NCBI GenBank assembly: GCA_947259575.1
Contig: CAMYMU010000001.1
Span: forward strand, 62,001 to 126,000
DNA length: 64,000 bases
Reading direction: 5' to 3'
Source of the DNA: an uncultured Ectothiorhodospiraceae bacterium
Lineage (GTDB): Bacteria; Pseudomonadota; Gammaproteobacteria; UBA6429; Thiohalophilaceae
Part shown: in pieces, positions 1 through 64,000 of the stretch
Layout: every line of letters starts with the position of its first letter
How positions within the stretch are numbered: the stretch's first letter is position 1
The notes under the pieces: model-generated
Told to the model about the DNA's origin: nothing
Seen by the model: the letters and a program-made list of their open reading frames with translations, nothing else
The model's database searches: none
Position numbers and translations under genes: made by a program

Positions 1-36
1 TATTTCCAATAATTAATTAAATAAAAAGAAATAAAT

Positions 37-462
37 ATGGAAATTAATGAATTTTTAAACTCCCTTAAGGATGTGCCTGTCTGGGGATGGATTATTGGCG
101 CGATAATTATCCTTATTATATTTGGTGACCGTAAACGCTGGGAGTATGAAGTTAAGATTTTGTTTCCAGCAGGAACTGGCCGGGGTGAGATCGAAATTGA
201 ATCGGTTGGCAATAAGATTTTTAAAAAAAGAGAAAAAAAGAGAATAGAAATAGAGCTCGATCTTGAACCGGCTGCGCAAAACAAGCCATATGAAGTTTTT
301 CTTAATGGTAAACGCATACATACCATTACTGAAAATGAGACTCGTTCATCACGTGTTCGAATAAATGATAAGTACAACGGCGATGAGCCAACACCAGGTG
401 ACAATATAGAGATCAAAAGTAATGGTGAAGTATATTTTTCGGGTCAATTAGGAAAAGATTAA
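37..462 (+). CDS. hypothetical single-pass membrane protein
   Basis: I do not recognise this 141-residue protein. A hydrophobic segment at about residues 15-32 (WGWIIGAIIILIIFG) is followed at once by DRKR, suggesting one N-terminal membrane anchor with a soluble remainder, probably on the cytoplasmic side by the positive-inside rule. Residues 38-140 are charged and rich in alternating beta-like stretches, with a lysine-rich run (KKREKKR) near residues 63-70. It could be a small beta-domain protein, but no family is assigned. The ATG at 37 follows an A-rich stretch without a clear Shine-Dalgarno. It ends 65 bp before a convergent lipoprotein gene. Confidence 0.6.
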   Translation: MEINEFLNSLKDVPVWGWIIGAIIILIIFGDRKRWEYEVKILFPAGTGRGEIEIESVGNKIFKKREKKRIEIELDLEPAAQNKPYEVFLNGKRIHTITENETRSSRVRINDKYNGDEPTPGDNIEIKSNGEVYFSGQLGKD

Positions 463-526
463 CTACTGCTGCCTAATCTTAACTAGATTTAATGTGCTTT
501 CCAGTGTGCAATGGAACTACGGAAAA

Positions 527-1525
527 TTACAAGCCCGGACAAATCCCATCAATAAGTAAAGAGTTCACTTCATTACTAATAGTTTGTTCTGGCACTCCGT
601 AGAGATGTATCTCAACCCCCGTCACGATAGCTTCTTTGGGTAGTTCAAATGGGTACTCGATTACCGACCAGCCTTCTCCTGCAATTTCAAATTTCTCTCT
701 GAAGATGTTTTTAAATATGGTGCTGGTTTTTTTGCTACCTATCTTATAATGCACTTCGGGCAATATCTGAATCGGGATTTTGCTGGTAGCGACCCGAAAG
801 TTGATCGCGCTTATGTTTTGCCATTCTTGTTTGCTGCTTAAATCCGGTGATTTTACCGAAAAAGTCCAGTGCGGGTCTTTACTCATTTGGTTGCTGGTCT
901 TGGGGAAGCACTCGCTTGAGATCGGCACAAACAGGCTGCCACCTTCAGTGGTTTGATTTAGTTTTGCCGGCCAGCTGGTGTTTACGAAAAATAATCCGGG
1001 ACAGGTTGTTGTGCTTACGGGCTCTTCGCGGGCTTCAATGAAGACGTGGCTACTACCCCAGCCCATCACATCTTCATCTTTATTGTCGAAGTTGAAGCAA
1101 TTGCCCGCAAGTGTGTCATGGACCTTAAAATCGTGGGTCAGAGTTTTAGTTGCAAAGCCTGTATTAATACCTAGAAAAAATTTCTGCGCTGGTATATCTA
1201 TGAGTAATCGATAGTGTCCTGAAGGTAAGTTTTCAACATCTATGTTGTACTGGTTTTTGTTTTTTGCGTCGACCTTAACACTAACTGGGTAGCTTAGTGC
1301 TGAATTGTATTTGTCGTAAACGTGTGCTGGCGGTAACCGGTCCTCGGCTAACAAACCTTCCGTCGTTGTTAAAGTGAACGACACTTTTTGGTACGCCTCA
1401 TTTCTATCCGATAACTGTTTTATAGTTGCAGAGACGGCAGTCTGACTGCATGAGCTGATTGCAGCACAACTTAGCAACAATAAACTAATATGCAGTAGGT
1501 TTCTAATCTTTAGAGTCTTGTTCAT
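527..1525 (-). CDS. putative lipoprotein of unknown function
   Basis: A 332-residue protein with a typical lipoprotein leader: basic MNKTLKIR, a leucine-rich hydrophobic core, and a candidate lipobox ISSC near residue 26, so it is probably lipid-anchored in the envelope. The mature part looks beta-rich with scattered cysteines and no motif I recognise. The chosen ATG at 1525 has GGAT just upstream; an in-frame ATG at 1534 is possible. Either start lies inside the 3' end of the upstream TerC gene (23-32 bp overlap), so the two genes are likely co-transcribed and translationally coupled. No function is offered. Confidence 0.65.
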   Translation of the reverse strand: MNKTLKIRNLLHISLLLLSCAAISSCSQTAVSATIKQLSDRNEAYQKVSFTLTTTEGLLAEDRLPPAHVYDKYNSALSYPVSVKVDAKNKNQYNIDVENLPSGHYRLLIDIPAQKFFLGINTGFATKTLTHDFKVHDTLAGNCFNFDNKDEDVMGWGSSHVFIEAREEPVSTTTCPGLFFVNTSWPAKLNQTTEGGSLFVPISSECFPKTSNQMSKDPHWTFSVKSPDLSSKQEWQNISAINFRVATSKIPIQILPEVHYKIGSKKTSTIFKNIFREKFEIAGEGWSVIEYPFELPKEAIVTGVEIHLYGVPEQTISNEVNSLLIDGICPGL

Positions 1526-2762
1526 GTGATCCATCAGTTTCTGACTTGTCCCGGTTAAAAAAAGCCTTTGACTCTTTACCGTAATGTATAAATTTATGTT
1601 TCACTTTTTTTAGAAGTACGCGTGCCCAGACAAATTCGCTGGCCAGGATAGCAAGTCCTGCAGGGATAACGATGATAGCAGGCCCAGGCGTCACAATAAA
1701 AATAATTCCTATAATTAAAACGCTTACCCCAATCAGGGTAATGATGATTCGTCTAAAGCCAGTGTACGTTATTAAGTATAGTTTACCAAAGTTATCCAGT
1801 ATCGGATAATTTGGAAGTTGACCTCGATCACGATGTAGTAGCGAATAAATAACACCAATTAATAAAATTGAGCTGGTGACAAGCAGAGTAAGTGCCGAAT
1901 CAACGGGGTAATAATTTGCTAGTAACATTTTGAGGCTTAGTAAAATCAGAATAACAATTAATGTGATTTTGATATAGCGTAATTGTTGTAAGGCCGTTGC
2001 AAAGACAAAATAGAGTGCGCGCATGCCAAGTAGTGACAATAAGCTAGCGCTGAGCAGGATAAACAAGTTCGATGATACAGAAAGTGTTGCCGGAATAGAG
2101 TCAGTCGCAAAAATGAGATCTGAATACTCAACTACCAGGATACAAACGAATAGCGGTGTAAATTTTAGCTTGCCAAGTTTTTTTACAATAAACTTACCTT
2201 CTTCGATATTCTCATCGATAGGTAAATGTTTCATCAGGTAATTGGCTAGTCTTGAGCGATGTTGATCCTGTTTGTTGGTTAAGCCAGCAACCAGGCGAAT
2301 TGTCGCAAATATCAAAAATACACCTAGCAGGTAATTCATCCAGGTGATGTTTTCCCAAAGCGTTACGCCCAATGACAGAATTACGCTACGTGAAATGATG
2401 GTTAGTACTAAACCATAAAACAGAACACGGTATTGTAAGTGCACGGGTATTTTTAATAGCTGAAAAGTCAGCACCATCACAAAAAGGTTGTCAAAACTCA
2501 GAACTCGATCCAGGAAATAGACGTTAACGTACTGGGCCAGTGCCTGTTTACCCGTTAATGTGTCATCGGCAAGAGCGGAGAAAATATTGTATTCAAATGA
2601 GAAATAAATGAAAAAGCCAAAGGCGAGTCCGATGCTAATCCAGAAACCGGTCTGCATGAGCGCATCGGCAATGGTTAGGCGTGCGGCTTTATGGCGCGTC
2701 AAACCCAGGTCGATTGCAAATAAGCAGGCTATACCAAGGCCAAGTGCAAACCAGGTGATCAT
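1503..2762 (-). CDS. TerC-family integral membrane protein with C-terminal PGPGW domain
   Basis: A 419-residue polytopic membrane protein. Residues about 1-280 match the TerC/Alx family: an ADDTLTGKQAL loop, then YFLDRVLSFDNLFV and, later, YSDLIFATDSIPA, the two acidic membrane motifs typical of TerC proteins, which are linked to tellurite resistance or divalent (manganese) cation export. Residues about 325-390 form a second unit resembling the PGPGW transmembrane family, with IFIVTPGPAIIVIPAGLAIL followed by ASEFVWA. The C-terminus is basic, then acidic. I infer metal-ion export or membrane homeostasis; the substrate is unknown. It overlaps the downstream lipoprotein gene. Confidence 0.85.
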   Translation of the reverse strand: MITWFALGLGIACLFAIDLGLTRHKAARLTIADALMQTGFWISIGLAFGFFIYFSFEYNIFSALADDTLTGKQALAQYVNVYFLDRVLSFDNLFVMVLTFQLLKIPVHLQYRVLFYGLVLTIISRSVILSLGVTLWENITWMNYLLGVFLIFATIRLVAGLTNKQDQHRSRLANYLMKHLPIDENIEEGKFIVKKLGKLKFTPLFVCILVVEYSDLIFATDSIPATLSVSSNLFILLSASLLSLLGMRALYFVFATALQQLRYIKITLIVILILLSLKMLLANYYPVDSALTLLVTSSILLIGVIYSLLHRDRGQLPNYPILDNFGKLYLITYTGFRRIIITLIGVSVLIIGIIFIVTPGPAIIVIPAGLAILASEFVWARVLLKKVKHKFIHYGKESKAFFNRDKSETDGSHEQDSKD

Positions 2763-2914
2763 AGTCTATTTCCGTTAAACATATGGCTGCATTGTAAACG
2801 AGTTGAAGTGGCACGCGAAGAACAGGGGCTGTATAAAAATTGAGTAATGCTGTCTTTAGCGTCATCTTTTACTTTAAGTTTCTTCCAGGTCCCTTGTCGG
2901 GTTAAACTTGGGGC

Positions 2915-4276
2915 ATGGCGAAGACAAAAACGGTTTATTACTGCTCCAGTTGTGGTGCTGAGGCTCCCAAGTGGTCGGGACAGTGTTCTGATTGCGGTGA
3001 ATGGAACACCTTGAGTGAAACCACAGCGGTTGTTTCATCCAGGCAACGTGCCGCGAACACTAGTTACACCGGTTCCAATATCACCCAGGTCCAGTCACTA
3101 GATAGCGTTGAACCGGATGACGTACAACGCATAGCAACGAGTATTAGCGAGTTTGACCGGGTTCTAGGTGGTGGGTTGGTTCCTGGCTCGGTGACCCTGA
3201 TTGGTGGTGACCCAGGGATCGGTAAATCAACCTTATTACTACAAGCATTGGTAAACCTCTCTCAACAGCAGACCACCTTGTATGTGACCGGCGAAGAATC
3301 ACTGCAACAGGTGAGCCTACGTGCGAGTCGGCTTGGCTATTCGGAGGCAAAGGTCCCATTGTTAGCCTCGACCCAGATTGAAACGATATTGCAACAGGCT
3401 CAATCCTCGAAGCCCCAGGTGATGGTGATCGATTCTATTCAAACCATGTTTACTGATGAATTGACGGCGGCACCGGGTGCGGTCTCGCAGGTGCGGGAGT
3501 GTGCAGCGCAGCTGGTACGCTTTGCAAAACAAACACAGACAACAGTCTTTCTCGTAGGGCATGTTACCAAAGAAGGTACATTAGCCGGGCCGCGGGTACT
3601 CGAGCACATGGTTGATACCGTTTTATATTTTGAAGGTGAGAGTGGTGAACGTTATCGTCTGATTCGCGCCGTGAAAAATCGTTTTGGTGCAGTAAACGAG
3701 CTAGGCGTTTTTGCCATGACCGATAAAGGTTTGCGTGAAGTCAGTAATCCATCTGCGATTTTTTTATCCAGACATGAGCAGGCCGTTCCTGGTAGTGTAA
3801 TTATGGTGACCCTGGAAGGCAGTCGACCCTTGCTGGTGGAAGTGCAGGCCCTGGTGGATGATTCACAACTAGCGAACCCTCGCAGAGTGACTGTAGGTTT
3901 TGAGCATAATCGTTTAGCCATGTTGCTTGCAGTATTACACCGACATGGTGATATCGTAACTGGTGATCAGGATGTGTTTGCGAATGTTGTGGGTGGTGTT
4001 CGAGTCACGGAGACGGGTGCTGATTTAGCCGTATTATTAGCGATCATGTCCAGCCTGCGTAATAAAACACTTGCAAGGGATATGATCGTCTTTGGAGAAG
4101 TTGGTTTAGCCGGCGAAATCCGGCCTGTGCCGAATGGACAGGAACGTCTAATGGAGGCATTTAAACATGGCTATAAACGTGCACTGATCCCCGCTGCAAA
4201 TGCACCACAGAAGGCTCCGGAAGGGATGGAGATTATTGCTGTAGATAGGATTGCAGAAGCATTAGATGCCTGTTGA
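2915..4276 (+). CDS. radA: DNA repair protein RadA
   Basis: RadA is a RecA-like ATPase that promotes branch migration during recombinational repair. This 453-residue protein has the usual length and order: an N-terminal zinc finger (C10, C13, C24, C27), Walker A GGDPGIGKST near residues 96-105, the RadA-specific KNRFG motif near residue 253, and a C-terminal Lon-like domain (VGGVRVTETGADLAVL onward). The ATG at 2915 gives the standard MAKTKTVYYC N-terminus. It is divergent from the TerC gene and convergent with the PilZ gene, whose end is 3 bp away. Confidence 0.97.
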   Translation: MAKTKTVYYCSSCGAEAPKWSGQCSDCGEWNTLSETTAVVSSRQRAANTSYTGSNITQVQSLDSVEPDDVQRIATSISEFDRVLGGGLVPGSVTLIGGDPGIGKSTLLLQALVNLSQQQTTLYVTGEESLQQVSLRASRLGYSEAKVPLLASTQIETILQQAQSSKPQVMVIDSIQTMFTDELTAAPGAVSQVRECAAQLVRFAKQTQTTVFLVGHVTKEGTLAGPRVLEHMVDTVLYFEGESGERYRLIRAVKNRFGAVNELGVFAMTDKGLREVSNPSAIFLSRHEQAVPGSVIMVTLEGSRPLLVEVQALVDDSQLANPRRVTVGFEHNRLAMLLAVLHRHGDIVTGDQDVFANVVGGVRVTETGADLAVLLAIMSSLRNKTLARDMIVFGEVGLAGEIRPVPNGQERLMEAFKHGYKRALIPAANAPQKAPEGMEIIAVDRIAEALDAC

Positions 4277-4279
4277 GCG

Positions 4280-4666
4280 TCAGTGGTGATTAACATCGAT
4301 CATCTCTGCAATCTCTCTTTCCATCAATTTAGGATCACCAAGATTTAATTCCAGTACTCTGCGCAGATGAGTCATGCTTTCCACGTCAATGTGTTTGCAT
4401 TCAAATCCGATCAGATCATCATGTAAATGGGCCAGCCCAACCTCTAATCGAATACTGACTTCGTTTGTACTAAGTATCAGCTCAAGGTTGAATTCATCAC
4501 CCCGTGCACCACTAAAATTGTCAGGCCGATCGATTAATGTGCCATGCAGGCTCAGGTCAACAACATGACCTGACCACTGTTGTTCACCACTGGGTGTCGA
4601 TAGACGATAGTCAGTATCAAAGTGAATACGTGTGAAGTGACGACGATGTTGGTCTGAATCAGTCAT
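4280..4666 (-). CDS. PilZ domain protein
   Basis: A 128-residue single-domain PilZ protein. The c-di-GMP-binding signature is present: RRHFTR (an RxxxR-type motif) near the N-terminus and DLSLHG (D/NxSxxG) about 27 residues later. Such proteins bind cyclic-di-GMP and control motility, pili or polysaccharide; the target here is unknown. I chose the ATG at 4666, placing the RxxxR motif near the N-terminus as in stand-alone PilZ proteins; an upstream in-frame start would add 22 residues. It lies 74 bp downstream of the FHA gene on the same strand, a possible two-gene unit. Confidence 0.85.
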   Translation of the reverse strand: MTDSDQHRRHFTRIHFDTDYRLSTPSGEQQWSGHVVDLSLHGTLIDRPDNFSGARGDEFNLELILSTNEVSIRLEVGLAHLHDDLIGFECKHIDVESMTHLRRVLELNLGDPKLMEREIAEMIDVNHH

Positions 4667-4740
4667 ATTTTGTTTAAATGCAGTAGTAACGGAATGAATT
4701 GTCGCGATCCAGAAATCTCTAGTACTGAACAAGTTATAGA

Positions 4741-5400
4741 CTATTCCAGGTAAAACTGCATTCTGATGTTACCAATGGTAATCGTATCACCGTCCTCTAA
4801 CTTGATGCCGCTATCTCCTACAATCTGATCACCGACACTGGGCGGGTGTTTGCCTTCCAGGTGTGAGATAAAGTAACCATCATGGCGACGTGTTATGACG
4901 GCGGTGGCGACCCCAGGTTTACCGAGGTTGGTCATCGATTTGGTCAAGGACATGGTCTTGCCCAGGTTCTGTCCATTGAGTATCTGTAGCCAACCTTGTT
5001 TGGGGTGAGCTTCTGCCTCTACCTCAGGAAGTTCTGGTTCTTTCTGTGTTGCCTCGGTGATAGGGGTGATATCAATACTGGTTGATGATTCATTGGACTC
5101 AAGGCTAGAAATTTCTTCATACTTATAAGAGAGAGTGTGTTTGCCAACGCGAATCAGATCACCGTCTGCTAATTTGTGCTCGGTTACTCTGTCCTGATTT
5201 ACAAAAGTGCCGTCTTCGGTTTTCAGATCAAACAGGATCGAGTCATGCCCATGTGTTTCAATGCGAGCGTGCTTATCCTGCACTGCGAGACTATCTATAT
5301 GGATAAGACAACTTGGATCGCTGCCAACTTCCATCATGCCTTGTTGCAATGGGAATACGCGTAATACTTTGCTTTTGAATGACAGCGTCAGTTTAGACAC
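4741..5400 (-). CDS. tandem FHA-domain protein
   Basis: A 219-residue cytoplasmic protein with an N-terminal FHA (phosphothreonine-binding) domain at about residues 20-90: VGSDPSCLIHIDS, then KHARIE and GTFVNQ, the conserved FHA strands and loops. After an acidic linker of about 45 residues comes a second, more degenerate FHA-like half (about 135-219, ending DGDTITIGNIRMQFYLE). FHA proteins bind phosphorylated partners in signalling, division or secretion. No kinase or phosphatase is nearby, so the partner is unknown. It sits upstream of the PilZ gene, and a second FHA protein is encoded near 56.7 kb. Confidence 0.85.
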   Translation of the reverse strand: MSKLTLSFKSKVLRVFPLQQGMMEVGSDPSCLIHIDSLAVQDKHARIETHGHDSILFDLKTEDGTFVNQDRVTEHKLADGDLIRVGKHTLSYKYEEISSLESNESSTSIDITPITEATQKEPELPEVEAEAHPKQGWLQILNGQNLGKTMSLTKSMTNLGKPGVATAVITRRHDGYFISHLEGKHPPSVGDQIVGDSGIKLEDGDTITIGNIRMQFYLE

Positions 5401-5498
5401 TGATAACTCTCCGATTTATGAAAAACTCTATATTTATCTTGGAATTATAGACCTTATTTGAGGTTCTTGTACAACCACTCATCTTCTCTATGGAGCGG

Positions 5499-6785
5499 TT
5501 AATCGGTATCTTTCTTGAGCTTTTCTTTCCAATCAGCGTCTATTTTTACTGTTTTCACCGTGTTGTTGGTTGTTTGTACGATTTCCATCGGATAATCGGC
5601 GATCAGCAGGCTGGTTCCCTGATCCGGGATGTGTTCCAGGTATTCGATGATAAGCCCATTAATGGTTTTCGGCCCTTCGGTAGGTAAATCCCACTCCAGA
5701 ATTCGATTTAATTCACGTACGCTGGCGCTACCATCAATAACATAACTTCCATCTTCTTGAATGTGGATATCCTTACTGGTGGCAGAAGGATCGGTGGTGA
5801 ACTCACCAACGATCTCCTCAAGCAAATCTTCAAGCGTAATCAAGCCAAGAATATCGCCATATTCATCCACGATCAGGCCAATACGGCGTTTTTCCCGTTG
5901 GAAGTTAAGCAGCTGTGTATTCAGAGGGGTACCAGCAGGCACAAAGTAGGGCTCACGGATCATGGCCCGCATAGTGTCTTTGTTCGCCGTTTCGGGGTCT
6001 TTGAAAATCTGGATAGCTTTGCGCAAATGCAGAAAACCAATAATCTGATCGATATCCCCTTGGTAAACCGGCAGCTTGGTATGTTGGCTAGTACGCAAGT
6101 CCTTGGAGATCTTTTCCCAGTCATCATCGATATCAATGCCCGTGATCTCATTTCGGGGCACCATAATGTCTTCAACCGTTACCTTCTCCAGATCCAGCAG
6201 GTTAAGCAGCATTTGCTGGTGGCGTTGTGGGATCACTGTCCCCGCTTCATTGACAATTATGCGTAGCTCTTCAGCTGACATATCGTACTGTGAGACCTGG
6301 GCCTTACTAAGTCCTAGTAGACGGAATATACCGTTTGCAGCCAGGTTAGTTAGCCAGACAATCGGATACAGAATTTTAAGCAAAGGCTCTAATACATACG
6401 AAGCAGGTAAGGCAAAGCGCTCTGGGTTGAGAGCAGCCAGCGTCTTGGGGGTAACCTCAGAGAAAATTAGAATCACCACGGTGAGGGAAATCGAGGCAAT
6501 CATGACCCCAGTCTCGCCATAAAAGTGGAAACCGATGACACTGGCAATCGAGGCTGCCAGGATATTAACAAAGTTATTGCCTAGTAAAATTACCCCGATC
6601 AATCGTTCTGGACGGGATAAGAGTCGTTGTGCCCTTTTGGCCCCCTTTCGATTTTGATCCGCAAGATGCTTGAGCCTATAGCGATTCAGGCTCATTAATC
6701 CTGTTTCAGAACCGGAGAAAAAGCCAGAGACAATGATAAGAAAGGCTAGGGTGCCAAATAGAATACTAAACGGGAAATCTTCCAA
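5499..6785 (-). CDS. CNNM/CBS-domain membrane protein, CorB/CorC (YfjD) type
   Basis: A 428-residue protein with a DUF21/CNNM transmembrane domain (about 1-190; GSETGLMSLNRYRLKHLA near the start), two CBS domains (about 200-340; VEDIMVPRNEI, LRKAIQ, then GLIVDEYGDILGLITLEDLL) and a C-terminal CorC/HlyC transporter-associated domain (about 350-425; DGSASVRELNRIL). The family is tied to magnesium/cobalt efflux or resistance. The order corB - ccsA-like - ffh matches yfjD-ypjD-ffh of E. coli, with one extra hydrolase gene here. It ends a minus-strand pair with the CcsA-like gene. Confidence 0.93.
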   Translation of the reverse strand: MEDFPFSILFGTLAFLIIVSGFFSGSETGLMSLNRYRLKHLADQNRKGAKRAQRLLSRPERLIGVILLGNNFVNILAASIASVIGFHFYGETGVMIASISLTVVILIFSEVTPKTLAALNPERFALPASYVLEPLLKILYPIVWLTNLAANGIFRLLGLSKAQVSQYDMSAEELRIIVNEAGTVIPQRHQQMLLNLLDLEKVTVEDIMVPRNEITGIDIDDDWEKISKDLRTSQHTKLPVYQGDIDQIIGFLHLRKAIQIFKDPETANKDTMRAMIREPYFVPAGTPLNTQLLNFQREKRRIGLIVDEYGDILGLITLEDLLEEIVGEFTTDPSATSKDIHIQEDGSYVIDGSASVRELNRILEWDLPTEGPKTINGLIIEYLEHIPDQGTSLLIADYPMEIVQTTNNTVKTVKIDADWKEKLKKDTD

Positions 6786-6893
6786 AAAAGGGGTCCTTAA
6801 TAGGGCATGTACATATATTAGTAACTAGCTAATTGGGAATCGTCAAGGGATCGCCAGCCAACAGGTCAATATATGATCTGGTTAATTATATGG

Positions 6894-7691
6894 TTATTGC
6901 TTGTGAAGGATAATTTCCAGGACGAATTTGCTGCCAAAATAGGCCAACAGCAAGAATATAAAGCCCGTTAACGTCCAGCGTATCGCTGTTCGACCACGCC
7001 AACCGAACTTCCAGCGGCCCCAGAGTAACATCGCAAATAATAACCAGGCACCGATGGAAAGCACCGTCTTGTGTTGAGAAATCAGGTCTTCAATGAAAAA
7101 GAAGCCAGTCCCTAGAGAGATGCTCAGGACAATAAAGCCCACGCCTATCATGCGGAATAGCAGTTTTTCCATAGTCTCCAGAGGCGGCAGGGCACGAATA
7201 AAGCCAGCCGCATGTTTCTTATGTAAATGTGCATCCTGTACATAAAGCATAATCGACTGTAATGCCGCTATGCTGAGTAAGCTATATGCGATCAGAGACG
7301 TGATAATGTGTACTTCAAGTACAAATGAAAGGTCTTGTGATAGTAACGTTACGTTTTCATTGACTAGCCTTAGTAAAACCGCCAGCGCGGCAACGGGTAA
7401 GACACCAATCGCCAGGTTCTCAATTGGTTCCTGCCAGGCGAAGCTGATCAACATCAGGGTAATGACCCAGGCAATTAGCGAAAAGACGCTAAAAAAGCTG
7501 ATATCAAGCGCAGGACCGGATAATAAGTGTACATAAAGCAGGTAGGCATGGAGGACTAATACACCGTTGGCTAGCAGCAGCAGGCGCACTTTTTCCATCC
7601 CTTTGCCACCACTTGCTAACCTATAAACGAACAATATTGTCAGCAAGATGTAGAGGAAAATAACAAGTGTTGCGAGCAGGTTTTCTAACAT
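6894..7691 (-). CDS. cytochrome c assembly (CcsA/YpjD-like) membrane protein
   Basis: About 265 residues with eight or so hydrophobic segments, typical of the CcmC/CcsA-like YpjD family. Recognisable features are the LEVHIITSLIAYSLLSIAAL stretch with a membrane histidine near residue 130, and a late QHKTVLSIGAWLLFAMLLWG segment with another histidine. YpjD is a paralogue of cytochrome c maturation proteins often found beside ffh; its exact role is not settled. The ATG at 7691 is preferred to an in-frame GTG two codons upstream. A perfect inverted repeat (GGCCAC/GTGGCC, 7692-7707) lies directly over the start region. Confidence 0.9.
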   Translation of the reverse strand: MLENLLATLVIFLYILLTILFVYRLASGGKGMEKVRLLLLANGVLVLHAYLLYVHLLSGPALDISFFSVFSLIAWVITLMLISFAWQEPIENLAIGVLPVAALAVLLRLVNENVTLLSQDLSFVLEVHIITSLIAYSLLSIAALQSIMLYVQDAHLHKKHAAGFIRALPPLETMEKLLFRMIGVGFIVLSISLGTGFFFIEDLISQHKTVLSIGAWLLFAMLLWGRWKFGWRGRTAIRWTLTGFIFLLLAYFGSKFVLEIILHKQ

Positions 7692-7997
7692 GGCCACTAT
7701 TGTGGCCTAACTCGCTGTTTTTAAAAAGAGCTTATTGGGCTATCCTGTCCCGGTTTAGCGAAAAACTTTTAAGGTCATGGAGTTACTGGCCGATGATTAA
7801 GCCAGATAGGCACGCAACCCATTATATGAGTAGAAAACCCGCAAATGCGGGTATTTTGATGCTCAAGAGGTGGCGGCGGCTAGAGAGTGCATTGCTGGTG
7901 GCTTGTGACCCCTGACGCATTCTGTTTTACTCTGACTATGGCATGATCCTGATTTTTAGTGAGTGGTGCATTTTCAAGCACGGAATGACATAAAACG
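7692..7997. other. divergent intergenic region, ccsA-like / MBL hydrolase
   Basis: About 300 bp between two divergent genes. It contains the GGCCAC-N4-GTGGCC inverted repeat at 7692-7707 and a terminator-like hairpin at 7834-7857 (ACCCGC AAAT GCGGGT flanked by A and T tracts). No RNA gene or credible ORF was seen; promoters for both neighbours presumably lie here but I cannot place them with confidence. Confidence 0.5.
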
Positions 7998-8762
7998 ATG
8001 GAATTAAAAATACTAGGATGTAGTGGCGGTGTAGGCGTAGACCTGCGGACCACGACCTTGCTCATTGATCAGGATATTCTGATTGATGCGGGCACCGGTG
8101 TCGGTGATCTCAACATGGAAGAGATGTTGAATATTCGCCATATTTTCCTTACCCATTCCCACCTAGATCATATTGCCTGCATTCCCTTGCTGGTCGATAC
8201 GTTATTCGACCAGATTAAAGAACCGATAACCATCCATGCTCAGGCCGAAACCATCGATGCGCTTAAAAAGCACATCTTCAACAACGTCATCTGGCCGGAT
8301 TTTTCCAAGCTACCCACAGCAGAAAATCCAGTGATGACGTTTGAAGTGATGAAACCGGGAGAGATTTATACTTTCAATGACCGGCATTTGCAGATGATTA
8401 CTGTCAATCACGTGGTCCCCGGTGTGGGTTATCGGGTTGAGAATGCCGCGGGCGTCTTTGCTTTCAGTGGCGATACCACCAGCAATGATTCGTTTTGGGA
8501 TAGCCTTAATCAACAGGACAAGCTTGATGTCCTCATCGTAGAGACGGCCTTCACCAATGCTGATATCGATCTATGTCGCCGGGCAGGACACTATTGCGCA
8601 GATTTACTGGCCGACGATTTGGCCAAGCTCAAGCATAAGCCAAAAGTTTATATCAGCCATAACAAGCCGGGTTCAGAGGGACAGATTTTGTCCGAGTGTG
8701 AGCAGGCGATAACCACCCATGACATTCACTCTCTGTCTGGTGGCGCTAAAATCACATTTTAG
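7998..8762 (+). CDS. MBL-fold metallohydrolase (class-II cyclic-nucleotide phosphodiesterase-like)
   Basis: A 254-residue metallo-beta-lactamase-fold enzyme. The metal-binding motif H53-S-H55-L-D57-H58 is intact, FSGDTTSND (about residue 155) supplies the next metal ligand, and YISHNKPG near residue 220 the last histidine. The N-terminus LKILGCSGGVGVDLRTTTLL and overall length resemble the RNase Z-like/cAMP phosphodiesterase class-II branch rather than lactamases. The likely activity is phosphodiester hydrolysis on an unknown substrate. It is a single gene between the CcsA-like gene (divergent) and ffh (same strand, about 115 bp downstream). Confidence 0.88.
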   Translation: MELKILGCSGGVGVDLRTTTLLIDQDILIDAGTGVGDLNMEEMLNIRHIFLTHSHLDHIACIPLLVDTLFDQIKEPITIHAQAETIDALKKHIFNNVIWPDFSKLPTAENPVMTFEVMKPGEIYTFNDRHLQMITVNHVVPGVGYRVENAAGVFAFSGDTTSNDSFWDSLNQQDKLDVLIVETAFTNADIDLCRRAGHYCADLLADDLAKLKHKPKVYISHNKPGSEGQILSECEQAITTHDIHSLSGGAKITF

Positions 8763-8879
8763 CCCTGCGGTCTCCAGCGTTTCCCCAAAGTGAGATCATC
8801 CTACCAGCGTCTATACAGCCGTGCCTATTTGGCTGAGTACGTTATAATTGAGACTCTTTAATTGCTGTAGTGAATAACG

Positions 8880-10262
8880 ATGTTTGATGGATTAACCGAT
8901 CGCCTTGGCCAGACCGTCCGTAATCTTCGCGGTGTAGGCCGTCTGACCGAAGACAATATCAAAGATACCTTGCGTGATGTTCGCATGGCCTTACTTGAGG
9001 CCGATGTGGCCTTGCCGGTTGTTAAACAATTTATTGATGAGGTACGCGAGAAGGCTGTCGGTGAAACCGTGCTGAAGAGCCTCAATCCGGGCCAGGCCTT
9101 CATTAAGGTCGTTAACGATCAGTTGACGCAACTGATGGGTGAGACCAATGACAGCCTGGACCTGTCTACGACACCACCGGCAGTGATCATGATGGCTGGC
9201 TTACAAGGTGCGGGTAAAACGACCACCGTCGGTAAGCTCGCAAACTGGCTGCAAAAGAAAGAGAAAAAATCCGTGATGGTCGTGAGCTGCGACGTTTATC
9301 GACCCGCCGCGATCGAACAGCTAAAGACCGTGGCTGAGCAAGTCGGGGCCAGTTTCTTCCCCAGTAACATCAAACAAAAACCAGAGAAAATTGCCAAGGC
9401 GGCCTACAAAGAGGCCAAGGTTAAACATCAGGATGTGCTCATTATCGATACTGCGGGACGCCTGCATGTTGACGAAGAGATGATGGGGGAGATTAAGGCC
9501 CTGCATGCCAGTGTGAAGCCGGTTGAGACCCTGTTTGTGGTCGATAGCATGACCGGCCAGGATGCGGCCAATACCGCCAAGGCCTTTGATGATGCCCTGC
9601 CACTGACCGGTGTGATCCTGACTAAAACCGACGGTGATGCCCGTGGTGGTGCCGCGCTCTCGGTGCGGGCGATAACCGGCAAACCGATTAAGTTCATGGG
9701 TGTCGGTGAGAAGAGTGATGCCCTTGAGGCCTTCCATCCGGATCGTATCGCCTCGCGCATCCTCGGCATGGGCGATGTCGTCAGCCTGGTAGAAGAGGTC
9801 CAGGAGAAGATCGATGTCAACAAGGCTGAAAAGCTGGCAAAGAAATTCCAGAAGGGTAAGGGGTTTGATCTCGAAGACTTCCGCGACCAGTTTGCGCAGG
9901 TCAAGAAAATGGGGGGCATGGCAGGCTTGCTCGACAAGATGCCGGGGATGGGCGGTATGCCCCAACAGGCCATGAATCAGGTCGATGATAAGCATATCAC
10001 CCGCCTGGAGGCGATTATCAATTCCATGACCCCCAAAGAGCGCCGTTTTCCTGACGTGATCAATGGCTCACGTAAGCGACGCATCGCGGCAGGCTCTGGT
10101 ACCCAGATTCAGGATATCAATCGTTTGCTCAAGCAGTTTAAGCAAATGCAGAAGATGATGAAGAAGATGAAAAAAGGCGGTATGGCGAAGATGATGAAGC
10201 AATTTAAAGGTGGAATGCCACCAGGCGGGATGCCTCCTGGAGGGATGCCTCCCGGCTTTTAG
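8880..10262 (+). CDS. ffh: signal recognition particle protein Ffh
   Basis: Ffh is the SRP54 GTPase that, with 4.5S RNA, delivers nascent membrane proteins to FtsY. All landmarks are present in 460 residues: N domain (1-90), G domain with Walker A GLQGAGKTT near residues 106-114, DTAGR (about 191) and TKTDGDARGG (about 248), then a methionine-rich M domain ending in repeated GGMPP units. The signal-sequence groove LLDKMPGMGGMP and the SRP RNA-binding region GSRKRRIAAGSGT are clear. It lies directly upstream of the rpsP operon, a conserved gammaproteobacterial arrangement. Confidence 0.98.
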   Translation: MFDGLTDRLGQTVRNLRGVGRLTEDNIKDTLRDVRMALLEADVALPVVKQFIDEVREKAVGETVLKSLNPGQAFIKVVNDQLTQLMGETNDSLDLSTTPPAVIMMAGLQGAGKTTTVGKLANWLQKKEKKSVMVVSCDVYRPAAIEQLKTVAEQVGASFFPSNIKQKPEKIAKAAYKEAKVKHQDVLIIDTAGRLHVDEEMMGEIKALHASVKPVETLFVVDSMTGQDAANTAKAFDDALPLTGVILTKTDGDARGGAALSVRAITGKPIKFMGVGEKSDALEAFHPDRIASRILGMGDVVSLVEEVQEKIDVNKAEKLAKKFQKGKGFDLEDFRDQFAQVKKMGGMAGLLDKMPGMGGMPQQAMNQVDDKHITRLEAIINSMTPKERRFPDVINGSRKRRIAAGSGTQIQDINRLLKQFKQMQKMMKKMKKGGMAKMMKQFKGGMPPGGMPPGGMPPGF

Positions 10263-10343
10263 GCCTGACTCTGGTAAAAGGGAATTTTTGAGTATTTTCA
10301 CCTCTAAATGCCCATCAGCACTTCACTTTTCCGTCAATTTCAG

Positions 10344-10349
10344 TACAAT
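10344..10349 (+). promoter_or_regulatory. candidate -10 element upstream of rpsP
   Basis: TACAAT followed by GCGCC lies 67 bp before the rpsP start. The GC-rich discriminator is typical of growth-rate/stringently controlled promoters. No convincing -35 was found at the right spacing, so this is tentative. Confidence 0.35.
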
Positions 10350-10415
10350 GCGCCGTTTCCCGGACACCCTATGGATTTTAGGGGTCTGTATTGATAAAGA
10401 ACATAGAGAGTACAT

Positions 10416-10655
10416 ATGGTAACTATTCGATTATCACGTGGTGGGGCCAAGAAAAAGCCTTTCTATCACATTGTCGTCACTGACAGCCGCAAACCTCGCG
10501 ATGGCCGTTATATTGAGCGTGTAGGCTTTTTTAACCCAATGGCTAAAGGCCAGGAAGTTCGCCTTAATATTGAAGATGAGCGCGTAAAATACTGGATTGG
10601 CCAGGGTGCGCAAACCTCTGATCGCGTCGCAAAGCTATTAAAAGAGGCGGCCTGA
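10416..10655 (+). CDS. rpsP: 30S ribosomal protein S16
   Basis: A 79-residue protein with the complete S16 sequence pattern: [20 protein letters not shown] at the start, then [20 protein letters not shown]16 is a 16S rRNA-binding assembly protein of the small subunit. It is the first gene of the classical rpsP-rimM-trmD-rplS operon; an AGAG sequence 6-9 bp before the ATG acts as ribosome binding site. rimM starts about 20 bp downstream. Confidence 0.98.
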
Positions 10656-10674
10656 CCCCAGTCCCGCTTTTTAT

Positions 10675-11202
10675 ATGAATTCAAACCCCAGTCACCCCGT
10701 GATCCTCGGTAAAGTGGCTGGGGTTTTTGGCGTTAAGGGATGGGTTAAAGTCCGTTCCGAGACCGAGCCCCTCACCAATATTCTGGATTATTCCCCCTGG
10801 TATCTGCAGATTGACGGACAATGGAGCCGTTATGAACTAGAACAGGGACAGCGGCATAGTAAGGGGCTAATTGCTCATTTAGAGGGTTGTGATGATCGCG
10901 ATCTCGCGGCCAGCCTGGTGGGCTGTAAGATTGCTGTGGATCGCTCACAATTGCCTGAGACTGATGAAGGTGAATACTACTGGTCTGACCTGGTTGGCTT
11001 ACAGGTTGAGAATCTACAGGGCGTTCAACTGGGTGAGATCAAGGAATTGCTGGCAACCGGCGCCAATGACGTGTTGGTTATCAAAAATGGCGAGAATGAG
11101 ATATTGATACCTTATGTTGTTGACCTCTATATTGTTAAGGTAGAGCTCGAAAACGGCAAAATGGTCGTAGACTGGGAATGGCTCGAAGAAGACGAAGATT
11201 AG
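10675..11202 (+). CDS. rimM: 16S rRNA processing protein RimM
   Basis: RimM helps mature the 30S head, binding S19 and 16S rRNA. The 175-residue protein has the N-terminal RimM beta-barrel (GKVAGVFGVKGWVKVRS, about residues 12-28) and the C-terminal PRC-barrel (YYWSDLVGLQVEN, about 102 onward; then the conserved IPYVVDLYIVKVELE). The ATG at 10675 has a poor Shine-Dalgarno; its closeness to rpsP suggests translational coupling. Position two of the rpsP-rimM-trmD-rplS operon. Confidence 0.97.
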   Translation: MNSNPSHPVILGKVAGVFGVKGWVKVRSETEPLTNILDYSPWYLQIDGQWSRYELEQGQRHSKGLIAHLEGCDDRDLAASLVGCKIAVDRSQLPETDEGEYYWSDLVGLQVENLQGVQLGEIKELLATGANDVLVIKNGENEILIPYVVDLYIVKVELENGKMVVDWEWLEEDED

Positions 11203-11224
11203 GTAATACGAGTAGGTAAGTTTT

Positions 11225-11974
11225 ATGCAGATTGATGTAGTCACGCTCTTTCCGGAGATGTTTAAGGTATTGACCGATTACGGTATCACCGGTCGGGCGA
11301 TTAACCGTGGCATCGTGGAACTGGGTTTCTGGAACCCCCGCGATTACAGTGATGATACGCATAACACGGTGGATGACCGACCTTATGGTGGCGGTCCCGG
11401 CATGGTGCTGATGATGAAACCACTGCGAGAAGCCATCCGCCAGGCCCGTAACAGCACTGATAAGCCGGCACGGGTGGTGTACCTCTCTCCTCAGGGACGC
11501 AAACTGGATCAAAAGGCTATGAAGGAAATGGCTGGCAATCAGCGGATTGTCCTGGTTTGCGGCCGTTATGAAGGAGTCGATGAACGCCTGATCAGTGCCG
11601 AAGTCGATGAGGAATGGTCGATTGGTGATTATGTCCTTAGTGGTGGTGAGTTGGCGGCGATGGTCTGTATTGATGGCATGACACGCCTGCTGCCAGAGGC
11701 CCTTGGCCATGAACTCTCCGCCGAGCAAGATTCCTTCGTCTCTGGGCTCCTGGATCATCCCCATTACACAAGGCCCGAGGAAGTCGATGGCATCCCCGTG
11801 CCTGTTATCCTGCTAAGTGGCGATCATGCGGCCATCAACCGTTGGCGTGAAAAACAGTCCCTGGGACGTACCTGGTTGCGCCGTCCAGATTTACTGGAGC
11901 AACTGGAATTGAGCATGGAGCAACAACAGCTCCTGGATGAGTTTATCCGTGAGTATGAAGTAGAAGGCCTCTAG
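11225..11974 (+). CDS. trmD: tRNA (guanine-N1)-methyltransferase TrmD
   Basis: TrmD forms m1G37 in tRNAs with G36, preventing +1 frameshifts. The 249-residue SPOUT enzyme shows the trefoil-knot SAM-binding segments [25 protein letters not shown] and [13 protein letters not shown], and the ending common to the family. The start ([13 protein letters not shown]) is standard. The gene ends in a strong hairpin that includes its stop codon (11971-12002), and a -10-like TATAAT precedes rplS, suggesting partial uncoupling of rplS expression from trmD. Confidence 0.98.
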
Positions 11975-12002
11975 AAAGGTGCCCTCCTGGGGACTTTTCT
12001 AG
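11971..12002 (+). terminator. hairpin overlapping trmD stop; attenuator or processing site
   Basis: CTAGAAAGGTGCCC (11971-11984) pairs with GGGGACTTTTCTAG (11989-12002) across a TCCT loop: a 14-bp stem with one mismatch and one G-T pair. There is no 3' T-tract, so intrinsic termination is doubtful; an RNase site or attenuator between trmD and rplS is more likely. Confidence 0.45.
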
Positions 12003-12064
12003 TTAATAGCCTGAAATCGATAGGAAAACGCCATTTTTAGGTGGCTTCGGCTGGATTCAGCATG

Positions 12065-12070
12065 TATAAT
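12065..12070 (+). promoter_or_regulatory. -10 element of a likely rplS promoter
   Basis: A perfect TATAAT lies 30 bp before the rplS GTG, followed by a GC-rich discriminator (TCCGCGCC). The -35 region is poor. It would give rplS a transcript with a very short leader, independent of the upstream operon. Confidence 0.5.
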
Positions 12071-12099
12071 TCCGCGCCTTGAGAATTGAGGGTTTTACC

Positions 12100-12456
12100 G
12101 TGAGCAACATCATTAAGCAGTTAGAAACAGAACAAATGGGCCGCGAATTGCCAGAATTTAGCGCTGGTGACACTGTCGTGGTTAAAGTTAAGGTGAAGGA
12201 AGGCAAAACTGAGCGTTTGCAGGCCTATGAAGGTGTAGTTATCGCGAAAAAGAATCGTGGTCTGAACTCTTCATTCACTGTACGTAAAATTTCACATGGT
12301 GAAGGCGTTGAGCGCGTTTTTCAGTCTTTCAGCCCAAGCATTGACTCGGTTGAAGTGAAGCGTCGCGGTAAAGTACGTCGTGCCAAGTTGTACTACTTGC
12401 GTGAGCGTCAAGGTAAGTCTGCTCGTATCAAAGAGAAGTTGCAGACAAAATCGTAA
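12100..12456 (+). CDS. rplS: 50S ribosomal protein L19
   Basis: L19 sits at the 30S-50S interface. I chose the GTG at 12100 because it gives the canonical [13 protein letters not shown]-type N-terminus (118 residues) and has GAGGG upstream; an in-frame TTG at 12079 would add seven residues foreign to the family. Diagnostic stretches are [26 protein letters not shown] and [20 protein letters not shown]. Last gene of the operon, followed at 12479 by an intrinsic terminator. Confidence 0.98.
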
Positions 12457-12478
12457 GGACGTATCAAACAACAATAAG

Positions 12479-12501
12479 AAACGGGCTACGGCCCGTTTTT
12501 T
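12479..12501 (+). terminator. intrinsic terminator after rplS
   Basis: AAACGGGC-TACG-GCCCGTTT with a T-run to 12501: an 8-bp GC-rich stem, 4-nt loop and U tail, 23 bp after the rplS stop. Confidence 0.9.
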
Positions 12502-12538
12502 ATTGCCACAAATATTTAAGTGGGATGGGGTTGGCTGG

Positions 12539-12594
12539 CTGCTAATCTCTGTCTGCTAATCTCTGTCTGCTAATCTCTGTCTGCTAATCTCTGG
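12539..12594. repeat. four tandem copies of a 14-bp unit
   Basis: The unit CTGCTAATCTCTGT is repeated four times head to tail (12539, 12553, 12567, 12581); the last copy ends in G instead of T. It lies between the rplS terminator and the TPR-protein gene, about 55 bp before the latter's start. It looks like a slippage-type minisatellite, not CRISPR (no spacers). Confidence 0.9.
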
Positions 12595-12649
12595 CAGCGA
12601 CAATATTTGGTGTACACTTCCAGACAAGTTAAAAAAAATTACGTTATTC

Positions 12650-14491
12650 ATGTCCCAACACCGAAAAAAAATCAAAGCTCTTTTGCGCACTGGTTTAACC
12701 GTGTGCTGCTTGTCGAGTTTTAATGCCCACAGTCTGAATATCCACAATTCAGCGACCACTCTAGAAGAAATCAATCTGATAGCAGAAACTGGCGCAATTG
12801 ATTTATCGATCCGTATTCTTGAACGCGAACAACCGATATTAAAAAAGCAGCCGACTCAATGGATGGCGTGGGAGCGGCAGCGCATCCAGTTTTATAAGAC
12901 CAGGAAGCAATGGCAACAAATATCAGAGCGACTGGTTGTCCTGCCTGATTTTGTAGACGCAGATTTTATTTTCTGGGCCAGGACCGAGCGCGCTATTGCA
13001 TTAATCGCATTACGACAAGGTGAGAAGGCTCGGCGTGAGCTACGCGGATTGATTTGGCGTGTAAATACAAGCTCATTGAGTAATGGCGCTACGACTAAAG
13101 AAAAAATCACGCAAGAAAAAATCACCCTGGAGAAAATCACAAAGTGGCGCCGCCTGATTATTGAATCATACCTGGTTGATGGTCGTGCCGGTGATGCCCA
13201 AACGGCCAGTATTCGCTTACAACAGGATCTGGATACCACGGAGCTAAATGATATTCTGGTCCAGGCCCGAATCGCGATTCTGAATAATCAAGCTGAAGAG
13301 GCAATTGGTCTTTTAAAACCGGTTGCAGATAAAGCTGAGACTGCAGCATTGATGTTACTGGCGCAGTTAAGAGCTGAGCAGCGTTCACCAAAACGCGTCA
13401 TGCAGGCAGCACTTAGTCATTTAAAAAGCAAGGATACCAATAAAGAGCTGAAAGCCAATTTATGGGCGGTTGTCGCTGAGGCGGCACAGCGAAAAGGAAA
13501 TCGCGGGATGGCGACTAAGGCATTAGAGCGCATATTAATTGATAACAAGAATCTTACGCTGCCTAAGTCTATCTATCATGTAGATAGCGACGTGTTATGG
13601 GATGCCTATATTGATTATGCTCTTAGCATCAGTAACGAACAGCAGTTATTAATTGGCGATGATCCTAAATGGTTGGACGTGGCTAGCCGTATCGAAAAGA
13701 AAAGGCCTGTAGGTGCGCGTGCCATGTCTGTTTTTATTATGCTGCGCGGCAAGTCGCCCGCATTAAGAGAACAGGCCTCGGCCAAATTTGTCGCTTCACT
13801 TGCGAAGATGGACTCAGGTAACCGTTTATTGATAGAGCTGTTTAAGACTTCGCGTCACTTTCCAAAAACACAAAACATTCCTAAACCAGTGAGACATACG
13901 CTGGTTGATATTGCCTTGTCGAATTCAGACATTGATCGTGCCTCTGAATTGATGGCGACCATCGGTGAACCGCCGGAGGGATCGGATCAGTTTATGTGGT
14001 CGTTACGGCGAGCCAGGATCTTGGTGCTAGGTACTCAGGCTGAAGTGGGTGGCAAGGCACTTTCTGATTTGTTGGAAAAAGGTAAAGAGCTTGATCAAGA
14101 TCAGATTGATAAGTTGTTACAAGTTGTCTTTGATCTACAAACAGCGGGTCAGCATGAACAGGCATTTAACCTGTTTGCAAAGGTACTTACAAAAACCAAA
14201 GATGAAAAGATCCAGCGCGAGATTTATTACTGGATGGCAGATTCACGCAAATCACAGGAACGCTACGCAGATGCGGCGCAATTATATTTGAAGTCGGCGA
14301 TGCATCCTGATCCTGAAAACATGGATCCCTGGGCACAGACGGCACATTATCAAGCAGCGGAGTCCCTGGCACGTGCAGGCTTATATGATGACGCGACGGT
14401 ATTATTTAAAAGATTACTGCGGGTTACAGAAGATCCTGCGCGGCGGGCAACATTGAAACGTGAGTTACAACGTTTGTGGGCTCTACAATAA
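12650..14491 (+). CDS. exported TPR-repeat protein
   Basis: A 613-residue protein with a Sec-type signal peptide (basic RKKIKALLR, hydrophobic core, possible cleavage after NAHS near residue 29), so probably periplasmic. The rest is almost wholly alpha-helical with TPR-like helix pairs (for example AIGLLKPVADKAETAALMLL and the C-terminal EIYYWMADSRKSQERYADAA). TPR proteins scaffold protein complexes; the partner here is unknown. Residues about 147-163 hold a short internal repeat (EKIT three times), matching a 15-bp imperfect DNA repeat at 13097-13143. It is a single gene behind the 14-bp tandem repeat. No specific family assigned. Confidence 0.75.
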   Translation: MSQHRKKIKALLRTGLTVCCLSSFNAHSLNIHNSATTLEEINLIAETGAIDLSIRILEREQPILKKQPTQWMAWERQRIQFYKTRKQWQQISERLVVLPDFVDADFIFWARTERAIALIALRQGEKARRELRGLIWRVNTSSLSNGATTKEKITQEKITLEKITKWRRLIIESYLVDGRAGDAQTASIRLQQDLDTTELNDILVQARIAILNNQAEEAIGLLKPVADKAETAALMLLAQLRAEQRSPKRVMQAALSHLKSKDTNKELKANLWAVVAEAAQRKGNRGMATKALERILIDNKNLTLPKSIYHVDSDVLWDAYIDYALSISNEQQLLIGDDPKWLDVASRIEKKRPVGARAMSVFIMLRGKSPALREQASAKFVASLAKMDSGNRLLIELFKTSRHFPKTQNIPKPVRHTLVDIALSNSDIDRASELMATIGEPPEGSDQFMWSLRRARILVLGTQAEVGGKALSDLLEKGKELDQDQIDKLLQVVFDLQTAGQHEQAFNLFAKVLTKTKDEKIQREIYYWMADSRKSQERYADAAQLYLKSAMHPDPENMDPWAQTAHYQAAESLARAGLYDDATVLFKRLLRVTEDPARRATLKRELQRLWALQ

Positions 14492-14582
14492 AAATTTTGG
14501 CGATAACGTCTTTCACAAAAAACAGTACATCACCAATTTAATTAGTTCATTTAAATTAGCGCCCATGTTTTAATACTAGCTT

Positions 14583-16487
14583 ATGGAATTATCCGTTCGC
14601 GCAGTGTTATTAGGGACAGGGCTTGCCTTACTCTTGGGGGCAGCCAATGCCTACCTTGGCTTGAAAGTAGGAATGACCGTATCGGCCTCGATTCCTGCAG
14701 CCGTTATTTCCTTTGCCGTTTTACGTTGGTTTCGCAATGCAAATATACTGGAAAACAATTTAATTCAGACCGCGGCCTCTGCCGGTGAATCCTTAGCAGC
14801 CGGTATGATCTTCACTTTACCCGCATTGATATTGCTCGGTGCCTGGCAGTCATTTAATTATATAGAAGGTACTTTGTTAATTACTTTGGGTGGTGTGCTG
14901 GGCGTGCTCATTGCAGTGCCGCTGCGCAAAGCACTACTCAACCATCACGAGTTAAGTTTTCCCGAGGGGTTAGCAACTGCTGAAGTGTTAAAGGCGGGGT
15001 ATTCGCGACCCGGTGTAATTAAGGCCTTGATGGGTGCGAGCTTGATTGCAGCAGGCGTGAAGTTATTGCAAAGTGGTTTAGGTATTGCCGGTAATAGTAT
15101 TAGTTATGCATATCAACAGTCAAAGTGGTTGGCGGGATTTGGTGCTGACCTGTCACCAGCGTTAATTGCCGTGGGTTTTATTGTGCGTTTACGCATTGCC
15201 AGTTTAATGCTACTCGGGGGTGTGTTGATCTGGTTGATATCGATGCCGATATATTCTTATCTGCATCCAGGTGACGCTACTGGTGTTGCAATGGACAATG
15301 CATTTGGGTTGTGGTCAAGCAAATTACGTTTCATTGGTGTTGGGGCAATGTTGATCGCCGGACTGTGGGTATTGATATTGGCGATGAAACCGGTTTGGCG
15401 GTCGATACATACATCGTTAATGGAATCACGGCGGAATGAAAACGCAGCGCTGTCCTCAGATGAGTTCTCAATTCGACAGACTATGATCTGGATTGCCATT
15501 ATTGCAATACCCATTGCGCTTCTACAATACGGCATGATTCCGTATCTTGAGTTAGTTGTGTTTGGGTTGCCCTTCGCACTACTGGCCAGTTTTCTTTTTT
15601 CGACAGTAGCGGCTTACATGGCGGGTCTGGTCGGCTCTTCAAATAATCCGATATCAGGTGTGACCATTGCGACCATTTTTATCGCCGCGCTGTGTATATA
15701 TTTTATTCTCGGTGGTCGCGAACAGTTTGATGCACAACAACACTTGCAATTACAGGCAGCAGGCTTGACGATTATTGTTGGTGCAGTAGTGTGTTGTGCG
15801 GCAGCTATTGCCGGTGACACCATGCAGGATCTAAAAGCCGGGCAGATAGTGGGTGCGACACCACGCTATCAAACCTGGATGCAGCTATTCGGTGTGGTCG
15901 CTGCCGGCCTGATATTGATCCCGGTTCTAACCTTATTATATGAAGCCTATGGTTTTCTTGGCTATCTGCCACGTGAGAATATGGATGCTAGTCAGGCCTT
16001 GGCGGCACCCCAAGCGAGCCTGATGAAATCTGTAGCACTAGGTGTGTTTAGTGGTTCCCTGGAATGGGGGCTGATCATTATCGGTATGCTCATTGCAGTT
16101 GTGCTTATTATTATCGATTTATTTTTAAAGCGGGCCATGGCCAGGATTCGCATCCCGGTAATGGCCGTGGCTGTTGGCATGTATCTACCAATAACCTTAT
16201 CGACGCCTATTTTCGTTGGGGGGCTGATCGCCTATTGGTTGCGGCATTCCTCGGCACAACAGCAACAACAGGGAACTTTGTTTGCCTCAGGTCTGATTGC
16301 CGGTGAGGCGTTGATTGGTATTTTATTGGCGATACCATTCGCAATTGTTCAGAACACCTCCTATTTTTATATTACAGCTGATACCGATCAGGCCTGGATC
16401 ACGTTGCTGGGTGTCATAGTAATCAGTTATGTTTGTTATATGCTATACCGAAGCGGAAAGCTGAGATTAAGTGCTGAGAAGAACTAG
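14583..16487 (+). CDS. OPT-family oligopeptide transporter
   Basis: A 634-residue membrane protein with about 15 predicted transmembrane segments. It matches the bacterial OPT family: an N-terminal AANAYLGLKVGMTVSASIPAA segment, NLIQTAASAGESLAAG near residue 60, SFPEGLATAEVLKAG near residue 125, and SSNNPISGVTIATIF and GDTMQDLKAGQIVGATPRYQ in the second half. OPT carriers take up small peptides, some metal chelates; the substrate is unknown. The ATG at 14583 starts directly in the first helix, so a short N-terminal tail is normal. The lipoprotein gene follows after 11 bp, suggesting co-transcription. Confidence 0.93.
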   Translation: MELSVRAVLLGTGLALLLGAANAYLGLKVGMTVSASIPAAVISFAVLRWFRNANILENNLIQTAASAGESLAAGMIFTLPALILLGAWQSFNYIEGTLLITLGGVLGVLIAVPLRKALLNHHELSFPEGLATAEVLKAGYSRPGVIKALMGASLIAAGVKLLQSGLGIAGNSISYAYQQSKWLAGFGADLSPALIAVGFIVRLRIASLMLLGGVLIWLISMPIYSYLHPGDATGVAMDNAFGLWSSKLRFIGVGAMLIAGLWVLILAMKPVWRSIHTSLMESRRNENAALSSDEFSIRQTMIWIAIIAIPIALLQYGMIPYLELVVFGLPFALLASFLFSTVAAYMAGLVGSSNNPISGVTIATIFIAALCIYFILGGREQFDAQQHLQLQAAGLTIIVGAVVCCAAAIAGDTMQDLKAGQIVGATPRYQTWMQLFGVVAAGLILIPVLTLLYEAYGFLGYLPRENMDASQALAAPQASLMKSVALGVFSGSLEWGLIIIGMLIAVVLIIIDLFLKRAMARIRIPVMAVAVGMYLPITLSTPIFVGGLIAYWLRHSSAQQQQQGTLFASGLIAGEALIGILLAIPFAIVQNTSYFYITADTDQAWITLLGVIVISYVCYMLYRSGKLRLSAEKN

Positions 16488-16498
16488 AGGGGAAGGTA

Positions 16499-16819
16499 AT
16501 GAAAGTTAGATCGACATTTTTGATTTTAGTCATGTTGCTGCTTGCTGGTTGCACAGCGATTAAACTGACCGAACAAGGTAAAAATGTACGTGTCGTTGGC
16601 AGGTATGATGTGGCGGCCTGTAAAACCATAGGTACAACCACGGCAACGGTTACCGACAAGGTTGCCGGGTTAAAAAGAAAAGAACATATCGTAAAAAAAG
16701 ATCTCGAAACGCTGGCGCGTAATGCTGCAGTATCAATGGGGGGGGACACGATCGTCCCCCAGGGTAAAATAGAAGGCGGTAAACTGACCTTTAAAGTCTA
16801 TAAATGTTTGGGGCGCTAA
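16499..16819 (+). CDS. DUF4156-type lipoprotein
   Basis: A 106-residue lipoprotein: signal peptide with lipobox LLAGC near residues 16-20, then a compact domain with paired cysteines (AACKTIGTT and the terminal KVYKC). The layout, with LARNAAVSMGGDTIVPQG in the middle, matches my recollection of the DUF4156/RcsF-like small envelope lipoproteins. Function is not established; RcsF-like stress sensing is only a possibility. An AGGGGAAGG stretch just before the ATG is a strong ribosome binding site. ogt starts 4 bp after the stop. Confidence 0.8.
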   Translation: MKVRSTFLILVMLLLAGCTAIKLTEQGKNVRVVGRYDVAACKTIGTTTATVTDKVAGLKRKEHIVKKDLETLARNAAVSMGGDTIVPQGKIEGGKLTFKVYKCLGR

Positions 16820-16823
16820 TATT

Positions 16824-17288
16824 ATGAATGAATCATTTGTTATGAATAGTCCTGTCGGTAAGATTTACGTTGAGACTAAAGATGAACAACTGGTCAAGCT
16901 CGAATACCACTCTAAGAAAAAAGTGACGACACACAAGTTGAGTAGTTTTGCTTCTCAAGTAAAAAGACAGATCGAGAAATACTTTAAATCATCAAAGACA
17001 AAGTTTACCGTACCAGTTGAACTCGCCGGGACCCCATTCCAAAAAAAAGTTTGGCGAGCTATGCAGAGAATTCCTGCAGGTCAGACGCGTACTTATGGTG
17101 AAATATCTGATCAATTGCAAAGCAGTCCACGTGCCGTTGGTAATGCCTGCCGTGCAAACCCGGTGCCGTTAGTGGTGCCTTGCCATCGAATCGTCGGCAA
17201 ATCCAGTCTCGGTGGTTTTGGTGGTGAGATTGCAGGTAGAAATATCGATTGCAAAAGTTGGCTATTAAAACATGAGGGCAGTAGTTAA
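16824..17288 (+). CDS. ogt: methylated-DNA-[protein]-cysteine S-methyltransferase
   Basis: A 154-residue suicide repair protein that moves the methyl group of O6-methylguanine onto its own cysteine. The active-site motif PCHR is at C120 (VVPCHRIVG), preceded by the helix-turn-helix region (IPAGQTRTYGEISDQL, then GNACRANP with the arginine finger). The C-terminal GGFGG is also typical. It lacks the Ada regulatory domain. The ogt/adaB naming is by family. It sits between the lipoprotein gene and xerD with tiny gaps (4 and 5 bp), so these genes probably share a transcript. Confidence 0.95.
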   Translation: MNESFVMNSPVGKIYVETKDEQLVKLEYHSKKKVTTHKLSSFASQVKRQIEKYFKSSKTKFTVPVELAGTPFQKKVWRAMQRIPAGQTRTYGEISDQLQSSPRAVGNACRANPVPLVVPCHRIVGKSSLGGFGGEIAGRNIDCKSWLLKHEGSS

Positions 17289-17293
17289 TTGTT

Positions 17294-18214
17294 GTGATCA
17301 AGTCGTCTCAACAGAATAGTTCCTTGCATGATCCTGTTATCGATCAATTTATTGATTCGGTCTGGATGGAACATGGCCTAAGTAAGAATACTTTAACTGC
17401 TTATCGAACCGATCTAAGAAAAACGTCTGAATGGCTAGCCTCGCAGGCCCGAGGTGATTTGATTAATGTGCAACGTACTGACTTGCTCGATTATCTGGCG
17501 GCAAGGAGCGAGGCTCAACATAGCCCGAGAAGCACCGCGCGCTTACTCTCAACTTTACGACGTTTTTATTCCTACTGTCATCGCCATGCATTGATAGGTG
17601 AAGATCCGACCCGACTATTATCAGCCCCTAAACTCGGTAGACCTCTACCTGACGCACTGACAGAAGATGAAGTGGAACGTTTACTGTCATCACCGGATAC
17701 CCGTACCCCCATCGGTATTCGTGATCGAACTATGCTGGAGTTGCTCTATGCGACGGGTCTACGTGTCTCTGAATTGGTTAGCTTATGTGACAGTCAATTG
17801 AATTTACGACAGGGTGTATTGCGCGTTACTGGTAAAGGCGAAAAAGAACGCCTGGTCCCGCTAGGGGAAGAGGCGATTGCCTGGCTTGAAAAATATCAAA
17901 AACAAGTCCGACCCGAATTGGTGCAGGACAGCTCGGCGAAGGAGCTATTCCTGACCAATCGGAAGCAAGGCATGACGCGTCAGGCCTTTTGGTATTTGAT
18001 CAAACGTTATGCAAAAAAAGAAGATATACGTTCACATCTTTCACCCCATACCTTGCGTCATGCCTTTGCGACGCATTTATTAAACCATGGCGCCGATTTA
18101 CGTGCCGTGCAGATGCTGTTGGGGCATAGCAACATTTCGACCACCCAAATTTACACCCATGTTGCCAAGGCTCGCCTGAAGGCATTACATGCTCAACATC
18201 ACCCCAGAGGCTGA
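17294..18214 (+). CDS. xerD: site-specific tyrosine recombinase XerD
   Basis: XerD works with XerC at dif to resolve chromosome dimers, activated by FtsK. The 306-residue protein has the N-terminal SAM-like core-binding domain (FIDSVWMEHGLSKNTLTAYRTDL) and the catalytic domain with the R-K-HxxR-H-Y set: ATGLRVSEL (R about 157), HTLRHAFATHLLNHGADLRA, LLGHSNISTTQIYTH (tyrosine about 287). The GTG at 17294 is the likely start. xerD followed by dsbC is also the E. coli order. Confidence 0.96.
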   Translation: MIKSSQQNSSLHDPVIDQFIDSVWMEHGLSKNTLTAYRTDLRKTSEWLASQARGDLINVQRTDLLDYLAARSEAQHSPRSTARLLSTLRRFYSYCHRHALIGEDPTRLLSAPKLGRPLPDALTEDEVERLLSSPDTRTPIGIRDRTMLELLYATGLRVSELVSLCDSQLNLRQGVLRVTGKGEKERLVPLGEEAIAWLEKYQKQVRPELVQDSSAKELFLTNRKQGMTRQAFWYLIKRYAKKEDIRSHLSPHTLRHAFATHLLNHGADLRAVQMLLGHSNISTTQIYTHVAKARLKALHAQHHPRG

Positions 18215-18324
18215 TGTCTCGGTCCCAATAGTCAGTTATTTTGCCTGAATTGATGAACTTCAACAGTTTTTGTACATCAATGTATATATAATGCCGCCAG
18301 CATGAATGATCACAGGTAGTCCTA

Positions 18325-19470
18325 ATGAACAAATTTACAGTTATTTTTGGCACAATTCTTTTAAGTACCACCACCGTTACTTTTGCGGGTATTGAGCAAA
18401 TAAATTCTCCTCAATCTGCTCAAGACACTGCTGTGGAAAGCACGGCGGCTGTTGCCCCGAATAACCTTGTCGTAAAACAGGGTGATATGTTGTGGGATAT
18501 CGCAAGTCAAATGCGCCCCAGTGAAAAATTTTCTGTTTATCAGGTCATGATTGCGCTTTTGGAGACGAATCCAGCTGCATTTATCAATGGCAATCCAAAT
18601 AATTTAATTGCCGGTGCCAGCCTGACTCTGGCCCCTTCTGTTTTGGCCACGATTGATCGTAATCAGGCGTTCCAACGTTTCCAACAGGCAGTGGCTAGTG
18701 CGAAACAGAGTCAACCTTCACCAAGACCAGCGGATCAGGCGAAGCCAGTTGAACAGGCACAACAAATACCACAGACAAAGCCAACAAGTGAGTCTGCCAC
18801 GGTGAGCCAGGCAGATGCGCTCGCGAACATAAAAAAAAGAATTCAAAATGAATTGCAAGCTGAGGCAACGTCTATTAAACAAACGCCAATTGCCGGCCTG
18901 TATGAAGTGACCGTTCCTCCCAGAGTATTTTATATCTCAGAGAATGGTCAGTATGTACTGACTGGCGATATGATTGACCTCAAAAATAGTATCAACTTGA
19001 GTCAAGGGGTACGTGATAATGCTCGGGTTGCGTCGATTGAGAATATCGGTGAAGAAAACATGATCGTATTCTCACCTGCGAAAGTTAAGCACACCGTCAC
19101 CATTTTTACTGATATCGATTGTGGCTACTGTCGTAAGTTGCATAATGAGATGGCGAGTTATAACAAACTGGGCATCAAAGTACGTTATTTAGCTTATCCG
19201 CGTGCCGGGATTGGTTCACCGTCTTACAACAAGGCAGTCACGGTCTGGTGTTCGGATGATAAGAAACAGGCAATGACAGATTCTAAAAATGGTAAGGCTT
19301 TGTCACCAAAGAACTGTGATAACCCTGTTGCAAAACAAATGGCATTAGGCAAGGGCCTTGGTGTGAACGGTACTCCTGCGATTGTGCTTGCAAACGGCCA
19401 GATTTATCCGGGTTATGCACCTGCAGATAAACTACTGCAGGTTATTGAACAGGTAAACGCAACTAAATAA
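18325..19470 (+). CDS. dsbC: DsbC-type disulfide isomerase with N-terminal FimV/LysM-like domain
   Basis: A 381-residue exported protein with three parts. A signal peptide (about 1-21) is followed by a FimV N-terminal/LysM-like module at about 46-105 (NNLVVKQGDMLWDIASQMRP, then NPAAFINGNPNNLIAGASL), which in FimV/TspA proteins is a peptidoglycan-binding segment. A Pro/Gln-rich linker (about 125-160) leads to a complete DsbC: dimerisation domain (about 165-250) and thioredoxin fold with C266-G-Y-C269 and a cis-Pro loop GVNGTPAIVL. DsbC, about 216 residues when mature in E. coli, shuffles wrong disulfides in the periplasm. The xerD-dsbC order supports orthology; the added domain suggests cell-wall tethering. 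No stop or frameshift separates the parts. Confidence 0.92.
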   Translation: MNKFTVIFGTILLSTTTVTFAGIEQINSPQSAQDTAVESTAAVAPNNLVVKQGDMLWDIASQMRPSEKFSVYQVMIALLETNPAAFINGNPNNLIAGASLTLAPSVLATIDRNQAFQRFQQAVASAKQSQPSPRPADQAKPVEQAQQIPQTKPTSESATVSQADALANIKKRIQNELQAEATSIKQTPIAGLYEVTVPPRVFYISENGQYVLTGDMIDLKNSINLSQGVRDNARVASIENIGEENMIVFSPAKVKHTVTIFTDIDCGYCRKLHNEMASYNKLGIKVRYLAYPRAGIGSPSYNKAVTVWCSDDKKQAMTDSKNGKALSPKNCDNPVAKQMALGKGLGVNGTPAIVLANGQIYPGYAPADKLLQVIEQVNATK

Positions 19471-19492
19471 AGCCAACTAAATAACCCCAGTA

Positions 19493-22400
19493 CTAATCAA
19501 TAGCAATCTCAATACACTTTGACAGGGCGGTGAAGATCACAAAGGTCTTGATTGATCGTCCTGGGTAGCGTTCGGGGAAAAGTAGGGCGATACCCTCTTT
19601 ATATAATGAAAGCTGTGAGCGAAACTGGTTCGCTAGCTTTTCAAGATCTTCATTTCTATCGATTAGGTGAGTTTTGTAATCGATAACAAATATTTCGTTT
19701 TCTGTAATCACCAGTCGATCGATAATACCATTTACGATGGTCTCTCCCTTATTGAAATATACCGGGACTTCACTATAGGCTGCCTGATAACGATCATCAT
19801 TAAAATACTCAGGGAATTGCTTGATAGTTTGTTCTGCCTGTTGCCAGCATTGAACCAGGTAATCCTGTTGTCCATCGAGCTGATGTTTTCGGCAGAATTG
19901 TTTTAATGACAGATTAGGTTGCTTGCTCAACAACTCGATCATTTGATGGATAAGAATGCCGCGTTCGCGGTTTCCAATTGAAGTAAAAATTGTTTCTGCT
20001 GGTAGCCTTGCAGTAGAGCGTGGTTCATTTGGTAGCTTACTTGGTGTGATATCTACCTGCCGTGCCACTAACTGAATGGATTGCTGTAAGCGCGGTTCAA
20101 ATTTTAGTTCTGGCATTGCTGGTGCCGTTTTAAGTATAGGTTTGTTTGTATCGCCTTTATGCATTTCCAGGAGGTGTTCCTGAGCTAATTTATCGTTGGC
20201 AATATCATAGCGGTGACGGATTTGCTCATACCAGCCTGCAGATTTTCCTGAACCCGAAATATAAAGGTACTGTTGAGCACGTGTAACGGCTACATAAAGA
20301 AGATTTGCCTCTTCTTGCGATTCCTTTTTATTGTTTTCATCCAGCAGCATTTCACAATGTTTATTCGGGTAAGGCGAAGAAGGCGAGATTAAAAACTCCT
20401 GCGGATAACTTCCCCCCTGGTTCTCATGACTACTAGCAGCAGAATCGTTATTTTGGTTTAGCGGCCAGTCGATTAAGACTGAGGCACCGCCGCGATTTCG
20501 TTTAGTCGTAGTAGCATCGAGTAGCAATACGACAGGAGATTCAAGACCTTTTGATTCATGAATCGTTAGTATTCTGACACGATTACCATCACTGTTACTG
20601 GCTGGTTGATCAGGGGCCTCTTGATCCTGTTGTTTTAATAAGCGTAGCCAGGCTAGAAAACGCGTCAGGCTAGGGTAACGCCCACTATCATTTTCTAGTG
20701 CTAACTCGATGAAACGAGTCAGGTTTGCCTGAACCCTGGATTGCAGGTGGTCCGGGTAGTTGGCTTTATAACGTTCAAGGACGTTAGCTTCGCTATAAAT
20801 TCTGTCCAACAGATCATGTACGGGTAGAGTGTCGGTACATTTCATCCAGTTTTGTAAATGAAAGGCGGCTCTTGCTAATGGTGTATTGTCGGTCGGAGAA
20901 GTTTTGGCCGAAGTGGGGTACAGATCAAGAATTGTTTCGAACCAGTTTGGGTGATCGACTAGTGAATATAAGTCTTGCTCTGTTGCAGAAAATAATGGCG
21001 AACGTAACACACCCGCTAACGCGTGGTTATTAACTGGTGTGATTAACCACTGCAATAGATTCACCATATCTCTTATTTCAAGACTATCGAGTAAGGTGCC
21101 ACGTTCAGTACCCATGTAAGGGATATGTGCTTCACGTAGGGCACGTTCATAATCTGCGGCATGGGTGCGATTACGCAACAGGATCATAATGTCACCAAAG
21201 TCAACGTAGCGAGCCTGATCACCTTCGTTAATGGTTAGCTTGCTGTCAATCACATCAGATATTTTTCCTGCCGCAATCTGTGCCTCAAGCAGATGCTCCG
21301 AGTCAGTTGTCGTGACTGGGTTTTTAAGTGGGTTGCGAAATTCAAGCGGTTCTTTATTGTTTTTTGAATCCTTGAGGGATAAGGGTAGTAACTCAACAGT
21401 ACCATTTAGTCTTGTCTTGACAGTAGAGTGCGTCTGGAAATCATTTAGTGGTATTGTTTCGTTATCTTCAAATAGATGATTGACAAAGTCGATAATGGCC
21501 GGTGACGATCGGTAGGAACGAGATAGATATTGTTTATCTGCATCCAGGTTTTTTTCAATCCAGAGACTTGCTGCATCAAACAGTTTTGGTTCTGCACGAC
21601 GGAAACGGTAAATAGACTGTTTGCTATCACCAACAAACAGCACACTTCGTTGTCGATCCTGTTTCGCAGCAGCTAGTTCTCTTAGCAATGGTAAGACAAG
21701 TTGCCACTGAGTTTGATTAGTGTCCTGAAATTCATCAATTAATAAATGATCGATGCGCTGATCAATTTTGTACTGGATCCAATCAGCATGATCGGATGTG
21801 TTCAACAAACGGAAACACTGCCATTCGAGATCTGAAAAGTCTAAATGACGGTGATTGTATTTTATTTTTTGATATTTCTCGACGAAGGTATTGCCAGCAT
21901 GCAACCAGGCACGAGTCAGTGACAAGGTTTCGATTGCATGGATGTCTTGTCTAACGGCAATCAGTTTTTCACATTGAGACTCATGTAACTGTAGAAATAT
22001 CTGGCAACCGTCGGCGCCTAAACTTTTTAGTAGTGCCTTTGATTCCTTTCGTGCGCGAGCAGAGTGGCTTTTCGTAAAAAAAGCGCTCCAGACTTTTTCA
22101 AGCCGTACTGAACTGTCATTTTGATCGTTCAAGGCCTCTTCAGTAGATTGTCCCGATGTTTTGTGTTCTGCTGTTTTATGTTTTGCCAGTAATGCTATAA
22201 ATTGAGTCAGTTCATTCCTGTTTTGTTCATCTGAAAAATAAGTCTCAATCGGATCCCTAATCGGATTCTCATCAGAACTTATGCCAAGTTTTTCTGCGAG
22301 CTGGTTGCAGTGTTGCTCAATGTTGAAATCGGGTTGGCTCGTTAACGCCCACCATTCACTGCGCGCGGCGTTGAATTTATTGAGCACAGCGCGGGTCTCG

Positions 22401-22939
22401 GTGGTGCCGAGTCGGGTCAGTAATACGTCAAAGTGTTCAGCGATGGGCAATGAGGGGTTTCGGGTCAACTCATTTTCGAGATTATTCCAGGCTTCGTCGA
22501 TTAAATAGGCTGTCCGCTCAACTAGCTCAAAGCCGGGCGGGATATCCGCTTCCATCGGAAAGCGGCGTAGTAAATCCTGGCAAAAAGCGTGAAAGGTTGT
22601 TGTTCGAACACCCAAGTTGGCGTGCAGTAAGGATTCATATAGATTTCTAGCACAGCGGCGGTGTTGATCATTCGCGCTGAGGTTAAATGTGCTCTCAAGC
22701 AGGTTATTGAGTTCATCATCGGGCGCTATTGCTAATTCGTAGACTCGTTCTAAAAGACGTTCCTGCATTTCTGATGCAGCTTTTCTGGTGAAAGTTATCG
22801 CCAGAATGGAGGCAGGCTCAGCACCCTGGATCAACAGGCGTACCATATGGCTAACCAGGTGATAAGTCTTGCCACTCCCTGCCGAGGCGTGAACGGAATG
22901 GTACTGGTTCGCACTATTTTTTGACGGATTGGTCGACAT
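19493..22939 (-). CDS. UvrD/RecB-type helicase-nuclease (AddA-like)
   Basis: An 1148-residue UvrD-superfamily helicase with a C-terminal nuclease. Walker A is VHASAGSGKTYHLV near residue 17; further helicase motifs are HLLIDEFQDTNQTQW (motif II, about 400), FVGDSKQSIYRFRRAEP (motif III), LTIHESKGLESPVVLLLDA and LLYVAVTRAQQYLYISG (motifs V-VI). The nuclease site reads IVNGIIDRL...FVIDYKTHL near residues 1085-1110, the RecB/AddA PD-(D/E)XK pattern. With the upstream AddB-like gene it should process double-strand breaks for RecA loading. The start ATG at 22939 abuts the candidate regulatory RNA; the 421-bp gap from AddB is unusually long for this pair. Confidence 0.92.
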   Translation of the reverse strand: MSTNPSKNSANQYHSVHASAGSGKTYHLVSHMVRLLIQGAEPASILAITFTRKAASEMQERLLERVYELAIAPDDELNNLLESTFNLSANDQHRRCARNLYESLLHANLGVRTTTFHAFCQDLLRRFPMEADIPPGFELVERTAYLIDEAWNNLENELTRNPSLPIAEHFDVLLTRLGTTETRAVLNKFNAARSEWWALTSQPDFNIEQHCNQLAEKLGISSDENPIRDPIETYFSDEQNRNELTQFIALLAKHKTAEHKTSGQSTEEALNDQNDSSVRLEKVWSAFFTKSHSARARKESKALLKSLGADGCQIFLQLHESQCEKLIAVRQDIHAIETLSLTRAWLHAGNTFVEKYQKIKYNHRHLDFSDLEWQCFRLLNTSDHADWIQYKIDQRIDHLLIDEFQDTNQTQWQLVLPLLRELAAAKQDRQRSVLFVGDSKQSIYRFRRAEPKLFDAASLWIEKNLDADKQYLSRSYRSSPAIIDFVNHLFEDNETIPLNDFQTHSTVKTRLNGTVELLPLSLKDSKNNKEPLEFRNPLKNPVTTTDSEHLLEAQIAAGKISDVIDSKLTINEGDQARYVDFGDIMILLRNRTHAADYERALREAHIPYMGTERGTLLDSLEIRDMVNLLQWLITPVNNHALAGVLRSPLFSATEQDLYSLVDHPNWFETILDLYPTSAKTSPTDNTPLARAAFHLQNWMKCTDTLPVHDLLDRIYSEANVLERYKANYPDHLQSRVQANLTRFIELALENDSGRYPSLTRFLAWLRLLKQQDQEAPDQPASNSDGNRVRILTIHESKGLESPVVLLLDATTTKRNRGGASVLIDWPLNQNNDSAASSHENQGGSYPQEFLISPSSPYPNKHCEMLLDENNKKESQEEANLLYVAVTRAQQYLYISGSGKSAGWYEQIRHRYDIANDKLAQEHLLEMHKGDTNKPILKTAPAMPELKFEPRLQQSIQLVARQVDITPSKLPNEPRSTARLPAETIFTSIGNRERGILIHQMIELLSKQPNLSLKQFCRKHQLDGQQDYLVQCWQQAEQTIKQFPEYFNDDRYQAAYSEVPVYFNKGETIVNGIIDRLVITENEIFVIDYKTHLIDRNEDLEKLANQFRSQLSLYKEGIALLFPERYPGRSIKTFVIFTALSKCIEIAID

Positions 22940-22978
22940 GGCTATAGCTTAACAGTTCTTTTTCCATCAGAAACATTC

Positions 22979-22996
22979 TGTAACCAAATGTCTGAC
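22979..22996 (+). promoter_or_regulatory. weak GacA/UvrY-box-like sequence
   Basis: TGTAACCAAATGTCTGAC keeps the left half (TGTAA) of the TGTAAG-N6-CTTACA element that activates RsmY/Z/CsrB genes, but the right half is poor. It lies about 50 bp before the predicted RNA start. Low confidence on its own. Confidence 0.2.
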
Positions 22997-23022
22997 CTTT
23001 TCGCGCAGACTCTTGTTATGAT
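22992..23022 (+). promoter_or_regulatory. promoter of the CsrB/RsmZ-like RNA
   Basis: An extended -10 element TGT-TATGAT (23014-23022; five of six bases of TATAAT) is preceded by CTGACC (22992-22997) as a partial -35, spaced 19 bp. The predicted start is near 23029-23030, just before the first GGA-loop hairpin. Confidence 0.5.
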
Positions 23023-23104
23023 TACCGCGCTCAAAGGTTGGTCGATATCAACACACAACGGAGCGTGTGTTGGCATCGAATAATTTAATGGGTTCGTTAC
23101 CATT

Positions 23105-23153
23105 AATTCTTTAACTGAATTCTTCACTGAATTCTGCACCGAATTCTTCACAG
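23105..23153. repeat. four tandem 12-13 bp units inside the RNA candidate
   Basis: Imperfect copies of AATTCTTCACTG start at 23105, 23118, 23130 and 23142. They carry no GGA, so they separate the first GGA hairpin from the GGA-dense 3' part of the RNA. Confidence 0.8.
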
Positions 23154-23295
23154 GGAAACGTGAATCCAGGCGGGATTGCCTGATAAGGAAGACCTAAGGA
23201 ACACAAGCAGCGGCAGGATGCTGAAATGGACGTTTAAGAGCCAAAATATCTGCAGGGAATAAAAGCGGGCGGGAGGGCCTGAAAGGTGATTAAGG

Positions 23296-23322
23296 AAGCG
23301 GCTGATTAGTCGCTTTTTTTTT
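23296..23322 (+). terminator. intrinsic terminator of the CsrB/RsmZ-like RNA
   Basis: AAGCGGCT (23296-23303), GATT loop, AGTCGCTT (23308-23315): an 8-bp stem with one G-T pair, followed by an uninterrupted T-run to 23322. It is oriented for plus-strand transcription although no plus-strand protein gene lies upstream. Confidence 0.85.
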
Positions 23323-23360
23323 GCGTCATATTTTTTAGACATCCGACCCTGTTTTAGCAT

Positions 23361-26282
23361 TTAGTCCTGCCAGGTGCCGCAGCGGCACAAGCTGATCATG
23401 TCGCAGTGATTGCAGACTTTACTGTTTTCCCAGGCAGGTAATTCTTGCCCTTGTTCCAGGGAGCTGACCATTTCCTGTAAGCGATCTAGCACATTGCCTG
23501 CAAGAACAGACAATTCATCAGTGTTTAGTGGAAACATGGCCTGAAAATTTTTATCTTTGCCTAGCGCGAGGTAGCCGGCTGAATTGATAGGCATCTTGTC
23601 TGGCTCGGTTAGCAATGCATAAAAAGGGAGTTGAACCTGTTCGCCGGCGAGCACATCTTTTTTGCTGGGAAGTTGTCCCGTTTTATAATCAATGACTTCA
23701 TAATGCGCATCCTCACAATCAATACGATCGAGGCGTCCCTTAAGGGTAATACCTGTTGGTAGAGTACGTTCCAGTTTTTCTTCGGTGTGTATTATGCGCG
23801 CGTTCTGTTTGCTTGATATGTGCCAATCAATATAGGTAGGAATGACATTCAGCCATTGGTGATACCAGCCTTTGTGAATGTAATTCTCCTTCATATCATA
23901 TTCAAACACGGCAGCGGCAATCTCTTGCATCATGTCGATGGCTGCCTGACGCTGTTCAAAAGTTATTGATTCCTGGAATGGACCGGGTAAGTAGCTGACA
24001 TCAGAGTGGAAGGCCTGTAGGCACAGATGGACGCGCTCACCATATTCTCTTTGAGATAAGGCTAATTGTATTTCTTCCGGTGGTCGTAGTTTTAAACACT
24101 GTGCGGCAAAAAACTGGTACGGGCAATTCATCAGCTGTTGATAACTGCTCGCAGAAAAAGTATGCGGTACCAGTTTGTCTGTTAAGACTGGTCTGGCTTG
24201 AGCTTGTTTTTTAGGTAACGATGTTGTGTCACAGCGGATGACCTGTGTTGATTGTTGCACTATGCGTTGTTCAAGTTCTGTTGCGCGAAGCGTTTCTTCA
24301 GGTTTATTTCCATAGGCGATTTGGTGAAACTGTTGTATTGCGGCTAACCACGGGCTGACAATGACAGGCTCACCATCTTGTTCGCTGCGGTAGGTTAATA
24401 ATATGGACTCAGAGCTATATAATAGATCAGTAAACTGTCGCAGCCGTTGCTCGCGAAAGTGATCATGGCCAGGTAAGCCAAGTTGACTGCGAACCTGATT
24501 ATTAAAAAACTGACTAACCGGTGCCGTACCTGGCATGGCATCTTGTTCAAGCCCTGCGATAATGAGCCCATCGAATTGCTGGAAGCCAGTTTGTGAAAGG
24601 TTAAAAAGGCGAACGGTATTATCAGTACTTTGTGGTTGAAAGTATCGACTTTCGAAGTTTCGACCCAGCCAGGCGCGAAAGTGAGTCCAGTTAGCGACTA
24701 AAGGTTGAGTGTTTGCAGCCAGGACCATTTCATCCAGTAATTGTAAAATTATCTGCCCGGCATCATCGTCTTGCAAGTTGGCTGACATACCCAATTGTTC
24801 CAAGGTAGTGAGTAAGGCAGTGATCAACTCACTAATCTCTATTTTTTTTCTGTTCAGGTCCCGCAAAGGCTGGGTGGCTTGCTGAATATCATCGAGTAGT
24901 TTTAAAAGCTGCTCGGGTGAAAATTGCCAGATATCCTGTAGCCGTTCTTTACGACTAGTTATGGCATGTTGGTACCGTGACAGATTATTGGTGACCTGCT
25001 CGTTTTGGATAATGTCGTGCTCAAGCCGGTAGACCAGTTTCTTTAATAATTGCTGATCTTGATCAGGAAATAACAGCCCTGATTTCAATAGATCGAGAAG
25101 TGCATCCTTATCGAAATCTTCTTCTATGCAGAGTAGTAATGATTCAATACTGGCGGCGGCACGTGTTGTTGCGAGAGTCCAGCCAGCCGCGTCCTGTAGT
25201 TGGATATCTGCTCGTTCAAGTAAGGCGCGCAGTCGCCTGGCAAGCAGTCGATTCTCTGTAACGATTGCAATCTGGCGTTTGCCATCCAGTAACCAACGGC
25301 GTATTTGTGTATCGACAGCGTGTATTTGTTGTTCTGCATTATGCGCATCATAGATCTCGATACGATCTTTGAGTGGACTGTGCGAATGTTGCTTCGCAAA
25401 TTGTTCAGCCCGCTCTGTTATCTGCGGCTGACGTGAAAAGATAGTTGTAATCGCGCGTTGGTATTCATCGTTGTTGGCTTGTGATGAAACTGAGACGTCT
25501 AATTGTTTTTGCAAACGATACAAACGATCTTCATTACGACAGTCACCCTCTGGGCTATGCGGTGTACCCTGGATCCACAAATGGACACGCTCATGTTGTA
25601 ATAGTTGTGTAAGCCATATCTGCTGAGTTGAGTAGTCAGGTTCAAAACCAATCAAATGCACCTGGTGGTTTTTAAAGTCAAAGTTAAGACTATTATTGAG
25701 TGCCAGGATGTGTGCGCTGACTGAATCACAATATCCCTGTGCCTGTAATTGTTCATGCCAGGCATACCAGAGTTGATGTATCAGCTCAGCTTCTTGTTGT
25801 AATCCCGAAAAATGATGTTGACCCGTTTTATACCATTCACTCAGTTGTTGGTTGAAAGTATCAAGATCACTGGCTATCTCTATCTGGTTAAGCGTTAATT
25901 CGTCGAACAATTGCAAAAGGTTATCAGCCAACGACCATGGGTTGGCCTGTTTTAGCAATCCTGGTGCAGCCAGGAGTGCTTCGACAAGAATTAATAAACG
26001 AATTTGATCATCACAGATATTCAAATCATCGGGAATGAAATCTTGTAACCACTGATCAACTGTATAGAAGTAAGGCCCAAGCAGTGCCTGTTGTTGCTTT
26101 TGCGTTGCCGCATCTAATAGAGCGCCTCGAAGCGCGGGGGTCAGGCGTGAATCTTTGGTGATGATATGTACCCGGGTCAGATCCGGAGACTCGATCGTTG
26201 TCGACAGAATCTGTTCGGCAATTGTCGCCAGGGCAGATTGCCCATGTGCTAGAAAATGTATGTTTTGTTTGGCCGCAGACAT
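23361..26282 (-). CDS. AddB-like PD-(D/E)XK nuclease, recombination/repair
   Basis: A 973-residue protein of the AddB-like 'probable DNA repair protein' group. The N-terminal two-thirds is a degenerate helicase-like scaffold; the C-terminal nuclease shows LKGRLDRIDCEDAHYEVIDYKTG (about 850-875) with the QLPFYALL helix. Cysteines for an Fe-S staple are present: C in MNCPYQFFAAQCLKL (about 720) and CNHCDMISLC at the very end. Paired with the AddA-like protein it would resect broken DNA ends. I start at the ATG at 26282; an in-frame TTG two codons upstream is unlikely. The next gene in the transcript direction is AddA, beyond the RNA locus. Confidence 0.9.
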   Translation of the reverse strand: MSAAKQNIHFLAHGQSALATIAEQILSTTIESPDLTRVHIITKDSRLTPALRGALLDAATQKQQQALLGPYFYTVDQWLQDFIPDDLNICDDQIRLLILVEALLAAPGLLKQANPWSLADNLLQLFDELTLNQIEIASDLDTFNQQLSEWYKTGQHHFSGLQQEAELIHQLWYAWHEQLQAQGYCDSVSAHILALNNSLNFDFKNHQVHLIGFEPDYSTQQIWLTQLLQHERVHLWIQGTPHSPEGDCRNEDRLYRLQKQLDVSVSSQANNDEYQRAITTIFSRQPQITERAEQFAKQHSHSPLKDRIEIYDAHNAEQQIHAVDTQIRRWLLDGKRQIAIVTENRLLARRLRALLERADIQLQDAAGWTLATTRAAASIESLLLCIEEDFDKDALLDLLKSGLLFPDQDQQLLKKLVYRLEHDIIQNEQVTNNLSRYQHAITSRKERLQDIWQFSPEQLLKLLDDIQQATQPLRDLNRKKIEISELITALLTTLEQLGMSANLQDDDAGQIILQLLDEMVLAANTQPLVANWTHFRAWLGRNFESRYFQPQSTDNTVRLFNLSQTGFQQFDGLIIAGLEQDAMPGTAPVSQFFNNQVRSQLGLPGHDHFREQRLRQFTDLLYSSESILLTYRSEQDGEPVIVSPWLAAIQQFHQIAYGNKPEETLRATELEQRIVQQSTQVIRCDTTSLPKKQAQARPVLTDKLVPHTFSASSYQQLMNCPYQFFAAQCLKLRPPEEIQLALSQREYGERVHLCLQAFHSDVSYLPGPFQESITFEQRQAAIDMMQEIAAAVFEYDMKENYIHKGWYHQWLNVIPTYIDWHISSKQNARIIHTEEKLERTLPTGITLKGRLDRIDCEDAHYEVIDYKTGQLPSKKDVLAGEQVQLPFYALLTEPDKMPINSAGYLALGKDKNFQAMFPLNTDELSVLAGNVLDRLQEMVSSLEQGQELPAWENSKVCNHCDMISLCRCGTWQD

Positions 26283-26364
26283 GGCCAATGAGTATATCAG
26301 TAATTAAATAACTTCCTGCACCGATTCGCTCATTTGCTGACCTGGTCAGCCAGGAGCGGGCGGT

Positions 26365-26688
26365 TTACCTTTCCAGGTATTGCAGCTTATCTTTGACACC
26401 ATCCCATTCTTCGGCATCATCCGGGGCAGGTTTCATTTCGGTAATGACTGGCCACTCTTTCGCCAGTTCTTCGTTGAGCGCAGTGTACTGCTCCATATCG
26501 GCGGGTACATCGTCCTCGGCAAAAATTGCATTTGCTGGGCATTCGGGTTCACACAGGGTGCAGTCGATGCATTCTTCAGGATCGATGACTAGAAAATTGG
26601 GACCTTCGTGAAAACAGTCTACCGGGCAAACTTCAACACAGTCGGTATATTTACACTTAATGCAATTGTCGGTGACGACGTAAGTCAT
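26365..26688 (-). CDS. fdxA: 7Fe ferredoxin FdxA
   Basis: A 107-residue ferredoxin binding one 3Fe-4S and one 4Fe-4S cluster. Cysteines C9, C12, C17 and C21 in the first motif ([20 protein letters not shown]) and the second motif [12 protein letters not shown] match Azotobacter/Pseudomonas FdxA. The acidic C-terminus is standard. The ATG at 26688 has GGGAGAA just upstream; an upstream in-frame start would add 19 unrelated residues. fdxA beside mutS is the Pseudomonas order. It donates low-potential electrons; the partner is unknown. Confidence 0.96.
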
Positions 26689-26799
26689 GTGGTTCTCCCA
26701 AATTTCAACTATATAATACTGGGCGACTTGTAGGCCCTGATACAACGGCGCTTATGGTAATCGTTTAGCCATTTTTTTTCGAGTGATTTTGTATATCAG

Positions 26800-29451
26800 T
26801 TACTTATCCAGCTTTGATTTTATTTTATAAAGCAGACTATGGGCCTGTTTTGGGGTGATTTCATCCAGGTCCAGTTGGGCCAGCTCTGTCAGGATAGCCT
26901 GGACCATTTTCTGATCAGTATCCCAATCTTTAGTCTCAGGCATTTGTTGAGTATCAAGCGCATCCAGCAAGTCTGGCTGTTTTGCCCGGGCCGATGCGTG
27001 TGTGCCCATTTTATTGCTTTCCAGTCGCTGCAGTTGTTGCTGTGCTTTGGTGATGACATGCGCTGGTACACCTGCCAGGGCCGCGACCTGTAGACCATAG
27101 CTATCATTCACCGCGCCAGGTTTGACTTGATGTTGAAAGACAATACCTTGTCCTGCTGGCCCATTAGGTTTACCCATTTCTATTGCATCAAAATGCACGT
27201 TGCGAATACTGGGCTGTTCATCAGCCAACAGCGTTAACTCAAAGTAGTGAGTGGCAAACAGGGTAAAAGCATGGAGGTTGGTAGCCAGTTCAGTAGCACA
27301 GGCCCAGGCCAGCGACAGGCCGTCAAAGGTACTGGTGCCACGGCCAATTTCATCTAACAGTACGAGACTATTGCGGGTGGCGTTCTGGAGTATATTGGCC
27401 GTCTCGGTCATCTCGACCATAAAGGTTGAACGACCACGGCTGATATCATCGGATGCGCCGATGCGGGTGAAGATACGATCGATGGGACCGATAGTGGCTG
27501 AGGTCGCAGGCACATAACTTCCTGTGTAGGCAAGCAGGACAATCAGGGCTGTTTGTCGCATGTATGTGGATTTACCACCCATATTGGGACCGGTCACGAT
27601 CAGGATACGTTGTTCTTGATCTAAATTGAGATCATTCGGCGTGAAGGCCTCATTGATGCTCTGTTCGATAACAATGTGGCGACCTTCACTAATATCAATA
27701 ATGCTTTCTTCGACTAACTCAGGGGGACGAAGATTTAAGGTCTCAGTGCGTTCAGCAAGGTTGGCCAGAGCATCTAATTCTGCAAGTGCGCTGCTGCAAA
27801 CTTGTAAGGGTTGCAGGTGTTGGTTTAATTCTTCGATGAGTTCGGCATAGAGTGCCTTTTCTTTTGCCAGGGCGCGTTCATTGGCACTGAGCACCTTATC
27901 TTCCAGCTCTTTTAATTCAGGCGTGATGTAGCGCTCGGTGGCTTTCAATGTCTGACGGCGTTGGTAGTTGTCAGGCACGTTGTCTGACTGGGTGCGTGAT
28001 ACCTCAATGTAATAGCCGTGCACACGATTAAAACCAATCTTTAAGGTAGCTATCTGGCTACGTTCCCGTTCCTGTAGTTCCATCTGTTCAAGAATGTCAC
28101 CGACATTTTCACGGATACTGCGCAACTCATCCAGTTCCTGGTCAAAACCTGTCGCAATCACACCGCCATCTCGGATGAGTACTGGGGGCTCATCGATAAT
28201 GGCTTGCTCGAGCCGGGCGGTTAAATCAGGAAAAGGCTGTAGGGCATGTTGCAAGGATTGCATGGCGTCGTGTTTGAAAGCAGCAAGTTCGGAATTTAAC
28301 TCGGGCAATTGGGCCAGCGCATAGGCAAGGCGGGTCAGGTCTCGTGGACGTGCGCTACGCAATGCCACACGCGCAAGAATACGTTCGATATCACCGATGC
28401 CACGTAGCCGCGTTTGTATTTGTTCATAACCATAATCGGTCAATAAAGTTTGTATGCAGTTTTGTCTTGCCGCCACAATAGTTCGATCTCTTAACGGACG
28501 TTTTAACCAGCGACGTAACATACGACTGCCCATAGCAGTGACGGTATGATCCATGACGCCGCAGAGACTATGTTTGGGATCGATCTGACCGCTTGTTTCT
28601 ATTTCGAGATTACGCTGAGTTGCGGCATCGAGCACAACAAACTGGTTTTGTTGCTCGGTTTGTAAAAGCTGAATGTGAGGAGTGAGCCCCCGTTGAGTTT
28701 CATGTACATAACTTAACAATGCACCTGCCGCGCGTTTTGCTAGTGACAGGTCATCGATACCGAGATTTGCGATATCCTCTATATTAAATTGGCTACAGAG
28801 TGTTTTGCTGGAGGCTCTTTTTTTAAAGTAATCCTCAGTTACACTGGTCCAGCGACCATAAGCTTTCAGGTCGGGGGCAAAATCCAATGTCTCAGAATAA
28901 ATCACTTCCGCTGGCTTTAGTCTCTCCAGTTCAGCAAACAGGGCTTCACTATCATCGACCTCGATGACACTGAAACGACCACTAGCAATATCGAGTATTG
29001 CAATGCCGTATTGGGTTTCTTCGGGTTGGCCATCTTCAGTGAAAATACTCAGCAGGACATTTTCATTTTTGTTCTCTAACAGGGCTTCATCAGTCACGGT
29101 ACCTGGCGTGACGATGCGTACCACTTTACGTTCAACCGGACCTTTGGATGTGGCCGGGTCACCTATTTGTTCACAAATAGCAATCGATTCACCAAGTTTG
29201 AGTAATCTGGCCAGGTAAGAATCCACGGCATGGTAGGGCACCCCGGCCATTGGAATAGGTTCACCTGCGGTTTGGCCACGATGGGTCAGGGTGATGTTCA
29301 GCAGCTTGGCTGCGTACCTTGCATCGTCAAAGAACAACTCATAAAAGTCGCCCATGCGATAGAATAATAATGTTGAGGGGTAATCAGCCTTGATGCCCAA
29401 ATACTGCTGCATCATCGGGGTGTGCTTGGTTGGCTGATCGATCTGCGTCAT
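26800..29451 (-). CDS. mutS: DNA mismatch repair protein MutS
   Basis: MutS recognises base mismatches and recruits MutL. The 883-residue form begins [21 protein letters not shown], with the mismatch-binding Phe-X-Glu motif in the next segment ([15 protein letters not shown]). Later come the connector, lever and clamp domains, Walker [14 protein letters not shown] near residue 620, [12 protein letters not shown] and the C-terminal ATHYFELT region. I prefer the ATG at 29451 to the TTG at 29493 because it yields the usual N-terminus, although no strong Shine-Dalgarno precedes either. It ends about 110 bp before fdxA. Confidence 0.97.
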
Positions 29452-29570
29452 TACGCGCAGTGTATCGAAAAGCGGGGTTACAATGTAGCGCAAAGCTTTA
29501 AAAAAAAGAAAAACTTGCGTTCTGACAACAGGTTTGATAACTAGTTATACAGGTGTGTGTGGAGATTAAT

Positions 29571-29876
29571 ATGACGGACTACTCAGAGAAGCGAAGTTAC
29601 CGACGTGTCAAAGTCGAATGCGCTATTTATTATAAGATGACCGACACGGAAGTTGAGGAAGAAGATGTAGGCCAGTTAGAAAATTTAAGCGGACGAGGCC
29701 TGATGTTCATTGCCGAGAAAGGTGTACCGATGAGCTCAGAGCTGGAGATTCGTGTTGAACCAGGGAATGACTTAACACCACCACTGCATGCCCTGGTGCA
29801 AGTAGTCAGAATGGAAAAGCAGCGCCGCGGTCAAGGTTATGAAATTGGCGCAGTTATTCGAGAGACCCTGGGCTGA
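29571..29876 (+). CDS. PilZ domain protein
   Basis: A 101-residue stand-alone PilZ domain: RSYRRVKVE supplies the arginine motif and ENLSGRGLMF the D/NxSxxG motif about 32 residues later, so c-di-GMP binding is likely. The C-terminal strand pattern (HALVQVVRMEKQRRGQGYEIGAVI) is normal. The ATG at 29571 has GGAG 7 bp upstream and is preferred to 29553. It is divergent from mutS (120 bp). The target process cannot be told from its neighbours. Confidence 0.87.
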   Translation: MTDYSEKRSYRRVKVECAIYYKMTDTEVEEEDVGQLENLSGRGLMFIAEKGVPMSSELEIRVEPGNDLTPPLHALVQVVRMEKQRRGQGYEIGAVIRETLG

Positions 29877-29941
29877 GCTCCTCCTCTAAAAGCCTTCTTT
29901 AATACTTAGAACCAAGCTTGGGTTCTAGCTAATATTCAGCT

Positions 29942-30271
29942 CTAGACAATTACATCCAGGCGATTCGCCAGCTCCACATCACCTGCAAGTTCAGTATTTT
30001 GATAGGCTCGTCTTGCTCGCTCGCCGCTTTGTGTGAGTTGTTGATCAAACAAGGGTTGGGCATTTACCGTTGGACCTACGCGCTGTGTTGCTGGCCCCGC
30101 GGCACTGAATTGTGATTGAACGATCTGTCCTTCCAGCGGCTCCTGATTTCTTTGGCTACGGTCGTTGCTCGTTGTGCGATCACTGTCCTGGTGGGTATTT
30201 TGTTGATTATGCCGGGTAGGTCGATTATAGCCCGCAATAATAGGAAGGTTGTTTGTAGAATTAATCTGCAT
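29942..30271 (-). CDS. hypothetical protein, low-complexity N-terminus
   Basis: A 109-residue protein I do not recognise. Residues 1-55 are polar and disordered-looking (Asn/Gln/Arg/Ser rich, e.g. RPTRHNQQNTHQDSD); the last 40 residues form a helical segment (SGERARRAYQNTELAGDVELAN). The style resembles small flagellar or secretion-associated proteins of gammaproteobacteria that start MQI and carry a helical tail, but this is only an impression. It has no signal peptide. It is divergent from pncC and convergent with the PilZ gene. Confidence 0.55.
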   Translation of the reverse strand: MQINSTNNLPIIAGYNRPTRHNQQNTHQDSDRTTSNDRSQRNQEPLEGQIVQSQFSAAGPATQRVGPTVNAQPLFDQQLTQSGERARRAYQNTELAGDVELANRLDVIV

Positions 30272-30350
30272 AATCAGCTGAATTGGGTAATTTAATTGCC
30301 AGGGTGCCTGATGTCGTCATAGTATTTAAGAACATTTATAAGGAATTTCA

Positions 30351-30872
30351 ATGATTTCTACTATGCCAGCGGATGATGATTTATACGAACAAGCTTACCA
30401 AATTGGTCGGCGCTTACGCGCACAGGGAAATTGGCTAAGCACAGCGGAGTCTTGTACGGGCGGTTGGCTTAGTAAGGTACTGACAGATGTGCCAGGCGGT
30501 TCAGCCTGGTATGACCGTGGTTTCATTACTTATAACAACCAGGCCAAGCACGACATGTTAGGCGTATCTGAAGAGACCCTGGTTGAGTATGGTGCAGTGA
30601 GTGAGCCCACCGTGTTGGAAATGGCCAAGGGCGCCTTAAACAGTAGTCGCGCAGACATCAGTGTCGCGATTACAGGTATCGCCGGACCCGGTGGCGCCAC
30701 CCCAGGCAAGCCTGTGGGAACCGTCTGGTTCGCGTGGGCCAGTGCGCTCGGCAGCACTGGCGATTTTATTCACAGTGAACAGCATCGGTTTGAAGGTGAC
30801 CGTGAACAGATTCGTCGCCAGGCCGTGCAGCAGGCTTTGCTCGGTATAAGAAAACATTGTCTACAAGACTAA
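30351..30872 (+). CDS. pncC: nicotinamide-nucleotide amidohydrolase PncC (CinA C-terminal domain)
   Basis: A 173-residue single-domain CinA-C protein that converts NMN to nicotinate mononucleotide in pyridine-nucleotide salvage. Family motifs are TAESCTGGWLSKVLTDVPGGS (about 33-53), YNNQAKHDMLGV and the catalytic-site segment AITGIAGPGGATPGKPVGTVWFA. The N-terminal COG1058 domain of full CinA is absent, as in most gammaproteobacteria. Proximity to recA recalls the cinA-recA-recX order of pseudomonads, here interrupted by four genes. Confidence 0.95.
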   Translation: MISTMPADDDLYEQAYQIGRRLRAQGNWLSTAESCTGGWLSKVLTDVPGGSAWYDRGFITYNNQAKHDMLGVSEETLVEYGAVSEPTVLEMAKGALNSSRADISVAITGIAGPGGATPGKPVGTVWFAWASALGSTGDFIHSEQHRFEGDREQIRRQAVQQALLGIRKHCLQD

Positions 30873-31002
30873 ACCTCTCAGATCCCAATTTACCTATTTC
30901 CTTACATTCACGAAGCAATAAAGTCACAGCAAAATTTCTATTCATTTAACCCAAAGTTGATTGTTGGTTCGTATCAATACTAACAACAACTGAGGTGGAA
31001 AA

Positions 31003-31425
31003 ATGACACATACAAATAAAGAATTAACTGCGAAACAAATTATCCAAGAACTGGCAAATGAAGAACGTGATTTTAATGAAAGCGTTCCAATGAAGTCAGT
31101 GATCAAGGTTATGAGTAAAGTTGATGATATTGATCCAGAAGTAATGGGTAAACTATGGAAGGTGCGTGCTGCAGAAGAGTCTTTTTTCGGAATAAACTAC
31201 GTAGAGATTGCCGAGCAAGATCTTGCTTCGATTGAAATCTATATTCGTTTCGTTAGCGAGGCCATGCATATTGCCCGCTCCGAGAAGGTTCAACCGGTCG
31301 ATGCGATTGTAAGAGCATTTCAGAACTGGAGACCAGAACTCACTGATCAGCAGATCTACAATCTGGTTCTGGAGCTCTCCGAATGTGAATCGCTTGCCTC
31401 GCGCGTTTACTGGTGCCCTATTTAG
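31003..31425 (+). CDS. hypothetical helical acidic protein
   Basis: A 140-residue soluble, acidic, mostly helical protein with no signal peptide, membrane segment or motif I recognise. It has a good ribosome binding site (GAGGTGG before the ATG) and a protein-like composition, so it is likely real. The last 40 residues include two possible helices (TDQQIYNLVLELSECESLA). It is a single gene between pncC and a lipoprotein gene, with about 110-130 bp on each side. No function is offered. Confidence 0.65.
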   Translation: MTHTNKELTAKQIIQELANEERDFNESVPMKSVIKVMSKVDDIDPEVMGKLWKVRAAEESFFGINYVEIAEQDLASIEIYIRFVSEAMHIARSEKVQPVDAIVRAFQNWRPELTDQQIYNLVLELSECESLASRVYWCPI

Positions 31426-31533
31426 TTTGAGCGTGTAGGTGTTTGCACAAGATCACAAAATTAATTCTAAATATTCCATGTCCGCGGCAGATATTTAATT
31501 TAATGAATTCGTTCAAAATTTCAGGAGACTTAA

Positions 31534-31902
31534 GTGAGACTAATAGGTGTTTTGTTGATTTTCACAAACCTTTTATTGGCAGGTTGCTCAACTGGTGATT
31601 TGCGCGCATTTAATGATGCAATGAATAATAATTATTACCCGGATCAACGTGACGTTAAGTATGTTGGTGATGTGCGCTGGGAAATAGGTGTTCGTAATGG
31701 TAGCGGTTACCAAAAGATCAAAAATACCAGCAACAACTATTGTAAAGCTAAAGTGGTATTTGAGGATGGTACAAGCAGGGTATATAGATTAGAACCACAA
31801 AAATCACTTAGCAGTATGTATGTTTCTATTTATAATCAAACAAAGCGCATGCGTACCATGTGTCATAAGGACCGTCGTGTCTTTCGTAAAAAATTTACCT
31901 AA
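31534..31902 (+). CDS. small lipoprotein, unknown function
   Basis: A 122-residue lipoprotein starting with GTG at 31534 and preceded by CAGGAG. The signal peptide (MRLIGVLLIFTNLLLAGC) has a clean lipobox LAGC at residues 15-18. The mature part is basic, with paired cysteines (NNYCKAKVVF and MRTMCHKD) that could form a disulfide, and a beta-sheet pattern around FEDGTSRVYRLEPQK. No family recognised. A strong intrinsic terminator follows 28 bp after the stop, so it is probably monocistronic. Confidence 0.75.
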   Translation: MRLIGVLLIFTNLLLAGCSTGDLRAFNDAMNNNYYPDQRDVKYVGDVRWEIGVRNGSGYQKIKNTSNNYCKAKVVFEDGTSRVYRLEPQKSLSSMYVSIYNQTKRMRTMCHKDRRVFRKKFT

Positions 31903-31929
31903 TCGTTAGCAATTTAGATGTAAACATAG

Positions 31930-31959
31930 AAAAGGGCCTGCATAGCAGGCCCTTTTTTT
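31930..31959 (+). terminator. intrinsic terminator
   Basis: AAAAGGGCCTGC-ATA-GCAGGCCCTTTT with seven consecutive T residues: a 12-bp stem with a 3-nt loop. It terminates the small lipoprotein gene. Confidence 0.93.
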
Positions 31960-32025
31960 AAGCGTCTAACGAAATGTAAAGCTCGAAGCTGAGTTAGCAG
32001 AGTATCGCTTCTCCTATCCTAGATC

Positions 32026-32589
32026 TTGGCTTATGATTATGGGGTGGATACGAAAAAAACTCAGCACCGTCTTTTCTTTGCGCTCTGGCCAAGTGATGAG
32101 GTCCGGAATCAGATAAAAAAACAGATTCAGCCCCTGATAAAACAACTAAAACAACATCCGGCGAAAAAAGTCCCGCCGCATAACTGGCATATCACCCTGG
32201 CCTTTCTTGGTAACGTCTCATCTGAAACAAAACAATGCGTAATCGAGCAGGCTGAATTAATAACCGGAAGTTCGTTTGAGCTGCAACTGAATGAATTTGG
32301 TTCCTTCAAGCGTGCCAGTGTGGTCTGGTTGGGGACCAAGCAGTGTCCAGATGTTTTAAAGGAGTTGGTCGAGCACTTAAACGAAAAGCTAGCCGATTGT
32401 GATTACCAATCGGAATTTAAAGATTACACGCCACATCTGACATTCTTACGAAAAGCATACAAACCTTTAGATGCGTTACAGGTTGAGACAGTTCGTTGGC
32501 AGGTAAATGAGTTTGTTTTAGTGGAGTCGGTGACAACCGACCGTGGCGCAAGATATCAGGTGATTAACCGATGGCCTTTAAATGAATAG
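32026..32589 (+). CDS. thpR: RNA 2',3'-cyclic phosphodiesterase (LigT/ThpR)
   Basis: A 2H-phosphoesterase that opens 2',3'-cyclic phosphates on RNA. Both catalytic HxT motifs are present: H55-I-T57 (HNWHITLAFLG) and H137-L-T139 (YTPHLTFLRKA), at the usual spacing. The start is uncertain: TTG at 32026 gives 187 residues, while GTG at 32044 gives 181 and starts closer to the conserved RLFFALWP. It ends next to the convergent WYL regulator gene (stops adjoin). Confidence 0.92.
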   Translation: MAYDYGVDTKKTQHRLFFALWPSDEVRNQIKKQIQPLIKQLKQHPAKKVPPHNWHITLAFLGNVSSETKQCVIEQAELITGSSFELQLNEFGSFKRASVVWLGTKQCPDVLKELVEHLNEKLADCDYQSEFKDYTPHLTFLRKAYKPLDALQVETVRWQVNEFVLVESVTTDRGARYQVINRWPLNE

Positions 32590-33504
32590 TTATTGAAACA
32601 CCCAGGATGCAAACGGTTCAATCTCATCCCGATTGAGCAGTACCAGTTGATAGGCCTGTGGATTCATGGAGTGATCTTCACTGGTATCAACACCGAGTCT
32701 TTGCAGGACATAAGCAATCAGTGCACGTCGAACTGTGATCGCGATTTCGTTATCCCCATCTTTTAGTTCTGCGCCGAAGTCTAGTAACAAACTGGTCTGT
32801 TTTCTGGCATCGAGTTTGGGATGCGGGCTTAAGCGCAGAGTCACACTCTCTACCCAGTCGTCATCGTATTGCTGGTTGGATTCAGCCAACTCCTCCAAGC
32901 AGTTGGCTTTGACAAATCGTGACAGCACGAAGTCACGGAAGTCATAGGTCTCTTCACTGTAAGCACGTACGTGCCAACGGAGGCCTGTATTGACTAGGGA
33001 ATGCGGTTCGAGGATCCGCTCCTGGCTGCTATCCCGATCAGAGAGTGAGTGGTAGCTCACCGTCAGCTTATTGTGACCACGTATGGCGCGCGTGATCTGG
33101 GCTAATACTGCCTTGGGGGGTAAGCGCGAGGGCAGGGGCAACTCCGCTAGCTGGATTCCGTAAATGGCTTCATCACCATAGGGACCCCCGGCTACGGCCT
33201 GATTGCTGGCCATCATAGGCAGGATTCGTGCGGGTGAGAGATCGGCAAAGACCTCCTGGAAGTCGGGGGCAGGGACAAATCCAAACACACTGTGCTTATA
33301 GATAAGGTTATCCGGGGCTAAATCGTTATATAGCTTAAGGTCCTTGGTGGCTGCGGCATCGGAGATACCAAAGGACTCTGCGACCTCTGAGCGGCTAATC
33401 ACACCAGTGTAGTAGGCCATGATCTCGATGTATTCCAGACGTTGGCGGCTTGCCCACTTTACGTCTAGCCTCATTTTCCCCTTGCCACTCATATAGTTAG
33501 TCAA
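32590..33504 (-). CDS. WYL-domain transcriptional regulator
   Basis: A 304-residue regulator with an N-terminal winged-helix region (about 15-80; RQRLEYIEIMAYYTGVISRS...FGISDAAATKDLKLY), a WYL ligand-binding domain (about 140-215; LTVSYHSLSD...LRWHVRAYSEETYDFRDFVLSRF) and a C-terminal WCX-like extension. WYL regulators such as PafBC and DriD respond to DNA damage or single-stranded DNA, and BrxR/CapW types guard defence islands; no defence genes are nearby. It is transcribed divergently from recA (about 95 bp between its start and the recA -35 box), so control of recA or itself is an appealing but untested idea. A later ATG (33492) could be the true start. Confidence 0.88.
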   Translation of the reverse strand: MTNYMSGKGKMRLDVKWASRQRLEYIEIMAYYTGVISRSEVAESFGISDAAATKDLKLYNDLAPDNLIYKHSVFGFVPAPDFQEVFADLSPARILPMMASNQAVAGGPYGDEAIYGIQLAELPLPSRLPPKAVLAQITRAIRGHNKLTVSYHSLSDRDSSQERILEPHSLVNTGLRWHVRAYSEETYDFRDFVLSRFVKANCLEELAESNQQYDDDWVESVTLRLSPHPKLDARKQTSLLLDFGAELKDGDNEIAITVRRALIAYVLQRLGVDTSEDHSMNPQAYQLVLLNRDEIEPFASWVFQ

Positions 33505-33597
33505 TTCCCTCTGTGAATACCCGAGATTATAGCCTAGCAGGGAATCGAGCAGCTAGAAACTACCAGATAGTAAAAAGTACATAGGTGGTAAAAAATA

Positions 33598-33626
33598 TTG
33601 ACATAAGAAAATATATCGCCTAGAGT
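33598..33626 (+). promoter_or_regulatory. recA sigma-70 promoter
   Basis: A perfect TTGACA (33598-33603) and TAGAGT (33621-33626, four of six to TATAAT) spaced 17 bp, about 77 bp before the recA ATG. No CTGT-N8-ACAG LexA box was seen in 33505-33702, which is unusual for a gammaproteobacterial recA. Confidence 0.65.
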
Positions 33627-33702
33627 TACCTCCATAGTGCAGCGGCAGGAGATGAAACGGCCGGTGTGGAGGAATCAAAGGATTACGAAGAGGATTAATA
33701 AA

Positions 33703-34779
33703 ATGGCAACAGATGATAAGAAAAAAGCACTAGGCGCGGCCTTAGGTCAGATTGAGAAGCAATTTGGTAAAGGCTCTGTTATGCGCATGGGCGACAATGA
33801 TGGCCCGCGCGATATTGAGTCGATTTCAACAGGCTCGCTCGGACTGGACGTTGCCTTGGGCATCGGCGGTTTGCCAAAGGGACGGGTGATTGAGATATAC
33901 GGTCCTGAATCTTCTGGTAAGACAACATTGACTCTGCAAGTGATCGCGGAATGTCAGAAGGCAGGAGGTACCGCAGCCTTCATCGATGCGGAACATGCAT
34001 TAGACCCGCAATATGCAGAAAAGCTGGGTGTCGATGTCGACGAGCTCCTGGTCTCACAACCGGATACGGGTGAACAGGCCCTCGAAATTACTGACATGCT
34101 GGTCCGCTCCAGTGCCGTTGATGTGGTGGTCATCGACTCGGTGGCAGCGTTGACTCCAAAGGCTGAAATCGAAGGCGATATGGGTGACTCGCACATGGGG
34201 CTGCAAGCTCGTCTGATGTCTCAAGCTCTGCGTAAGCTTACGGGTAACATCAAGCGCTCAAATACCATGGTGATCTTTATTAACCAGATTCGGATGAAGA
34301 TCGGTGTGATGTTTGGTAACCCTGAAACCACAACCGGTGGTAACGCGCTTAAGTTCTATTCATCGGTGCGCCTGGATATCCGTCGTATCGGTGCCATCAA
34401 GCGTGGTGATGAAGTGGTCGGTAACGAGACCCGCGTGAAGATTGTGAAGAACAAAGTCGCACCACCTTTCAAGCAGACCGAGTTCGATATTCTCTATGGT
34501 GAAGGTATTTCCCGCGAAGGTGAGATCATCGATGTCGGTGTGAAACTCGATATCGTTGATAAGGCAGGTGCCTGGTACAGCTATAACGGTGACCGTATTG
34601 GCCAGGGTAAGGATAATGTGCGTAAGTTCCTGAAGGAAAATCCAGAGATTGCCGAGGATATTGAAGGTCGCATTCGTGCTGAACTACTACCTGATCGTGC
34701 CGACAATGTTGTGCCTATCGATAAGGCTGCCGGTGATGACCTGGCCATGGACGAATCAGCTGAGCCAACAAAGAAATAA
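33703..34779 (+). CDS. recA: recombinase RecA
   Basis: RecA catalyses homologous strand exchange and LexA cleavage. The 358-residue protein starts [20 protein letters not shown], an ATG at 33703 with AGAGGA upstream; a longer in-frame start would add 22 unrelated residues. Walker [10 protein letters not shown] is at residues 67-75, followed by the conserved [19 protein letters not shown], loop L2 ([20 protein letters not shown]) and an acidic C-terminus. recX follows 21 bp downstream, as in most gammaproteobacteria. Confidence 0.99.
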
Positions 34780-34800
34780 CCTTGCTGGAATATATCAGCT

Positions 34801-35250
34801 ATGTCAGACAATCTAAGTAATGTACTCGCGGGGGCTATGCGTTTGCTGGCTGCCCGCGAGCACAGCCAATTTGAACTGAGGCGTAAGCTCGGCAAGAAAG
34901 GTCATGAGACTCAGGACATTGAACAGGCTCTAGAGCAACTGGCAGGGCAAAACCTGCAATCCGATGAGCGCTTTGTCGAAAGTTTTGTAAACAGTTACAG
35001 GGAACGCGGCAAAGGCCCGAAGCGGATTCGGCTTGAGTTACAGCAGCATCAATTACCCGTTGAGCTTATTGATACCTATCTGGATGAGCGTGATGAGGTC
35101 TGGAAAGCCTCTGCCGTTCAGGTGAAACAGAAGAAGTTTGGCGATGATGCAGCCACTGACTACCCACAGCAAATGAAGCAGGCCAAATTCCTCGAATACC
35201 GAGGCTTCACCCATGAGCAGATCTCATACGTATTGAAGAATTATGAGTGA
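34801..35250 (+). CDS. recX: RecA regulator RecX
   Basis: RecX binds and restrains RecA filaments. The 149-residue protein shows the three-repeat helical RecX pattern: AMRLLAAREHSQFELRRKLG, LQSDERFVESFVNSYRERGKG with GPKRIRLELQQ, and a last repeat ending AKFLEYRGFTHEQISYVLK. It is directly downstream of recA and probably expressed by readthrough, the usual way to keep RecX low. Confidence 0.95.
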   Translation: MSDNLSNVLAGAMRLLAAREHSQFELRRKLGKKGHETQDIEQALEQLAGQNLQSDERFVESFVNSYRERGKGPKRIRLELQQHQLPVELIDTYLDERDEVWKASAVQVKQKKFGDDAATDYPQQMKQAKFLEYRGFTHEQISYVLKNYE

Positions 35251-35356
35251 AACTATGGAGTTAGATGAATAAATCAGTCACTTATGGTCGATAAGATGCT
35301 GACCTTTCACCAAAGTAATATATAATCGTGCGCTGTTTCACATTTAAGATAGTGAT

Positions 35357-37981
35357 ATGAAAAGCGCGGACATCAGAACAGCCTTCCTGAATTATTTTGC
35401 CGATAAGGGTCATGAGATCGTGACATCAAGCCCACTCGTGCCCGGCAATGATCCGACGCTATTATTCACCAATGCCGGCATGGTGCAGTTCAAGGATGTC
35501 TTCCTTGGCTTGGATAAGCGCCCATATTCGCGCGCTACCAGTTCACAACGTTGTGTTCGAGCAGGCGGCAAACACAACGACTTGGAGAATGTGGGGTATA
35601 CAGCACGTCACCACACCTTCTTTGAGATGTTGGGTAATTTCAGCTTCGGTGATTATTTCAAACAGGATGCGATCAAGTTTGCCTGGGAGTTTTTGACCGT
35701 CACGATGAAGATCCCAGCAGAAAAGTTGTGGGTCACTGTTTATCAGGATGATGATGAAGCCGCTGATATCTGGTTAAAAGAAATGGGTGTGGATGAATCA
35801 CGCTTTACCCGTATCGGTGATAAGAAGGGCGGCAAAAAATATGAAAGCGATAATTTCTGGTCCATGGGAGACACCGGTCCCTGTGGTCCATGTACAGAAA
35901 TATTTTATGACCACGGTGCTGATGTAGCGGGTGGTCCACCGGGTACACCTGAAGAAGACGGTGATCGTTATATTGAGATCTGGAATCTCGTCTTCATGCA
36001 ATACAACCGTGACAAAGATGGCAAGATGACTGCCTTACCTAAGCCTTCTGTAGACACAGGCATGGGTTTGGAACGACTCGCGGCCGTGATGCAAGGTGTG
36101 CACGCAAACTATGAGATTGACCTGTTTGTAAATCTTATTAATGCTGTGGCCAAAGCAACTAATACAAAAGACCTTGAGAACAATTCTCTCAAAGTGATTG
36201 CAGACCATATTCGTTCCTGTGCGTTTTTAATTATTGATGGTGTGGTGCCTTCCAATGAAGGGCGTGGTTATGTGCTACGTCGTATAATTCGTCGTGCGAT
36301 TCGCCATGGCCATAAGTTAGGTATGAAGAAGCCTTTCTTCAATAAATTAGTAGCAGCCTTAGAAAAAGAAATGGGCGAGGCCTATCCAGAGCTAAGTAAA
36401 AGCAAAGAAATGATTGTCAGAGTTCTGCTGCAAGAAGAAGAACGTTTTGCGGAGACCCTGGATCAGGGAATGCAAATTCTCGAAGAGGCGATTGCAAACT
36501 TAAAAGGTAAACAAATCCCCGGCGAAGTCGTGTTTAAACTTTATGATACTTATGGTTTTCCGGCTGACTTAACTGCGGATGTCGCGCGCGAGCGCGGTTT
36601 GTCCATTGATTCAGCTGGCTTTGATAAGCAAATGGATGCACAGCGAGATCGAGCCCGAGCTGCTAGCCAGTTTCATATGACAGACATGGGTGAGCTTGAT
36701 CTTGATGCCTCTACAGATTTTTCTGGTTATGAAACTCTGGAGGAAGATAGTAAGGTGGTTGCTTTATTCCAGGAAGGAAAGCCAGTTGATTGCCTTGAAG
36801 AAGGTCATGAAGGTGTTGTGGTGTTGGATAAGACCTCTTTTTATGCTGAATCTGGTGGTCAAGTTGGCGATGTTGGTTTGCTGGAAGAAGCCGACGTTAC
36901 CTTTGAAGTCAGTGATACACAAAAAACCGGTGATGCATTTTTACATATCGGTAAACTCAGCCGCGGTGAGCTGAATGTTGGCGATGTGGTCACCGCGAGT
37001 GTCCAGGATGACAAGCGTCAGGCCATCGCACATAACCATTCAGCAACACACTTAATGCATGCAGCGTTACGCCAGGTGTTAGGCGAACATGTTCAGCAAA
37101 AAGGTTCATTGGTGGATGCTGATCGATTACGCTTTGACTTTTCTCATTTTGAGCCCGTCACGCCAGAGCAGATCAAAACTATTGAAGAGATCGTTAATGA
37201 TCAAATTCGTTTAAACCACGAAGTCGAAACAAATCTCATGTCGCAGGATGATGCGATCAAGAGCGGGGCCATGGCCCTGTTTGGTGAGAAGTACGGTGAC
37301 ACGGTGCGCGTCTTAAGAATGAGCGATTTTTCGGTTGAGCTCTGTGGTGGTACGCACGTGAAACGCACGGGCGACATCGGTCTATTTAAAATAATTAACG
37401 AAACGGGTATTGCCGCAGGTGTTCGTCGTATTGAAGCAGTGACAGGCAAAGCTGCATTGGCTTGGTTTGAGAATCAGGAGCAGCAGCTTAATCAGATTGC
37501 GAGCATAGTCAAAGGTAGTCGTGATGATGCAACGGATAAGGTAAAACAGTTGGCTGAGCGTGCCAAGCATCTGGAAAAAGAGTTAGAACAACTCAAAGCC
37601 AAATTAGCATCAAGCGCAGGTAGTGATCTAGCGTCACAAGCAGAAGAGATAAACGGTATTAAAGTATTGGCCGCAAAACTCGAAGGTGCAGATAGAAAGA
37701 CCTTGATGTCTACCATGGATCAACTCAAGAACAAACTGGGGTGTGCCGCCGTGGTATTGGCATCGGTTGAAGGTGAGAAAATAAATCTGGTTGCCGGTGT
37801 AACCAAGGATGAGACCAAACAGATCAAGGCAGGTGAACTAGTTAATGCGGTCGCACTACAGGTGGGTGGCAAGGGTGGCGGTCGACCTGATATGGCACAA
37901 GCAGGTGGTGATAATCCTGCGGCACTGGATGGTGCGCTGGCCTCTGTGTCTGACTGGGTGAAATCTCAATTAGGCGTGTAG
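35357..37981 (+). CDS. alaS: alanyl-tRNA synthetase
   Basis: AlaRS charges tRNA-Ala and edits mischarged Ser/Gly. The 874-residue enzyme has all domains: class-II catalytic core (motif 1 around [21 protein letters not shown], motif 2 around [16 protein letters not shown]), a helical tRNA domain, the editing domain with [10 protein letters not shown] (about 558-567) and [10 protein letters not shown] (C about 661), an oligomerisation coiled coil ([20 protein letters not shown]) and the C-Ala domain with [16 protein letters not shown]. The order recX-alaS-lysC-csrA is conserved. Confidence 0.99.
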
Positions 37982-38104
37982 CTATATCTGTTACCACGCT
38001 AAGCCCTTTCATTTACTCCTTATTTAGTGTTTAATCACCGCCTTTTTGCAAATTGGCTTTTAAGTTGAACTTAAGGCTAAGTTAATAAAATTACTGTAAA
38101 AAAT

Positions 38105-39337
38105 ATGGCATTAATTGTTCAAAAATACGGCGGTACTTCCGTTGGCTCCATCGAGAAAATCGAGGGTGTCGCGAAGAAGGTGATCGCATGCCAGCAACAA
38201 GGCAACCAGGTTGTCGTGGTGGTCTCGGCTATGTCTGGCGAAACCAACCGTCTGATCGAACTTGCCAACCAGATTAATGAAGTCCCACCTGCCCGTGAAT
38301 ACGATGTTCTGGTCTCGACTGGTGAGCAGGTGACAATTGCCCTGTTGAGCATGGCGATATTGAATCAGGGTAGTAAGGCTCGATCATATACAGGTGGTCA
38401 GGTGCACATTCGCACGGACAATTCGCATACCAAGGCGCGTATCCTCGATATTGATGAAGCCAAAGTGCGTAAAGACCTGGACGAAGGCAATATTATTGTT
38501 ATTGCTGGTTTTCAAGGCATGGATGAGGATGGGAATATTACGACCCTGGGACGCGGTGGCTCAGATACGACAGCGGTGGCGATGGCGGCAGCTTTAAAGG
38601 CGGATGAATGCCAGATCTACACAGATGTAGATGGAGTCTATACAACAGACCCAAGAGTGGTCCCAACCGCCAGGCGTTTGGATAAAGTAACCTTTGAAGA
38701 AATGCTCGAAATGGCGAGTCTTGGATCGAAGGTGCTGCAGATTCGTGCGGTCGAATTTGCGGGTAAATATGGTGTACCTTTGAGAGTCTTGCACTCAGTT
38801 GAGGAAGGTCCGGGTACTCTGATAACGTATGAAAATGAAGGTGACAGTATGGAAGATGCCGTAATCTCAGGAATCGCATTTAATAAAGATGAGGCTGAAC
38901 TAACGATATCTGGTGTGCCTGATCACCCCGGTATTGCCTACCAGATATTGGGCCCAATCGGTAAGGCCAATGTCGAGGTTGATATGATCATCCAGAATGT
39001 AGGCGCCGACGGCTGTACAGACTTCACCTTTACCGTGCACCGAAATGAGTACCAGAAAGCCCTCGAAATTCTCAAGAAAACAGCTAAGGATTTAGGTGCT
39101 AGAGAGGTGTCAGGAGACGATACAATTGTTAAAGTATCCCTTGTTGGAGTAGGGATGCGTTCACACGCCGGTATCGCGAGTACGATGTTTGAGGTGCTAG
39201 CCAAGGAAAACATCAATATTCGCATGATTTCGACCTCTGAAATCAAAATTTCGGTGGTGGTGGATGAAAAATACATGGAATTGGCGGTCAGGACACTACA
39301 CAATGCCTTTGGTTTAGAGGAGAAACCCGCTGCTTAG
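38105..39337 (+). CDS. lysC: aspartate kinase
   Basis: A 410-residue monofunctional aspartokinase, first enzyme of lysine, methionine, threonine and diaminopimelate synthesis. The kinase domain starts VQKYGGTSVGS and includes GFQGMDEDGNITTLGRGGSD and the TDVDGVYTTDPRVVPTA substrate loop. Two ACT domains (about 265-400; ISGVPDHPGIAYQILGPIG and VGVGMRSHAGIASTMF) indicate feedback control by lysine/threonine. The gene lies between alaS and csrA, as in pseudomonads. No lysine riboswitch was seen in its leader. Confidence 0.97.
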   Translation: MALIVQKYGGTSVGSIEKIEGVAKKVIACQQQGNQVVVVVSAMSGETNRLIELANQINEVPPAREYDVLVSTGEQVTIALLSMAILNQGSKARSYTGGQVHIRTDNSHTKARILDIDEAKVRKDLDEGNIIVIAGFQGMDEDGNITTLGRGGSDTTAVAMAAALKADECQIYTDVDGVYTTDPRVVPTARRLDKVTFEEMLEMASLGSKVLQIRAVEFAGKYGVPLRVLHSVEEGPGTLITYENEGDSMEDAVISGIAFNKDEAELTISGVPDHPGIAYQILGPIGKANVEVDMIIQNVGADGCTDFTFTVHRNEYQKALEILKKTAKDLGAREVSGDDTIVKVSLVGVGMRSHAGIASTMFEVLAKENINIRMISTSEIKISVVVDEKYMELAVRTLHNAFGLEEKPAA

Positions 39338-39456
39338 GGTATAGTAGGGGGGTTAAAGTTTCGTTTGGCGTGGTCGATACCCAGTGTTGAGCGTGCCACT
39401 AATTGCAGGGATAGCGCGAAGATTGTTCAGGAAAACGATTTTAGGAGAATAAGATT

Positions 39457-39642
39457 ATGTTGATTTTGACGCGACGCGTGGGTGAGACGCTCATGATAGG
39501 AGACGATGTAACGGTTACCGTATTAGGTGTAAAGGGTAATCAAGTCCGTATTGGCGTCAATGCCCCTAAAGATGTCTCGGTACATCGTGAAGAAATCTAC
39601 GAACGCATCAAGAGCGAACAAAAAGAAGTCAAGCAAGGCTAA
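39457..39642 (+). CDS. csrA: carbon storage regulator CsrA/RsmA
   Basis: A 61-residue RNA-binding dimer controlling translation by binding GGA motifs in mRNA leaders, typically repressing glycogen synthesis and biofilm and activating motility. The sequence has the canonical [18 protein letters not shown] start, [19 protein letters not shown] core and the R44-type [10 protein letters not shown] helix needed for RNA binding. AGGAG lies 9 bp before the ATG. The window also holds a candidate CsrA-titrating RNA (23.0-23.3 kb), a glycogen cluster directly downstream, and flagellar genes, the processes CsrA classically governs. Confidence 0.98.
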
Positions 39643-39704
39643 TTTTACAGCCAGTTTTTTACCCTCTTTACCTACACAGATTGCCACTGTATCCTACCCG
39701 CCTT

Positions 39705-39726
39705 TGTACGGATGAGAGTCCGTACA
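39705..39726 (+). other. perfect hairpin downstream of csrA
   Basis: TGTACGGA-TGAGAG-TCCGTACA: an 8-bp perfect stem with a 6-nt loop, 63 bp after the csrA stop. It has no T-tract. It could cap the csrA transcript or belong to the structured stretch that follows. Confidence 0.6.
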
Positions 39727-39745
39727 GTTGTAAATTATATTATCT

Positions 39746-39855
39746 GGAGAGATGCCGACCGATTTGTCGGGAACAAATCGGAACCGCCGATAGGCGGGCC
39801 CGAAGGGCGAAAGCCAGGACGGCTTTCGTAGTTGGCGTAGTCAACGAGGCTCTCC
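39746..39855 (+). repeat. hairpin cluster with tRNA-Ser-like ends
   Basis: This 110-bp element begins GGAGAGATGCCGA (39746-39758), close to the first 14 nt of the tRNA-Ser gene 158 bp downstream, and ends CTCTCC (39850-39855), which can pair with its first six bases. Inside are four consecutive perfect hairpins: CCGATTTGT/ACAAATCGG (39759-39781), CCGCC/GGCGG (39784-39797), GCCC/GGGC (39798-39808) and CGAAAGCC/GGCTTTCG (39808-39828). It looks like a tRNA-Ser remnant invaded by palindromic units, or a structured RNA. Function unknown. Confidence 0.6.
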
Positions 39856-39903
39856 TTGGTAAAATAAGAGATACGTAGAAGACGATTACATCGAGTTTAA
39901 TTT

Positions 39904-39997
39904 GGAGAGATGGCCGAGTTGGCTGAAGGCGCTCCCCTGCTAAGGGAGTATGGGGTTTATAGCTCCATCGAGGGTTCGAATCCCTCTCTCTCCGCCA
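39904..39997 (+). tRNA. tRNA-Ser(GCU)
   Basis: A 94-nt class-II tRNA with encoded CCA. Acceptor GGAGAGA/TCTCTCC, anticodon stem CTCCC/GGGAG around loop CTGCTAA (anticodon GCT), a long variable arm (TATGGGGTTTATAGCTCCAT), and T-arm GAGGG-TTCGAAT-CCCTC. It decodes AGC/AGU. Fragments of this gene lie on both sides: a 5'-like end at 39746, an inverted T-arm at 40046 and a direct copy of the 3' end at 40155. Confidence 0.97.
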
Positions 39998-40004
39998 TAA
40001 ATAT

Positions 40005-40032
40005 AAAAGGGGTCCATAGGGCCCCTTTTTAT
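40005..40032 (+). terminator. intrinsic terminator after tRNA-Ser
   Basis: AAAAGGGGTCC-ATA-GGGCCCCTTTT: an 11-bp stem with one G-T pair and a T tail, 8 bp after the tRNA CCA. Confidence 0.9.
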
Positions 40033-40045
40033 TTATTGAGAAAGT

Positions 40046-40174
40046 ATTCGAACCCTCGATTTAGATCTGGCTGGGTTCGACGACCGAGGCAAAGCCGAGG
40101 GAGAACAGCGGAACGAAGTGGAGCTGGCCCGAAGGGCGAGGGCAAAGCCCGAGTAATCCCTCTCTCTCCGCCAT
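40046..40174 (+). repeat. tRNA-Ser-derived tail: inverted T-arm, hairpins, copied 3' end
   Basis: 40046-40060 (ATTCGAACCCTCGAT) is a perfect 15-nt inverted copy of the tRNA-Ser T-arm (39967-39981). 40155-40174 is a perfect 20-nt direct copy of its 3' end including CCA (39979-39998). In between are small hairpins (GGC-AAA-GCC, GCCC-GAA-GGGC, GGGC-AAA-GCCC). The GGCCCGAAGGGCGA core is shared with the upstream element (39797-39810). It is too short to be an integrated island. Confidence 0.8.
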
Positions 40175-40182
40175 TTTAATCG

Positions 40183-40210
40183 TTGGAAAATTCCCCTAAA
40201 TCTGTATAAT
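40183..40210 (+). promoter_or_regulatory. tRNA-Arg(ACG) promoter
   Basis: TTGGAA (40183-40188) and perfect TATAAT (40205-40210) spaced 16 bp, followed by a GCGCC discriminator typical of stringently controlled stable-RNA promoters. The tRNA begins 13 bp after the -10 box. Confidence 0.8.
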
Positions 40211-40223
40211 GCGCCACTTCTAA

Positions 40224-40300
40224 GCGCCTGTAGCTCAGCTGGATAGAGTACCTGGCTACGAACCAGGCGGTCGGGCGTTCGAATCGCTCCAGGCGCGCCA
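40224..40300 (+). tRNA. tRNA-Arg(ACG)
   Basis: A 77-nt tRNA with encoded CCA: acceptor GCGCCTG/CAGGCGC, anticodon stem CCTGG/CCAGG around CTACGAA (anticodon ACG, normally edited to ICG), T-arm GGGCG-TTCGAAT-CGCTC. It decodes CGU/CGC/CGA. Confidence 0.97.
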
Positions 40301-40308
40301 TACAAATG

Positions 40309-40344
40309 AAAAAGGCCTACCGTTTTTTGGTAGGCCTTTTTTAT
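40309..40344 (+). terminator. intrinsic terminator after tRNA-Arg(ACG)
   Basis: AAAAAGGCCTACC - GTTTTTT - GGTAGGCCTTTTTT: a 13-bp stem with a T tail, 8 bp after the tRNA. Confidence 0.93.
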
Positions 40345-40485
40345 TTGTTCGGCTGATTCGATCCTAAGGGATTTCGCGGAGGTCTTATCTCCCCCTGTTA
40401 TGGACGAACTGCCAGGAGCTCTATAGGTTAGGGGGATTCGAGCAACATTTTCGATGCACGTCAAAGCCTGTTCAATTGAGGCGTT

Positions 40486-41760
40486 TTATTTAGCTGCGCT
40501 CTGTTTATTCTCAGTAAATTGACCGCTGACGTCTTCGGACTCACCAAACCTATAGCCTTGCGGGATGACGACGATTCCTTCTTCTGTAACGGTGAATCGT
40601 TTACGGTCTTCAGTTAAATCATAGCCAATCACCTCGCCATCGGGTATGACAACATGTTTATCAACAATACATTTGTTTAGATTTACTCGCCTGCCTACCT
40701 TGACGTTATCGAATAACACTGAATTTTCGACGAGCGACTCATCGTCGACAAAAACATTTTGAAACAACACTGAATGGGAAACATTACTGCCTGAAATGAT
40801 GGTTCCTCCGGATAAAATTGAATTAATAAAAATGCCTTCGTTACCGGATTCTCCGGGAACAGCGCGAGCAGGAGGTGTTTGTGACTGATAAGAACGAATG
40901 GGCCAGTCTTTTTGATACAAGTCTAATGGTGGGACTGATTTTAATAAGTCCATATTAGCCTGATAATAAGACTCGATAGTGCCCACATCTCGCCAGTATT
41001 TATCAGGTGATACCCGTCCCTTTGTTTCTCCGAAGTGATGGGCGCATACTCGGTGGCTATGTATCAGTTTTGGTAATATGTCCTTACCAAAGTCATGACT
41101 AGAACCATTATCCTGGCTATCAGCTTCAAGTACGTCGATTAATAGATCAGTCGAAAAGATATAAATGCCCATTGATGCCAGGGCATGGTCAGGATCATCC
41201 TCGCAAGCTTTTACCAGTTCTGGTTTTTCCTGGAATTTTTTGATTTGCTGATTATTATCTGTTGTCATGATGCCGAATTGGTTTGCCTCTTTAAGTGGCA
41301 CTTTCATGCATGCAACTGTCACATCCGCATTAAAAGATTTGTGTGTTTCCAACATCGATGCATAATCCATGCGATAGATATGATCACCAGATAGAATTAA
41401 TGTCCATTTGGCATCACTGCGCTCTAATAGATAATGGTTCTGGTGTATGGCATCGGCTGTGCCCTGATACCATTTGTTGCCATGTCGCATCTGTGCTGGC
41501 ACGGGTGTTATGTATTCACCAAGTTCGGGGTTGAAAATAGACCATCCGTCACGGAGGTGTTTTTGCAGGGAATGTGATTTGTACTGGGTAAGAACAAGAA
41601 TACGTCGTAAACCAGAGTGCAGACAGTTGGTTAAAGTGAAATCAATGATTCTATACTTACCGCCAAAAGGGACCGAGGGTTTTGCGCGTAGCTTCGTTAG
41701 AGGTTGAAGACGAGAACCCGCTCCGCCGGCGAGTATTATAGTTAGTATGTTGCTGTCCAT
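40486..41760 (-). CDS. glgC: glucose-1-phosphate adenylyltransferase (first copy)
   Basis: GlgC makes ADP-glucose from glucose-1-phosphate and ATP, the committed step of glycogen synthesis. The 424-residue protein has the nucleotidyltransferase start LAGGAGSRLQPLTKLRAKPS, FGGKYRIIDFTLTN, the active-site segment LSGDHIYRMDYASML and the C-terminal left-handed beta-helix with hexapeptide repeats (IISGSNVSHSVLFQNVFV). It is clearly diverged from the second copy at 46.5 kb, which is more E. coli-like. The ATG at 41760 is preferred; its leader reads TTTGGGATATAAAATGGAC, with GGA-type bases overlapping the ribosome binding site that CsrA could contact. Confidence 0.96.
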   Translation of the reverse strand: MDSNILTIILAGGAGSRLQPLTKLRAKPSVPFGGKYRIIDFTLTNCLHSGLRRILVLTQYKSHSLQKHLRDGWSIFNPELGEYITPVPAQMRHGNKWYQGTADAIHQNHYLLERSDAKWTLILSGDHIYRMDYASMLETHKSFNADVTVACMKVPLKEANQFGIMTTDNNQQIKKFQEKPELVKACEDDPDHALASMGIYIFSTDLLIDVLEADSQDNGSSHDFGKDILPKLIHSHRVCAHHFGETKGRVSPDKYWRDVGTIESYYQANMDLLKSVPPLDLYQKDWPIRSYQSQTPPARAVPGESGNEGIFINSILSGGTIISGSNVSHSVLFQNVFVDDESLVENSVLFDNVKVGRRVNLNKCIVDKHVVIPDGEVIGYDLTEDRKRFTVTEEGIVVIPQGYRFGESEDVSGQFTENKQSAAK

Positions 41761-42247
41761 TTTATATCCCAAATATTGTTTATAAATTGCATCTACAGTC
41801 TATGCTTAACAATGCACTATTTTGGGACGGTTTTATCATCTCATTAATGTATACAGGTAATATTTGCGCAATAATAGTGCCTGATAATTCATTATTTAGT
41901 GCATTAAAGCCATTCATAACAGGTTAGTTGCATATCTCATACCAAGTGCAAAGTTTCTTGTTGGATTATTATTGTAGAGGGATTTTTGAGATTGTAGACG
42001 GATGGCGCAAATTGCAAATCATAATACTAATGATCTATTGAAATATATTTGCGTTGGACTCTTGACCTGTTTGTGCGCGCGAAATGTCTAAATGTACATC
42101 GACAGTGCATTGTATGCGGATACTCTTCGTAAGCAGAGCGCTAACAAGTTGTTTTACTTGAGATAGGTCTAAATTTAGTATCTGGCGCAGTTTTTGCTGT
42201 TTGTTTTTTAAGGATCTTTATTTTTCGTACAGCGTTGGAGGTATAAA
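41761..42247. promoter_or_regulatory. divergent control region, glgC / SAP-protein gene
   Basis: A 487-bp AT-rich stretch. TAGTGCATT occurs at 41897-41905 and as its perfect inverted copy AATGCACTA at 41811-41819; further AGTGCA hexamers are at 41945 and 42104, and a partial TAGTGC at 41875 (22 bp from the 41897 copy). GCACTATT/AATAGTGC (41814/41873) is a second inverted pair. I read these as candidate operators. GGAGGT (42237-42242) is the ribosome binding site of the plus-strand gene. No RNA gene was recognised. Confidence 0.45.
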
Positions 42248-42451
42248 ATGAATATGCAGGAAATAAGGGAACGGGCTAAAGATTTTGGCATTAAGACATC
42301 ACGCATGAGTAAGATGGATCTGGTCCGTGCTATTCAGATTTCTGAAGGTAACTTTAATTGTTTTGCGTCGGCACTGGATGGCGAGTGTGATCAACTAAAT
42401 TGTATATGGCGTGAGGACTGTTTTGCGGCAGCAAAAAAAATGCACAGTTAG
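42248..42451 (+). CDS. small SAP-like protein with C-terminal cysteine motif
   Basis: A 67-residue protein. Residues 1-35 look like a SAP/Rho-N-type helix-extended-helix (MQEIRERAKDFGIKTSRMSKMDLVRAIQ), a fold that often binds nucleic acids. The C-terminal half has four cysteines (NFNCFASALDGECDQLNC then WREDC; spacing C-x9-C-x4-C-x5-C) that could bind metal or an Fe-S cluster. A strong GGAGGT ribosome binding site precedes the ATG. I have seen similar small proteins in other proteobacteria, without known function. It sits alone on the plus strand between glgC and glgA, which are on the minus strand. Confidence 0.8.
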   Translation: MNMQEIRERAKDFGIKTSRMSKMDLVRAIQISEGNFNCFASALDGECDQLNCIWREDCFAAAKKMHS

Positions 42452-42463
42452 TGGTTGCGTGAG

Positions 42464-43912
42464 CTAAGCCTGTTTGAGTATTCGTTGATATAGCGCGATG
42501 TAATGCTCGGCGCTGGTTTGCCACGAAAAATCACCACTCATTGCGGTGATTTGTAATTGTCGCCATACTTCGGGTGTTTGATAAAGAGCCAGGGCACGTT
42601 TTATGGTGGTTAAAAGTGCCTCGGCTGAGTTTTCTTTGAGAATAAATCCATTTGCCGACTCATTTTTAATACTTATTTCATTGGCATCTGTCACCGTATC
42701 TGCAAGGCCACCGACATTAGTGACAATCGGTAAAGTGCCATAGCGTAGGCTGTATAGCTGGTTAAGGCCACAGGGCTCAAAGGTAGACGGCATCAGATAC
42801 ATATCACTTGCCGCCTCAATCCTGTGCGACAAAGATTCATCATAGCCGATAACAACCTTTAAACGATCAGGATGTAACTGAGCCAATTTAGACAACTGTG
42901 TTTCATAGTGTTGTTCGCCTGTACCCAATATTACCAACTGAACTGGCAAGCCAAGCAGTGTTTCCATGCTTTGCAAGATAATTTCCAGTCCTTTTTGTTC
43001 TACCAGACGGCTGATCATACCGACCATAGGTATTGAACTATCACGCGGCAACGATAGTTCTTGTTGCAAAGCGGTTTTATTGATCGATTTATTATCGAGT
43101 GAGCGCCGGTTATATTTTTGTATTAGATGCTGGTCTGTCCCAGGATTCCAGTGTTTTTCATCAATGCCATTAAGAATCCCTGAAAGATGTTGCGACCGAT
43201 TTTTTAGCAGGTCGTTGAGACCATAACCGTATTCCGGTTCGAGTATTTCATGCGCATAGGTAGGACTTACGGTTGTGATTTCATCGGCGTAAGCAAGACC
43301 ACCTTTAATGAAAGACAGTTGGCCATAAAACTCGAGACCGTCCATATGCCATAACTCATCAGGAAGTTCCAGATCTACGAAAGTTTGTTGATCGAATAGG
43401 CCCTGATAAGCAAGATTGTGAATCGTGAAAACAGTCGCAGGTCTATTGCTCTGTAGGTTTAACAGAGCGGGGACTAATCCAGTTTGCCAATCGTTACAAT
43501 GTACAATATCCGGCAGCCAATCTAATTGAAGTTTGCCCAGCGCAATATCAACAGCGGCATGACAGAAAATCGCAAAGCGAAGCGCATTGTCTTGCCATGG
43601 TTCACCTTGCGGATCACTGTAAGGGCCACCTGGTCGGTTAAACGCCGCAGGGCAATCAACTAGCCAGACGATCACATTACTACCAGGTAATCGTGTTTCG
43701 ATAATTTCTAGTGGCAGGTTGTAATATGAAGTTACAGCACGTTTTTTACTTTTTGAAATTTGCTTGAGTACTTCAGGATATGCAGGTAAGAGCAGACGTA
43801 TATCCTGTGAATTTTTCAATAATGCTACAGGTAGGCTACCGGCGACATCAGCCAAGCCGCCCGTTTTGATCAAAGGGAAAGCCTCACTACTAATATAAAG
43901 AATTTTACTCAT
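42464..43912 (-). CDS. glgA: glycogen synthase
   Basis: GlgA extends glycogen with ADP-glucose (GT5 family). The 482-residue protein starts [20 protein letters not shown] with the ADP-glucose-binding K16-T-G-G-L motif. Further conserved segments are [24 protein letters not shown], and the C-terminal [20 protein letters not shown] followed by [19 protein letters not shown] with the catalytic glutamate. The ATG at 43912 overlaps the glgB stop as ATGA, so translation is coupled to glgB. A longer in-frame start upstream would lie inside glgB and is rejected. Confidence 0.97.
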
Positions 43913-46125
43913 GGTTTCTTTTTTATTACCAGTCCCGCCAGCGGAGGGAGACTTAGTGTCAGTGATGCAGCCCGGTTCATCCATGCAATGTTCTCAGCCT
44001 GGATAACGGAATGGCTGCCGGCGTTACTGCCTGAGTAATAGTCTGAGTCAGAGTTGAAGATGACCTCATAATCTCCGGTGGACGGTACACCTATACGATA
44101 ATTATCGCGTACTACAGGTGTAAAATTAAGCACTACAATAATCGATTCGTCTTCGGTCTTTCTTAAGTAGGATAAGACGGATTGATCAGTATCATGACAA
44201 TCGATCCATTCAAACCCGAACGAATCGAAATCATATTTGTGCAGGGCCGCCTGTTTTGTATAGACGCCATTGAGATCGGTTACCAGTTTTTTTATTCCTT
44301 CGTGCTGAGGGTATTGCAGAACATACCAATCCAGTATTTTGTCGTGATCCCATTCGTCACCCTGGCCGAACTCACACCCCATGAATAATAGTTTTTTACC
44401 AGGATAAGTGAACATATAGGTATATAAGAGTCGTAGGTTGGCAAAGCGTTGCCATTCGTCGCCGGGCATTTTATAAAGCATGGAGCTTTTGCCGTGAACA
44501 ACTTCGTCATGTGAAAAGGGTAATATGAAATTTTCGCTAAACAGGTATAACAGACCAAAGGTTAATTGATCATGATGATAATGACGATATATTGGATCAT
44601 TGGAAAAGTAGTTTAAGGTGTCGTGCATCCAGCCCATGTTCCATTTCATACTAAAGCCAAGACCGCCAATATTTGTCGGCCTTGTGACCTGTGGCCAGGC
44701 AGTAGACTCTTCTGCCATGATCATGGTGCCTGGGAAGTGAGCATGTGTGACTGTGTTTAATTCTCGTAGAAACTCAATAGCCTCCAAATTCTCATTGCCA
44801 CCATGTATATTAGGGACCCAGTCATCATCTTCACGGGAATAGTCAAGGTATAACATCGAAGCGACTGCATCTACACGCAGACCATCGATGTGACACTCTT
44901 CTAACCAGAAAACTGCACTGGCAATTAGAAAGTTTTTAACTTCATTACGACCATAGTTGTAAATTAAAGTCCCCCAGTCTCGATGTTCACCACGTCGTGG
45001 GTCCTCATGTTCATAGAGGGCACTGCCATCATAAAAAGCCAGGCCATGTTCATCCTTCGGGAAATGGGCCGGCACCCAGTCAAGTAATACGCCTATGTTA
45101 TGTTTATGACAGTGATCGACAAAATAACGAAAATCATCTGCATTGCCAAAACGACGTGTAGGTGCAAAATAACCAGTCGTTTGATACCCCCAGGAGGCAT
45201 CAAGTGGATGTTCTGTGATGGGTAGTAGCTCGATATGGGTAAAGCCGGTGTCCACAACGTAGTCAACCAGCCGGTGTGCGAGTTCACGGTAATTTAGAAA
45301 CTCACCATTTTCATCACGTTGCCACGAACCCAAATGACATTCATAAATTGATAGCGGTTCATGCAACCAGTCATGTTGTTCCCGATCTTCAAGCCACGGA
45401 GTATCATGCCACTCGAAAGTAGAAGTCCCTCTAACGACTGATCCTGTGCGTGGACGTAGCTCAAGCTGTTGTGCATAAGGATCGGACTTGGATAAGATTA
45501 ATCCTGTATCTCTATTACGAATTTCAAATTTGTAGAGCGTTCCGTTTTCTAGCTCAGGAATAAAGAGTTCCCAAACTCCGCTACCACCACGTGAGCGCAT
45601 GGGATGTTGCCGACCATCCCAGCCATTAAAATCTCCAATGACACTGACACGCGTCGCATTGGGTGCCCAGGTTGCAAATAAGATACCATTTATTCCATCG
45701 ATGGTTTTTGGGTGTGCTCCAAGAATCTTGTAAACGTGTAAGTGCTTTCCTGCTGCGAATAAATCTAAATCAAAATCATCAAGTTGTGGTTTAAAACTAT
45801 AGGGATCATGGTAAGAGCTAACTTCATTTTTTGTATTGGTTCGGGTTATTAAATAATGCTCACCAAGATCCTTGATATGCTCTGAACAGACAAAGAAATC
45901 ACTATCTGCAAGGCGAAAAGTAGGGAAATGGTTTTCTGTGACGCTCAGCTGCTCAGTTGCCGGAGAGTAAAACAGGATAAAGTCATTGTGGTGAGCCGTT
46001 TGATTGCCCAACACACTGAATGGATCATGATGGCAGGCATGCGCGATTTTATCGAGGTTATCTTGCTTAACCGCGTTTACTATAGAACCTATCTTATTCG
46101 TTAGCTGTGCATTCTTTGGAGACAT
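43909..46125 (-). CDS. glgB: 1,4-alpha-glucan branching enzyme
   Basis: GlgB introduces alpha-1,6 branches. The 738-residue GH13 enzyme has the N-terminal branching-enzyme domains ([11 protein letters not shown], then [20 protein letters not shown]), the barrel with [17 protein letters not shown] (nucleophile Asp), the acid residue in [10 protein letters not shown], and [11 protein letters not shown], and a C-terminal beta domain. Length matches E. coli GlgB. It is first in the glgB-glgA unit and divergent from glgC2. Its leader contains ATGGAA about 20 nt before the ATG. Confidence 0.98.
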
Positions 46126-46540
46126 ATCTGGTCGTTTCCATTGTTATAATTTATTGGTACTTGTATATACGGGATTCTGGTTTAATCTAGCCTGTTACAG
46201 TGCAAGTTTTGTGCTCATCCTATGAATTACTCATGGAGCATAGGATAAATAATAACTTTCTGTGTTATAACTGATTGGTTTCAGCCAGAATCGGTTTCTT
46301 TGTATCTCGTCATGCACTTAAATTAAGCAATAATCTTATTGTCTTGTCCGTCTTTGCACAATTTAATGGCAATTTTACCTGACACAGGGATGATCTGTAC
46401 GAAAAAAATGGGTATATCTACGTGGCTTGGTTTTTGCAGAAGTCTGAATACGATAGTGTAATATTGCCTGTGTATATTCTGGTTCACACCCTTTTGCATG
46501 ATAATGAATCAAATTTGAACAATATCGAGAATAAACACCA
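46126..46540. promoter_or_regulatory. divergent control region, glgB / glgC2
   Basis: A 415-bp intergenic region. It holds an inverted repeat ATCCTATG-N14-CATAGGAT (46217-46246), a candidate operator. AGTGCA hexamers occur at 46199-46204 and, inverted, at 46313-46318, the same core as in the glgC1 control region. A weak plus-strand promoter may be TTGCAG (46434-46439) and TGTAAT (46457-46462), spaced 17 bp, 78 bp before glgC2. No ORF or RNA gene was seen. Confidence 0.45.
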
Positions 46541-47809
46541 ATGAGAAAACAAAAGTCGCCGCGCTTCATCAGTAATCTAACCAGAAACACCCTTGCGTTG
46601 ATTATGGCTGGGGGGCGCGGTGAACGATTAAAACACCTGACCAGGTGGCGGGCAAAGCCCGCAGTCCCCTTTGGGGGGAAATTCCGGATTATCGATTTTC
46701 CTCTTTCAAACTGTATTAATTCCGGCATACGCAGGATTGGTGTACTTACCCAGTATAAGTCGCATTCCCTGAATTTACACATTCAAAGAGGATGGGGGCA
46801 TTTGCGCGGTGAGTTTGGCGAATTTGTGGAACTATTACCTGCGCAGCAGCGAATCGAAGCATCCTGGTATGCCGGGACAGCCGATTCGATTTACCAGAAC
46901 CTCGATATCATTCGTGCTCATTCACCGGAACATGTGCTGATTCTCGCCGGCGATCATATTTATAAAATGGATTATGGTGAAATGCTGGCAAAGCATGTCA
47001 ACGACAACGTTGACATAACGGTCGGCTGTATCGGAGTACCGATTGAGCAGGCCTCTGCATTTGGGGTGATGGGAGTCGAAAAAGATCTTCGAATTCATAG
47101 TTTCGATGAAAAGCCGGAACACCCTGAGCCTATACCTGATAAACCTGATCAGGCTTTGTGTTCAATGGGTATCTACATCTTTAACACAGACCTGTTATTC
47201 GAATTATTGATCCGTGATGCGGATACACCAAATTCAAGTCACGATTTTGGTAAGGATATTATCCCTCATGCGATAAAGAAATATCATGTTTCTGCTTATC
47301 CATACACTGATGCGCGTAGTGGCATACAGGCCTATTGGCGTGATGTCGGTACGGTCGATTCATTTTGGGCAGCAAACCTGGAATTGATTGGTGTCACACC
47401 AGAATTGAATTTATATGATGATGAGTGGCCGATCTGGACAAGTCAGGAGCAATTACCCCCAGCCAAGTTTATTTTTGATGATGATGACAGAAGAGGGATG
47501 GCTGTCGATTCAATGGTGTCAGGTGGTTGTATAATTTCTGGTGCGCGTGTGTGCCATTCACTACTTTTCTCAAACGTTACTATCGATAATTACACCAACG
47601 TTGATTCCTCCGTTATTTTGCCGGATGTTACCATCGGTAAAAATTGCCGTATCTATCATGCGATTATCGATAAGGGTTGTGAAATTCCCGATGGAACCAT
47701 AATTGGCAAGAATGAAGAGGATGACAAAAAACGATTCTATGTCTCACCAAATGGTGTAGTTTTAGTAACACCAGAAATGCTTGGCCAAGTCGTTCACTAT
47801 GTCAGATAA
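46541..47809 (+). CDS. glgC: glucose-1-phosphate adenylyltransferase (second copy)
   Basis: A 422-residue GlgC closely resembling the enterobacterial type: [65 protein letters not shown] and [20 protein letters not shown], then a beta-helix tail ending [14 protein letters not shown]. This type is allosterically activated by fructose-1,6-bisphosphate in enterobacteria; activation here is unknown. It heads the plus-strand unit glgC2-GH57-malQ-glgP, mixing a synthetic with three degradative genes. Its last 11 bp overlap the GH57 start. No clear Shine-Dalgarno precedes the ATG. Confidence 0.96.
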
Positions 47810-49508
47810 GGAGAACAAATTAAATCCCTTAAAGGTTGTGATCTATTGGCACATGCATCAGCCGGAATATCGTGATCTTCGTAATGGGGAGTATCATTTA
47901 CCCTGGACCTATTTACATACCATAAAGGATTATGTCGATATGGTTGCGCATCTCGAAAATAATATAGATGCACGTGCGGTTGTTAATTTTGCACCAGTGT
48001 TGCTTGAACAAATAGATGACTATGCGCAGCAACTTGATGATTATTTACATCATGGCAAGGCTCTAAGAGATCCACTTTTAGCTGCTCTGGCAGATCCAGT
48101 GTTGTTGCTGGATAATGAAAGACGTGCACATATTATTAAGGATTGTATGCGTGCTAATAAAGAAAGAATGGTTGATCGTTTCGAGACCTTCAAAACTTTG
48201 ACTACGATGGCAGAAACGGCACTACAATCTCCTGAAATACTGCCCTATTATGCGGAACAATTCTTTACGGACATGCTGGTTTGGTATCATCTGGCATGGA
48301 TTGCCGAAACCATTCGTTTAAATGATCCTCGCATCATTTCGCTGATGGAGAAGGCTCTACATTTCAGCGTACATGATCGTCATACGCTGGTTGAAGTCAT
48401 CAATGAGATTATCAGTGGTGTGATTGAGCGCTACCGTAAACTTGCTGAGGCAGGCAGAATCGAGCTGTCAATGACGCCTTATGCTCATCCTATAGTTCCA
48501 CTTTTGATTGATATTAATTCTACAGAGCAGGCTATGCCTGATGCAGAATTACCACATGCCAATGAGTATCCTGGTGGTCTTGAAAGGTGTCGCTGGCATA
48601 TGAAAAAGGGGATTGAGACGTACAAAAAGTATTTTGGTTTTGAGCCCCATGGCTGCTGGCCTTCGGAAGGTAGTATCAGTGGTGAAACCATTGAGTTGAT
48701 TTCTGAGATGGGGATTAAATGGCTGGCTAGCGGTGAAACTGTTTTAAGAAATTCGTTACAAAAAATGGCAACGGCGCCCGATGAATGTATTCACCAGGCT
48801 TATCAATACCGCGATAGCGGCGCGACCTGTTTTTTCAGGGATGACGGTTTGTCAGACTTAATTGGTTTTAAATATTCAGACTGGCATGCTGACGATGCCG
48901 TGGCCAACCTTGTACATCATCTAGAAAATATCGCCAAGGAGTGTACTGACCAGCCGGGAACCGTTGTATCGATCATCCTGGATGGTGAGAATGCCTGGGA
49001 ATATTATCCAGAGAATGGTTACCATTTTATAAGCACTTTGTACGAAAAACTCACTCAGCATACGGGGATCAAACTCACAACATATAATGAATACCTTAAT
49101 TCTGATCATGAGAGAAAACCACTGCAGGAGATCGTAGCCGGCAGCTGGGTATACGGGACATTTTCAACCTGGATAGGCGAGAAGGATAAGAATCGTGCCT
49201 GGGATATGTTAGTTGAAGCAAAGAAGGTTTATGACAAGGTCATGAGTGAGGGTTACCTGTCCGAGGATGAAGCGACTACTGCTGAAATGCAATTAGCGAC
49301 CTGTGAAAGCTCAGACTGGTTCTGGTGGTTTGGGGAATACAATTCTGCAGAATCAGTAACTGCATTTGATGAGCAATACCGTTTACATTTGAGTAATCTC
49401 TACCAGTTGTTAAAAGTAGAACCACCTGAATATCTCTCGAGAGCATTTTCATTTGGTTCGGGGCATCCTGCAATGGGAGGCACCATGTTACCAGGCCAAC
49501 ACTATTAA
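47799..49508 (+). CDS. GH57-family alpha-glucan hydrolase/transferase
   Basis: A 569-residue glycoside hydrolase family 57 protein. Conserved regions are [12 protein letters not shown] (HQP motif, residues about 14-25), [10 protein letters not shown] (about 285; the glutamate is the likely nucleophile) and [11 protein letters not shown] (about 395; the aspartate is a candidate acid). GH57 includes alpha-amylases, 4-alpha-glucanotransferases and branching enzymes acting on alpha-glucans; which applies cannot be told. I start at the ATG at 47799, within the glgC2 3' end (11-bp overlap, coupled). malQ follows after 3 bp. It may supply amylase or debranching-like activity, as no glgX is present in the window. 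Confidence 0.9.
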
Positions 49509-49511
49509 ATA

Positions 49512-51005
49512 ATGAAAGCAAGCAATTCTCATCAATCAGTAAACAGACAGCGGCGAGCAGGGGTATTATTACATCCAACGTCACTTCCTGACTCGTTGGG
49601 TAATGGTGACATCGGTCATCAGGCCTATCGGTTTATTGAATTTCTTCATTCCTATGGTTTTAAGGTTTGGCAGATGTTGCCTCTGGGGCCTACGCATGAA
49701 GATAAATCACCGTATCAGTGTTTATCTTCTCATGCAGGGAATCCCTTACTCATTAGTCTTGACTGGCTGGAGGATAAAGGTTGGTTAGATAGAGCTACGA
49801 TTAAGAATACCGAGACCGATGATAAGTACCGGGTTTGCTGCTTGAGACAAGCTGCAGAAAACTTTTATCAAATAAACGATGACCAATGGACGGAAAAGAT
49901 CAGTGAATTTACGCAACAACATGGGTACTGGTTGGATGATTATGCATTGTTTATAGCATTCAAAAATCAATACGAGAACAAGCCCTGGTACGACTGGCCA
50001 AATTCAATTCGGCATAGAGAAACTCTGGCACTAGATGATGCGCGCCAGGAGTTACAATTAAGTATTAAACAAACTATTTTTGAACAGTTTGTGTTTTTTA
50101 CACAATGGCATGAAATAAGAGTGTATGCAAAAAAGCATAATGTTGAACTATTCGGAGATATGCCTATTTTTGTAGCGCTTGATAGTGCCGATGTATGGGC
50201 GCAGCGGGAAAACTTCCTGGTTGACAATGATGGAGGTATGAATTTTATTGCCGGAGTCCCACCAGATGCGTTTTCCGATACTGGCCAACGCTGGGGAAAT
50301 CCTTTGCATAACTGGGATTACATGCAAACAAGTGGTTTTAGCTGGTGGAAAGAACGATTCAGAACACAGTTAGAGTTGTTTGACATGATACGTGTGGATC
50401 ATTTTCGTGGTTTACAGGCTTGTTGGCAAATTCCAGAAGATGACGAAACGGCAATCAACGGCAAATGGGTAGAGGTGCCGGGCCGCGAGATGCTTTTTGC
50501 GCTAAATAAAACATTTCATCATCTACCCCTGGTTGCCGAAGATTTGGGAGTAATTACCGAGCAGGTCATCGAATTAAAAAAATTATTTAAATTACCCGGT
50601 ATGAAAGTATTACAATTTGCATTTGATGGCAATAACAGTAATCCTCATTTGCCACATCATCATGAGTTTGCTGATGTGGTATACACAGGTACACATGATA
50701 ATGACACGACATTGGGTTGGATGAGTGATACGAGTAATTATGACAAACATTATCTTGAAGAATATACAGGCTTGAATATCGAATCCGAAGAGCAGGGTAT
50801 CTGGTCAGTGATACGAATAGCAATGTCATCCGTCTCATTTCTATGTGTTTTGCCAATGCAGGACTTACTGATGCTAGATTCAAAAGCACGTATGAACAAA
50901 CCGGGAACGGTCGGTGGCAATTGGAATTGGCGGTTTGAATGGAATCAAATTGAACCTGCAAATCTTGAAAGGATAGAAAACTTTATGACGGTGTATCAGA
51001 GGTAG
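49512..51005 (+). CDS. malQ: 4-alpha-glucanotransferase (amylomaltase)
   Basis: MalQ (GH77) moves maltodextrin units between chains, making products for GlgP. The 497-residue enzyme begins RRAGVLLHPTSLPDSLGNGD and has all GH77 signatures: FGDMPIFVALDSADVWAQ, GVPPDAFSDTGQRWGNPLHNW, IRVDHFRGLQACWQIP (nucleophile Asp), LVAEDLGVIT and YTGTHDNDTTLGW. It starts 3 bp after the GH57 stop and ends 4 bp before glgP, a tight operon. Confidence 0.97.
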   Translation: MKASNSHQSVNRQRRAGVLLHPTSLPDSLGNGDIGHQAYRFIEFLHSYGFKVWQMLPLGPTHEDKSPYQCLSSHAGNPLLISLDWLEDKGWLDRATIKNTETDDKYRVCCLRQAAENFYQINDDQWTEKISEFTQQHGYWLDDYALFIAFKNQYENKPWYDWPNSIRHRETLALDDARQELQLSIKQTIFEQFVFFTQWHEIRVYAKKHNVELFGDMPIFVALDSADVWAQRENFLVDNDGGMNFIAGVPPDAFSDTGQRWGNPLHNWDYMQTSGFSWWKERFRTQLELFDMIRVDHFRGLQACWQIPEDDETAINGKWVEVPGREMLFALNKTFHHLPLVAEDLGVITEQVIELKKLFKLPGMKVLQFAFDGNNSNPHLPHHHEFADVVYTGTHDNDTTLGWMSDTSNYDKHYLEEYTGLNIESEEQGIWSVIRIAMSSVSFLCVLPMQDLLMLDSKARMNKPGTVGGNWNWRFEWNQIEPANLERIENFMTVYQR

Positions 51006-51009
51006 TTTT

Positions 51010-53484
51010 ATGTCGAATAAAGAAACATTGTGTGACTCGGGGTTACCCATTATGGAAAAATTGCCCACTGATAGTGAATCTTTGGCCAATGACTTTGAAA
51101 GGTATTTAACACGACACCTGGGTCGATTTGTTGGGTGTGTACCGTTTTACCTGTATGAAGCTTTATCATTAACTATTCGTGATCGGATTATTACGGATTG
51201 GGGTAATACCTGGAGAACCCATGAAAAAAAGGGCGTAAAAAAAGCTTACTACATGTCGCTGGAGTTTTTGATTGGTCGATCCTTAGGTAACCATATCCTT
51301 AATCTTGATATCGATAGTGAAACCAAGGCGGCAATGAACAAGTTTTCATTGGACCTGGAAGAGATCATCACTGAAGAACATGACGCCGGACTTGGTAATG
51401 GGGGCCTGGGGCGTCTTGCAGCCTGTTTTATGGATAGTTGTGCAACTTTGAATCTACCTGTTGTTGGTTATGGTATTCGTTATGAGTACGGTATGTTTCG
51501 TCAGGAAATAGAAAATGGTTATCAAATCGAAGCACCGGATCACTGGTTAAGAGATAACAATCCATGGGAGTTAGAGCGTCCCGAATTTACTCAGGTGATA
51601 AAGTTTGGTGGACGTGTTGAAATGATTCGTAACCATAACCGTAAACCACATGTGGTCTGGCTTGATACCTCTGATGTCCTTGCAATTCCATATGATGTTC
51701 CTATTTCCGGTTACAAAAACAAGACAGTTAACACATTACGCTTATGGAGTGCTAGCGCAACAAATGCTTTTAGTCTTGAGGACTTCAATGCAGGAAGTTA
51801 TTCGGACGCAGTGGAAGCGAAAAATGATGCAGAGCATATTAGTATGGTGCTCTATCCGAATGATGCAAGTGAAAATGGTAAAGAATTACGCTTAAAACAA
51901 CAATATTTTCTTGCTTCGGCAAGTCTTCAGGATGTTTTCCGGATGTGGAATGCAACAGAAGGTGATGATTACAGCGAGTTTGCTAAGCAGAATGTTTTTC
52001 AGATGAATGATACGCATCCAACTATTGCTGTTGCTGAATTAATGCGTCTACTGATCGATGAGAAATACCTATCATGGGATGAGGCATGGGATATAACCAG
52101 CAAGACTATGGCCTACACTAATCATACTTTACTGCCTGAGGCTCTTGAAAAATGGCCTGTTTCACTATTTGAAAAACTTTTACCCCGTTTGTTACAGATA
52201 ATTTATGAAATTAATGCACGGTTTCTTAAGGAAGTTTCCAGGAAATGGCCGGGAGATATCAATCGACAAATCAATATGTCGATCATCGAAGAGGGCGATG
52301 TAAAATATGTGCGCATGGCTTATCTTGCGATCGTAGGCAGTTTCTCGGTAAATGGTGTTGCGGCACTGCATTCGAAATTATTAGCTGAAGGTTTATTCAG
52401 GAATTTCTATGAATTGTGGCCTGACAAATTTAATAACAAAACAAATGGTGTAACACCTCGGCGCTGGGTTGCGCATTCAAATCCGTTAATGACAGAGCTT
52501 ATTACAGACAAGATCGGTGATAGCTGGATAAAAAAATTAGATAATATCAGCCAGTTAAAAAACCATGTCAACGACAAAGCCTTTATCAGTCATTGGTCGG
52601 CTGTAAAGACTGAAAACAAAAAGAGATTGGCCGCATTAGTTGAGTCTGAATGTGATGTCGACTTCGATGTCAATTCTATTTTTGATGTGCAAGTAAAAAG
52701 AATTCACGAGTATAAGAGACAATTATTAAATATTTTACATGTGATTCATTTATATCATCGAATAAAACAAAATGATACAGAAGAGTGGACCAATCGGTGC
52801 GTTCTTATTGGAGGTAAAGCTGCACCAGGCTATCGACTTGCAAAATCCATTATTAAATTAATTAATAATGTTGCTGAAGTCATCAACAACGACCCGCAAG
52901 TAGGTGATAAATTAAAACTAGCTTTTATACCTAATTACGGCGTATCAAAAATGGAGATTATCTGTCCGGGAACTGATTTGTCTCAACAGATTTCAACTGC
53001 TGGGAAGGAAGCTTCAGGTACCGGTAATATGAAGTTTATGATGAATGGTGCCATAACTATTGGTACTTATGATGGAGCGAACATCGAAATTCTAGATGAA
53101 GTCGGCGAGGAAAACTTTTTCCTGTTTGGTTTAAAATCAGATGAAGTGGAAAAGCAACGAGCAACGTATCAGCCAGAGCGCATCATTGATGAAGATGTAG
53201 ATCTAAAGAATGTTATGTATTTATTAAAATGTGGCCATTTTAATACGCTAGAAGCTGGGATCTTTGATGAAATTATTGCTTCATTAGTCAATCCGCACGA
53301 CCCATGGTTAACGTTGGCCGATTTTAGAAGCTACATCGATACACAAGACAAACTGTCACGCGCCTATCGAGATCGTGGTGCATGGGTGAAAATGAGTATT
53401 ATGAATACCGCCAGTAGTGGCTTTTTCTCAACCGATCGGACAATGCAGGAGTATAACGACGACATCTGGAAGCTGAATCTATGA
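51010..53484 (+). CDS. glgP: glycogen/maltodextrin phosphorylase
   Basis: GlgP releases glucose-1-phosphate from glycogen ends using pyridoxal phosphate. The 824-residue GT35 enzyme shows AYYMSLEFLIGRSLGNHILN, GNGGLGRLAACFMDS, FQMNDTHPTIAVAELMRLL and the PLP-lysine region KEASGTGNMKFMMNGA (about residue 668), followed by GTYDGANIEI. It is last in glgC2-GH57-malQ-glgP and is convergent with pgm. The gap carries ATAACCT/AGGTTAT (53489-53522), a weak bidirectional stop at most. Confidence 0.98.
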   Translation: MSNKETLCDSGLPIMEKLPTDSESLANDFERYLTRHLGRFVGCVPFYLYEALSLTIRDRIITDWGNTWRTHEKKGVKKAYYMSLEFLIGRSLGNHILNLDIDSETKAAMNKFSLDLEEIITEEHDAGLGNGGLGRLAACFMDSCATLNLPVVGYGIRYEYGMFRQEIENGYQIEAPDHWLRDNNPWELERPEFTQVIKFGGRVEMIRNHNRKPHVVWLDTSDVLAIPYDVPISGYKNKTVNTLRLWSASATNAFSLEDFNAGSYSDAVEAKNDAEHISMVLYPNDASENGKELRLKQQYFLASASLQDVFRMWNATEGDDYSEFAKQNVFQMNDTHPTIAVAELMRLLIDEKYLSWDEAWDITSKTMAYTNHTLLPEALEKWPVSLFEKLLPRLLQIIYEINARFLKEVSRKWPGDINRQINMSIIEEGDVKYVRMAYLAIVGSFSVNGVAALHSKLLAEGLFRNFYELWPDKFNNKTNGVTPRRWVAHSNPLMTELITDKIGDSWIKKLDNISQLKNHVNDKAFISHWSAVKTENKKRLAALVESECDVDFDVNSIFDVQVKRIHEYKRQLLNILHVIHLYHRIKQNDTEEWTNRCVLIGGKAAPGYRLAKSIIKLINNVAEVINNDPQVGDKLKLAFIPNYGVSKMEIICPGTDLSQQISTAGKEASGTGNMKFMMNGAITIGTYDGANIEILDEVGEENFFLFGLKSDEVEKQRATYQPERIIDEDVDLKNVMYLLKCGHFNTLEAGIFDEIIASLVNPHDPWLTLADFRSYIDTQDKLSRAYRDRGAWVKMSIMNTASSGFFSTDRTMQEYNDDIWKLNL

Positions 53485-53513
53485 TGTCATAACCTGAATA
53501 TAGTTTTATGACT

Positions 53514-55569
<2,056 letters not shown>

Positions 55570-56571
55570 ATGATTATACTGGCAGGTGACATTGGAGGTA
55601 CAAATACGCGATTGGTTGCAGAACAGATCAACCCAGATGGTCGACGTATTTTGGCAGAAAAGATCTATTCTAGTGCTGACTATAGTGATTTAATTCCAGT
55701 TATAAAAATCTTTCTTTCTGAACACGATATCAGTGTGCCTGTTTATGCAGCCTGCTTTGCCGTGGCTGGGCCAGTTGTAGTTGGTAGTGCATCGGTAACA
55801 AATCTTCCCTGGGTGATTAGTGAAGACGTGCTGGCTAAGGCACTAGACACACCTCGTATAAAGCTTATTAATGATTTTGTTGCAATTTCCTACGGAATCC
55901 CGGAACTTGATGATACTGACTTGCTGCTGATACGTCAGGGTGAAGTTTCAAATGACATGCCAGCTAACCATGATGCTGTAATTATAGGTGCGGGTACCGG
56001 TCTTGGCGCTTCGCACCTCGTATGGCAAAGCGATCATTACCAGCCTTATGCCAGTGAGGCTGGTCACGCGGGTTTTGCACCAGAAAATTCTCTGCAATCT
56101 GAGATGCTGGCCTGGTTACAAAAACAATACACACATGTCAGTTTAGAGACGTTACTGTCAGGCAAAGGTCTAATTACCATTTATCACTTCTTGCGTGACG
56201 TTGTTGGCCTACCTGAGTCATTATCAATCAAGGAAGAGATGCAGGAAACAGATCCTGCTCAGGTCATTACTGGGTATGCCCTTTCAGGTCGCGATGAACT
56301 CTGCCAGAAAACCTTGGACTGTTTTGTCGAGATCTACGGAGCTGCTGCGGGTAACATTGCGCTACATTATTATCCAGTCGGTGAGCTTTATATAGCAGGA
56401 GGTATTGCAGCCAAAATAAAAGATAAAATGTTGAGTCGAAATTTTGTGGATGCTTTTCTGAGTAAAGGTGCTATGTCATCTAATATGGAGAAAATCACGC
56501 TAAAATTGATTATGCAGGGTAAGGTGGGTCTTTATGGAGCATTATCGAATGCAAGGGCATTATATTGTTAG
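55570..56571 (+). CDS. glk: glucokinase
   Basis: A 333-residue bacterial glucokinase (Glk type, not ROK) making glucose-6-phosphate. Landmarks are LAGDIGGTNTRLVAEQ (phosphate 1), LINDFVAISYGIP, IGAGTGLGASHLVW (phosphate 2), the catalytic-site SEAGHAGFAP and a C-terminal LYIAGGIAAKI (adenosine motif). The ATG at 55570 with AAGG upstream is preferred to 55540. Together with pgm it would feed free glucose from glycogen breakdown or uptake into storage or glycolysis. Confidence 0.95.
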   Translation: MIILAGDIGGTNTRLVAEQINPDGRRILAEKIYSSADYSDLIPVIKIFLSEHDISVPVYAACFAVAGPVVVGSASVTNLPWVISEDVLAKALDTPRIKLINDFVAISYGIPELDDTDLLLIRQGEVSNDMPANHDAVIIGAGTGLGASHLVWQSDHYQPYASEAGHAGFAPENSLQSEMLAWLQKQYTHVSLETLLSGKGLITIYHFLRDVVGLPESLSIKEEMQETDPAQVITGYALSGRDELCQKTLDCFVEIYGAAAGNIALHYYPVGELYIAGGIAAKIKDKMLSRNFVDAFLSKGAMSSNMEKITLKLIMQGKVGLYGALSNARALYC

Positions 56572-56729
56572 CGCTGTAGATATTTATGATTGACACATAT
56601 TGCGTGCTCGATTGGGGTGCATCTTCCAATTTTAGCGGGAAATGCTTCCCTAATTTGATGTATATTAGCCTGGCTGTACTAAGCTAAGATTATGGTTAGA
56701 CTACGAAAAATAGATATTTCGGAATATAA

Positions 56730-57323
56730 ATGATGCTGAACAAACTGATAGTTAGATTTAATGGACGCAAAATAGACGAACTCATTATCAGCAGAGATGT
56801 CTTTTCGATCGGCCGAAAGATGGATAATGACTTACGACTTGAAGATCCGACTGTCAGTAGTCATCATGCAAAACTCTTGCTAAAAAATGGTGGTTTGTTT
56901 ATCGAAGACTGTGATAGCACCAATGGTACATTGGTAAATGGTATACAAATTAGCGACAAATTATTAGCTGATGGTGATGTGGTGATGATCGGCAAGTACA
57001 CTATTGTTAATGAAGAAATAGCACAAGAGCCTGAATCAATTGAATTTGATCCGACTTTGCAAATTGGTAGTACAGAGTTAGACAATATGCTATCCCGCCT
57101 TGAAAAAGCGCATATTACGCACTCAGAAAGCTCCATTTCCATAGACAAAAAAACCTTAAACTGGATTGCGCAAGATGAAAACGGAGTTTGGTGGGGATTT
57201 GAAAATAAACCAGTACCGGGTATACATGGTTGGATTGACGGTCTTGACGGTACTAAGATCCTATTAAAACAGGATATCGCACAAAATCCTGATTGGCGTG
57301 ATACCTTGCAAAGGTTAGCGTAG
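56730..57323 (+). CDS. FHA-domain protein
   Basis: A 197-residue protein with an N-terminal FHA domain (about 20-90): FSIGRKMDNDLRLEDPTVSSHHAKLLLKN, then DCDSTNGTLVNG, the full phosphothreonine-binding signature. The C-terminal half (about 135-197) is a separate unit with repeated tryptophans (LNWIAQDENGVWWGFENKP, IHGWIDGLDGTK) and no family I know. It has no signal peptide. It could report phosphorylation state to carbon storage, but only position suggests this. It starts about 160 bp after glk. Confidence 0.85.
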   Translation: MMLNKLIVRFNGRKIDELIISRDVFSIGRKMDNDLRLEDPTVSSHHAKLLLKNGGLFIEDCDSTNGTLVNGIQISDKLLADGDVVMIGKYTIVNEEIAQEPESIEFDPTLQIGSTELDNMLSRLEKAHITHSESSISIDKKTLNWIAQDENGVWWGFENKPVPGIHGWIDGLDGTKILLKQDIAQNPDWRDTLQRLA

Positions 57324-57335
57324 CTCTTTTGAAAA

Positions 57336-57360
57336 TAAAAAAAGGGGCCCAGTGGCCCCT
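57336..57360 (-). terminator. intrinsic terminator (minus strand, possibly bidirectional)
   Basis: Stem AGGGGCC (57343-57349), loop CAGT, GGCCCCT (57354-57360). The A-run to its left becomes a seven-residue T tail on the minus strand, so it best terminates the small minus-strand gene; it may also stop the FHA transcript. Confidence 0.85.
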
Positions 57361-57387
57361 AAAAGTCGCCAGTGGCAGATTCTTTAT

Positions 57388-57606
57388 CTATAGGCGCCAG
57401 GATGAGCTTGGATCGTCATTTGCCTGAAGATCTTTCAGGTAAGTATCCAAATAATCTTTTGCGCGTGGCATATCAATGAAGGGTCCCTGGATACCTTCTC
57501 TGGTAAACACAAACCAGCCTTCAGTCATAATATGAAAAAAACGTTCGGGATTGCTGCGAAATTGCTCGCCGGCACGGGTTGGTAAATGTTGTTGTCCGTT
57601 ATCCAT
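57388..57606 (-). CDS. small conserved protein (DUF6316-like)
   Basis: A 72-residue cytoplasmic protein: GEQFRSNPERFFHIMTEGWF then VFTREGIQGPFIDMPRAKDYLD. The WF-x-TREG-x2-GPF pattern with a following helix recalls small gammaproteobacterial proteins I associate with DUF6316; this is from memory. A terminator lies right after the stop. It is convergent with the FHA gene and upstream of nothing on its strand; the tRNA-Arg gene lies about 210 bp upstream. Confidence 0.75.
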   Translation of the reverse strand: MDNGQQHLPTRAGEQFRSNPERFFHIMTEGWFVFTREGIQGPFIDMPRAKDYLDTYLKDLQANDDPSSSWRL

Positions 57607-57817
57607 TTCTACTTACCTGGCTCGTTAAATTAATATTTATTATGAGATGTATTTTAGTGATGGATCGGTGCGCCGTCTGTCAGATGTTCCTTAAGCTAGT
57701 GTAGGACATTTCTTACAGTTATTGTGAGGCCGGACAAAAACCGGGAGGGAATAGGGGGTTAAAAATACAACAAAATCAATGTGTTATATGCATATTGTAT
57801 CTAAAAGGAAGGCAAGA

Positions 57818-57894
57818 TGGCGTCCTCGACAGGACTCGAACCTGTAATCTATCCCTTAGGAGGGGATTGCATTATCCAGTTATGCTACGAGGAC
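57818..57894 (-). tRNA. tRNA-Arg(CCU)
   Basis: A 77-nt tRNA on the minus strand with encoded CCA: acceptor GTCCTCG/CGAGGAC, anticodon stem ATCCC/GGGAT around CTCCTAA (anticodon CCT), T-arm ACAGG-TTCGAGT-CCTGT. It decodes AGG. Confidence 0.97.
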
Positions 57895-57972
57895 GTAGTC
57901 TTTGATTTTCATGGGATTTTACCACTTAATGAGAGTGGCTTCATGTGCGTGGTTGGATTTAAGTGTTGCAGG

Positions 57973-58692
57973 TTAGAGATTCGCTGAGCGGCGCTGGTTG
58001 CGATCGAGCATGGCGACTATCCGTTCCACATGAGTCTGCTGATGAGGCTCAATTTCTAAAAATTTGCCCCCCACCAGTGAGTAGCCTTGTTCAGGGTAGT
58101 GACGGACGCTGCGTATTTCGATATCACAGGTAATCGAATTGTGGCCGGGTAGGCTAATGGTTGCATCAAAGATGGCTTGTCGTTCCTGGATAACACCGCT
58201 GGCCAACAAATCCAGTTTGGAACAAAAGCCACCCGCTGAAATATCAACAATGGAGCCGGTCATATTCTGCTTCAGAGGCACAGGGATAGAGACCCCCAGA
58301 TGATGTTCATTGTCGGCAGTTGCACGATAATGTTGCCGGCGTTGTCGGTATAACATTTTTTCCGGTAAGGCGAGACGGTACATTGCGATATGATTGCTGT
58401 CTTCAACTGCAAGAACCTGGGTCGTGAATTTTACTTCTACACCTTTGATCCGACCATCAAAGTGAATAGCGGTACCTTTACGAATTATTTTGTGGCCACT
58501 CGTTGAATTTAACTCATCGAGAAAGAACCATTGCTTATCTGCAAGCACATCAATAATTATTGTGTTGTAAATAGTTTTGTCTTTATCAAGGGTGATGCTA
58601 ACCAGGGCTCGTACAGCTTTGAGCCTCTTTAACAGGCTTATCATGTATGGTTTATAGGTGATGGCCTGTTCTGGTTCCTGGTTGTTCGACAT
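57973..58692 (-). CDS. flagellar brake protein YcgR-type (PilZ)
   Basis: A 239-residue two-domain protein: an N-terminal YcgR-like beta domain (about 15-110; ALVSITLDKDKTIYNTIIIDV) and a C-terminal PilZ domain (about 118-225; RRQHYRATADNEHH with RxxxR, then IVDISAGGF with D-x-S-x-x-G). In enterobacteria YcgR with c-di-GMP slows the flagellar motor. The ATG at 58692 lies 7 nt after the flgN stop; a longer in-frame start inside flgN is rejected. It is the last gene of a flgM-flgN-ycgR unit, supporting the motility assignment. Confidence 0.9.
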   Translation of the reverse strand: MSNNQEPEQAITYKPYMISLLKRLKAVRALVSITLDKDKTIYNTIIIDVLADKQWFFLDELNSTSGHKIIRKGTAIHFDGRIKGVEVKFTTQVLAVEDSNHIAMYRLALPEKMLYRQRRQHYRATADNEHHLGVSIPVPLKQNMTGSIVDISAGGFCSKLDLLASGVIQERQAIFDATISLPGHNSITCDIEIRSVRHYPEQGYSLVGGKFLEIEPHQQTHVERIVAMLDRNQRRSANL

Positions 58693-58699
58693 AGTGTTG

Positions 58700-59197
58700 T
58701 TAAGCTTTGGCGATGATTTTTTGGTTCTGTTTGTTTTCGTGTGCACCTGATTGAGAGTAGCTGTCCTCACCTACAACTGCTCCACGCAAGATAGAGAGTG
58801 CATCCTGAGCATGCCGATGTAAGTGTGCGACGAGGATGCCATTGATCTGGTTCTGGGTACTGCATTTCTGGCCCAGATAGGTAATGCGTTTCCACAAAGA
58901 GGCAACTTGTTGTTGGAGACTGGTCGGCTTGGACTTCAGCCAGGTTTGGATGCCCGCTTTGTCTGGTGTAATCTGTAGTTGTTGGCAGAGTGATTGGCGT
59001 AATTGTTCGGCCTGCTCAACCTTAGTGGTGAGTTGTTCTTTGTTGCTAGCGATGGATTCACTGCGCTCGAGATCTTGATCGGTTAGTGCTGCTTCTTCAT
59101 CTAGCAAAAGGTTGTTTAATTTATCGAGGTGTTCGCTTAACCCTGTTAGGTTAGCGACAAATGATTTAGTTAGTTCTTGTTGGTCCATCTTGGGCAA
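58700..59197 (-). CDS. flgN: flagellar chaperone FlgN
   Basis: FlgN escorts the hook-filament junction proteins FlgK and FlgL. This 165-residue protein is helical with heptad patterns (LLDEEAALTDQDLERSESIA, KEQLTTKVEQAEQLRQSL) and the late NGILVAHLHRHAQDALSIL segment typical of FlgN. Assignment rests on this and on its place 8 bp after flgM; sequence identity in the family is low. Confidence 0.88.
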   Translation of the reverse strand: MPKMDQQELTKSFVANLTGLSEHLDKLNNLLLDEEAALTDQDLERSESIASNKEQLTTKVEQAEQLRQSLCQQLQITPDKAGIQTWLKSKPTSLQQQVASLWKRITYLGQKCSTQNQINGILVAHLHRHAQDALSILRGAVVGEDSYSQSGAHENKQNQKIIAKA

Positions 59198-59205
59198 CTA
59201 GTAGC

Positions 59206-59511
59206 TTAGAAATCTGATTCGAAATCCATCATTTTATCGGCAACCCGATCTGGATCGACACGATATTCGCCACGTGAGATCGCATCGCGGACACGATTAA
59301 CATGGGCCTGATCAACATCGGGCTGGGTAGCCAGTTTTTGTTCGAGTGATTGTAAACGCGAGGCCATGTCAGTAAGACTCACGGTGTCACTGGTGCCTGT
59401 AGAATGACTACCTTGAGTGCTTGAACTGCTATCGCGACGTACACTGCCGACCTGGCGATCCCCTGATTGTTGGCTTCGCCCCGAATTGATTCCCGTTATG
59501 TCATTTGGCAT
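59206..59511 (-). CDS. flgM: anti-sigma-28 factor FlgM
   Basis: FlgM binds FliA until hook completion, when it is exported. The 101-residue protein has the disordered Ser/Gly-rich N-terminus (MPNDITGINSGRSQQSGDRQ) and the C-terminal sigma-binding helices (HVNRVRDAISRGEYRVDPDRVADKM, then FESDF). A sigma-28-like promoter (59547-59573) precedes it, giving the usual autoregulatory loop. Confidence 0.93.
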   Translation of the reverse strand: MPNDITGINSGRSQQSGDRQVGSVRRDSSSSTQGSHSTGTSDTVSLTDMASRLQSLEQKLATQPDVDQAHVNRVRDAISRGEYRVDPDRVADKMMDFESDF

Positions 59512-59546
59512 GACTCTTTAACTCCTAACGCTTTTTGCCTCTTTTG

Positions 59547-59573
59547 TTAGCGGCACTATATAAGAAAGCTTTA
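59547..59573 (-). promoter_or_regulatory. sigma-28 (FliA) promoter of flgM
   Basis: On the minus strand TAAAGCTT-N11-GCCGCTAA, against the consensus TAAAGTTT-N11-GCCGATAA (one mismatch in each box, exact spacing). The start would be about 59539, 28 bp before the flgM ATG. Confidence 0.8.
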
Positions 59574-59602
59574 GGCCACTAGATACAACTAATTGATTTT
59601 AA

Positions 59603-60352
59603 TTACATTTTAACCCTTACGGTCGAACGGGCTATTACCTCAGCAGAGATTTTACGCCCACTGCGGTTGTTTTTTACCTGGATAACCTGTCCCTGGTGGC
59701 CATCCATGAGGGCCTCACCACTGGTTCGTATTTTCAGTCCATTCGATTCAGCAATGATGGATATGATATCACCACGGTTTACCAACCGTTTGGGTTTCAC
59801 CATGCGGGGTGTGATCACTGCATCATGGCGAATTGAGCGTTTGGCGGTCATGCCAACCAGGTGATCTGTCTCGGTGAAGACCCCAGCAGGGTAGCGACTA
59901 ATATCCTGGCGGACAAATTGCAGATCATCTTTGCTGATATTGCTATTTCTTGCCAAAGGACGGCTGGCAACCAGTACCTCAGTGAATGCTTTGACATGCA
60001 CCTGGACATGCACTTTCCACTGGGGCTGGGTACAACGTACGCCGAGGGTGGCTGAGCCAATAGGTTCCCGGCTGCTGGGTAAAAATACCCGTAGCATCTG
60101 CTGGCACTTGGCTAAACGTAAGCGCTTGTCCAATTTGCCAAATTTGAGCTTTAATTCATAGCGATGATCAAAATGTTGGTGCAAAAATTTACTCGCGGCG
60201 ATCTCGAGATCAGCGTGTGCCTGCCACTGTTTTTGTGCGTGGGCTGGCATGACACTAAGCAGGCAAAAGCTTGCCATAAATATGACGCTTGACCATTTTA
60301 TGCGTCTAATTACTTGATCTAAAAGCTTGTCTGTCATTGGCTCTTTTTCCAT
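59603..60352 (-). CDS. flgA: flagellar P-ring assembly chaperone FlgA
   Basis: A periplasmic protein that assembles the FlgI P-ring. The 249-residue sequence has a signal peptide (hydrophobic SVIFMASFCLLSVMPAHA, cleavage after AHA near residue 39), and a C-terminal SAF/AFP-like domain: VLVASRPLARNSNISKDDLQF, GMTAKRSIRHDAVITPRMV, then VNRGDIISIIAESNGLKIRTSG. The start may be 60352 or the ATG five codons later (MTDKLLD). It is divergent from cheV with a sigma-54-like promoter upstream. Confidence 0.94.
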   Translation of the reverse strand: MEKEPMTDKLLDQVIRRIKWSSVIFMASFCLLSVMPAHAQKQWQAHADLEIAASKFLHQHFDHRYELKLKFGKLDKRLRLAKCQQMLRVFLPSSREPIGSATLGVRCTQPQWKVHVQVHVKAFTEVLVASRPLARNSNISKDDLQFVRQDISRYPAGVFTETDHLVGMTAKRSIRHDAVITPRMVKPKRLVNRGDIISIIAESNGLKIRTSGEALMDGHQGQVIQVKNNRSGRKISAEVIARSTVRVKM

Positions 60353-60421
60353 AACTCTCAGTGATTTCAGTGTGTTAGTGTTTAAGGACCTGCTTTCTGC
60401 CCCATCTATGTGTATTGATTA

Positions 60422-60437
60422 AGCAATTGCTATGCCA
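60422..60437 (-). promoter_or_regulatory. sigma-54 promoter of flgA
   Basis: Minus strand TGGCATAGCAATTGCT, with GG and GC separated by exactly 10 bp (-24/-12), near consensus TGGCACG-N4-TTGCW. The start would be about 60410, some 58 bp before flgA. Confidence 0.65.
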
Positions 60438-60449
60438 CTAGATTGATAC

Positions 60450-60476
60450 TAAGTATTTGTATTGCCTGGCCGATAA
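60450..60476 (+). promoter_or_regulatory. sigma-28 (FliA) promoter of cheV
   Basis: TAAGTATT-N11-GCCGATAA: a perfect -10 box and five or six of eight in the -35 box, at exact spacing. The start would be near 60484, 31 bp before the cheV ATG. Confidence 0.8.
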
Positions 60477-60514
60477 GGTTGTCAGATATAACTAACTTAT
60501 ATGTGGAGACTGCT

Positions 60515-61471
60515 ATGGCAGGCATGATGGATGGCGTTGATCAACGCACTAACCTGGTTGGTGAAAACCGCTTAGAGTTATTACTGTTTGGATTAGGCGG
60601 CCGGCAAAAGTACGGTATAAACGTATTTAAGGTACAGGAAGTGATCCAGTGTCCACCCTTGACTGCGCTTCCGAAAGCGCATCCCATTGTGCGTGGTATT
60701 GCCAATATGCGTGGTAAGACCATCACCATTATGGATTTAGCGATGGCGATTGGTAGAAAACCCATCGAGATGGCCGAAGACCAATACTTGATTGTTACTG
60801 AGTACAATCGTTCGACTCAGGGTTTCCTGGTCAGCAGTGTCGATCGCATTGTCAATATGAACTGGAAAGAAATAATGGCACCACCCAGAGGCGTGGGAAA
60901 AAATAATTACATGACAGCTGTGACTAAGATAGAAGAACAATTGGTTGAGATCATTGATGTTGAAAAAGTAATGGCTGAGCTGGTCGGTATGGAAATTGAA
61001 GTTGCATCAGAGTCGACGGTTGATTCTAGCGAGGCGACTTCAATAAAACTTCTGGTCGCTGATGATTCTCTGGTTGCTCGCAAACAGGTAAAAGCAACTT
61101 TGGATAAAGTAGGTTTAGAATGTGACCTGGCGAAAAACGGTGCCGAGGCCTTAGAAATGTTACAAGCAGCGGTAGCTGATGGCAAACCATTATCCGAGAC
61201 CTATGATGTTATGATTTCAGATATCGAGATGCCAGAAATGGATGGATATACACTCACAACAGAAGTGCGCGCCGACGATCGTCTAAAGGGGTTGCCCATC
61301 ATGTTGCACACCTCGTTAAGTGGTACGTTTAACAGTAACATGGTGAAAAAAGTCGGGGCTGACAGGTTTGTTGCCAAGTTTGATGCACCTGAATTGGCAA
61401 GGGAAGTACGAGAACTGATGGTTGAGAAAGGATTGTTGAAACCGGACGCACCAGTGGATGAAGATAATTAA
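60515..61471 (+). CDS. cheV: chemotaxis protein CheV
   Basis: CheV couples receptors to CheA and is itself phosphorylated. The 318-residue protein has a CheW-like domain (about 15-150; LLLFGLGGRQKYGINVFKVQE then NMRGKTITIMDLA) and a C-terminal receiver domain (about 175-305) with the phospho-accepting aspartate D236 in MISDIEMPEMDG and a late MLHTSLSG segment. The ATG at 60515 has GGAG upstream; a longer start at 60443 would begin ahead of the sigma-28 promoter. cheR follows 14 bp later. Confidence 0.95.
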   Translation: MAGMMDGVDQRTNLVGENRLELLLFGLGGRQKYGINVFKVQEVIQCPPLTALPKAHPIVRGIANMRGKTITIMDLAMAIGRKPIEMAEDQYLIVTEYNRSTQGFLVSSVDRIVNMNWKEIMAPPRGVGKNNYMTAVTKIEEQLVEIIDVEKVMAELVGMEIEVASESTVDSSEATSIKLLVADDSLVARKQVKATLDKVGLECDLAKNGAEALEMLQAAVADGKPLSETYDVMISDIEMPEMDGYTLTTEVRADDRLKGLPIMLHTSLSGTFNSNMVKKVGADRFVAKFDAPELAREVRELMVEKGLLKPDAPVDEDN

Positions 61472-61485
61472 TTATTGGTGTTCTT

Positions 61486-62364
61486 GTGGATGCAGCACAG
61501 ATAGGAAGTGATACTAGTCGAGTGACAGAGTCATTATTATCAAAAGAACAATACGATAGCTTTCGAGTCTTTTTGGAAGACTCGTGTGGTATTGTCCTGG
61601 GCGATAACAAACACTACCTAGTAACTTCTCGCCTTAATCGGCTAACCCAAGAGTTTTCGTTCGATTCTCTCAATGCAATGATTGATGCACTCAAGCATAA
61701 GAATGACAACCGTTTAAAAGAACGGATTATTGATGCAATGACAACGAATGAAACTAGCTGGTTTCGCGATAATTACCCCTATGAACTGTTGCGCGAAAAC
61801 CTGGTTCCAGAAGTTCTTAAGAAAAAGCCTGCACGCTTTCGGATATGGTCGGCTGCCAGTTCAACAGGGCAAGAGCCTTATTCGATCAGTATGATCCTTA
61901 ACGAGATGCAAATCAAACAACCGGGGATGTTAAATATACCGGTGGAAATTGTTGGGACAGATATATCCAATACAGTGCTAAATATAGCGCGACGAGGTGA
62001 GTATGATGGACTTAGCTTATCTCGCGGTATTAGTGATGAACGCAAGAAGATGTTTTTCAAGGCCCTGGATAATGACCGCTGGGCTTTAAATGATAAAGTC
62101 AAATCAAATGTAAGATTCAGTGAACTCAATTTACTGCAAAACTACGCACTATTAGGTAAGTTTGATCTTATATTTTGTCGCAATGTCTTAATCTATTTTT
62201 CCTCGGAATTAAAAAGCGATATTCTTACTCGCATGGCCAAGGTGCTGAATCCTGGCGGCTACCTCATTCTGGGTGGTTCTGAGTCACCTACAGGTTACTG
62301 TCGTGACTTTGAAATGACTCGTTTTCCTAAGGGTGTGGTTTATCGTTTGAAAGAACCAGAATAA
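61486..62364 (+). CDS. cheR: chemotaxis protein methyltransferase CheR
   Basis: CheR methylates receptor glutamates using SAM. The 292-residue protein has the N-terminal helical CheR domain (FRVFLEDSCGIVLGDNKHYLVTSRL, then TTNETSWFRD) and the SAM-binding domain (RIWSAASSTGQEPYSISMIL, VEIVGTDISNTVLNIARRGEY, DLIFCRNVLIYFS). The GTG at 61486 is taken; a GTG at 61520 would trim 11 poorly conserved residues. cheV-cheR next to flgA/flgB is the gene order of vibrios and pseudomonads. Confidence 0.96.
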   Translation: MDAAQIGSDTSRVTESLLSKEQYDSFRVFLEDSCGIVLGDNKHYLVTSRLNRLTQEFSFDSLNAMIDALKHKNDNRLKERIIDAMTTNETSWFRDNYPYELLRENLVPEVLKKKPARFRIWSAASSTGQEPYSISMILNEMQIKQPGMLNIPVEIVGTDISNTVLNIARRGEYDGLSLSRGISDERKKMFFKALDNDRWALNDKVKSNVRFSELNLLQNYALLGKFDLIFCRNVLIYFSSELKSDILTRMAKVLNPGGYLILGGSESPTGYCRDFEMTRFPKGVVYRLKEPE

Positions 62365-62464
62365 AGCGATCGATTTGCCGCTTGGCCAATCTTTGCCTCT
62401 TTTGCCTCCTGATAAACACCGCTCTAAATTAACTAACTCATTGTTTTAAATAACAAATAAACTG

Positions 62465-62480
62465 TGGCACGGTTGTTGCT
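62465..62480 (+). promoter_or_regulatory. sigma-54 promoter of flgBCD
   Basis: TGGCACGGTTGTTGCT has the -24 GG (62466-62467) and -12 GC (62478-62479) with exactly 10 bp between, a near-perfect RpoN site. Transcription would start near 62491, 24 bp before flgB. Confidence 0.88.
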
Positions 62481-62514
62481 CTGTCTACATTAGATTTTAC
62501 GGATGGAGCATACA

Positions 62515-62913
62515 ATGCCTTTTAGTTTTGATTCATATCTCAGTGTGCACGAACCAGCTTTGCATTTAAGAGCGAAGCGGGCGCAAGTGTTGGCATCAAA
62601 CCTTGCCAATGTCGATACTCCCAATTACAAAGCCAGAGACATTGACTTCCAGGCGGCACTTAAGACAGTAAGGGGCGGTCAGACTGCGGGCATGCTGCGC
62701 GGTACACATGCAAACCACATCCAACCACAATCATTTATCTCGGGTTACGAACTTCAATATCGCAATCCTTACCAGGCTTCACTGGATGGCAATACTGTTG
62801 AGCATCAGGTTGAAATGGCAGCCTACTCAGATAATGCCATGCGTTATTTAGCTAACTTAAGATTTCTTTCTGGAAAGTTCAACACACTAAGAACTGCGAT
62901 AAAGGGACAATAA
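62515..62913 (+). CDS. flgB: flagellar basal-body rod protein FlgB
   Basis: FlgB is the proximal rod protein. The 132-residue sequence has the export/rod signature RAKRAQVLASNLANVDTPNYKARDIDF (N-terminal) and the C-terminal helix VEMAAYSDNAMRYLANLRFLSGKF. The ATG at 62515 follows GGAG by 7 bp; an in-frame ATG at 62503 overlaps that site. flgC starts 2 bp after the stop. Confidence 0.97.
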   Translation: MPFSFDSYLSVHEPALHLRAKRAQVLASNLANVDTPNYKARDIDFQAALKTVRGGQTAGMLRGTHANHIQPQSFISGYELQYRNPYQASLDGNTVEHQVEMAAYSDNAMRYLANLRFLSGKFNTLRTAIKGQ

Positions 62914-62914
62914 G

Positions 62915-63328
62915 ATGTCACTGTTTAATGTATTTGATGTATCAGGCTCAGCACTACAAGCACAAAGCGTCAGGCTGAATACAACCTCAAGTAATCTAGC
63001 CAACGCTAACAGTATTAGCAGCAGTAGTGGAGAAACATACCGCGCGAGACACCCTGTATTTGCTCCCTTGATGAAGGACTTTGGTGAACAGGATCCCGAT
63101 GTAGGAGTAAGAGTACTAGGAGTGGTTGAAAGTCAAAAACCATTACGACGTGAACACAACCCAGAACATCCTATGGCGGATGAGGAAGGATTTATATTTT
63201 TGCCTAACGTCAATGTTGTTGAAGAGATGGCGAATATGATTTCCGCATCACGTGCGTATCAAACGAATGTTGAAGTAATGAATAGTGCCAAACAGATGCT
63301 AATGCGGACGTTGGCAATCGGTCAATAG
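62915..63328 (+). CDS. flgC: flagellar basal-body rod protein FlgC
   Basis: The 137-residue rod protein FlgC: N-terminal VFDVSGSALQAQSVRLNTTSSNLANANS, the variable middle (YRARHPVFAPLM), and the C-terminal PNVNVVEEMANMISASRAYQTNVEVMNSAKQM motif shared by axial proteins. It is second in flgBCD. Confidence 0.97.
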   Translation: MSLFNVFDVSGSALQAQSVRLNTTSSNLANANSISSSSGETYRARHPVFAPLMKDFGEQDPDVGVRVLGVVESQKPLRREHNPEHPMADEEGFIFLPNVNVVEEMANMISASRAYQTNVEVMNSAKQMLMRTLAIGQ

Positions 63329-63344
63329 TCAGAGGAATTATACG

Positions 63345-64000
63345 ATGGAAGGTATAGATAAATCATTGCCGACTTTTGAAAGTCTTGGGCTTCGCAAAGA
63401 AAAGCCAATTGAAAAGCCACGCCTAACGCAAGAAGACTTTATGAAGTTGATGATGGCGCAGATGAAGCACCAGGATCCAACCAAACCAATGGAGAATGGT
63501 GATTTCATAAGTCAGATGGCACAGTTTAGCTCTGTAAAAGGTCTTAAAGAGATAAAGGACTCATTTAATACTCTTGCCAACGCGTTGCAGTCATCACAGG
63601 CCTTACAAGCATCATCCATGGTTGGTCGCAAAGTGATGGTACCAGGCAATTCAACTGAGTTAACTGCCCAGGGTAGTTTGCGTGGAAGCATTGACTTACA
63701 AAACGAATCTGAATCAGTCAGCGTGAAAGTTTTTAATAAGTCAGGTGAGCAGGTGCATACAGTTGATCTTGGTCAGCGTGGAAAGGGTAGTGCGCAGTTT
63801 ACATGGGATGGAGTTATCAAAAAGGCCAACCCAGAAGTGCCAGGTAGCGAAGACGTTGTCGCGCCACCTGGGGTGTACAGCATAAAAGCTGAAGCAATGA
63901 TTGATGGCGAGATACAGTCTATTAAAACCTTTGTTGTGGATAAGGTCGACAGTGTTTCGTTAGCAAAAGACAGTAAAGGCGTAACGTTAAACCTCACCAA
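63345..64000 (+). CDS. flgD: flagellar hook cap protein FlgD (partial, runs off window)
   Basis: An open frame from ATG 63345 to the window end with no stop (218 codons visible). The FlgD core LTQEDFMKLMMAQMKHQDPTKP then MENGDFISQMAQFSSVKGL is unmistakable, followed by the FlgD tudor/Ig-like region (MVGRKVMVPGN...GAYSIK-type strands). FlgD caps the growing hook. AGAGGAA lies 8-14 bp before the ATG. It continues beyond position 64000. Confidence 0.95.
   Translation, partial: MEGIDKSLPTFESLGLRKEKPIEKPRLTQEDFMKLMMAQMKHQDPTKPMENGDFISQMAQFSSVKGLKEIKDSFNTLANALQSSQALQASSMVGRKVMVPGNSTELTAQGSLRGSIDLQNESESVSVKVFNKSGEQVHTVDLGQRGKGSAQFTWDGVIKKANPEVPGSEDVVAPPGVYSIKAEAMIDGEIQSIKTFVVDKVDSVSLAKDSKGVTLNLT

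Follow-up and report, generated by a model that had tools for sequence, protein, structure and literature searches.

A predicted RsmZ-type RNA with conserved GGA loops between addA and addB in a gammaproteobacterial family, probably an orthologue of RsmZ

The described RNAs closest to the one reported here are RsmZ/PrrB of Pseudomonas (RF00166) and CsrB/RsmB of the enterobacteria (RF00018). RsmZ presents GGA in the loops of its hairpins, ends in an intrinsic terminator, and lies beside fdxA, an arrangement already known in Pseudomonas (PMC4353343, PMC9788540), while CsrB displays many GGA in both hairpin loops and single strands. Two further RNAs invite comparison: TwoAYGGAY (RF01731), a member of the CsrB clan with two GGA loops and a proposed CsrA-binding function (PMC4333381), and CsrR2 of Alcanivorax dieselolei, a predicted CsrA-related RNA next to a ferredoxin gene, for which its authors noted the likeness to fdxA-rsmZ (PMC9788540). 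On the protein side, the SELEX consensus of CsrA is given as RUACARGGAUGU, and residues L4 and R44 are named as critical (PMC7652899). No addAB or fdxA flank is named in the prediction table of PMC5568370, which covers eight organisms. The top-ranked part of the open-access literature on RsmZ/CsrB (fdxA, rpoS, synteny, Chromatiales) contained no title describing the RNA group treated below, and no open-access paper was found that brings together addA, addB, CsrA, and a small RNA. What is new here is an RNA group unlisted in Rfam and its probable orthology with RsmZ.

The locus lies within a 64,000-nt stretch of contig CAMYMU010000001.1 (the window), from an uncultured Ectothiorhodospiraceae bacterium placed by GTDB in the Thiohalophilaceae. 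Gene order, from high to low coordinates, was mutS (26800-29493, minus strand; TIGR01070, 1108 bits), fdxA (26365-26745, minus; NF045490, 166 bits), addB (23361-26288, minus), a gap of 421 nt (22940-23360), addA (19493-22939, minus), and a dsbC-like gene on the plus strand. The mutS and fdxA scores were above cut-off; those of addA (TIGR02784, 567 bits, cut-off 861) and addB (TIGR02786, 191 bits, cut-off 487) were clear but below it. The last two names come from NCBIfam models bearing alphaproteobacterial and Gram-positive labels, together with the pairing of the genes; among the matches listed, the closest named AddA was that of an Ectothiorhodospiraceae MAG (55%). The DsbC-like disulfide isomerase (18325-19470) begins with a stretch resembling the FimV core (TIGR03505, 59 bits), an unusual-looking fusion. 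Apart from the neighbouring genes, the gap held overlapping frames of only 20 to 70 aa and no convincing protein-coding frame, and the part conserved in relatives varied there from 157 to 192 nt in steps that are not multiples of three, which argues against a conserved reading frame. An RNA gene of ~294 nt was instead predicted on the plus strand (~23029-23322), divergent from addA and convergent with addB, from its promoter, its terminator, its fold, and a conserved core. The gap very probably encodes a small RNA that soaks up CsrA, a global regulator, and we consider it highly likely that this is a CsrA-sequestering RNA of the RsmZ type that occupies the rsmZ position and is probably orthologous to rsmZ. 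A CsrB/RsmZ-type RNA between the AddA-like and AddB-like genes had been proposed in a first-pass annotation of the sequence, and conserved GGA loops, covariation, and synteny now lend that proposal support.

The same annotation had expected RNA family models to miss the gene, as they did. No Rfam family gave a gathering match at the window RNA or at the RNA in 20 chosen related loci. The RsmZ model did not reach its gathering score of 44 bits in the window and, under stricter filters, found nothing at E ≤ 0.001 genome-wide; the CsrB model gave 14 bits at the window RNA against a gathering score of 71. CsrB was nonetheless the top-scoring listed family of the CsrA-binding clan at this site, and its sole match at E ≤ 1 in the genome was this RNA (E 0.15). 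TwoAYGGAY, which has another architecture, likewise lacked a gathering match at the window RNA. Given the Rfam misses, the structure, and the synteny, the window RNA falls outside the listed families by score, yet is RsmZ-like in build and place. It differs from RsmZ in length (~290 nt versus 133 model positions), in lying between addA and addB rather than between rpoS and fdxA, and in that no GacA box was found at it. From CsrB it differs in having 10 GGA motifs, against 22 (PMC7652899). CsrR2, set beside the window RNA by description only, overlaps fdx in antisense and has an Hpt-domain gene as its other neighbor (PMC9788540).

The number of GGA motifs does not by itself distinguish the RNA. 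The motifs reported earlier were all in place, nine of them at 23154, 23173, 23187, 23198, 23216, 23228, 23256, 23272, and 23294 and a tenth at 23060. Nine in the 174-nt core were, however, equalled by 112 of 1,000 dinucleotide shuffles (mean 6.4), so the count is not usable as evidence and was discarded as such. Set against the window as a whole the count fared better, since a density of nine or more per 174 nt was reached at just two plus-strand positions and nowhere on the minus strand. The presentation of GGA in loops when the core was folded as a single sequence was also within chance, with 124 of 500 shuffles scoring as high. Folding of 23029-23322 gave a z score of -2.7, with none of 200 shuffles as low, and folding of a slightly different stretch, 23045-23325, gave -1.9, with 8 of 200 as low. 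A functionless, GGA-rich intergenic stretch with chance hairpins would fit a motif count that shuffling so readily equals, but hardly conservation and covariation over 33 sequences and a presence in 35 of the family's 40 genomes, and we give this explanation almost no credence. As far as sequence can speak, it is conservation, and not GGA number, that settles the case for a functional RNA.

A blastn search with the gap returned matches in 16 of 58 genomes, the window's own counted. Fifteen of these sequences formed alignment A3, a bare terminator match from outside the family (L022) being omitted, and a covariance model, R1, was built from these 15 relatives. R1 located the RNA at 44 to 157 bits in 35 of the 40 genomes of the window's family, 15 of which had contributed to the model itself. 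Three of the 40 gave no match, and two (G005 and G011) gave weak, chance-like ones of 24 to 25 bits that resembled, by eye, coding sequence plus a terminator and were excluded from the 35. In G009, which belongs to the three without a match, the dsbC-fdxA interval consisted of coding sequence that included, by eye, a thioredoxin-like protein, and R1 run unfiltered gave nothing above 11 bits. A supposed second copy on contig 33 (23 bits) was rejected as the end of a cytochrome-like gene, judged by eye, with its terminator, and a match on contig 36 of G010 was dismissed on the same grounds.

A larger alignment, A5, comprised 33 sequences, leaving out L138 and L139 because of their large insert. 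The structure applied to it, drawn on the window sequence, has six helices and 28 pairs in all. Its paired cells amounted to 92.1%, against 86.8% when shuffled and 25 to 37% when partners were slid by one to three columns; mismatches other than A-C made up 55 of 912 cells. Changes on both sides were seen in 18 of the 28 pairs, and none of 500 shuffles reached any of five covariation measures, a control that kinship can inflate. RNAalifold recovered all six helices from A3 (27 pairs) and, from A5 alone, the hairpins H1 and H5 and the terminator (16 pairs). Conservation was concentrated in the GGA loops and their stems, and the stretches between them varied.

Read along the plus strand, the predicted RNA opens with a hairpin at 23049-23072 whose 8-bp stem holds GGA in its loop and is as first described; it has no counterpart in the aligned sequences of the same genus. 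At 23114-23151 stand three head-to-tail copies of a repeat (ACTGAATTCTTCAC, 12-nt spacing), in a 5' part that is longer than that of relatives and resembles a recent expansion. H1 (23149-23162; CAC-AGGGAAAC-GTG) matches the CsrA SELEX core ACARGGA, which 29 of 35 family members keep exactly and 34 of 35 keep as ACANGGA, and its GGA was in the loop in all 33 aligned sequences. H2 (23167-23182; CAGGC-GGGATT-GCCTG), the second stem found as described, held GGA in its loop in 31 of 33; four of its five pairs showed changes on both sides, 79.9% of its cells were paired, and the outermost pair was open in 17 of 33. AAGGA motifs follow between the hairpins at 23187-23200, with GGA at 23187 and 23198. 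For H3 (23207-23253; CGGC-AGGAT-GCTG inside a GCAG/CTGC helix), the GGA loop assigned by the first-pass annotation to a hairpin at 23208-23223 stood (31 of 33), but conservation favored a pairing that differs slightly: 23211-23214 with 23220-23223, leaving the loop AGGAT, within a helix in which GCAG at 23207-23210 pairs with CTGC at 23250-23253. Both-side changes affected three of four pairs in H3 and in the enclosing helix alike, with 84.6% and 92.4% of cells paired, respectively. H5 (23266-23281; CGGGC-GGGAGG-GCCTG) had GGA in the loop in 33 of 33 and 97.0% of its cells paired. The earlier tally of three GGA-loop hairpins was thus incomplete, having overlooked H1 and H5, which are among the best conserved. 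H2 and H3 were the least well kept, in our judgement in part through misplacement by MAFFT in some rows. The intrinsic terminator (23297-23322), a stem at 23297-23314 followed by a run of nine T, showed both-side changes in all seven pairs and pairing in 98.7% of cells. Loss of the GGA loops or of the terminator in relatives, which had been named in advance as counting against such an RNA, was not seen.

A promoter and a terminator had also been said to bracket the RNA. The extended -10 element is there (TGTTATGAT, 23014-23022, plus strand; predicted start ~23029) and the terminator is plain in the fold, but simple scans were blank for both, a sigma-70 scan finding no two-hexamer promoter and a terminator scan failing to pick up the stem. 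Of 34 family members, 21 carried TGnTAnnnT in the 170 nt preceding the core; 500 shuffles averaged 9.0 and none exceeded 17 (kinship ignored). The element preceded the core by 135 nt in the window; among the 20 other members that have it, the distance was 118 nt in L112 and 39 to 90 nt in the remaining 19.

The RNA was assigned to the plus strand because G-U cells outnumber A-C cells (42 versus 17) when the alignment is read as plus, because each core carries 6 to 9 GGA versus 0 to 1 TCC, and because of the direction of the terminator. These same observations bear on whether the gap might house a cis-acting element of the addB-addA unit, that is, a leader, attenuator, or intergenic mRNA structure on the minus strand. 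Its position between two co-oriented genes would suit such an element, and the minus strand of the gap folds well too (z -1.9, 1 of 100 shuffles as low), but a U-run 3' of the stem exists on the plus strand only, as do the GGA richness and the G-U excess, and the RNA persists by fdxA in three loci where no addB intervenes; we therefore hold a cis element to be very improbable. A plus-strand small RNA that acts mainly by base-pairing with mRNA (for example, with the ends of addB or fdxA), its GGA loops being secondary, or else one with both functions, would have a parallel in CsrR2, which is antisense to its neighboring ferredoxin gene and for which a dual role, antisense pairing plus a CsrA-related one, was proposed (PMC9788540). 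Conservation centred on the GGA loops and their stems, with variable stretches between, speaks against such a mode, as does the end of the predicted RNA before addB and 3 kb from fdxA, and we judge it improbable for the window RNA.

The reading as an RsmZ-type RNA gains further from genomic position. In 30 family loci inspected with flanks of ~1.5 kb, some ended by contig edges, the RNA had addA or addB as its neighbor in 25, fdxA in three, dsbC in one (L131), and a contig end in one (L011). In the three fdxA cases (L120, L130, and L132) it directly adjoined that gene, convergent with it and in the orientation of rsmZ, a closer likeness to Pseudomonas than the mere proximity of fdxA that had first been pointed out. 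Judged by the neighbors in these 30 loci, the mutS-fdxA side is the constant neighbor and addAB is optional. A role for addAB as a necessary functional partner was rejected because these three loci keep the RNA without an intervening addB and because, among 60 fdxA loci surveyed more widely, only two of the eight with addA or addB have the RNA. As the RNA stays beside fdxA where addAB is absent between them, its place inside addAB appears positional and not functional.

In presumed Pseudomonadaceae, RF00166 scored above cut-off in 15 of 20 genomes. The 20 loci derived from it comprised nine with the order rpoS(+)-rsmZ(+)-fdxA(-)-mutS(-), three with rpoS only, and eight with neither, several of them extra copies. 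The syntenic order RNA(+)-fdxA(-)-mutS(-) is that of the window with addB inserted between the RNA and fdxA. R1, although built without sequences from presumed Pseudomonadaceae, gave matches with E < 0.01 that coincided with RsmZ in 13 of the 20 RF00166 loci, including 7 of the 9 syntenic ones; its scores were modest (15 to 26 bits), 7 of the 20 were missed, and the homology ran one way, RF00166 not matching back.

The 60 fdxA loci were drawn from the highest-ranked entries of a class-wide fdxA search, about one per family. A scan of them for GGA-rich stretches before a terminator yielded five in which strand and side were as expected and zero for each of the other three combinations. R1 at E < 0.01 also gave five matches, all 3' of fdxA and convergent. 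Four loci were common to both (L203, L238, L245, and L257); L215, where the match is 6.6 kb from fdxA, came from the scan alone, and L259, with 22 GGA in its gap, from R1 alone. At the thresholds used, 54 of the 60 had no match by either method and 55 had none by R1. An RsmZ-like sponge could have arisen independently at the fdxA locus, an explanation that concerns descent and whose probability overlaps that of our favored one. Sequence similarity to RsmZ is weak, GGA-loop RNAs come to look alike through function, and 55 of the 60 sampled loci lack the RNA, all of which would agree with convergence. The side of fdxA on which the RNA lies and its orientation to that gene are, however, shared by the window's family, the RF00166-bearing family, and five further families, and common descent with losses seems a likelier history than repeated gain at one site; we think an independent origin unlikely, and orthology with RsmZ the better account.

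Named addA loci numbered at least 80, mostly from alpha- and betaproteobacteria. Of the 80 listed, 70 allowed the addB-addA gap to be measured; two of the values (L054 and L059) are wrongly long. Those two aside, nine or more antisense GGA in the gap were found, among the matches listed, only in L027 and L028, which were also the only R1 matches among the 30 of the 80 that were searched with this model. The gap of L027, a Chromatiales MAG (6015-6499), holds a strikingly long array of 19 antisense GGA, and that of L028, an Acidiferrobacterales MAG (4256-4617), holds nine. Class-wide, R1 matched 25 genomes out of 369; four belong to the window's own family. The 21 other loci lay by addA or addB in nine cases, by fdxA in one, by dsbC in two, and elsewhere in nine. 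Five of these last hold only one to three GGA and are probably chance terminators. L160 and L165 (two genomes of family f78) and L155, with 11, 9, and 8 GGA, respectively, lie away from fdxA, addAB, and dsbC and may be additional CsrA-binding RNAs at separate sites.

The presumed target is encoded in the window by csrA (39457-39642, plus strand; 61 aa; PF02599, 93 bits), the product of which has both L4 and R44. We infer transcription of the RNA, CsrA binding, and sequestration along the following lines. A free-standing RNA of the Csr/Rsm class would be transcribed from the extended -10 element, divergently from addA, starting near 23029, and would stop at the intrinsic terminator short of the 3' end of addB. 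Its short hairpins would display the GGA loops, each predicted to engage one face of a CsrA dimer, and these loops together with the AGGA sites between hairpins could bind several dimers, lifting CsrA from its target mRNAs and thereby releasing them. Expression may be controlled by UvrY, by CRP-type regulators, or by both.

As to the first of these regulators, the best UvrY match (52% identity) lies one gene from uvrC, itself named by likeness to the E. coli protein, and was taken as the UvrY/GacA orthologue. The GacA box TGTAAGN6CTTACA was not enriched upstream of the RNA in the family (mean best match 7.85 of 12, shuffles 7.68, sd 0.11); one locus, L124, matched at 11 of 12 positions. A looser dyad, TGTRA-N8-TYACA, was raised (z 3.9) and was present in 5 of 15 genera (shuffle maximum 4), in part because palindromes with a gap of six overlap it. 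The latter, TGTRA-N6-TYACA, which we take to agree with the CRP consensus, occurred upstream in 9 of 15 genera versus a mean of 1.28 and a maximum of 4 in 100 dinucleotide shuffles, and at least 9 of its 10 positions matched in 18 of 34 sequences (z 12); it was found post hoc, TGTAAC having been noticed by eye and ten gap lengths tried, and L011, in which upstream sequence is absent, was left out of the dyad counts. In ten sequences from three genera the center of the dyad (at least 8 of 10) lay 43 to 44 bp before the extended -10 element, or about -59 from the predicted start. The dyad is not claimed for the window, because a match of 9 was reached neither there nor in its two genus mates with upstream sequence. 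A CRP orthologue is encoded in the window's genome (67% identity), with CRP-like matches in 39 of the 40 family genomes, and CRP control of CsrB/CsrC has been reported for Salmonella and Yersinia (PMC7591399, PMC3523269). The dyad suggests an input to Csr other than the usual Gac pathway, and in much of the family the transcriptional input likely differs from that of RsmZ.

A wider scenario can be offered tentatively, as one we lean somewhat against. RsmZ may be an old gammaproteobacterial RNA of a mutS-fdxA-(addB)-RNA-(addA)-dsbC island, of which the rsmZ of pseudomonads would be a remnant that lacks addAB. Control of the RNA in the window's family would have passed largely to a CRP-type activator, the dyad standing at a fixed spacing from the extended -10 element in three genera, and away from a recognizable GacA box. 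With the RNA activated by CRP in this way, carbon status would directly set CsrA activity. Whatever its control, the RNA would supply a candidate CsrA antagonist for one gammaproteobacterial family and scattered others in which Rfam has none, and the alignment could seed a new Rfam family. The positional tie between these RNAs and RsmZ makes it possible to test how old RsmZ is and how it descended, and where family models fail, the places to look are 3' of fdxA and the addA-addB gap. Two of the related loci carry another structured RNA nearby: a tmRNA gene lies ~0.5 kb from the RNA in L110 (G018; 651-1011, plus strand), and in L108 (G028) a TwoAYGGAY motif (RF01731, 46 bits; 1873-2011, minus strand) lies ~200 nt past the terminator of the RNA, on the opposite strand.
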